This document shows positions 1 to 32,806 of a stretch of 32,806 nucleotides of DNA, one piece after another. Each line of letters starts with the position of its first letter. The stretch's first letter is position 1. A model generated the notes under the pieces. That model was not told the origin of the DNA. It saw only the letters and a program-made list of their open reading frames with translations, and searched no databases. This DNA comes from Flavobacteriales bacterium (GTDB lineage Bacteria > Bacteroidota > Bacteroidia > Flavobacteriales_C > GCA-002722245). The position numbers were made by a program, and so were the translations under genes. The stretch is taken from assembly GCA_023251075.1 (NCBI GenBank), contig JAHEZM010000035.1:1-32806 (forward strand), in the 5' to 3' direction.

Positions 1-191
1 AAATGGCTTACAAATACAATCACAGAAAGCTTCAAGATAAAGGCTTTGATATCCTGTTAAAAAGAATGATAGTTGCTGTTTTGCCTTAATATGGGTCATC
101 GCCTTTAAAAAAGGGAGAAGGAGATTAGTATCCTATTCTAAATAAAATTTGTTTTTTATTTACTTTTGAAGCTATAACTAAAACTCAATTC
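1..191. other. Window edge, no confident gene
   Basis: No gene can be supported here. A 28-codon open frame runs from an ATG at 3 to a TAA at 87-89 on the plus strand; it could be the tail of a gene entering from the left or chance. The rest is AT-rich leader DNA in front of the gene at 192. Confidence 0.4.
161..168 (+). promoter_or_regulatory. Possible -7 box (TACTTTTG)
   Basis: TACTTTTG matches the Bacteroidota -7 consensus TAnnTTTG and lies 23 bases before the ATG at 192. The only nearby TTTG (148-151) is too close to be a good -33 element, so this is a weak call. Confidence 0.3.
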
Positions 192-1160
192 ATGTTAAAT
201 AAATTCTCCTTAGTACTATTTTTGATCGTGCTTTTTACCAGCTCAGCTTTTTCTCAAAAATTAATTTTGCAATATGATTCAGCCGTGCAGGTAAATGAAG
301 GAAGTGTTGTTCGTATTGGAGCAACGATGATTAAGGGTTCCGATTCTATTAAAACAAAAGGATTGCTGAAGGGCAATTTTTCGTGGAGGAAATTTAAAGT
401 AGAAGTAAGAGGTGGAAGTTTTATTAGAGGTAAAGTTATTGTTTCAAAAAATCAAAAAGAGTTAAAGAATTTTTCTGTAGAGGTAAAAGTTACTTTAAAA
501 AAGGATGCTTCTGTTTCCGCTTTACTTCGTATTCCTTTTTTATATTCGGAATTCAAGGAGATAGATTATACTCCTAAATTTTTTCTGCCCGATGGATCTT
601 GGAATTTATTTCCAAAACCAACCTGTCACTCTCCACACGCTGGTAAGTCAGGGCAAGACGGATATGATGCAGCTAATCGCGATGTATATCTAGATATTAT
701 TCATGATACTGTAGCGAAGCGATCTTTGATTCAAATTAGAATAGTGCAATTTGAATCCAGTACCATTGACACATTTATAACTGATCATCTTTGTCATGTT
801 TCTATTATCGCTGATGGAAATGATGCACGATCTGGGTGGAATGGTTCAGATGCTAAAGACAAAGCTGCAGACGAGGTTCAGAAAGATTGTCCTTGCGAAG
901 CGGGTAACGGAGGTGATGGAGGAAATGGAGGAAATGGCGCTGAGATAAGAGTTATTTATAATATTGCTTTAAGTGATCAAATCGCTTGTTTGAAAATAAG
1001 CAATAAAGGAGGAAAAGCCGGTAGTGGTGGGAGTGCAGGAAGGATGGTAAATAATTATGTGTCGGTGGATACTTTCTTTTGTAATACGAAAGTAGCAAGG
1101 AATGGAAAAAATGGTGTGAATGGTAAAGATGGGCCACCGGTTTCCTTTATTAGAAAATAG
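192..1160 (+). CDS. Secreted protein with glycine-rich collagen-like tail
   Basis: A 322-residue exported protein of unknown function. Residues 1-22 form a clear Sec signal peptide (hydrophobic core LVLFLIVLF, cleavage after FSQ). The middle is beta-rich and lysine-rich with no family I recognise. From about residue 150 the chain turns glycine-rich with GxxGxxG-type spacing: GKSGQDG, then a GNGGDGGNGGNG block near residues 237-248, GGKAGSGGSAG and finally GKNGVNGKDGPP. Such repeats resemble collagen-like or glycine-rich surface proteins. No lipobox and no T9SS sorting domain is visible. It lies 40 bases before another envelope protein on the same strand, so the two may be co-transcribed. Function is not inferred beyond an extracytoplasmic location. 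Confidence 0.75.
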   Translation: MLNKFSLVLFLIVLFTSSAFSQKLILQYDSAVQVNEGSVVRIGATMIKGSDSIKTKGLLKGNFSWRKFKVEVRGGSFIRGKVIVSKNQKELKNFSVEVKVTLKKDASVSALLRIPFLYSEFKEIDYTPKFFLPDGSWNLFPKPTCHSPHAGKSGQDGYDAANRDVYLDIIHDTVAKRSLIQIRIVQFESSTIDTFITDHLCHVSIIADGNDARSGWNGSDAKDKAADEVQKDCPCEAGNGGDGGNGGNGAEIRVIYNIALSDQIACLKISNKGGKAGSGGSAGRMVNNYVSVDTFFCNTKVARNGKNGVNGKDGPPVSFIRK

Positions 1161-1200
1161 AAGAATAACTTTGTTTTTAAAAAGTACTGACTTTTAATCT

Positions 1201-2325
1201 ATGAGAAATTTATTGTTTTTGGTTTTGATGCTGGTGAGTGTTGTAGGGAAGGGGAATATGGCTGCACCGCCAACATATGATGGAACAAAAGTTTCAGCAC
1301 CTTTTGTAAATGAATTTGTTTCAATTACTCATGAAGAAATTTTTATTAAACCTGATTCAAATTTTAATTCAGCTTTTTTTGATATTAAATATGTTATTGA
1401 TGCCGATAAAGATGGCAATCAAGTACCCATGTTGTTTTATGCCATGGGATATTCAAAAGAGTTTAAAGTGTTTTTTGATGGTAAAGAGGTGGATTGTATT
1501 CCTGTTAATGATACTAGTGTTAAAGGGACTAAATTTGAACCATTTAGAAAAACGATAAACTTTACTTGGTCGGATGGAAAAGAGAGAGTTAATGTTGATT
1601 GGTATTGGAATGGAAGAAATTATGGAGCTTCATACTTATTAAATGAGTTACTTTTTTTTGAGTTAAATCTTACAAAAGGTAGTCATATCGTTGAAGTGAA
1701 ATATTTTGGGAAAGCATGGCTAGAAATGGATGAATGGGTGCTTTTTCCAACACATAAATATTCGCTTTCTCCTGCTCAATATTGGAAGTCTTTTGGAGTT
1801 TTGGATGTGTATCTTGATCAATCGAATGGAGTATTTAATTTAAAAACGACTTTAGATGATAGGTATTTGCTCAATGACTCTACGCCTACTATGAAACATT
1901 GGCGATTTAATAAAATGCCAGATGATAAGGTTATTGAGATTTCTAGTTATCCCGAGCTTGATTTTTTTACCCAAATTTTGATTTGGATTACACCTCATGG
2001 ATTGATGTATATTATTTTCTTTATTCTTGCTTTCTTCCACATCAAGACAATTATTGCATTCAGAAAAAATAATTTAACCAGTCGTTTTTCCTATATATCT
2101 ATTATCGGTAGTTTGTTGGTTCCGTTTTTAGCAATGTGTTCCCTCCAATTTTTTTATCCATTGATTGATGATTTAATTGGTGAAAATGCAGCAGATTATC
2201 ATGGGTATTATTTTTTGATTTTTGTTCTTTACCCAATTATAATGCCTGTTTACTGGCTGCTTATGACCTGGCTTGATTTAAATAGAAGGGCTAAGTATCG
2301 GGAAGCTAAAAAGAAAGAAATATAG
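1201..2325 (+). CDS. Membrane protein with large N-terminal exported domain
   Basis: A 374-residue protein I do not recognise. It opens with a signal-like hydrophobic segment (residues 3-16), followed by about 240 residues rich in aromatic and acidic residues that should sit outside the cytoplasm. It ends with three strongly hydrophobic segments, around residues 258-285, 298-320 and 338-360, and a lysine/arginine-rich cytoplasmic tail. The gene follows the collagen-like protein at short distance and ends 5 bases before the convergent M16 peptidase gene. The arrangement of an exported domain ahead of C-terminal membrane helices would fit a sensor or an envelope-assembly factor, but nothing in the sequence decides this. 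Confidence 0.7.
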   Translation: MRNLLFLVLMLVSVVGKGNMAAPPTYDGTKVSAPFVNEFVSITHEEIFIKPDSNFNSAFFDIKYVIDADKDGNQVPMLFYAMGYSKEFKVFFDGKEVDCIPVNDTSVKGTKFEPFRKTINFTWSDGKERVNVDWYWNGRNYGASYLLNELLFFELNLTKGSHIVEVKYFGKAWLEMDEWVLFPTHKYSLSPAQYWKSFGVLDVYLDQSNGVFNLKTTLDDRYLLNDSTPTMKHWRFNKMPDDKVIEISSYPELDFFTQILIWITPHGLMYIIFFILAFFHIKTIIAFRKNNLTSRFSYISIIGSLLVPFLAMCSLQFFYPLIDDLIGENAADYHGYYFLIFVLYPIIMPVYWLLMTWLDLNRRAKYREAKKKEI

Positions 2326-2330
2326 TAGTG

Positions 2331-3566
2331 TTACCTATTCAAATAAATCAACTCACTCATCTTCTTCTCATCAAAAATTTCATTCGCAATATTTTGAATT
2401 TGAGTAGAAGTAATAGTGTTTATTTTTTTGTAAATTTCGCTGAGTAAATCAACGCGATCGTAGGTGACTAGGCTTTTTCCGTGAGAGAGCATAACGCCTG
2501 ATCGGTTTTCATTGGCCAAAGTAATTTGTCCAATAATTTGTTGTTTAGATGCCGCCAATTGTTGTGCGTTTAATTTTTTATCGCATAGTTTTTTCAATTC
2601 TTTTTTTACCAAAGAAACAGTTTTGTCGAGTTGTTTTTTATCCGTTCCCAAGTAAATAGAAAACATTCCCGCATCAATGAATGGATTGTAATTGGCGTCG
2701 ATGTTGTAAGTGAGTCCGTGTTTTTCTCTAATCTCTAAATTCAAAATAGAATTCATTGCCGGACCGCCTAAAATATTGGTCAATAAAGTCATTGCCGTTT
2801 TCTTTTCATCTTTTAAAGAATAGCAAGAGTTACCTAGTACATAATGACTTTGAGAAGTTTTTTTCTTCAACGTTTTATGGAAATTAAAGGCAGGAATGAT
2901 TTTAGTTTTTTCTATTTTTTTGTTTTCTACTTTATAAGATCCAAAAGCTTTTTCGAGTTTAACTTTCAAATCTTTTTGCGAAATATTTCCTACACTACTC
3001 ACCACAAAATTATTGAGTGTATAATTTTTATGCATGAATGAACGAATATCTTTTTGCGTGAAATTCTTGATAGATTCTTTAGTGCCTAAAATATCTCTCC
3101 CTATAGCATGATTAGGAAATAGTAGCCGTTCGAAATCCTCTATAATTAAGTCGCTCGGACTATCCTGGTAAGATTGAATTTCATCAACGATTACGATTTT
3201 TTCTTTCTCGATTTCTTTTTTAGGAAAGGTTGAATTGAAAAAAATATCGGCTAATAAATCTATACTGATATCGTAATGTTCTTTTAAAAAAGCGGCAAAA
3301 ACACAAGTATCTTCCTTGGTAGTATAGGCATTAATTTCACCGCCTACCGAATCAATTCTACTTAAAATATCGAAAGCAGAATTGTTTTTAGTTCCTTTAA
3401 AAATAACGTGTTCGATGAAATGAGCCAAGCCATGTTCATTTTCTGCTTCATCGCCTGAACCGGCATTTACAATAATACCTAAATGACAAACATTGCTGTG
3501 TACATATTGTTGATGAATAACGCGAATGCCATTCGATAAGGTGAATATGCTGAACTCTTTAAACAT
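2331..3566 (-). CDS. M16 family zinc metallopeptidase
   Basis: Predicted zinc peptidase of the M16 (insulinase/processing peptidase-like) family, 411 residues, the usual size of a one-unit bacterial member. The inverted zinc motif HxxEH is present as HFIEH at residues 49-53, and the downstream glutamate ligand falls in VDEI (E129). The C-terminal half keeps the inactive-domain features, including GGPAMNSILNLEIREKHGL. No signal peptide is visible, so a cytoplasmic role is likely. Its start codon shares one base with the stop of the preceding lipoprotein gene (TAATG), making it the last gene of a four-gene minus-strand operon. Family assignment is firm; the substrate is unknown. Confidence 0.88.
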   Translation of the reverse strand: MFKEFSIFTLSNGIRVIHQQYVHSNVCHLGIIVNAGSGDEAENEHGLAHFIEHVIFKGTKNNSAFDILSRIDSVGGEINAYTTKEDTCVFAAFLKEHYDISIDLLADIFFNSTFPKKEIEKEKIVIVDEIQSYQDSPSDLIIEDFERLLFPNHAIGRDILGTKESIKNFTQKDIRSFMHKNYTLNNFVVSSVGNISQKDLKVKLEKAFGSYKVENKKIEKTKIIPAFNFHKTLKKKTSQSHYVLGNSCYSLKDEKKTAMTLLTNILGGPAMNSILNLEIREKHGLTYNIDANYNPFIDAGMFSIYLGTDKKQLDKTVSLVKKELKKLCDKKLNAQQLAASKQQIIGQITLANENRSGVMLSHGKSLVTYDRVDLLSEIYKKINTITSTQIQNIANEIFDEKKMSELIYLNR

Positions 3567-4183
3567 TAATTTACTTTCTCCTCTTTTTCTTTTTTATTTT
3601 CCTTTGGTTTATTGTTGTCGAAATAAATCCAGAATAAAGCTTTCAATCCGCGTACTTCCCCTTTGTCGTCGTAAGATTGTTCCAACGGGCAAACAGCAAT
3701 AACTTCTTTAGAGAAGTGGTTGGTGGTTTTGTCGTAGAACCATTTTTCCTTGAATTTAAAATGAGTAATTCCATCGTAACTAAATTTATTCACTAGTGGA
3801 ATAACTTTCATTTCACCGGTGCTTGGATCAGTATGATAAAGTGTATCCAGATTTTCTTGTATCTCTTTTATTTCCTGTGCTGTCATTTCTCTCTCTGCAC
3901 CAGGAATGGGAAGGTAAGCTTTTGTTTTACCTTCAAACACATTTTTTATCAACTGCTCTAAAAGTTCTTGTCGGTTATTCTCTGTTAGTTCTTCAATTTC
4001 AAAGCTTTCATTTTTTTCGTGAATATTTCCAATGAAGGCATTGTAATTTATTTCTTCGGTGAATTGTTGTCCTTTTCCAGGTAGTATAGTTTTTTGATTG
4101 TCGATTTTTACTTCTTCATTTTCGTTACACGAAATTAAAAGAAGAGTAGTGGTGGATAGAATAAAAAAAGTAGATTTCATCAT
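3566..4183 (-). CDS. Lipoprotein of unknown function
   Basis: A 205-residue predicted lipoprotein. The N-terminus has a short positively charged stretch, a hydrophobic core and a lipobox LISC with the lipidated Cys at residue 19, followed by the acidic run NENEE. The mature part contains an alternating charged, aromatic pattern (for example HFKFKEKWFYD near residue 140) typical of the gliding-motility-associated GldN-type fold, though the similarity is too faint to name it. It overlaps the LhgO gene upstream by four bases (ATGA) and the M16 gene downstream by one, so translation is probably coupled. Function unknown. Confidence 0.7.
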   Translation of the reverse strand: MMKSTFFILSTTTLLLISCNENEEVKIDNQKTILPGKGQQFTEEINYNAFIGNIHEKNESFEIEELTENNRQELLEQLIKNVFEGKTKAYLPIPGAEREMTAQEIKEIQENLDTLYHTDPSTGEMKVIPLVNKFSYDGITHFKFKEKWFYDKTTNHFSKEVIAVCPLEQSYDDKGEVRGLKALFWIYFDNNKPKENKKEKEEKVN

Positions 4184-5397
4184 GATAATAAGTTATTTCG
4201 TTTTATTTCTGCCACAATATGTCTGCCTATCGATAGTGATGCGGTGGCCGCAGGTGAAGGGGCATTTAGTACATGTACATGTTTGTTTTTGAATTCAATT
4301 TTAAAATCGGCAATCATTTGTCCGTTTGAATCCAGGGCCTGAGCACGTACTCCGGCACGAGCAGGCTGAATATCTTCCATGGTTAAATCTGGAATTAATT
4401 TTTGCAATGATTTTAAAAACATTTTTTTAGAGAATGCCCTGCGATATTCTTGTAAAGCTTGTCTCCAATGTTTTTTCAATAGAATCCATGTGCCTCTAAA
4501 TGTTAGTGATTCTATAGTGTCGCGCAAATTGAATGCGGTGCGTGTGTATCCTTCTCTTTTGAAAGAGAAAACGGCATTCGGGCCACATTCAACACTGCCG
4601 TCGATCATGCGTGTAAAGTGAACGCCCAAGAAAGGAAAATCAGGATCGGGTACAGGATAAATTAAGTTGCGCACTTTCTTTTTTCCTTTTTCACTTAGTT
4701 CGTAATAGTCGCCACGAAAGGGAACTATTTTCATTCCCGGATTCAAGTGATCTTTTTTTGCAATACGGTCGCAATGTAAACCAGCGCACGCGATCACCAC
4801 TTTTGCTTCGATTGTTTTTTTGTTGGTAGTGATATAAGAGATCTCATTTTTTTCTGAAATATTTTCACATTTTTCTCCTAAAAATATTTTGTTTTTTGTA
4901 TTTGCTTTTTCAATCAATTCACCCAGTTTATTGGAAACATCTTTATAGTTTATAATACCAGCAGAAGGTACCCAAATGCCGGCAACTCCAGTACAATAAG
5001 GTTCAATTTCTTTGATTCTTTTTGCATCAATTTTTTCAATTCCGGGAACCTTGTTAGCTACACCATTCTGATAAATCTTTTCCAGGTTTTTTAATTCTTT
5101 TTCTTCGGTAGCTACAATTACTTTACCACAGATGTCGTGAGGAATATTGTGCTCTTTAACAAAAGCTACCATTTCTTCTTTTCCTTCCAGGCAAAGAATT
5201 GCTTTCTTAGAGCCAGGTGTGTAGTACAGTCCGGAGTGTAAAACGCCAGAATTGTGGCCGGTTTGATGTTCTCCTAAAATCTTTTCTTTTTCAATTACAG
5301 CTATGGAAAGATTTTTAAATTCTTTAGATAATTGATAAGCAGTGGCTAGGCCCACAATACCTCCTCCAATAATAACAACGTCAAATTTTTGTTCCAT
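4180..5397 (-). CDS. lhgO: L-2-hydroxyglutarate oxidase
   Basis: FAD-dependent enzyme of the DAO superfamily that oxidises L-2-hydroxyglutarate to 2-oxoglutarate, at 405 residues close to known LhgO (about 400-425). The dinucleotide-binding glycine motif GGGIVGLATA is at residues 11-20, and the family signature GHNSGVLHSGLYY with PGS follows near residues 47-62. The C-terminal half has GVHFTRMIDG and ARAGVRAQ, both typical of LhgO. In its family this enzyme repairs a metabolic by-product or feeds electrons to the quinone pool. The start overlaps the MFS gene by 17 bases and the end overlaps the lipoprotein gene by four, so it sits inside an operon. Confidence 0.87.
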   Translation of the reverse strand: MEQKFDVVIIGGGIVGLATAYQLSKEFKNLSIAVIEKEKILGEHQTGHNSGVLHSGLYYTPGSKKAILCLEGKEEMVAFVKEHNIPHDICGKVIVATEEKELKNLEKIYQNGVANKVPGIEKIDAKRIKEIEPYCTGVAGIWVPSAGIINYKDVSNKLGELIEKANTKNKIFLGEKCENISEKNEISYITTNKKTIEAKVVIACAGLHCDRIAKKDHLNPGMKIVPFRGDYYELSEKGKKKVRNLIYPVPDPDFPFLGVHFTRMIDGSVECGPNAVFSFKREGYTRTAFNLRDTIESLTFRGTWILLKKHWRQALQEYRRAFSKKMFLKSLQKLIPDLTMEDIQPARAGVRAQALDSNGQMIADFKIEFKNKHVHVLNAPSPAATASLSIGRHIVAEIKRNNLLS

Positions 5398-6658
5398 TTA
5401 TTTGGGCAATTTTTTTAGTTTTTCTGAGCATAAAAATAGCGATTGCAAAAATAACAGAAAGTAATAAAATACTATTTCTTGAATCACCCAGAAATGAAAC
5501 CAGAGCGGCCATTAACATTCCTGTTGCAGTAGCTAGCTTTTCAGCGATATCATAAAAACTAAAAAAGGAGGCATGATCATGTGTTTCTGGTAAAATTTTA
5601 GAATAGGTTGAACGAGCCAACGATTGTGCGCCAGCCATAGCAAATCCTAAACAAATACCTACCACATAAAACAATGTTGAGTTCACTACAAATACTACCG
5701 ATAAGCATATGAAAACAAAAATAATGAGTGGATAGAAAAGGGCATTAAAGTTTCCTCTTTTTTCAGAGAGTTTTGCGAAAAACATTGCACCTATAATTCC
5801 GGCAACTTGAATAATAAGTGCTACAACAATCAATTGAGAACTGTCAACGCCCAGCTTTTCCAGTGCAAATAAAGGAGCAATCAGCATCAATGTTTGTAAG
5901 CCCATGCTAATAAAAAAATAAGTGATGATGAATTGGTGCAACACTTCTTGTGTTTTAATTTGCTGCCAAACTTTTTTGGTTTCTTTAAATCCATTTTTAA
6001 TCACCTCTTTGTACGACACTTTTATTTTTTCTTCTGAAGGGAGATGTTTGAAAGTGTATTGAGAAAAAATAATCCACCAGGCACCTACTGAAATAAAACC
6101 AAGAGAGAAGATTTCAATTTTATTTTCAAATCCTAATTCTTTGTAGAAAGAGGACGCAATAACAATTAATATCAGTAGTAGCGAGCTTCCTAAATAACCT
6201 GTAGCAAATCCACGAGCACTAATTCTGTCTTGTTCTTCATTACTGGCAATTTCAGGAAGAAAAGCATTGTAAAATACTATGCTTCCTGAATAGCCTATCA
6301 TGGCTATAGCAGCAGCGATTACCCCTAATTCGATATGCTCTTCGTTGAATAAATATAAGGTGAAGCAAGCCCCGGAACCAATGAAGGTAAATAGCTTCAT
6401 GAAGAATTTTTTACGGTTTCCATAATCAGCGATGCCGCTAAGTATGGGAGATAAAAAAACAATCACCAGGTAAGATAAGCCAATAGCGAGTTGAAACATT
6501 GCCTCACTACTTTTTACATGAACACCAAAAGCTAGCGATCCATCGGGAACCATTGCAGCAAATAAAGCGGGAAAAATGGTGCTATTAATAATGAGGTAGT
6601 AAGCCGAATTAGCGCAATCAAATATCACCCATCCTTTTTGTGCTTTAGTCAACTTCAT
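5381..6658 (-). CDS. UMF1-family MFS transporter (Atg22-like)
   Basis: A 425-residue inner-membrane transporter with about twelve hydrophobic segments. The opening KGWVIFDCANSAYYLIINS matches the UMF1/Atg22-like branch of the major facilitator superfamily, whose members begin with a D-x-A-N-S-A-Y-type motif in helix 1. A conserved GYSGSIVFYNAFLPEI in helix 4 and a DRISARGFATGYLGS loop are also characteristic. Substrates are poorly known for this group; amino acids or small metabolites are suggested for related proteins. It is first in an operon with LhgO, a lipoprotein and an M16 peptidase. It starts 51 bases downstream of a terminator-like hairpin, which may separate it from, or attenuate, upstream transcription. 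Confidence 0.82.
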   Translation of the reverse strand: MKLTKAQKGWVIFDCANSAYYLIINSTIFPALFAAMVPDGSLAFGVHVKSSEAMFQLAIGLSYLVIVFLSPILSGIADYGNRKKFFMKLFTFIGSGACFTLYLFNEEHIELGVIAAAIAMIGYSGSIVFYNAFLPEIASNEEQDRISARGFATGYLGSSLLLILIVIASSFYKELGFENKIEIFSLGFISVGAWWIIFSQYTFKHLPSEEKIKVSYKEVIKNGFKETKKVWQQIKTQEVLHQFIITYFFISMGLQTLMLIAPLFALEKLGVDSSQLIVVALIIQVAGIIGAMFFAKLSEKRGNFNALFYPLIIFVFICLSVVFVVNSTLFYVVGICLGFAMAGAQSLARSTYSKILPETHDHASFFSFYDIAEKLATATGMLMAALVSFLGDSRNSILLLSVIFAIAIFMLRKTKKIAQINGTKI

Positions 6659-6708
6659 GGCACGAAAGGTAAAAGTTAAATGGCAAAAGCCAAAACAGAT
6701 GGAGTTAA

Positions 6709-6741
6709 AACAAAAAACCTCCCGTTTTTAACAGAAGGTTT
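6709..6741 (-). terminator. Intrinsic terminator-like hairpin
   Basis: On the minus strand AAACCT pairs with AGGTTT, with an imperfect inner stem ending in GTT/AAC, and a run of six T residues follows. It ends the candidate small RNA and lies between two minus-strand genes. The inner stem has two mismatches, so strength is uncertain. Confidence 0.5.
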
Positions 6742-6823
6742 AGCATTCTTTAGATTTGGATAGTCAATTAATGTTGCCATTAAATTGATTGTCTAAGGAA
6801 TCCTGAAAAATTAATTTTCAAGG
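6709..6823 (-). ncRNA. Candidate structured small RNA or leader
   Basis: A gene-free stretch reading on the minus strand from a TAnnTTTG box (6835-6828) to an intrinsic terminator (6741-6709). Between them lie a hairpin at 6804-6820 (arms TGAAAA/TTTTCA) and a longer one at 6758-6803: outer arms GGAT/ATCC, inner arms TAG/CTA, then a 10-bp stem with a one-base bulge and a GCAA tetraloop (minus strand), a GNRA type. It matches no RNA family that I know. It could be a free RNA of about 110 bases or the attenuated leader of the MFS gene beginning at 6658. Confidence 0.4.
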
Positions 6824-6827
6824 GGCG

Positions 6828-6835
6828 CAAATGTA
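6828..6835 (-). promoter_or_regulatory. -7 box of the candidate RNA (TACATTTG)
   Basis: Reads TACATTTG on the minus strand, a full match to TAnnTTTG. A T-rich TTTC lies 17 bases upstream where the -33 element would be. No coding sequence follows for 170 bases. Confidence 0.45.
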
Positions 6836-6882
6836 AAACAAAAATCCCGATTGAAAAAAATTAATTTACTGTATATCAGCAA

Positions 6883-7431
6883 TCAAGCTACCAGCTTGTA
6901 TTTCTGAAGAACGTCTTCCCAATTCCATATAAAGTTAGAACTTACTTCACTTAAAGTTTTAATTACAACCGGATTGGGTGCATTCAGATTTTTGAAATGA
7001 TCAATCTGAAAATTGTTCAATCCGTATTTGTAAAAAATTGCTTTTGATATTACTTTTTCCAGCTCGTCGGTGGGTGCTTTTAACTGACCAATAAATGCTT
7101 CGTAGTTGTTTATGTTTTCAAGAGTTTGATCTTCATGTCGTCCTTCTAATGAAGCGATAAACTCATCAATGATCAGCAATCTCATTCTGTTTAATTGCTC
7201 TGAAGGAAAAAATTTCTTGAGGTTATAAAGGTTTGCTGAGAACACAATGTATAAAAACCATTCTACTTGTTTGGGAGAAATTTGAGGAGACTCAGTAAAT
7301 TCCGATTCGTGATTAATGAAATCGGCAATGGTTGGAAATCCTTCGATCGCAGTGGTGTTGATAGTGTCAACAAAAACCTGTGCGATCTTTTCTTCCTTTA
7401 ATTTTTTCTTTCCAAATAAAGTAGAAAACAT
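6883..7431 (-). CDS. Conserved-looking hypothetical protein
   Basis: A 182-residue soluble, mainly alpha-helical protein that I do not recognise. No signal peptide, membrane segment or catalytic motif is visible. The N-terminus is short and basic (FGKKKLKEEK) and is followed by amphipathic helices. The ATG at 7431 is preferred over an in-frame TTG three codons earlier at 7440. A -7 box TATATTTG (7477-7470, minus strand) lies about 40 bases upstream of the ATG. The gene is alone: the T9SS cargo gene ends 108 bases upstream of the TTG, and the candidate small RNA follows its stop codon. Confidence 0.65.
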   Translation of the reverse strand: MFSTLFGKKKLKEEKIAQVFVDTINTTAIEGFPTIADFINHESEFTESPQISPKQVEWFLYIVFSANLYNLKKFFPSEQLNRMRLLIIDEFIASLEGRHEDQTLENINNYEAFIGQLKAPTDELEKVISKAIFYKYGLNNFQIDHFKNLNAPNPVVIKTLSEVSSNFIWNWEDVLQKYKLVA

Positions 7432-7469
7432 ATTTATCAAGCTTTTGATGAGGTGTTCCTCCGTTTGTA

Positions 7470-7477
7470 CAAATATA
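7470..7477 (-). promoter_or_regulatory. -7 box TATATTTG for the gene at 6883-7431
   Basis: Full match to TAnnTTTG on the minus strand. A TTG lies 15 bases upstream, slightly close for a -33 element. The leader would be about 35 bases. Confidence 0.45.
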
Positions 7478-7548
7478 TACGTCGATGTAAAGCAAGGTTT
7501 CGACGATGTTTGGAAGTTATTAACGGGGAAGGGTTAAAATGTGAAAAG

Positions 7549-9711
7549 TTATTTCACGAATTTGAATTGCGAATACTGAGTATTTCCGTTTTCTGAATAT
7601 TGAACTCTGGAGATATAGCAACCGTTAGCGATGTTCTCTGTAGAAATAGAACTTTGGTTTCCATTTAGTTGATTATGCAATATTTCTTCTCCCAGTATAT
7701 TGTATATTATTACTTCTTTGAGTACAATATTTGTTTCACCGGTGATATTCAAATGATTTTCGAAATGATTTTGTTTCAAATTCGACTTCAAAATATTTGT
7801 TATGAAATTAGGTTTGTCTTTTTCATCGAATAAAAATAATCCACCCGATTTACTTCCCACTAGCAATACTCTGTTGTTGTCGCCATATAAATTTGCCATT
7901 GCTGGCGCGCTCTGAATGCCTTCATTAATAAATTCAAAAGCATTAGTTACCAGAGAAAAATTTCCATTGAGGTTTCCTTCGATGTTATTGTAGTGTTGAA
8001 TTTTTCCAGTGAAAGTTCCAACCAGTAAGTTTATTTTATTTTGCTGATCGTGGTAAAAAAACGGAACAGAATATCCGCTTAAAAAATTCTCACTTACATC
8101 GATATTACTGAGTTTATTGGTTTGTAAAGTGAAAATCGGATTTGCAGAGCTACCGGTATTTTTGTAGTAATTAAGCACACCATCTTGCTCACCTATAATC
8201 AAATCTAATAATCCATCTTCATCTAAATCGAAAAGCACAGGAGTAGAATAATTCCCCACATCAATGGATTGGTAAATAGGAGTTTCTATTACAAAGTTAC
8301 AAGTGTTACCAACGCCAGCAGTATTTTTGAAATAATGCACTTGTCCGTTCATCGATCCAATCAACATATCCATATCACCATCATTATCCATATCACCAAA
8401 AGTGGGTTTCATACTGGTTATGTTGTATTGCGATAGAGTGCTGAGATCGGTGTTTTGTAAGGTATATTGAGGGTTGGTGCTGATTCCTGTATTAACGAGC
8501 AATGCGATTTTCCCTACTTTTTTCGAATTCAAATTATCATAAATTCCATCGTTTGCTACCAAAATATCTTGTAGTCCGTCACTATTGTAATCAAAGAAAA
8601 CAGGATAAGTGTTTGTTCCAAAATCAAGCATAGAATTCACCAAAAAATTATTTTGCTGATAATCAAAAATAGGAGCTTGATCAGTTCCGTTGTTCTTATA
8701 AAGATGCATTACGAAATAATCTTCTTCGGTTTTACTGTTCGGACTAGCGATTAAATCTCTTTTTAAATCATTGTCGGTATTAGCATAAAATGCAGCAGGG
8801 AAAGATCGAACATTCACCGCTGTACTATTTGAAGGAAAAACAATATCTTGAGAAGTGAGATCAGCGCTGCTGGCATTACCACCATTGATAGCTAAAGTGA
8901 GAGAGTTGAAAAGTAAATCGCCTACTATCAAGTCTTTATCATTGTCGCCATCCTTATCTAATAATAGAAGAGTTGATCCTGAATGTAGTTCTGTTTTATT
9001 GGTGATTGGCGTGCAAGTGATGCCTAAGCTAAGAGCACTACTAGAAGGATCTTCGCGTACATTTCCCCAGCAAGCATTAGTTAGTTTAAAAATTAAACCA
9101 TCGGAATTCCCGTTGAGTTCTATCGATCTGTTTTTGTGAAATTCAAGAGCTCCTCCTGTTACATCGAAGGTAACAACATCTATATCGGTGTCGCCATCAA
9201 CATCGGTAAATGCAGGAATATCGGTTCCGGTGATATATAAACTGGCGTTAGTGCCGTAATAATCGGTTTTAATATCCGAATCAATTAAATTGAATTGCAA
9301 GTGATCTGTACTCACATTTTTATACACTCTAAATGAGCTGGCATTTTGTATTAAAGTAGAGTTGGAGGTAAAAATATCAGCTTTACCGTCGTTGTTGTAA
9401 TCTAAAAGAAGTGCCCAGCTGGTCATCTGAGGAAAACTATCACAGTAGGCAGGAGCAAAATGGAAATTTCCATTATCATTAATAAAAACAGAAAAAGAAT
9501 TTCGGGCTCTGTCAAAAATAAAAAGATCGGGTTGATAGTCGTTGTTTACATCTATATTAGAAACCTGAGCATTGTTAATGCCTCCTGCCCATGCATTCGT
9601 AAGAACATTGTTATTGTAAGATACACTAATATCATTGCTGGGAGTTAGGGTTCTTTGAGCAACTAAAAAACAGGGTAAAGAAATTAATATCATCAGTAGT
9701 TTTCCCAACAT
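7549..9711 (-). CDS. Secreted VCBS/FG-GAP repeat protein with T9SS sorting domain
   Basis: A 720-residue protein expected to cross the inner membrane by Sec and the outer membrane by T9SS. Residues 1-18 are a signal peptide (LLMILISLPCFLVAQ). The body carries at least eight repeats with Asp-rich calcium-type loops, such as DYNNDGKADIF, DVDGDTDIDVV, DKDGDNDKDLI, DYNSDGLQDIL, DMDNDGDMDML and DLDEDGLLDLI, typical of a beta-propeller of FG-GAP/VCBS type. The last 75 or so residues form a type A sorting domain, with VIIYNILGEEI, an NGCYISRV strand and the terminal FKFVK. It is transcribed divergently from secDF. A TATTTTTG box at 9732-9725 (minus strand) is a possible promoter. Likely surface-bound or released; ligand unknown. 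Confidence 0.85.
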   Translation of the reverse strand: MLGKLLMILISLPCFLVAQRTLTPSNDISVSYNNNVLTNAWAGGINNAQVSNIDVNNDYQPDLFIFDRARNSFSVFINDNGNFHFAPAYCDSFPQMTSWALLLDYNNDGKADIFTSNSTLIQNASSFRVYKNVSTDHLQFNLIDSDIKTDYYGTNASLYITGTDIPAFTDVDGDTDIDVVTFDVTGGALEFHKNRSIELNGNSDGLIFKLTNACWGNVREDPSSSALSLGITCTPITNKTELHSGSTLLLLDKDGDNDKDLIVGDLLFNSLTLAINGGNASSADLTSQDIVFPSNSTAVNVRSFPAAFYANTDNDLKRDLIASPNSKTEEDYFVMHLYKNNGTDQAPIFDYQQNNFLVNSMLDFGTNTYPVFFDYNSDGLQDILVANDGIYDNLNSKKVGKIALLVNTGISTNPQYTLQNTDLSTLSQYNITSMKPTFGDMDNDGDMDMLIGSMNGQVHYFKNTAGVGNTCNFVIETPIYQSIDVGNYSTPVLFDLDEDGLLDLIIGEQDGVLNYYKNTGSSANPIFTLQTNKLSNIDVSENFLSGYSVPFFYHDQQNKINLLVGTFTGKIQHYNNIEGNLNGNFSLVTNAFEFINEGIQSAPAMANLYGDNNRVLLVGSKSGGLFLFDEKDKPNFITNILKSNLKQNHFENHLNITGETNIVLKEVIIYNILGEEILHNQLNGNQSSISTENIANGCYISRVQYSENGNTQYSQFKFVK

Positions 9712-9724
9712 AGTTTGAAAAGTA

Positions 9725-9732
9725 CAAAAATA
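9725..9732 (-). promoter_or_regulatory. Possible -7 box TATTTTTG of the T9SS cargo gene
   Basis: Matches TAnnTTTG on the minus strand but lies only 13 bases before the ATG and lacks a convincing -33 element, so it would give an almost leaderless transcript. Confidence 0.25.
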
Positions 9733-9818
9733 GGCCGATACTTCGAAAATATTTTTTCTGATTTTTAACCGTTCGGAAACCTTATATTAACCTTCATTAA
9801 ACTTTATGAAAATCTACG

Positions 9819-9850
9819 TTTGTTAAATCCTTTGCTATAATTTATATTTG
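9819..9850 (+). promoter_or_regulatory. Bacteroidota-type promoter of secDF
   Basis: TTTG at 9819-9822 and TATATTTG at 9843-9850 are separated by 20 bases, matching the Bacteroidota sigma-ABfr consensus in both boxes and spacing. Transcription should begin near 9856, giving a leader of about 28 bases before secDF. Confidence 0.7.
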
Positions 9851-9883
9851 TCGTCCTTTAAAATAAATTTGAATTGATTTTTT

Positions 9884-12800
9884 ATGCGAAATAGCGGTAT
9901 CCTTAAGGTTTTAACAGTAGTTTTAGTTCTGGTGTGCTTGTTTGAACTATTGTTCACGTTCAAAACAAAAGAAGTGGAAAACTCAGCTTTGGCTGATTCA
10001 AAAAATAATCCTGAAAAGTACCGCAGCATTATAAAATCCAAAGAAGGAGAGGTGGTTTTAGATTTCCTTGGAGCTGAATATACTTATAAGGAATGTAAGG
10101 AAAGAGAGATCAACTTGGGTCTTGATTTACGTGGTGGAGTGAGTGTTACCCTGGAAATTTCTTTAGAGAATTTAGTGCGTCAAATGGCTGGCGCTAACAA
10201 TACCACACCCGAATTTAAATTGGCTTTAGATAAAGCTCTTGAAATTAAAAAAACATCTGCCGACAATTTCGTTGATATATTTTATAAGGTCTACAATGAT
10301 CTTCACGCTGAAGGAAAAGTAAAACAATCTTTTGTTTCTTTATTTAAGAATAGCGACAATGCTAAAAAGTTGGGTGATGATGCTACAGATGCCGATGCTA
10401 AAGCTTATTTGGAAGAATATGCTGATTTGGCTATCGACGAGTCATTTAGAGTATTAAGAACAAGGGTTCAACAATTTGGTATTGCTCAACCTTCTATTAA
10501 ACGTGTTGGGAAAACGGGAAGAATCATGGTTGATTTACCGGGTGTTGAAGATATTGATAGAGTTAGAAAAGTATTGCAAGGTTCTGCAAATTTGGAGTTT
10601 TGGGATACTTATTTCCCAGGAGAGGTTGGAGAGGCTATGGAAGAGGCCGACAAAGAAGCTCAGGCATATGAGGAGTTGCATGGAGTTGCTGCTGCTGAGA
10701 AAATCGCAGTGGTTGATTCAAAAAAAGGTGGTGGTGTTTTAGATATTGTAAAAGGAGCCGATACTTTAGCAAAAGATACAGCAAAAACAGGAAAAGATTC
10801 ATCCACAGCTAAAAAAGATCCTTTGGTAGAACATCCTTTATTGGCTAGGTTGGGCGGACAAGGTAATAGCTATGTAGTTGCTGCTACAGATACAGCAAAA
10901 GTTAGATTCTATTTGCAATTGGCTCAACAAAAAGGAATTCTTTTTAAAGATTTTGTTTTGGCATGGGGCAATGAGCCGATGGTATCTAACGACAAACAAA
11001 AGAAAACATTTTTGTTGGCATACTTCCTAAAAGGTGAACATGGAAAACCGGTTGCCGGGTTGAAAGGAGATGTTGTAGAAAGTGCTCGTGGTGAAACTGA
11101 TCCGGAGAGTTTACAACCTATTGTATCTCTTTCATTTAATACCGGTGGTATTAAGAAATGGGAGGAAATGACTCAGCACTCTTATGACGACAAAGTAAAA
11201 TTAGGTGTTGCTCGTCCAATAGCTATCGTAATGGATGGTTTTGTATTCTCTGCTCCAGGTGCTGGAGATGGTCCGATTAATTCAGGTAGAACGAGAATTA
11301 CTGGTGGTGGAAAAGCGGGATGGAATACCGATTTAGCTACGGTGTTAAACGCAGGTAGATTCCCTGCCCCGGTAAAAATTGTTGAAGAAGCTTACGTAGG
11401 TCCATCTTTAGGAGCCGAAGCTATTCAGGCGGCATTTATGTCGTTCTTAATTGCATTGGGTGCCGTATTGATTTTCATGGCCTTTTTCTACGGTCAGGCG
11501 GGTTGGATTGCCAACGTTGCCTTGGTGGCTAACTTGTTCTTTATAGTAGGAGCTCTCGCTTCCTTCCCTTTAATATCATTAACTCTTCCCGGTGTTGCCG
11601 GTATCGTATTAACGGTGGGTATGTCGGTAGATGCGAACGTATTGATTTACGAGCGTATTCGTGAGGAATTACGAGCAGGTAAAGGAATTAAATTAGCAGT
11701 AGAAGATGGATATAAACATGCAATGTCGGCGATTATCGATTCCAACTTTACTTCACTAATCACTGGTATTATATTGTGGTACTTTGGTTCTGGTGTAATT
11801 GAGGGCTTTGCTCAAACTTTAGTAATTGGTATCCTTACTTCATTATTCGCAGCATTATTCATCTCTAAATTTATTTTTGAGTGGTTGTTGAAAAAAGATC
11901 GCACGCTTACATTCTCTACTAAAACAACAGAAAAGTTCATGTTGGGTGCAAACTATAATATTATTGGTAACAAGAAAAAAGCGTATGCTTTATCTTTCAT
12001 TTTTGTTGGATTAGGCTTGGTTGCCATGTTAACCAAAGGATTCGATTTAGGTGTTGATTTTACAGGTGGTAGAACTTATGTTGTGCGTTTTGATAAGGCG
12101 GTTGATGGTCAGGAAGTAGCTAAGTCTTTGGAGAAAGTATTTATTGATGAAAAAGGAAATGTACTTGCCCCAGAGGTGAAACAATATGGTGATGGTAATC
12201 AGTTTGCAATTACTACAAAATTCATGATTGGTGAATCGGGTGACGATGTTAGCTTGAAGGTTGAAAAGGCTTTGTTTGAGGGGGTTAAAGGATTTTTACC
12301 GGCTAATTTGGATTTCGATACTTTCTCGAAAGATAAGGAAGGTAAGAATATCGGTAAAATGAACTCTATCGTAGTAGGTGCTGAGATTGCTGATGATATT
12401 AAAACATCTGCGTTCTGGTCGGTATTACTGTCGTTGATTGCTATTTTCTTATACATCTTCGTTCGTTTTAGAAAGCTCTCTTATGGCGTTGGTGCGCTCT
12501 TGGCTTTATTCCATGACGTACTTTTCTTACTAGGTATATTTGCTGCTTTACATGGTATAGTTCCTTTCTCATTGGAAGTGAATCAAGCGTTTATTGCCGC
12601 AGTACTTACCGTATTGGGATATTCAATTAACGATACGGTGGTGGTATTTGATAGAATTAGAGAGTACAACGTGTTGTATGCTAAAAAGAAATCGGTGGGT
12701 GAAATTGCAAACATAGCGTTGAACAGTACGTTTGGTAGAACTATTAATACATCCATGACTATCTTCTTAGTGTTATTAGCGATCTTCTTATTCGGTGGTG

Positions 12801-12928
12801 AATCTATCAGAGGTTTTGCTTTTGCATTGTTAGTAGGTATCGTAGTGGGAACCTATTCGTCATTGTTTATTGCTACTCCGGTTTATGTTGATCTGGAGAA
12901 TAGAGCCAATAAAAAAGAAAATGAGTAA
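9884..12928 (+). CDS. secDF: Protein translocase subunit SecDF (fused)
   Basis: Inner-membrane proton-driven partner of SecYEG that helps pull exported proteins into the periplasm. At 1014 residues it is the fused SecD-SecF form usual in Bacteroidota. Helix 1 spans residues 8-25, LGLDLRGGVSVTLEI marks the SecD start, and VDLPGVEDIDRVRKVLQG lies in the P1 domain. Five helices follow from about residue 520, with VGMSVDANVLIYERIREE near 577. The SecF half shows GVDFTGGRTY near 723 and GYSINDTVVVFDRIRE near 911; the aspartates in these membrane motifs carry the proton path in the family. A low-complexity K/D/T linker near residues 280-315 lies in the periplasmic domain. The stop overlaps tatA by eight bases. 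Confidence 0.97.
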   Translation: MRNSGILKVLTVVLVLVCLFELLFTFKTKEVENSALADSKNNPEKYRSIIKSKEGEVVLDFLGAEYTYKECKEREINLGLDLRGGVSVTLEISLENLVRQMAGANNTTPEFKLALDKALEIKKTSADNFVDIFYKVYNDLHAEGKVKQSFVSLFKNSDNAKKLGDDATDADAKAYLEEYADLAIDESFRVLRTRVQQFGIAQPSIKRVGKTGRIMVDLPGVEDIDRVRKVLQGSANLEFWDTYFPGEVGEAMEEADKEAQAYEELHGVAAAEKIAVVDSKKGGGVLDIVKGADTLAKDTAKTGKDSSTAKKDPLVEHPLLARLGGQGNSYVVAATDTAKVRFYLQLAQQKGILFKDFVLAWGNEPMVSNDKQKKTFLLAYFLKGEHGKPVAGLKGDVVESARGETDPESLQPIVSLSFNTGGIKKWEEMTQHSYDDKVKLGVARPIAIVMDGFVFSAPGAGDGPINSGRTRITGGGKAGWNTDLATVLNAGRFPAPVKIVEEAYVGPSLGAEAIQAAFMSFLIALGAVLIFMAFFYGQAGWIANVALVANLFFIVGALASFPLISLTLPGVAGIVLTVGMSVDANVLIYERIREELRAGKGIKLAVEDGYKHAMSAIIDSNFTSLITGIILWYFGSGVIEGFAQTLVIGILTSLFAALFISKFIFEWLLKKDRTLTFSTKTTEKFMLGANYNIIGNKKKAYALSFIFVGLGLVAMLTKGFDLGVDFTGGRTYVVRFDKAVDGQEVAKSLEKVFIDEKGNVLAPEVKQYGDGNQFAITTKFMIGESGDDVSLKVEKALFEGVKGFLPANLDFDTFSKDKEGKNIGKMNSIVVGAEIADDIKTSAFWSVLLSLIAIFLYIFVRFRKLSYGVGALLALFHDVLFLLGIFAALHGIVPFSLEVNQAFIAAVLTVLGYSINDTVVVFDRIREYNVLYAKKKSVGEIANIALNSTFGRTINTSMTIFLVLLAIFLFGGESIRGFAFALLVGIVVGTYSSLFIATPVYVDLENRANKKENE

Positions 12929-13169
12929 CAGCTTATTATTTCTTTCTCCGAGTGGTGGTGAAATTGCGCTGATTTTACTGGTGATATTGTTGTTGTTTGG
13001 TTCTAAGAATATACCCACTATTGCCAGAAACTTAGGGAAAGGAATACGTGAAATCAAGAATGTGACGGGGGAAATCCAGAATGAAATCAAAAAGGGTATG
13101 AATGAGGAGGTGAAGCAAGTACAGGATGTTGCTGACGAACTTCAAAAGGATGTAGATAAAACCCTGTAA
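12921..13169 (+). CDS. tatA: Twin-arginine translocase subunit TatA
   Basis: Small inner-membrane protein that forms the Tat pore for folded proteins. It has 82 residues when started at the ATG at 12921; the longer in-frame reading from 12870 lies inside secDF and is rejected. The TatA signature is complete: one N-terminal helix (IALILLVILLLFG), the conserved FG hinge, then the amphipathic helix KNIPTIARNLGKGIREIKNV and a charged, Lys/Glu-rich tail. It overlaps the secDF stop by eight bases, so the Sec and Tat genes are translationally coupled. A Tat-type Rieske lipoprotein encoded later in the window is a plausible client. TatC is not in this window. Confidence 0.92.
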   Translation: MSNSLLFLSPSGGEIALILLVILLLFGSKNIPTIARNLGKGIREIKNVTGEIQNEIKKGMNEEVKQVQDVADELQKDVDKTL

Positions 13170-13206
13170 AAAGTAAATTAAGTTTGATTTTGGAATTATA
13201 TTTTAC

Positions 13207-13236
13207 TTGTTTCATAAAAAAATATAATTACATTTA
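13207..13236 (+). promoter_or_regulatory. Probable promoter of the PorE-like gene
   Basis: TTG at 13207-13209 and TACATTTA at 13229-13236 (7 of 8 to TAnnTTTG) are 19 bases apart. The start codon follows 38 bases later. Confidence 0.45.
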
Positions 13237-13274
13237 GCTTTCAAATTTATAAGGGGTAAAAAATTTTTATTTGT

Positions 13275-15359
13275 ATGAAATTTAATCTTTCTCTGCTGGT
13301 AGGTGTTACGATCTCTACCATGTTTTTAACCAACTGCCGACCTCCTGAAACAACGGATTCTAAGCATAAAAGAAATTACTTTAACGCCAGTGTCGAGGAA
13401 TACATCGATAAGTTAGCTAAAGAGAAAGATGACGCTAAAAAAGCGGAAATCACCTATAATATTGCTTTAGGTTATTATAAACTTAAAAAGTATGATTTAG
13501 CTGCTCAGTGGTTTGAAAATTCTGATGCTGTTAAGTATTCAGAAGCTCATCCTGAAGTGATTTTATATCTTGCTGAATCGTATAAAGCGCTAGGTAAATA
13601 TGATCAGGCTTTAGCTAAATTTAATGAATATGCTAAACGTGTTCCTAACGACAAAAAAGGAATTAATGGTGCAAAATCTTGTGAGCTAGCCATTGAATGG
13701 AATAAAAAACCAACGCGTTACGAAGTAACCAATGTGGTAATGTTAAATACTCCTGCCGAAGATGCTGCCCCAATTTATTTGAACAAAAAAAAGTACAATG
13801 AAATTTTGTTTTACTCTTATCGTCCGGGTGCTACAGGAAAAACTGGTTCTGATATCTTAGGACAAGACCAACCCGATTTATATTCAGCAACATTAGATAA
13901 CAAAGGTAAATGGAGTGTTCCTGCTCAGGTTGCAGGAGAAGGTGTAAATACAGGTAATGCTGAGGGAGCTTCTGCCATTGATTTGAAAGGTAAAGTTCTT
14001 TATTTCACGCGTTGCGATTTTGAACCCAACAAAAATACTTATTGCGCAATTTATCAGTCTAAAGCAAATGGTAATAAATATGATTTACCTACAAAAGTTA
14101 CTGGTATAACAAGTGCCGATACCATCAATGTTTTTCAACCCGCTTTAAATGCTGATGCTACCAGATTGTATTTTGTTTCTTCTGGTTTGCCGGGCGGACA
14201 AGGTGGTTATGATATTTGGTATGTGAGCTATAGCAAAGAGACTAAAATGTGGGAAAATCCAACTAACCTTGGTCCTGAAATTAATACTCCTGATGATGAA
14301 CTTTTTCCTTACATTCATGCTGATGGTACTTTGTACTTCAGTTCAAACGGACATATGGGAATTGGTGGTTTCGACTTATTCAAAGCTGCTCCTAATCAAG
14401 CCTCTTTCGGTCCGGTGGTGAATTTAAAGGTTCCTTTAAACTCTTCTAACGATGATATCGCTATTGTTTTCGAAGATAAAAATGAAAGAGGTTATGTTAC
14501 TTCTAACCGTGTTGGAACCAAAGGTGGATTAGATATCTGGGCTTTCACTTTGCATCCTATAGAAGTTAAATGTGATGGTTTGGTTTACCAAAGATCAAAC
14601 AACCAGCCTGTTGCCGGTGCTAAAGTATCAGTGTTCAATAACAAGAATGAGAAACAAGAATTTGTAACCGATAGTTTAGGTAAATTCGGTTTCCCTCTTT
14701 CTTTGAATGATAACTTTACCTTATCTGCTAAATCTGATTTGAAGTACACTGATGGAAATGTTTTAAGAAGAAAAAAATTGAAATATTTTGCTTCTGGAAA
14801 TGTAATTGTGTCTACAATTGGAGTTGACGATTCTAAAATTATGGCTTGTGCTATTCCTTTAGATACTATGCCAAGTGTATTTGAATTACCGAACATCGTT
14901 TATGAATATGATAAAGATGTATTAACTCCTGAATCTCAAATTATTTTGAGAACTTTCGTTAAAGAAATGATGGAACCAAATCCAGGCTTAACAGTTGAGT
15001 TGGGTTCTCATACCGACTTTAGAGGGGGTAACGATTACAACAGAAAACTGGCACAACGAAGAGCTGAATCTGCAGTGAGATTCTTAATTGCTAACGGTGT
15101 TGATGCAAGCAGATTGAAAGCTAAAGGTTATGGTGAAGACAAACCAAAAGTGATTACAGCTGATAACGCTAAGTTTGTTCCGGAAAAATACCGTGCTAAT
15201 TTCCCAATTGGTACTGTGTTGTCTGAAGCATATATCAATGGTTTGAAATCTAAAGATCTTCAGGAAGCAGCTCACCAAATGAATCGTCGTACAGAATTCA
15301 TGATTCTTTGTACTGAGTGGACTACTGGAAATACTGCCGACTATTGCAATAATAAATAG
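13275..15359 (+). CDS. PorE-like TPR/PD40/OmpA outer-membrane lipoprotein
   Basis: A 694-residue lipoprotein with four modules. The signal peptide ends in a lipobox LTNC with Cys at residue 21. TPR-like helices occupy about residues 45-140 (ITYNIALGYYKLKKYDLAAQWF, then AESYKALGKYDQALAKF). PD40 beta-propeller repeats follow to about 430, with LYFVSS, DIWYVS, LYFSSNG and DIWAFT. A carboxypeptidase-regulatory-like domain spans about 432-520 (PVAGAKVSVF). The C-terminal OmpA-type peptidoglycan-binding domain covers about 545-690, with GSHTDFRGG and YNRKLAQRRAESAVRFL. This order is that described for PorE, a T9SS component linking the secretion core to peptidoglycan. Bacteroidota carry several similar paralogues, so the PorE name is probable rather than certain. 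A T9SS cargo gene lies nearby. Confidence 0.72.
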   Translation: MKFNLSLLVGVTISTMFLTNCRPPETTDSKHKRNYFNASVEEYIDKLAKEKDDAKKAEITYNIALGYYKLKKYDLAAQWFENSDAVKYSEAHPEVILYLAESYKALGKYDQALAKFNEYAKRVPNDKKGINGAKSCELAIEWNKKPTRYEVTNVVMLNTPAEDAAPIYLNKKKYNEILFYSYRPGATGKTGSDILGQDQPDLYSATLDNKGKWSVPAQVAGEGVNTGNAEGASAIDLKGKVLYFTRCDFEPNKNTYCAIYQSKANGNKYDLPTKVTGITSADTINVFQPALNADATRLYFVSSGLPGGQGGYDIWYVSYSKETKMWENPTNLGPEINTPDDELFPYIHADGTLYFSSNGHMGIGGFDLFKAAPNQASFGPVVNLKVPLNSSNDDIAIVFEDKNERGYVTSNRVGTKGGLDIWAFTLHPIEVKCDGLVYQRSNNQPVAGAKVSVFNNKNEKQEFVTDSLGKFGFPLSLNDNFTLSAKSDLKYTDGNVLRRKKLKYFASGNVIVSTIGVDDSKIMACAIPLDTMPSVFELPNIVYEYDKDVLTPESQIILRTFVKEMMEPNPGLTVELGSHTDFRGGNDYNRKLAQRRAESAVRFLIANGVDASRLKAKGYGEDKPKVITADNAKFVPEKYRANFPIGTVLSEAYINGLKSKDLQEAAHQMNRRTEFMILCTEWTTGNTADYCNNK

Positions 15360-15380
15360 CACAACAATTTTATATATGAT

Positions 15381-15407
15381 AAAGCATCCCTATTTTTGGG
15401 ATGCTTT
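15381..15407 (+). terminator. Intrinsic terminator between the PorE-like gene and purM
   Basis: AAAGCATCCC pairs perfectly with GGGATGCTTT across a TATTTTT loop, and a T-rich stretch (TTTTCATTTTT) runs from its 3' end. It starts 21 bases after the stop of the PorE-like gene. Its right arm contains the ATG at 15401 that would extend purM, which argues against that start. Confidence 0.8.
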
Positions 15408-15421
15408 TCATTTTTACTCAA

Positions 15422-16594
15422 ATGACAGAAGATTCAAGATATAAATTGCGCGGTGTATCCGCTTCCAAAGAAGATGTGCATGCAGCCATCAAAAATGTAG
15501 ATAAAGGAATTTTTCCTCGTGCATTTTGTAAAATAGTTCCTGATATTTTAGGGGGAGATCCCAACTATTGCAATATCATGCATGCCGATGGTGCGGGTAC
15601 AAAATCATCTTTGGCCTATGTTTATTGGAAGGAGACGGGTGATTTAAGCGTGTGGAAAGGAATTGCGCAGGATGCTGTAATTATGAATTTAGATGATCTT
15701 CTTTGTGTAGGTGCCACCAACGGAATTATACTCTCATCAACGATAGGAAGAAATAAAAACTTAGTACCGGGTGAAGTGATTTCTGCTATCATTAATGGTA
15801 CAGAGGAAGTGTTACAAGATTTACGTGATAACGGAGTGGGAATTTATTCTACAGGTGGTGAAACGGCAGATGTGGGTGATTTAGTTAGAACCATTATTGT
15901 TGATTCTACTGTTACCTGTAGAATGAAACGCAGTGAGGTGATTACGAATGAAAAATTGAAAGGTGGACAAGTGATTGTGGGGATGGCATCGTTCGGACAA
16001 GCGACTTACGAAAAAGAATACAACGGCGGAATGGGGAGCAACGGTTTAACCTCTGCCCGTCATGATGTTTTTAATAAAGTGTTGGCCAATAAATATCCTG
16101 AAAGTTTTGATCCAAGCGTGCCCCAAGACTTAATGTATTCGGGCTCGCGCTCACTCTCCGATGCTGTGGAAGGCACTTCCATTAATGCTGGTAAATTGGT
16201 GTTGTCGCCCACCAGAACTTATGCACCGGTAATGACTAAAGTTCTACAAGAATACCGTGATGTGATTGGCGGATTGGTGCATTGCAGTGGTGGAGCGCAA
16301 ACTAAAGTTTTGCATTTTATCAATGATTTAAAAGTGGTGAAAAATAATTTATTTGAACTTCCTCCTTTGTTTAAATTGATTCAGGAAGAAAGTAAAACAT
16401 CGTGGGAAGAAATGTATAAAGTATTCAATATGGGCCATCGTATGGAGGTTTATATTGATGAAAAATATGCTCAAGGAATTATTGATATTGCCAAAGGATT
16501 TAATATCGACGCCAAAATAATAGGATACACAGAAAGCTTTTCAGGTAAGCAGGTTCAAGTGGAATCTTCTTTTGGTAAGTTTATTTACAGCTAA
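15422..16594 (+). CDS. purM: Phosphoribosylformylglycinamidine cyclo-ligase (AIR synthase)
   Basis: ATP-dependent enzyme of purine synthesis that closes FGAM to aminoimidazole ribotide. The 390-residue protein belongs to the longer Bacteroidota type. Characteristic stretches are RGVSASKEDVHAAIKN, the nucleotide-site sequence HADGAGTKSSLAY, VGATNGIILSSTIGRN and TGGETADVGDLVRTII. The C-terminal half has NGLTSARHDVFN and a late GHRMEVY. The start is set at the ATG at 15422, because an upstream in-frame ATG at 15401 falls inside the terminator hairpin and adds seven non-family residues. The start is only 14 bases past that hairpin, so its promoter must overlap the terminator or transcription must read through. 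prfA follows four bases after the stop. Confidence 0.95.
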   Translation: MTEDSRYKLRGVSASKEDVHAAIKNVDKGIFPRAFCKIVPDILGGDPNYCNIMHADGAGTKSSLAYVYWKETGDLSVWKGIAQDAVIMNLDDLLCVGATNGIILSSTIGRNKNLVPGEVISAIINGTEEVLQDLRDNGVGIYSTGGETADVGDLVRTIIVDSTVTCRMKRSEVITNEKLKGGQVIVGMASFGQATYEKEYNGGMGSNGLTSARHDVFNKVLANKYPESFDPSVPQDLMYSGSRSLSDAVEGTSINAGKLVLSPTRTYAPVMTKVLQEYRDVIGGLVHCSGGAQTKVLHFINDLKVVKNNLFELPPLFKLIQEESKTSWEEMYKVFNMGHRMEVYIDEKYAQGIIDIAKGFNIDAKIIGYTESFSGKQVQVESSFGKFIYS

Positions 16595-16598
16595 GAAA

Positions 16599-17684
16599 AT
16601 GAAAGATTTAGTACAGAAATTATACAGCATTAAGTTGAGATACGACGAAGTAGGCGAACAGCTTACTCTTCCTGATGTGGTGTCGAATCAAAAGAAATTC
16701 ATGCAGTTAAGTAAAGATTACAAGGAATTAAAACCTGTAGCGGATGCTTATTTGGAGTTGAAAAATGTGATCGACAATATTGAGTCCTCTAAAGAATTAT
16801 TGAAAACCGAAACTGATCCCGATTTCATTGAAATGGCGAAAGCCGAATTGTATGAATTAGAGAATACAAGAATTAAAATGGAGGAGGAAGTGAAGTGGTT
16901 GTTGATTCCCAAAGATCCTGAGGATAATAAAAATGCTATCGTGGAGTTGCGCGCTGGTACGGGTGGAGATGAAGCCTGTATTTTTGTGGAAGATTGTAGT
17001 AGGATGTACAGCATGTTCTTTAAAAGTAAAGGTTGGACTGTTGAAATAGTGAATTCTGCGTCTGGAGGAACCAAAGGAATTAAAGAGATTACGTTCAGTG
17101 TGAGCGGTGAAAATATTTATGGCGAATTGAAATTTGAATCGGGTGTACATCGTGTTCAACGTGTGCCCGAAACAGAATCTCAAGGTAGAGTGCATACTTC
17201 CGCAATCACTGTGGCAGTGCTTCCTGAAATTGAAGAGGTGGATTTTGTGTTGAATATGGGAGATGTAAAAAAAGATACTTTCCGTGCATCAGGTGCGGGA
17301 GGGCAACATATTAATAAAACAGAATCGGCGATTCGTTTAACGCATTTACCTACAGGTACTGTAGTAGAATGTCAGGATGGGCGTTCACAACATAAAAACT
17401 ACGAACAGGCTTTATCGGTTTTACGTTCTCGTTTGTATCAGGCAGAAGCCGATAAATTGCATGCAGAAAGAGCGGCACAAAGAAAATCTTTGGTGTCAAC
17501 AGGTGACAGATCTGCAAAAATCAGAACCTATAATTATCCACAAGGACGAGTAACGGATCATAGAATTGGAAAAACGATTTATAATCTTCCTGCATTTATG
17601 AATGGAGATATGGACGATATGATTGAAGCATTGAAAATGGCTGAAAACACAGAGAAATTAAAAGAAGGAACGAGCACCTTTTAA
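16599..17684 (+). CDS. prfA: Peptide chain release factor 1
   Basis: Class I release factor that reads UAA and UAG and triggers hydrolysis of peptidyl-tRNA on the ribosome. It has 361 residues from the ATG at 16599, matching the usual 360. The catalytic GGQ loop is at residues 234-236 in [13 protein letters not shown]. The stop-codon recognition motif PxT appears as P190-E191-T192 in [16 protein letters not shown], which identifies RF1 rather than RF2 (whose motif is SPF). A TTG nine codons upstream, inside purM, gives a longer frame and is not supported. The four-base gap to purM and 13-base gap to pyrF indicate one operon. Confidence 0.96.
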
Positions 17685-17697
17685 CCTTTCACTTACC

Positions 17698-18522
17698 ATG
17701 ACTAAAGAGGAGTTATTTAAAAATATTCAAGAGAAGAAATCATTTTTGTGTGTTGGTTTAGATCCCGACATTCAAAAAATCCCAAAGTTTTTATTGGAAC
17801 TCGAAGATCCGCTTTTTGAGTTTTGCAAAAGAATTATCGATGCTACCAAAGATTATTGTGTTTCTTATAAACCTAACACAGCTTTCTTTGAAGCTTATGG
17901 ATCAAAAGGGTGGGAGAGTTTGAAAAAAACCATCGCCTATGTTCCAAAAAATTGTTTCACCATTGCCGATGCTAAACGTGGAGATATAGGCAATACCTCT
18001 TCGTTATATGCGCGTGCATTTTTTGATGAAATGGGTGCCGATTCTGTTACTGTTGCACCTTATATGGGAGAAGATTCGGTGAAACCATTCTTACAACATC
18101 CCGGAAAATGGGTGATTGTTTTAGCGCTTACATCCAATCAGGGTGCTCTCGATTTTCAAACTCAGGTATTGAAAGATTCTGATGAACATTTGTTTGAAAA
18201 GGTTTTAAGAAAAACTTCTGAATGGGGTACTCCGGAAAACTTAATGTATGTGGTGGGAGCAACTCGCGCACAAATGCTGGAAAAAGTACGAAGTATTGTC
18301 CCTCATAATTTTCTTTTGATTCCAGGTGTTGGAGCTCAGGGCGGAAGTATGCAGGATGTTTTTAAATACGGAGCTAATGCTCATTGCGGATTATTGGTGA
18401 ATGCATCCCGCAGTATTATTTATGCCTCTACAGGGAATGATTTTGCTGAAAAAGCCAGAGATGAAGCAAAAAAAATGCAAGCAGAAATGGAAGTGCTGTT
18501 AAAACAGAAATCATTGATTTAG
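17698..18522 (+). CDS. pyrF: Orotidine 5'-phosphate decarboxylase
   Basis: Last enzyme of UMP synthesis, converting OMP to UMP and carbon dioxide. The 274-residue length fits the type 2 OMP decarboxylases (about 270-280) rather than the short 230-residue form. The catalytic Asp-Lys-x-x-Asp array is seen as [10 protein letters not shown] (D91, K93, D96). The substrate loop near the start shows CVGLDPD, and the phosphate-gripping end contains PGVGAQGG and a final [11 protein letters not shown]. It is the last gene of purM-prfA-pyrF, joining purine, translation-termination and pyrimidine functions. A REP-like hairpin begins 11 bases after the stop and may act as its 3' end structure. Confidence 0.95.
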
Positions 18523-18532
18523 TTTATGTCTG

Positions 18533-18556
18533 GTAGAGACGAAATGCTTTCGTCTT
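18533..18556 (+). repeat. REP-like hairpin 1 (left pair, forward)
   Basis: A 24-base unit: GTAGAG head, then a hairpin with arm ACGAAA, loop TGC and arm TTTCGT, then CTT. The stem including the flanking G/C covers 18538-18554 without mismatch. The GTAG head is the tetranucleotide known next to REP hairpins of RAYT systems. Confidence 0.8.
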
Positions 18557-18607
18557 AAAAAAGAAAATTCCATTAAATTATAAAAGGAAAAGGGATTAAA
18601 TCTATAT

Positions 18608-18631
18608 AAGCCGAAAGCATTTCGGCTCTAC
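18608..18631 (-). repeat. REP-like hairpin 2 (left pair, inverted)
   Basis: Same unit on the minus strand with stem arms CCGAAA/TTTCGG and the GTAGAG head at its right end. It is inverted relative to REP 1 with 51 bases between them, forming a REPIN-like pair. The stop codon of the transposase gene lies within the head (18628-18630). Confidence 0.8.
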
Positions 18632-19182
18632 GTTTTTAAAGGATTCATTTTAATATAATTAGGGTCTGATTCCCATTTAATTATATTTTCATTGATGTAA
18701 TTTTCAATACTGATTAATTCGTTTTGGTTTCGAATAATCCTTTCATAAAAATTTGATTGCCACACACTTTTGATTCCAATATTTTTTGCTTTTGATGTCA
18801 CACTTGCCTTAATTCCCCTAACAAATGAACTTAGATTGTTACTTTGTGTGGTGAATGTGTTGAACTTATCTAAAATTAAGGTGTATTTAGCAACTTCATA
18901 GGAAGAAATGTTGGTGCTATTGCTGATGTAGATAATGGCATGTAAATGATTAGGCATTATTACCCAAGTCCCTAAAAACATATTATTTCGAGTAATGTCG
19001 GTTTTTAATAACTCTTCCTTTATTATTTTTCCTAGCTCTGATTCGAAGAATTGTGAGCCTTTAATTTGCCCAAATATATTTTTTCTTTCAAAACTGCAAA
19101 TAGTAATGAAATATGCTCCATCGGAGGAGTAATCAAATCCTTTCATTCGCAGAGATTCTGCTTTATAATTTCTGTAATCCAT
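18628..19182 (-). CDS. REP-associated tyrosine transposase (RAYT)
   Basis: Single-domain HUH endonuclease of the IS200/IS605-like Y1 superfamily, 184 residues from the ATG at 19182. The family opening is clear: SLRMKGFDYSSDGAYFITICSFERKNIFG. The HUH motif is H79-L80-H81 in MPNHLHAIIYI, and the catalytic tyrosine is Y146 in QSNFYERIIRN, so the enzyme looks intact. RAYTs cut and join single-stranded DNA at REP hairpins and usually stay as single-copy chromosomal genes. Here a pair of inverted REP-like hairpins lies on each side, and the stop codon sits in one of them. A longer frame from 19236 begins inside REP 3 and is considered read-through. Its strand opposes both flanking operons, which fits an inserted unit. 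Confidence 0.88.
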   Translation of the reverse strand: MDYRNYKAESLRMKGFDYSSDGAYFITICSFERKNIFGQIKGSQFFESELGKIIKEELLKTDITRNNMFLGTWVIMPNHLHAIIYISNSTNISSYEVAKYTLILDKFNTFTTQSNNLSSFVRGIKASVTSKAKNIGIKSVWQSNFYERIIRNQNELISIENYINENIIKWESDPNYIKMNPLKT

Positions 19183-19219
19183 TTTGTGTTTAGTTAGTGT
19201 TGCTAAAATAGAAAATAAA

Positions 19220-19243
19220 GTAGAGTCGAATTGCATTCGACTT
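19220..19243 (+). repeat. REP-like hairpin 3 (right pair, forward)
   Basis: A 24-base unit with GTAGAG head, stem arms TCGAAT/ATTCGA, loop TGC and CTT end. It lies 37 bases upstream of the transposase ATG. Confidence 0.8.
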
Positions 19244-19284
19244 TAAAAGAGAGATTCAAAAAAGAAAAGGAATATTTTTCATTT

Positions 19285-19308
19285 AAGTCGAATGCAATTC
19301 GACTCTAC
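19285..19308 (-). repeat. REP-like hairpin 4 (right pair, inverted)
   Basis: Identical to REP 3 but inverted, with 41 bases between the two units. The right pair differs from the left pair by matched changes in both stem arms. Confidence 0.8.
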
Positions 19309-19358
19309 GATGTTTTCAATTAGTTTTTTGCTATTGAGGCTAATTTCTGTTTATTTCT

Positions 19359-19393
19359 TTTGAAAAGCCTGCTTCTCTTTATGCTTAGTTTTG
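19359..19393 (+). promoter_or_regulatory. Possible promoter of the DUF2851 gene
   Basis: TTTG at 19359-19362 and TAGTTTTG at 19386-19393 with a 23-base spacer, at the long end of the Bacteroidota range. The ATG follows 30 bases later. Confidence 0.45.
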
Positions 19394-19423
19394 TGGAACT
19401 AAACATTTCTAGAGTTTGTTTTC

Positions 19424-20713
19424 ATGAAAGAAAAAATTGTTCACTTCCTATGGAAGCATAAGCTATTTAATGCTTCATCGTTAATTTCATCCTGTGGAAA
19501 AGAAATTGAAATTATTAAAGTAGGCACACACAATCAGGATAAAGGCGGTCCGGATTTTTTAAATGCCTCCATTAAAATTGGAGATACGCATTGGTTTGGT
19601 CACGTTGAAATTCATTTAAAAAGTTCCGATTGGATAGCGCACCAACATCAATTTGATCCGGCTTACGATTCTGTTATTTTACATGTGGTTTGGGATAGCG
19701 ATAAAATTATTTACAATAAAAAATCAGTGCCGCTTCCTGAGCTTTGTATTAGTTCGTACGTAGATCAAAATGTGTTGCGATACATTCGCGATTTTCAGAG
19801 TAATAAAGAAATTATTGCTTGTGGTTCTCTGGTGAAAGATGTTCCTTATCTCACTAAAAAAATGTTTTACGATAGATTGGTGGTGAGTAGAATTCAGCGA
19901 AAAACCAATCAACTGAAACAAGATTATATTCAGCTCAATAAAAATTGGGAACGCTTGTGTTTATTGGCAATTTCACGCGTTTTAGGTTTAACACATAATG
20001 TAGAATCATTTGAAAATTTAGTGAAATCAATTCCTTTGGATGTGATTCAAAAAAATAGAGATAGTAGTGTTGCTTTGGAGGCTATGGTTTTCGGACAATC
20101 GGGTTTCTTTGAAAATGAATATGAAGATAAATACGCGCATGCTTTGAAAGAGAAATATTCTTTTTTACAAAAAAAATATAAATTCTCTTCGCTCAATTAT
20201 TCGCAGTGGCAATGGTTTCGAATTCGTCCTGCTTCATTTCCATCTATTCGTTTAGCTCAGTTTTCTTCTTTTTTATTTCATCGCAGTTCTTGTTTTTCGC
20301 AATTGATGGAAATGAATTCAAAAAATGAAATAGAGGAGTTTTTCACTTTTCCGGTATCAAAATATTGGCAAAACCATTATCATTTCGATCGATTGAGTAA
20401 AAAGAGCAGTCATCAGCTTTCTAAAGAATGGATTGATAAAATTGTTATTAATGCGATAGTGCCTTTATTTTTTTTAAGAGCTGAATTGTATTCTGATATG
20501 ACTTTGATGGAGAAAGGATTGTGTTTTCTCGAAAATACTTTGGCAGAAAAAAATATAATTCAGCGGAAATGGAAGGATGTAGCGGTAGATTCTAGGAATG
20601 CATTTGAAAGTCAGGCCCTCACCGAATTGTATAAAGAGTTTTGCTCTCAGAAAAAATGCTTAAATTGCAGCATTGGCTTCGCTATACTTAAAAATTGCAG
20701 TAAAAATGGTTGA
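19424..20713 (+). CDS. DUF2851 family protein
   Basis: A 429-residue soluble protein of the DUF2851 family, found almost only in Bacteroidota. Recognition rests on the N-terminal block: FLWKHKLFNASSL, then GTHNQDKGGPDFLNASIKIG, HWFGHVEIHLKSSDW and the following DSVILHVVWDSD. The Asp/Glu/His pattern in the GGPDF...GHVEIH block resembles the metal centre of PD-(D/E)xK nucleases, but I can only suggest this. The C-terminus has a cysteine pair (CSQKKCLNCSIG). It overlaps the following PspC-domain gene by eight bases, so the two are likely co-translated. No function is established for the family. Confidence 0.82.
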   Translation: MKEKIVHFLWKHKLFNASSLISSCGKEIEIIKVGTHNQDKGGPDFLNASIKIGDTHWFGHVEIHLKSSDWIAHQHQFDPAYDSVILHVVWDSDKIIYNKKSVPLPELCISSYVDQNVLRYIRDFQSNKEIIACGSLVKDVPYLTKKMFYDRLVVSRIQRKTNQLKQDYIQLNKNWERLCLLAISRVLGLTHNVESFENLVKSIPLDVIQKNRDSSVALEAMVFGQSGFFENEYEDKYAHALKEKYSFLQKKYKFSSLNYSQWQWFRIRPASFPSIRLAQFSSFLFHRSSCFSQLMEMNSKNEIEEFFTFPVSKYWQNHYHFDRLSKKSSHQLSKEWIDKIVINAIVPLFFLRAELYSDMTLMEKGLCFLENTLAEKNIIQRKWKDVAVDSRNAFESQALTELYKEFCSQKKCLNCSIGFAILKNCSKNG

Positions 20714-20930
20714 GAGAATTAGAAATATTGTTGAGTCGAATGTGTTTGGTGTTTGTACTTATTGGGGACAAAAATTCGGCATTGAAACGAGCAGAATAAG
20801 AATATTTTTTATTTATATCTCCTTTTTAACTTTTGGATCTCCTATTCTGTTTTATTTGGTAATGGCAGGTGTTTTAGAGTATAAGAAATGGTTCAATAGT
20901 TTTAAGCGCCGAAATATCTGGCATTTATAG
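20706..20930 (+). CDS. Small PspC-domain membrane protein
   Basis: A 74-residue protein. The segment FGVCTYWGQKFGIETSRIRIFFIYISFL followed by a second hydrophobic stretch (SPILFYLVMAGVLEY) is the standard PspC domain, in which a G-V-C-x-x-x-x-x-F-G-type head precedes membrane helices. PspC proteins act in envelope stress or membrane-associated signalling in other bacteria. The ATG at 20706 is chosen because the longer reading lies inside the DUF2851 gene; the eight-base overlap suggests coupling. Basic residues close the chain (KRRN). Confidence 0.78.
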   Translation: MVERIRNIVESNVFGVCTYWGQKFGIETSRIRIFFIYISFLTFGSPILFYLVMAGVLEYKKWFNSFKRRNIWHL

Positions 20931-20947
20931 AAATATTTTCCCTCCTT

Positions 20948-21862
20948 ATGAAAAAAAAAATCCTCATCACAGGTGCTAATGGTTTGTTGGGTCAGAAATT
21001 AGTTTACGCTCTGAAAAACAGAGAAGATTTAGTGGTAATTGCTACAGCACGTGGTGAAAACCGTTTGGCAAATACACAGGGCTACGAATTTGTTTCAATG
21101 AATATAGAAAAGCAAAAGGAAGTAGAAGATACCTTAATGAAATATTCTCCTGATACCATTATTCATTGTGCAGCTATGACCAACGTTGATGTTTGTGAAC
21201 AGAAGAAAGAAGAATGTTGGGCAGCTAATGTAACGGCCGTACAAAATATTTGTGAGGCGGCAGAAAAAGTGAAAGCACATTTAATTCATGTTTCTACTGA
21301 TTTTATTTTTGATGGAAAAAATGGTCCCTATAAGGAAGATGCTCAACCTAATCCTGTTTCTTATTACGGAGAATCGAAACTGGCAGCAGAAAAAATTGTA
21401 GAGAAATATAAAGGTAAATGGGCTATTTTAAGAACTGTTTTGGTGTACGGATTGGTGGATAATATGAGTCGTTCTAATATTGTTTTGTGGGCAAAAGGTG
21501 GGTTGGAAAAAGGTAAAACGATTAAGGTGGTGAACGATCAGTTTCGAACGCCCACTTTAGCTGAAGATTTAGCTCAGGGTTGTGTTTTGGTAATGGATAC
21601 AAAGGCGCAAGGAATTTATAATATTTCAGGAAAAGATTACATGAGCATTCTTGAATTGGTACATAAAGTTGCCGATTATTATCATTTAGATAAATCGTTG
21701 ATCCAACCCATCTCTTCATCATCATTAAATCAACCGGCAATGCGTCCGCCTATCACAGGATTTATTATAAATAAAGCCATTAAGGATTTGAATTATCAAC
21801 CTCATTCTTTTGAAGAAGGAATAAAAATTTTGGAAGAGCAGTTGAAAAACTTCAAGTTGTGA
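20948..21862 (+). CDS. RmlD-like SDR family oxidoreductase
   Basis: A 304-residue extended short-chain dehydrogenase related to dTDP-4-dehydrorhamnose reductase. The Rossmann motif GANGLLG is at residues 9-15, a DTIIHCAAMTNVDVCE segment follows, and the catalytic YYGESK (YxxxK) lies near residue 140. STDFIFDG precedes it, as in RmlD proteins. The C-terminal part keeps the QFRTPTLAEDLA substrate-domain segment. No other sugar-nucleotide genes are nearby, so the substrate is open; many Bacteroidota have such stand-alone members. It is on the same strand with short gaps on both sides. Confidence 0.82.
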   Translation: MKKKILITGANGLLGQKLVYALKNREDLVVIATARGENRLANTQGYEFVSMNIEKQKEVEDTLMKYSPDTIIHCAAMTNVDVCEQKKEECWAANVTAVQNICEAAEKVKAHLIHVSTDFIFDGKNGPYKEDAQPNPVSYYGESKLAAEKIVEKYKGKWAILRTVLVYGLVDNMSRSNIVLWAKGGLEKGKTIKVVNDQFRTPTLAEDLAQGCVLVMDTKAQGIYNISGKDYMSILELVHKVADYYHLDKSLIQPISSSSLNQPAMRPPITGFIINKAIKDLNYQPHSFEEGIKILEEQLKNFKL

Positions 21863-21872
21863 AAATCTCTCA

Positions 21873-23345
21873 ATGAGTTCTATTCTCGAAAACATAAACA
21901 GTACTATTAATGAGGTGATGTCACCTATTACTGATACTGTTTGTGCTTTAATATTTTATTCGGTTTCTATTGGAGGGTATGATATTCCATTAATATTGGT
22001 ATGGTTGATTGGAGCAGCACTTTTTTGCACTTTATATTTTCGATTTATCAATTTCAGAGGATTTAAATTAGCGATAGATATTGTTAGAGGAAAATATGAT
22101 TTTCCCAATCAAAAAATAAGCGGACAAGTGTCGCACTTTCAAGCACTCACTACTGCACTTTCGGGTACTTTAGGTTTGGGTAATATAGCAGGAGTTGCTA
22201 TAGCCATTGCGGTGGGTGGACCAGGAGCAACATTTTGGATGATAGTAGCAGGTTTTTTAGGAATGTCGTCGAAATTTGTAGAATGCACTTTGGGTGTGAA
22301 ATATAGAAATGAAAATGAAGACGGAAGTGTTTCTGGTGGTCCGATGTATTATTTGAGTAAAGGTTTGGGGAAGAGAGGTTGGAAGCATACCGGAAAAATA
22401 TTTGCCGCCGTATTTGCCGTGATGTGTGTGGGAGGAGCATTGGGCGGAGGAAATATGATTCAAGTTAATCAAGCACGGGTGCAGTTTTCAAGTTTGTCGT
22501 GGTTGTTTGGTGAATTTTGGACTACCGATCAGGGAGCTCTTTTATTTGGTGTGTTGATAGCTGTGGTAACAGGTGCTGTAGTATTGGGGGGAATTAACAC
22601 TATTGCTAAGGTTACTGATAAGCTGGTTCCATTTATGTGTGCACTTTACGTATTGGCAGCGATCGTTATATTATTCTTTTTTTATGAAAAAATTCCTTCT
22701 GCTTTTGAATCTATTTTTTACAATGCATTTACTTTAAAATCGGCTTTTGGCGGAGTGGTTGGTGCAATGATCCAAGGCTTTCGGCGAGCTGCCTTTTCGA
22801 ATGAGGCAGGAATAGGATCTGCTGCTATTGCACATTCTGCCGTAAAAACAGATGAACCCATTACCGAAGGGCTAGTATCGTTACTGGAGCCCTTTATTGA
22901 TACCGTATTAATTTGTACAATGACTGCTTTGGTTCTTGTAATTACTGGTGCTTACACGAGTACAGAAGCCCAGGGTGTTCAAATGACGGCATTGGCTTTT
23001 GATGCTGTTTTTGGAACAGCAGGTAACGTTATTTTAACTGTTGCTGTTTTGTTATTTGCTTTTTCAACCATTATTTCCTGGGGATATTATGGATTAAAAT
23101 CATGGACTTATCTTTTTGGTGAAAAGAAAATATTTGATGTGAGTTATAAAATAATGTATTGTGTTTTTGTAGTAATAGGTTCTGTAATGTCGCTGCAAAA
23201 AGTAGTTGATTTTTCTGATGCGATGATTTTTGCTATGAGTATTCCTAATGTAATTGCACTAATTGTTTTAGCTCCGGAAGTAAAAAAAGATCTTGCTGTT
23301 TTTATGAATAAAATAAAATCAGGAGAGATCAGAAGAACTAACTAA
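21873..23345 (+). CDS. AGCS-family amino-acid:cation symporter
   Basis: Inner-membrane alanine/glycine:cation symporter, 490 residues with about eleven hydrophobic helices. Family marks are FRGFKLAIDIVRGKYD, TALSGTLGLGNIAGVAIAIAVGGPGATFWM and MSSKFVECTLGVKYR in the first half. GFRRAAFSNEAGIGSAAIAHSA follows in the middle, and ISWGYYGLKSWTYLFG toward the C-terminus. These proteins import alanine, glycine or similar amino acids with sodium or protons. It begins 10 bases after the RmlD-like gene and ends 13 bases before the ComEA-like gene. Confidence 0.92.
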   Translation: MSSILENINSTINEVMSPITDTVCALIFYSVSIGGYDIPLILVWLIGAALFCTLYFRFINFRGFKLAIDIVRGKYDFPNQKISGQVSHFQALTTALSGTLGLGNIAGVAIAIAVGGPGATFWMIVAGFLGMSSKFVECTLGVKYRNENEDGSVSGGPMYYLSKGLGKRGWKHTGKIFAAVFAVMCVGGALGGGNMIQVNQARVQFSSLSWLFGEFWTTDQGALLFGVLIAVVTGAVVLGGINTIAKVTDKLVPFMCALYVLAAIVILFFFYEKIPSAFESIFYNAFTLKSAFGGVVGAMIQGFRRAAFSNEAGIGSAAIAHSAVKTDEPITEGLVSLLEPFIDTVLICTMTALVLVITGAYTSTEAQGVQMTALAFDAVFGTAGNVILTVAVLLFAFSTIISWGYYGLKSWTYLFGEKKIFDVSYKIMYCVFVVIGSVMSLQKVVDFSDAMIFAMSIPNVIALIVLAPEVKKDLAVFMNKIKSGEIRRTN

Positions 23346-23358
23346 ACGTTTTGTTAAT

Positions 23359-24042
23359 ATGAAATATCCATTTTTGTTTTCCTCTTCGGAACGAAGAGGT
23401 TTGTATCTATTGTTATTATTAGCTTTCCTTTTTATAGGAGCGAAATATTTTATTCAACCTTCAGAGAAAATTTATTTGGCCAATGCTTTGGTTGTAAAAG
23501 AAAATTTCAGAAAAGATTCTCTTGTTTTTCAAAAGAAATATTCCTCTTCTTCAATGTATTCTAAATATAACAAAGCACAGAAGAATGATTTTGTAAAGTA
23601 TGAAAAAAATAAAAGTAATGATCTTGCGCCAGTGAGAAAAAAAATTAACGTAGAGTTGAATTCTGCAAGTAAAGAGCAATTGATTGAGTTGAATGGAATA
23701 GGAGAAAGTTATGCTACCAGAATTTTAAAGTATCGTGAAATATTAGGAGGATATGTTTCTGAAAACCAATTGTTGCAGGTGTATGGAATGGATACTGTGT
23801 TGTTTAATAAAATAAAAAACAATGTGCATGTAGATATTTCTTTGGTGAAGAAATATAATATCAATGAAGCTTCTTCCGAGGAGTTAGGAGAATTCAAAAG
23901 AATAGGGGTGAAACGTGCGAAAGTAATTGTTGCGTACAGAAATCAACATGGTAATTTTTCTTCTGTAAAAGATTTAATGAAAACGAAGGTTTTTAGCGAT
24001 TCTCTGTTATATTTGATTGAACCCTATATTATTTTACAATGA
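23359..24042 (+). CDS. ComEA-like helix-hairpin-helix protein
   Basis: A 227-residue membrane-anchored protein with one N-terminal helix (residues 14-33) and a low-complexity Ser/Lys/Tyr spacer. Two helix-hairpin-helix units follow: VELNSASKEQLIELNGIGESYATRILKYRE near 95-125, and INEASSEELGEFKRIGVKRAKVIVAYR near 170-197. The GIG and RIG turns are the DNA-backbone-binding hairpins of the HhH fold. Proteins of this build include the competence DNA receptor ComEA, but Bacteroidota versions are widespread and not proven in DNA uptake. Its TGA overlaps the apt ATG by four bases. Confidence 0.82.
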   Translation: MKYPFLFSSSERRGLYLLLLLAFLFIGAKYFIQPSEKIYLANALVVKENFRKDSLVFQKKYSSSSMYSKYNKAQKNDFVKYEKNKSNDLAPVRKKINVELNSASKEQLIELNGIGESYATRILKYREILGGYVSENQLLQVYGMDTVLFNKIKNNVHVDISLVKKYNINEASSEELGEFKRIGVKRAKVIVAYRNQHGNFSSVKDLMKTKVFSDSLLYLIEPYIILQ

Positions 24043-24566
24043 TTGCAGAAAAAATTAAAGCCAACGTTCGTGAAATTCCAGATTTTCCAAAACCTGGAAT
24101 TTTATTCAAAGACATTACTCCTCTACTAACCGATTTTAGAATCAGGAGAGAAATAGTTAAGTCATTAGTGGTTCAGGCCCGAAAGCTGAAGGCTGATGTT
24201 ATTATTGGTGTGGAAAGCAGAGGTTTTTTATTTGGAATTCCAATGGCCGATGAATTAAATATTCCTTTTGTTCCGGTGAGAAAAGCAGGAAAATTACCTT
24301 ACAAAAAAAATAAAGTGTCTTATAATTTAGAGTATGGAACAGCCGAAGTAGAAATACATTCCGACTCTATTAAAAAAGGAAGTAAGGTTTTTATTCACGA
24401 TGATTTATTGGCTACCGGAGGTACTGCTGATGCTGCTGCTCAGTTGGTTCAGCAATTAGGCGGAGAGGTTTGTGGTTTTGGATTTATCATTGAACTCAAT
24501 GATTTAAAGGGTAAAGAAAAATTATCTAAGTACTCTCCGAACATTATTTCTCTCGCTACGTATTGA
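24039..24566 (+). CDS. apt: Adenine phosphoribosyltransferase
   Basis: Purine-salvage enzyme making AMP from adenine and PRPP. The 175-residue length is standard (170-180). The N-terminal hood shows IPDFPKPGILFKDITPLL, the catalytic region GVESRGFLFGIPMA and RKAGKLPY follow, and the PRPP-binding motif VFIHDDLLATGGTADAA is at about residues 117-132. The ATGA overlap with the ComEA-like gene indicates translational coupling. A 54-base AT-rich stretch with short direct repeats (ATTCAAAATT, AATCAAAATT) separates it from the acyl-CoA dehydrogenase. Confidence 0.96.
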   Translation: MIAEKIKANVREIPDFPKPGILFKDITPLLTDFRIRREIVKSLVVQARKLKADVIIGVESRGFLFGIPMADELNIPFVPVRKAGKLPYKKNKVSYNLEYGTAEVEIHSDSIKKGSKVFIHDDLLATGGTADAAAQLVQQLGGEVCGFGFIIELNDLKGKEKLSKYSPNIISLATY

Positions 24567-24620
24567 GCAAGGGTTTACAATAAATCAAAATTAAAAATTC
24601 ATCATTCAAAATTATTTCAC

Positions 24621-25760
24621 ATGGATTTTAGCATGAACGATAACCAGAAAATGATTGCGCAAATGGTGCGTGATTTCGGACAAAAAGAAATTCTTCCTAA
24701 CAGAAATCATTGGGATGAAAAACAAATTTTCCCGGTTGATTTATTCAAGAAAATGGGAGAGCTGGGTTTGATGGGGGTTTTGGTTCCTACTGAATACGGT
24801 GGATCTGGTTTTGGGTATTATGAATATGTAACAGCAATTGTTGAAGTTTCTAAAATTTGTGGAGGAATAGGCTTATCGATGGCGGCACACAATTCATTAT
24901 GCACCAATCATATTTTATATTTCGGAACAGAAGAACAAAAAAGAAAATATTTACCCAAACTAGCTACTGCTGAATATATTGGCGCATGGGGTTTAACGGA
25001 ACCAGGCACGGGATCAGATGCAGGGAATATGAGAACTACTGCCGTGAAAGATGGTGATCATTGGATTATCAATGGATCAAAAACTTTTATTACACATGGA
25101 ATTTCCGGAGATGTGATAGTGTTAATGACCCGCACCGGAAAACCAGGAGAAAGAAATAACGCAACAGCATTTATCATCGATAAAAACACACCAGGATTTA
25201 CTACAGGCAAAAAAGAAGATAAATTGGGAATGCGTGCTTCAGAAACAGCAGAATTGATTTTTCAGGATTGTAGAATTCCCGATTCATGCAGAATGGGTGA
25301 AGTAGGTAGCGGATTTAAACAGGCTTTGGCGATTTTAGATGGCGGTAGAATTTCTATAGCATCATTAGGTTTGGGTATTGCAAAAGGTGCTTATGAAGCG
25401 GCTTTGAAATATTCAAAAGAACGTCAGCAATTCGGTAAATCAATTTCTGATTTTCAAGCTATTGCATTCAAGCTTGCTGATATGGCTACAAAAATAGAAG
25501 CAGCTGAATTGTTAATTTATCACGCAGCATATTTGAAAAATAATCATTTACCTGTTTCTAAAGAATCGGCAATGGCTAAATATTATTCTTCTGAAATAGC
25601 AGTGGAAGTAGCGAACGACGGTGTGCAAATTCACGGTGGTTATGGCTATATCAAAGATTTTCCTGCCGAGAAATACTACAGGGATGCTAAGCTTTGCACT
25701 ATTGGTGAAGGAACCAGTGAAATTCAAAAAGTGGTGATTTCACGAGAAATTCTTAAATAA
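24621..25760 (+). CDS. Acyl-CoA dehydrogenase (short-chain type)
   Basis: FAD-dependent enzyme that introduces the alpha-beta double bond into acyl-CoA and passes electrons to electron-transfer flavoprotein. The 379 residues match the short-chain/butyryl-CoA class. Signatures are GAWGLTEPGTGSDAGNM (FAD and substrate binding) and WIINGSKTFITHG. QIHGGYGYIKDFPAEKYYRDAK lies near the C-terminus. The catalytic glutamate is E363 in IGEGTSEIQ. It stands between two short repeat-bearing gaps and no ETF or thiolase gene is beside it. Chain-length preference cannot be read reliably from sequence. Confidence 0.93.
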   Translation: MDFSMNDNQKMIAQMVRDFGQKEILPNRNHWDEKQIFPVDLFKKMGELGLMGVLVPTEYGGSGFGYYEYVTAIVEVSKICGGIGLSMAAHNSLCTNHILYFGTEEQKRKYLPKLATAEYIGAWGLTEPGTGSDAGNMRTTAVKDGDHWIINGSKTFITHGISGDVIVLMTRTGKPGERNNATAFIIDKNTPGFTTGKKEDKLGMRASETAELIFQDCRIPDSCRMGEVGSGFKQALAILDGGRISIASLGLGIAKGAYEAALKYSKERQQFGKSISDFQAIAFKLADMATKIEAAELLIYHAAYLKNNHLPVSKESAMAKYYSSEIAVEVANDGVQIHGGYGYIKDFPAEKYYRDAKLCTIGEGTSEIQKVVISREILK

Positions 25761-25766
25761 TAAAAT

Positions 25767-25818
25767 GTTCAATGTTTAATGTTCAGAGTTAGCTAACTTT
25801 GGACATTAAACATTGAAC
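25767..25818. repeat. 52-base near-perfect palindrome
   Basis: Two 26-base arms starting GTTCAATGTTTAATG and ending CATTAAACATTGAAC meet at a central AGTTAGCTAACT with no loop. Only two G-T pairs and no real mismatch are present in the arms. It starts six bases after the acyl-CoA dehydrogenase stop and ends six bases before the next ATG. It may serve as a bidirectional transcript-end structure or be a dispersed palindromic repeat. Confidence 0.7.
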
Positions 25819-25824
25819 TGCCTT

Positions 25825-26400
25825 ATGTCTGATTTCGATTATTTCAATTGGATTTTTTTACCCCTTATCATCTTTTGTTCAAGATTGGTTGATGTTTCTT
25901 TGGGTACTATGCGCCATATTTTTGTGGCGAGAGGTTTTAAAAAATTTGCTCCCTTACTTGGTTTTTTTGAAGTTTTACTATGGATAATAGTGGCTAAACA
26001 AATATTTAATGAAGCCAATAGTTGGTTTCATTATGTAGCATGGGCAGCTGGATTTGCTACTGGTAATTATATAGGATTGATCCTGGAAGAGCGATTGGCA
26101 TTAGGTTTACAAATGTTGCGTATTATCACCGATCAAAATTGTGATGCTTTGGTAAAGGAGTTAACTGTAGAGAATCATGGGATTTCTATTGTGGATGGAC
26201 AAGGTTCTCAGGGGCCCATTAAAATTATATTTACTGTAGTGGCTAGAAAAAATTTAAAACAGGTAATTGCTGTAGTTTTAAAACACAATCCAACAGCATT
26301 TTATTCTATTGAAGATGTTCGCAATGCACAATCGGGTGTGTTTTCTTCTGCTAAAAACAATTCTTTTTTCTCTTTTAGATCTTTAGGTAAACAGAAGTAG
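25825..26400 (+). CDS. UPF0316/DUF2179 membrane protein
   Basis: A 191-residue inner-membrane protein of the UPF0316 type. Two or three helices occupy the first 95 residues, beginning FNWIFLPLIIFCSRLVDVSLGTMRHIF and including FFEVLLWIIVAKQIF and YVAWAAGFATGNYIGLILEERLALG, the hallmark of the family. A soluble C-terminal DUF2179-like domain follows (ITDQNCDALVKEL to NPTAFYSIEDVR). The ATG at 25825 is used; a TTG at 25813 lies within the palindrome and is unlikely. The biological role of the family is unknown. Confidence 0.82.
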   Translation: MSDFDYFNWIFLPLIIFCSRLVDVSLGTMRHIFVARGFKKFAPLLGFFEVLLWIIVAKQIFNEANSWFHYVAWAAGFATGNYIGLILEERLALGLQMLRIITDQNCDALVKELTVENHGISIVDGQGSQGPIKIIFTVVARKNLKQVIAVVLKHNPTAFYSIEDVRNAQSGVFSSAKNNSFFSFRSLGKQK

Positions 26401-26439
26401 TTTTGCCAAATAATAAAATATTGTTCATAAAATTAATTT

Positions 26440-26455
26440 TTTAGACTAGTCTAAA
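26440..26455. promoter_or_regulatory. 16-bp palindromic operator candidate
   Basis: TTTAGACTAGTCTAAA is a perfect dyad ending five bases before a TAnnTTTG box, inside the spacer where a repressor would block polymerase. Its TTTAG...CTAAA ends resemble DtxR/MntR-type metal-repressor sites, which is an analogy only. Confidence 0.55.
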
Positions 26456-26459
26456 TTAT

Positions 26460-26467
26460 TATTTTTG
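26460..26467 (+). promoter_or_regulatory. -7 box TATTTTTG of the redox operon
   Basis: Full match to TAnnTTTG, 18 bases before the ATG. The expected -33 position holds only T-rich sequence without TTG, which fits a regulated promoter. Confidence 0.5.
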
Positions 26468-26485
26468 CGAACAAATGTTTGACTG

Positions 26486-27685
26486 ATGAAGAAAATTAGT
26501 ATAGCGTTTATTTTATCATTGGTGGTATTGCTTGGTGCTGAATCGTGTTCTAAATTAGAACCTACTTTGCCAAAGAATGCTGATTTGTTAGATGGTTCGG
26601 TGGATGGTTTGAGTAGTTCGGAAAATCAACAATTCTTATCAGGAGACAAGGCTTTTAACGATTTAGTTTTTACTCCTGAAACAGGTTTAGGACCTCTTTT
26701 CGTTGCTACCAGTTGTGGCTCTTGTCATACCGGTGATGGTAAAGGGCATCCTTTTACAGAGCTCACTCGTTTCGGTCAATCAGATTCTAATGGTAATTCT
26801 TTTTTAGCGCAAGGTGGTCCGCAATTGCAACACAGAGCCATACCTGGTTATACACCTGAAAATCTTCCTACAGGTGCTACTTTTTCTAAATTAATTGCTC
26901 CTGTGATTACGGGTTTAGGTTTTTTAGAATCTGTTTCAGATGCCGATATTTTAGCAATGGCTGATCCTAATGATGCTAATAGTGATGGAATATCAGGAGT
27001 TCCCAATTGGGTTTCTTTGCCATCTTATATTTCACCTTCTGCCGGTGCAATTACTCAAAATGGAAAATACATTCATCGTTTTGGAAAAAAAGCATCCAGC
27101 TATAATTTGTTTCATCAAACGGTGAAAGCATACAGTCAGGATATCGGTATTACATCTTTGTATGAACCTCACGATACCTATTCAGGTTTGGAGTCAGATC
27201 CTGAAGTTTCTAGCCAAATCATTCAAAACGTAGTATTTTATTTACATACTTTAAAAGCTCCTGTGCAACGCAATATAGATGATGCTGATGTTATTCAGGG
27301 CAAACAAATTTTTGTGAATATAGGTTGTGTTTCTTGTCATAAAGAATCTCTCACTACTTCTTATTCTCCCATTGCGGCCATTTCCAATAAAGTATTTCAT
27401 CCCTATACCGATTTGTTGTTACATGATATGGGAGAATCTTTAAACGATGGTTATACAGAAGGTGGAGCTCTTTCTTATGAGTGGAGAACAGCTCCGTTGT
27501 GGGGTTTAGGATTGGCAAAGAATTCACAAGGCGGAGAACTTTTTTTATTGCATGACGGCAGAGCAAAATCTATAGAAGGTGCTCTTAATTATCATGGTGG
27601 AGAAGCTGTTGTTGCACGAACAAACTTTTTTAATTTATCTGATACTGATAGAAAAAAGCTGGTTAAATTTTTAGAATCCTTGTAA
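26486..27685 (+). CDS. Di-heme c-type cytochrome lipoprotein (DHOR/DUF1111)
   Basis: A 399-residue exported di-heme oxidoreductase-family protein. The signal sequence ends in GAESC, making Cys21 the likely lipid anchor although the lipobox is not classical. Two covalent heme c sites are visible: CGSCH at residues 77-81 and CVSCH at 281-285. The C-terminal block is typical of the family: LLHDMGESLNDG, WRTAPLWGLG, then LFLLHDGRAKSIEGALNYHGGEA. The family resembles MauG/cytochrome c peroxidases, but its reaction is not settled; some members in other phyla belong to iron-regulated clusters. It is first in an operon with a Rieske protein two bases downstream and a porin-like protein, so electrons may pass between the two redox proteins. 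Confidence 0.85.
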   Translation: MKKISIAFILSLVVLLGAESCSKLEPTLPKNADLLDGSVDGLSSSENQQFLSGDKAFNDLVFTPETGLGPLFVATSCGSCHTGDGKGHPFTELTRFGQSDSNGNSFLAQGGPQLQHRAIPGYTPENLPTGATFSKLIAPVITGLGFLESVSDADILAMADPNDANSDGISGVPNWVSLPSYISPSAGAITQNGKYIHRFGKKASSYNLFHQTVKAYSQDIGITSLYEPHDTYSGLESDPEVSSQIIQNVVFYLHTLKAPVQRNIDDADVIQGKQIFVNIGCVSCHKESLTTSYSPIAAISNKVFHPYTDLLLHDMGESLNDGYTEGGALSYEWRTAPLWGLGLAKNSQGGELFLLHDGRAKSIEGALNYHGGEAVVARTNFFNLSDTDRKKLVKFLESL

Positions 27686-27686
27686 G

Positions 27687-28127
27687 GTGAAACGAAGAGA
27701 ATTTATAAAAACCTGTGGTGCTGCCTGTATAGGAGCAACTCTTTTTAGTGTTTTACTGGAAAGTTGTGGAGCTTCTAAATCGGTAAATGCAACTATTGAA
27801 GGAAGTGATTTGTTGGTTCCGTTAAGTGATTTTGAAAAAGTGAAAGATGGAGAAAAACAATTTAGAAAATATGTAATAGTACACCATGATATTTTACAAA
27901 ATTCTATATGTGTTTATCGTTTTAATGAGAGTGATTATTCTGCCTTACTTATGCGTTGTCCGCATCAAGGGGCCGAGTTACAGGTATTTGGAGATAAGTT
28001 GCAATGTACTGCGCATGGTAGTGAATTTAGTGGTAGGGGGGAAGTGCAAAATGGTCCGGCCGATAGTAATTTAAGGAGCTTCCCCATTCAAATAGAAAAC
28101 AATCGATTAAAAATTTCTTTGAAATGA
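27687..28127 (+). CDS. Tat-exported Rieske [2Fe-2S] lipoprotein
   Basis: A 146-residue Rieske iron-sulfur protein starting with GTG, one base after the cytochrome stop codon. The N-terminus is a twin-arginine signal (KRREFIKT, R3-R4), followed by a hydrophobic core and a probable lipidation Cys27 in LLESC. The cluster ligands are C91 and H93 in CPHQGAEL and C107 and H110 in CTAHGSEF, the full Rieske pattern. The protein has no other domain, so it probably acts as an electron carrier on the periplasmic side. Tat export suits a protein that folds around its cluster before export, and tatA is encoded in this window. Its stop overlaps the porin-like gene start by four bases (ATGA). Confidence 0.87.
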   Translation: MKRREFIKTCGAACIGATLFSVLLESCGASKSVNATIEGSDLLVPLSDFEKVKDGEKQFRKYVIVHHDILQNSICVYRFNESDYSALLMRCPHQGAELQVFGDKLQCTAHGSEFSGRGEVQNGPADSNLRSFPIQIENNRLKISLK

Positions 28128-29407
28128 GAACACTATATCAAAGGTTAAGAAGCAAAAAGCTACAACAGTATTGTTTTAAAATAATAATTCAATCGTTTTT
28201 TATTTTTTGTCTTTTAGCTTTCAACTTTTCTTATTCTCAAATCGATAGTACATTATTAAAGCGTGTTTCTCGTGATACTGTAAAACAGGGAATGAATATG
28301 GATGCCGTTTACAATCGTCCGTTTTTAGGTTTAGGTAAATCACCGGTATCAATAGGTGGTTATATGGAAGCAAATTGGCAACATATAGGAACCAATGGTG
28401 TTTCTGAAGGGCATCAATTTCAATTCAGAAGAATGACTTTATTTGTTGCTTCAGGCATTGGAAAAAGAATAAAATTTTTGTCGGAAATAGAATTGGAAGA
28501 AGGTGGGAAAGAACTAGGGATTGAGTTTGCTGCGATTGATTTTGAGTTTCATTCTCTATTGAATTTAAGAGGAGGAATTATCATGAATCCAATAGGTGCA
28601 TTCAATCAAAATCACGATGGTCCGAAATGGGAATTTACCGACCGACCGATTTCTGCAACGCAATTGTTGCCTGCTACCTGGAGCAATACAGGTTTTGGTT
28701 TGTACGGAAAGCAATATTCTAAAAATTGGATGTTTGGCTATGAGTTGTATTTATCGGGAGGATTCGATAATTCTATTATTGCCAATACCCAAAACAAAAC
28801 CTTTTTACCTGAGGCTAAAAAAAATCCTGAACGTTTTGAAGAAATAGCTAGCGGACTACCTTTGTTTACCGGAAAAATGGCCGTGAAAAATAAAAAAATA
28901 GGAGAGTTGGGATTGTCGTACATGGGAGGAGTTTACAATACTTTTCAGGAAGATGGAATAGTGTTGGATGAAAAAAGAAGAGTAGATGTTTTTGCAATAG
29001 ATTTTAATTCAACTTTACCTAAATTAAATACGTTTATTACTGCCGAGTGGGTAAATATTTTTGTGCAAGTGCCCACTACTTACACGCAGCAATTTGGAAA
29101 CCGTCAACAAGGTGGATTTATAGATATTGTTCAACCCGTTTTAAGAAGAAAAATGTTGGGTTGGGAAAAAGCAGTTTTGAATATTGCGTGTCGTTTTGAA
29201 TATGTAGATTGGAATGTAGGAACTTTTAAATCTACAGGTGGAAATATAGGAGATCAATTGTGGAGTGTTATGCCTGCCATTAGTTTTCGTCCTAATGTGC
29301 AAACAGTATTTCGATTCAATTATCGCTATATGCAACAAAAAGATATTTTAAATAATCCACCGTCACTAACGGGTGGATTTATTGCAGGCTTATCTACTTA
29401 TTTTTAA
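28124..29407 (+). CDS. Porin-like outer-membrane beta-barrel
   Basis: A 427-residue exported protein. A basic n-region is followed by a hydrophobic core (IIIQSFFIFCLLAF) and a cleavage site near SYSQ (residue 39). The mature part shows alternating beta strands with an early GGYMEANWQ, then QFRRMTLFVASGIGKRIKFLSEIELE and a final aromatic residue (STYF), as expected for an outer-membrane barrel of the phosphate-selective porin (OprP/OprO-like) type. Ligand specificity cannot be read. As the third gene of the cytochrome/Rieske operon it may supply or release the substrate that the redox proteins act upon. It ends six bases before a convergent gene. Confidence 0.7.
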   Translation: MRTLYQRLRSKKLQQYCFKIIIQSFFIFCLLAFNFSYSQIDSTLLKRVSRDTVKQGMNMDAVYNRPFLGLGKSPVSIGGYMEANWQHIGTNGVSEGHQFQFRRMTLFVASGIGKRIKFLSEIELEEGGKELGIEFAAIDFEFHSLLNLRGGIIMNPIGAFNQNHDGPKWEFTDRPISATQLLPATWSNTGFGLYGKQYSKNWMFGYELYLSGGFDNSIIANTQNKTFLPEAKKNPERFEEIASGLPLFTGKMAVKNKKIGELGLSYMGGVYNTFQEDGIVLDEKRRVDVFAIDFNSTLPKLNTFITAEWVNIFVQVPTTYTQQFGNRQQGGFIDIVQPVLRRKMLGWEKAVLNIACRFEYVDWNVGTFKSTGGNIGDQLWSVMPAISFRPNVQTVFRFNYRYMQQKDILNNPPSLTGGFIAGLSTYF

Positions 29408-29413
29408 TGCTTT

Positions 29414-30157
29414 TTATTTAACGATAGAAGGGTTCCACGTAAATTCAATAACAATAGCAGAGGCATTGCTTTTAGTGTTGGGTACTTGCCATCCAATAGA
29501 AATAGGGAATTTTGGTGTTACAAAATAAGAGAATCCATAAACACCCACACTAGCAGGAGTTGTTCCTGAAATCCAGTCGCCCACTAAGTGTATTTTATTT
29601 TTGTAAATATTGATGTCGGTTCCTGCCAGTACTCCAAAAGAGCTCGATTGCTCAAAGTAATCGTTATTGCCATAATAGCCACCTAATACCATAATCATTC
29701 TATCGTTGAATAATTTACTTCCTGTTACCAAGTAATCAAATTGAGCATATTTTAATTTAGAGCTTGCTACATCTAGGTTTACCCCTTGGTTACTTCCTAT
29801 ACTTGTATTAAAGTGTTTGCCTATCTCAAAGGTTTTTTGTGCATTCACCAAAAATAATGGTTCAAAAAAGTCATTTACAGTAGAGCTATTGTTGGCGAAC
29901 AATTTTTTACTGTGATACAAATCTATTCCAATTACATTGATACCTATTTGGAAATTATGCCCCAGACCGTAATCTATGGTTAAATTAGATTGTGTAATTT
30001 GATTGATATTCAATTGCTCCTGAATAAATATTTTATTCTTCTTAGTAATCTCATAAGAAGGAACATTGAAAAAATTTTGTTGTGCTGAAAGATAAGGAGA
30101 CGAGCCAATTATAGCCAGCAAAAAAACGTATGTCGATAACCTTTTGATAGGTTGCAT
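29414..30157 (-). CDS. Putative outer-membrane beta-barrel protein
   Basis: A 247-residue exported protein. The signal peptide covers residues 1-25 (core YVFLLAIIGSSPYL, cleavage after LSA). The mature chain has alternating hydrophobic and polar strands with turns rich in Asn, Gly and Asp, for example LTIDYGLGHNFQIGINVIG and MIMVLGGYYGNNDYF, consistent with a 10-12-strand barrel; it ends IEFTWNPSIVK. I do not recognise the family. It is convergent with the porin-like gene, and its upstream region shows only a near match to a -7 box (TACTTTCG). Confidence 0.6.
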   Translation of the reverse strand: MQPIKRLSTYVFLLAIIGSSPYLSAQQNFFNVPSYEITKKNKIFIQEQLNINQITQSNLTIDYGLGHNFQIGINVIGIDLYHSKKLFANNSSTVNDFFEPLFLVNAQKTFEIGKHFNTSIGSNQGVNLDVASSKLKYAQFDYLVTGSKLFNDRMIMVLGGYYGNNDYFEQSSSFGVLAGTDINIYKNKIHLVGDWISGTTPASVGVYGFSYFVTPKFPISIGWQVPNTKSNASAIVIEFTWNPSIVK

Positions 30158-30311
30158 TGGTATGTCAGTAAAAATTGAACGCGAAAGTAAGCAAAAGACA
30201 ATTATTTCTATATTCTTTTTTCGATTGAAAAAATTGATGTAGAAATAGACTTTTGAAAGAAGAAATATTAAAATAAAAAAGGTTTAAATTTCTTTAGAGT
30301 AAAGTAAGGGA

Positions 30312-30638
30312 TTGTTTTCTTTTAAAAGCTTTGTTTCGCATGGGTGCATAAAACTCCTGTCAGCATGGAAAAATGCAAGAATCTCAACTAAGGAAAAACT
30401 TCAAAAACTCATCTTTCCTGAAGGAATCGTGTTTAATCGAGAAAAGGGGGGATTTCGAACTCCTAAAATTAGTGACCTATTTTCTTCAATCACACAACTA
30501 GCAAACGTTTTAGGAGGGAATAAAAAAAGGACTGACCCTTTTTTATCAAGTCAGTCCCTTCCTGCGGACTGCAAGGTAAAGATTTTGAACAAGTTGTTGA
30601 AGGATTTAGAGCTTTTGAGTGGGTTAAATTGCGATTAA
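30312..30638 (+). pseudogene. Serine recombinase C-terminal remnant
   Basis: A 108-codon open frame whose readable part, from about 30351, looks like the C-terminal end of a large serine recombinase: AWKNARISTKEKLQKLIFPEGI followed by FNREKGGFRTPKISDLF. The FPEG turn and the R-T-x-K/R-x-x-x-x-F pattern are typical of the end of Bacteroidota serine recombinases. The catalytic serine domain, zinc ribbon and coiled coil are absent. The frame begins at a TTG with no similarity before LLSAW, and a stop lies just upstream. It therefore cannot be an active recombinase. It marks an old insertion boundary next to the sulfur-related genes. Family call is from memory of the motif and is moderately sure. 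Confidence 0.5.
30522..30557 (-). terminator. Minus-strand intrinsic terminator-like hairpin
   Basis: GGACTGAC (30529-30536) pairs perfectly with GTCAGTCC (30550-30557) across 13 bases. Read on the minus strand, a run of seven T residues follows the hairpin. It lies inside the recombinase remnant and faces away from the Crp/Fnr gene. Confidence 0.5.
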
Positions 30639-30835
30639 ACCTTTTATGAGGGTTTCATTCTTCCTTTAAAATACAAAATGTTCGAAATGTAAAATAGTAT
30701 CCACTAGATACTCCAAGTGGCATTTATGTGCTTTAAGAAAATAATAAAATGAATTCCTTTTTTATATCTTCATCCATTCCGAAAAACGTTGGACGTCATT
30801 TTAAGGAACGGATTGTACCACAAAACAGCTAGCAG
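30639..30835. other. Gene-free leader before the Crp/Fnr gene
   Basis: No gene is seen here. No TAnnTTTG box is clear. A weak five-base dyad, CCACT/AGTGG (30701-30720), is present. The promoter of the regulator gene is therefore not identified. Confidence 0.4.
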
Positions 30836-31399
30836 ATGACAGAACTTTTTGACTATTTCGATAAATTCTTAAAGCTTTCAGACAACACAAAAAAAGCCTT
30901 AGCCGAACTATGCTCAAATGTTACTATAAAAAAGAATGATACTTTACAACCCTTTGGGCACACTTGCAAAACGATTTATTTTTTAAAATCAGGTATTGCC
31001 CGAATTTACTATTACAAAGACGGCACTGATATTACAGAGTGTTTTGCTTTTGAAGGTAATATTATCGCAAGAGTGGAAAGTTTATTTACCGGAAAACCTT
31101 CTCAAAAAGCAATTCAAATATTGGAAAATGCTGAAATCATTGCAATCAATGCTACGCAGCTTTTTAAGCTCTACGATACCTATCCGCAAATTGAAAGATT
31201 ATTTCGTTTGATATTTGAAACGGCTTATGTTGATACTCTTAACCGCATTGAAGGCATTCAATTTCATTCAGCAGAAGAACGATATTTAGATTTACTAAAA
31301 AGAACTGAAATCGTTCAAAAAATCCCTTTGAAGCACATTGCTTCCTATCTTGGTATTACACAAGTATCTTTAAGTAGAATTCGAGCGACAGTAAAGTGA
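30836..31399 (+). CDS. Crp/Fnr family transcriptional regulator
   Basis: A 187-residue DNA-binding regulator. Residues 20-110 form the cyclic-nucleotide-binding-type jelly roll, with LQPFGHTCKTIYFLKSGIARIYY and ITECFAFEGNII. The C-terminal helix-turn-helix is IPLKHIASYLGITQVSLSRIRATV, near residues 160-186. There is no N-terminal cysteine cluster as in Fnr, so it should not hold an oxygen-sensing Fe-S cluster; C27 and C44 are isolated. The winged-helix part is short, as in many Bacteroidota members. It lies 73 bases upstream of the rhodanese/MBL gene on the same strand and is a likely regulator of that gene and the MFS gene. The signal is unknown. Confidence 0.85.
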   Translation: MTELFDYFDKFLKLSDNTKKALAELCSNVTIKKNDTLQPFGHTCKTIYFLKSGIARIYYYKDGTDITECFAFEGNIIARVESLFTGKPSQKAIQILENAEIIAINATQLFKLYDTYPQIERLFRLIFETAYVDTLNRIEGIQFHSAEERYLDLLKRTEIVQKIPLKHIASYLGITQVSLSRIRATVK

Positions 31400-31472
31400 T
31401 TATTTATCATTTGTTAAAGGAATTCATATCTATCAGTCCGACTTTAGTAGAATAATTTAAAATCATTTTACA

Positions 31473-32579
31473 ATGGCAACAATTAATGAAATTGATACTC
31501 ATAAATTAAGTGACTGGTTAACAGAAGGGAAAAAAGTAACTATTCTCGACATAAGGACCTTGGAGGAAAGGAACGAGTGGTACATTCCCAATAGCATTCA
31601 CGCCAATGTTTACGACAGTTTAAATGCTGGGAATTCAAGTGCATTAGATGATTTAGTAATTGACAAAAGTATACCAGTAGTAACTTATTGCGGCGGAGGA
31701 AGGCTGAGTAAGTTTGCTGCTGAAATTCTCACAAAAAAAGGCTTTGATGCCCATTCTCTGAAAGGTGGAATGAAAGCTTGGAATTATGCTTATGACACAA
31801 GTGTTTTGGATTACGGGAATTTCAAAATCATTCAAGTACGCCGCGTTGCAAAAGGTTGTTTATCATATATTATCGGTTCGGGAAATAGCGCTATTGTTAT
31901 TGATGCCTCCATTGATCCATCAATATATAATAACATAGCGAACACAGAAGGTTGGAAAATCAATTTTGTAAGCGACACACATATTCACGCCGATTATGTT
32001 TCACGAACAAAGGAATTGGCAAACTATACTGATTCAAAATATTTAATGAATAGCAACGCGAAAGTTGAGTATCCTTTCATTCCATTGGCGAACAATGAAA
32101 TGTTGACCATTGGAGAAATCAAAATAAAAGTAATGCATACACCTGGGCATACTTGGGAAAGCACTTCTTTTTTAATTGACAATAAGGCTTTACTAACTGG
32201 CGATACACTGTTTACAGATGGCATTGGTCGACCAGACCTTAAAGCGGACGAAGAAGAAGCTAAAAAGAAATCTACCGAATTATATAATTCACTTCAATTG
32301 ATAAGTGCTTATAGTGATGATCTGCTTATTTTACCTGCACACATTTCAAAACCAATTGAAATCGGACAAGCGATAATTGCCGAAAAATTGGGGATACTTA
32401 AAAAAAAAATCCCCGCATTGACTTTACCCATCGAGCAATTTATAGAAAGTATTTTATCAAAACTTCCTCCATCACCTCCAAATTATTTAACCATTGCTGA
32501 AATAAATAAATCAGGAAAGATTGCTGACTTTATTGTTGCCGATCTCGAAGCCGGAGCAAATCGTTGTGCAATAAAATAA
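31473..32579 (+). CDS. Rhodanese / metallo-beta-lactamase fusion, persulfide dioxygenase-like
   Basis: A 368-residue two-domain sulfur enzyme. Residues 1-105 are a rhodanese domain with active-site Cys73 in TYCGGGRLSKFA. Residues about 115-300 are an MBL-fold domain related to ETHE1-type persulfide dioxygenases, which oxidise glutathione persulfide to sulfite. Metal ligands are H170 and H172 in DTHIHADY, H226 in HTPGHTWES and D244 in GDTLF. The fifth motif position, usually His, is Tyr175. That loss removes the second metal site but should spare the mononuclear iron site of ETHE1-like enzymes. GIGRPDL at about 250-256 matches the family. The rhodanese part is N-terminal, the opposite of the PRF-type fusions. 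An MFS gene follows after nine bases. Confidence 0.82.
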   Translation: MATINEIDTHKLSDWLTEGKKVTILDIRTLEERNEWYIPNSIHANVYDSLNAGNSSALDDLVIDKSIPVVTYCGGGRLSKFAAEILTKKGFDAHSLKGGMKAWNYAYDTSVLDYGNFKIIQVRRVAKGCLSYIIGSGNSAIVIDASIDPSIYNNIANTEGWKINFVSDTHIHADYVSRTKELANYTDSKYLMNSNAKVEYPFIPLANNEMLTIGEIKIKVMHTPGHTWESTSFLIDNKALLTGDTLFTDGIGRPDLKADEEEAKKKSTELYNSLQLISAYSDDLLILPAHISKPIEIGQAIIAEKLGILKKKIPALTLPIEQFIESILSKLPPSPPNYLTIAEINKSGKIADFIVADLEAGANRCAIK

Positions 32580-32588
32580 ATTCAGCAA

Positions 32589-32806
32589 ATGGAAAAAATC
32601 CAATTCGGATTGAAGGAAAACTGGAAACAGTTTTCACTTCTCGTTATCATTAATGCTTTTGTTGGCGGTATGATAGGACTTGAACGTACTGTTTTACCTC
32701 AACTTGCTGAACAAGAATTTGGCATTTCTTCCAAAACAGCCATCTTCTCATTCATTGTGGCTTTTGGAATCACTAAAGCAATTTGCAATTACTTTACCGG
32801 CAAATT
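32589..32806 (+). CDS. MFS transporter, N-terminal part (runs off window)
   Basis: The ATG at 32589 opens a frame that continues to the window edge, giving 72 codons. The readable part begins MEKIQFGLKENWKQFS, then a first helix (LLVIINAFVGGMIGL), a loop ERTVLPQLAEQEFGISS and a second helix (TAIFSFIVAFGITKAICNYF), the usual opening of a major facilitator superfamily transporter. It starts nine bases after the rhodanese/MBL stop and is likely co-transcribed with it. Substrate cannot be told; a sulfur-anion role is only suggested by the neighbour. Confidence 0.7.
   Translation, partial: MEKIQFGLKENWKQFSLLVIINAFVGGMIGLERTVLPQLAEQEFGISSKTAIFSFIVAFGITKAICNYFTGK

Follow-up and report, generated by a model that had tools for sequence, protein, structure and literature searches.

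Is a Y1 transposase gene that stands between two inverted pairs of GTAG-headed repeats in a Flavobacteriales genome part of a complete REPIN-RAYT unit, or is it only a neighbour of repeats with another origin? The gene lies in a stretch of 32,806 nucleotides (the window, by which we mean all of the DNA analysed), and the observations made on it concern anatomy, copy number, pairing, covariation, lineage-specific sites, and conserved catalytic and GTAG-contact residues. We regard it as very probable that the locus is a REPtron: a single-copy RAYT (subclass 2.4, or RAYT group 4) flanked by two cognate REPINs, with a modest number of further copies of these REPINs scattered over the genome, and working as proposed below. 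REPIN-RAYT units in Bacteroidetes have already been published (PMC6006769), and this locus adds another example. The genome bearing the window is here called G000, and its four relatives of the same genus G001 to G004; all five assemblies are drafts.

Anatomy of the locus and its hairpins

A pattern search of the whole window returned four matches against 0.01 expected by chance, namely the four GTAGAG-headed units whose stem arms and TGC loop had been quoted in an earlier sequence-only reading. Two inverted pairs of these units bracket one minus-strand open reading frame (Table 1), in agreement with the forward and inverted arrangement around an intact Y1 transposase that had been described there; the frame encodes an unbroken Y1/HUH protein of 185 aa. 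Each 23-nt unit folds on itself as GTAG followed by an 8-bp stem and the TGC loop; the earlier reading had given the stem 6 bp, which is corrected here to 8 because the head 'AG' base-pairs with the terminal 'CT', pairs that had been missed. The length of the protein follows from homology that begins at the ATG at 19185; initiation at the ATG at 19236 was rejected, that codon being part of the right-hand REP. Rfam gave no match anywhere in the window. At 25767-25818 the window also holds an intergenic 26-nt near-perfect inverted repeat with no spacer, likely a terminator or other palindromic repeat.

Table 1. Features of the REPIN-RAYT locus and its neighbouring genes (positions in the window).
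Feature	Position	Strand	Remarks
pyrF (OMP decarboxylase)	17698..18522	+	upstream neighbour, insertion-site marker
Left REPIN	18533..18631	+	99 bp, two inverted REP units, conserved interior
REP unit a	18533..18555	+	GTAG + AGACGAAA-TGC-TTTCGTCT
REP unit b	18609..18631	-	GTAG + AGCCGAAA-TGC-TTTCGGCT; its TAG is the RAYT stop
RAYT / TnpA-REP CDS	18628..19185	-	185 aa from ATG at 19185; ORF open to 19236
RAYT stop codon TAG	18628..18630	-	within GTAG of REP unit b
RAYT catalytic Tyr codon	18697-18699	-	
RAYT HLH motif	18940-18948	-	
Right REPIN	19220..19308	-	89 bp; interior oriented opposite to left REPIN
REP unit c	19220..19242	+	GTAG + AGTCGAAT-TGC-ATTCGACT
REP unit d	19286..19308	-	GTAG + AGTCGAAT-TGC-ATTCGACT
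DUF2851 protein gene	19424..20713	+	downstream neighbour; adjoins pyrF in 4/4 relatives

Across the 12 full elements of G000, 96.4% of cells in the local hairpins are paired (at most 42% in slid control versions), and double-sided stem changes number 40 against 13.7 in shuffles, which bears out the compensatory changes noticed earlier in the window. The long hairpin formed by a whole pair covaries too; at the most variable position, however, it is broken in 5 of the 12 elements, while the local pairs hold in 12/12 and 10/12. The long hairpin was accordingly rejected as the sole conserved structure: since local pairs hold where it breaks, the single REP hairpin is the unit preserved, and not only the hairpin of the pair. 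Selection on the hairpin, which the earlier reading took as implied, is likely and falls short of proof because template-switching repair of palindromes could likewise yield matched changes.

The enzyme and its relatives

The predicted protein matches the NCBIfam model REP_Tyr_transpos (NF047646, REP-associated tyrosine transposase) with an E-value of 7.6e-15 and 55 bits, under the curated cut-off of 80, and the Pfam model Y1_Tnp (PF01797) with 22.4 bits, just below the cut-off of 23; among solved structures, TnpA-REP (PDB 4er8, E 5e-4) was the one relative found. An HUH motif (H97-x-H99) and a single catalytic tyrosine (Y180, hence Y1) are present, and H97, H99, W159, Q160, R169, Y180 and N184 (P0001 numbering) are invariant across eight Bacteroidia homologues. 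In E. coli TnpA-REP the residues W94, Q95, E100, H101 and R104 contact GTAG (PMC6006769); in the alignment with 4er8, W94, Q95, E100 and R104 fall on the identical W159, Q160, E165 and R169, and the position of H101 is occupied by R, as reported for some other TnpA-REP subclasses (PMC6006769). One match to this RAYT was found in G000, so that it is a single-copy gene and not a self-copying IS; the other Y1 genes of the genome are IS200-like (on contig C38) and of the YIHQNP type (2.6-like, on C36). Plasmid records contain two relatives only, both distant.

Judged by its motifs and by the lack of a C-terminal 'SS' tail, the enzyme appears to fit TnpA-REP subclass 2.4 (RAYT group 4), with an HuH-Y distance of 83 that is undecided between subclass 2.4 (median 88) and subclass 2.6 (82). 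With subclass 2.4 it shares the NHxH, WQ and YIxxN motifs, a length of about 190 aa, the missing 'SS' extension, canonical GTAG REPs flanking the gene, and one gene per genome. It departs slightly from the listed motifs (NHLH and YINENI here, NH[IFV]H and YIxNNP there), and, unlike many members of that subclass, this gene carries no internal REP.

A RAYT of this type was found in 68 of 198 genomes of the class. Among 32 intact RAYTs of this type in the class, a GTAG REP lies within 300 bp of the gene in 15 and inside the gene in 26, whereas control windows gave one in 32; the REPs around these related RAYTs differ in sequence from those here. REPtrons of subclass 2.4 with GTAG REPs are abundant in Cyanobacteria and Bacteroidetes (PMC6006769). 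The GTAG head thus fits known REP/RAYT systems, as had been proposed from the sequence, and the emphasis then placed on gammaproteobacteria is weakened, since earlier work had found GTAG REPs together with RAYTs to be common in Bacteroidetes (PMC6006769).

The REPIN population and its insertion sites

The count of copies in G000 comes from searches with patterns and with a covariance model. The strict REP pattern gave 17 exact units (none for the reversed control pattern), and relaxed and pair searches gave 12 full elements of 85-122 bp, those outside the window lying on contigs C26, C27, C28, C31, C34, C35, C42 (three) and C43. Besides these there are one partial copy (C17) and one single unit (C42), and 24 of 26 clear REP units stand in inverted pairs, so that the search for further copies proposed earlier ended with 12 pairs against two lone or partial units. 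All 12 full elements are intergenic, a point that the earlier reading had proposed to test; they overlap genes only through stop codons and spuriously called ORF starts. Between the arms lies a conserved, asymmetric interior of about 47 nt (CTTAAAANAGAAAATATTCC...GGAAATAATCTTTTTAAG), found in both orientations. The C35 element (G000:C35:5603-5724, L014:1501-1622) is longer and measures 122 bp, the excess coming from a tandem duplication within its arm and interior.

The covariance model recovered the family in four of the five species of the genus, with 13 elements in G000 (one of them partial), about 22 in G001, about 10 in G003 and one in G004; it found none in G002 and none in 55 genomes outside the genus. 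Among the genomes of the genus this RAYT occurs in G000 only. In G001 there are two different RAYTs, which share 34-39% identity with that of G000 and are set among GTAGGGGCG REPs: one likewise takes its stop codon from the TAG of a REP; the other runs off its contig within a REP. At that contig end (G001:C28, L052:1792-1814) the sequence stops in a GTAGGGGCGAGC REP that is internal to the RAYT gene and that probably broke the assembly. No RAYT of this type was found in G003 or G004, though REPINs are present in both. The expectation that copies vanish where the RAYT is absent therefore did not hold: G003 keeps its elements with no such gene, and G001 has the most with only RAYTs that go with a different REP. 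Deletion of the REPtron has been reported for many E. coli strains (PMC3733652).

The dominant stem differs among the genomes, being CGAAATGCTTTCG in G000, CAGATAGAATCTG in G001 and ACACATGATTGTGT in G003, and the REPs flanking the RAYT carry the dominant, mostly lineage-specific type of G000. This match would tie the RAYT, by association, to a recent expansion of REPINs in G000. The tie between the RAYT and the REPIN family as a whole rests on adjacency and a shared CGAA stem type in one genome, a limit set by the REPINs that G001, G003 and G004 carry without this RAYT.

Flanking genes were traced into the four relatives, and of eight sites compared, six are empty there: those of the C34, C31, C28, C26 and C43 copies (C43 against one relative only) and the RAYT site between pyrF and DUF2851. 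This last spacer contains the RAYT in none of the four relatives, other repeats in three and a short gap only in one; with a different repeat in 3/4 (L153-L156), it looks like a repeat hot spot. The copy at C42:118842 is common to G001 (C22:700), with homologous flanks on both sides, and that at C27:39375 may be shared, one flank alone aligning. No target-site duplication is visible in the REPIN flanks. At C34:182169 the two genes overlap by ATGA in the relatives and are separated by a REPIN in G000, where the TAG of the REPIN substitutes for the lost stop codon; the genes at C26 and C31 stop where their counterparts do in at least one relative, at the same codon. Over four genomes, 34 gene ends lie within -40 to +60 nt of 88 element ends, and 10 of them fall exactly on the TAG of GTAG, the end of the RAYT itself included. 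Di Nocera 2013 (PMC3733652) describes GTAG REP ends as often supplying a TAG stop to flanking ORFs; stop donation is thus an already described habit of GTAG REPs, here in another phylum.

Some element ends have company. Many in G001 (L193, L198, L201, L202, L203, L205, L207, L214) are preceded by GTCTTC, or GAAGAC on the other side, and the repeated or targeted sequence there therefore reaches beyond GTAG. In G003 (L217, L218, L220, L225) and G004 (L226), ends adjoin a longer repeat finishing in GTTTTTAGGTTG(A/T)G, which may be a second mobile element or else a favoured target.

Origin of the elements and significance

By analogy with work on E. coli TnpA-REP, from which binding, cleavage and mobilisation are carried over to this enzyme, the HUH/Y1 protein would bind single-stranded DNA at the GTAG foot and 8-bp hairpin, cut by means of its tyrosine, and copy or move the two-hairpin element in trans. 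New copies would land in intergenic gaps without visible target duplication, often at the exact 3' end of a gene, where the TAG of GTAG would then serve as the stop codon.

In several respects the system resembles the Pseudomonas fluorescens REPINs, as described in the accessible part of PMC3116915, and the E. coli BIMEs (PMC6006769): two inverted REPs with a spacer, an intergenic location and one linked RAYT. It differs from both in having only 12 full copies, a conserved asymmetric interior of some 47 nt, a small 8-bp stem with a 3-nt loop, and a host in the Bacteroidota. With the GTAG-tagged palindromic repeats treated in the available text of Di Nocera 2013 (PMC3733652) it has in common the GTAG foot, dimers, a position downstream of genes and the use of TAG as a stop; Bacteroidetes are named there for CGTC repeats and not for GTAG, which is the foot found here.

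Other origins were weighed. Were the elements retained as transcription terminators or mRNA 3'-end structures, with the RAYT merely adjacent, then their stable hairpins and the 34 gene ends near 88 element ends would be accounted for; the conservation of the GTAG ends and of the interior between the hairpins would not, nor would the two orientations, the empty sites in relatives whose genes there end normally, the copy (L072) that sits between divergent genes, or the REPs of other sequence around related RAYTs. We hold this to be very improbable as an explanation of the elements, and a side role in 3'-end stability to be possible. Still less credible, and to our mind very nearly dismissible, is an origin as ordinary MITEs, with GTAG...CTAC as their terminal inverted repeats and a DDE transposase to move them. 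Near-constant length, inverted ends and a non-coding interior are what a MITE would have, but the flanks are without visible target-site duplication, each arm is its own hairpin and is kept as such even when the arms differ, the enzyme that the elements bracket is of the Y1 type, and GTAG with its hairpin matches the REPs of other RAYTs.

More weight, though still well on the unlikely side, is due to the view that the RAYT is domesticated or inactive and that the REPINs were spread by an earlier enzyme since lost from most species of the genus. It is favoured by the REPINs without a matching RAYT in G001, G003 and G004, by each genome having its own dominant stem type, and by the tyrosine motif YINENI instead of YIxNNP; its difficulty lies in a reading frame and catalytic residues that are intact, and in flanking stems of the dominant, mostly lineage-specific type of G000. 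We prefer the REPtron as the account of this locus. The proposal of a complete REPIN-RAYT unit in a Bacteroidota genome is upheld by inverted pairs found genome-wide, covarying stems, intergenic copies and an enzyme of the TnpA-REP type.

A further idea, which we offer tentatively and think rather doubtful, is that REPIN populations are rewritten in place within each species toward one stem type, orthologous sites included. At the site common to C42:118842 in G000 and C22:700 in G001 the loop differs in step in both arms (AGC and AGA, respectively), and AGA is the general type of G001. If the idea were true, REPINs would be a gene-conversion system steered by changing RAYT specificity. The locus offers a compact case of a REPIN-RAYT system in the Bacteroidia, in which four related species are unlike in stem type and in how many REPINs they carry, and empty sites can be read. 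At sites such as C34:182169 both the preference for certain insertion points and the cost of an insertion can be seen directly.
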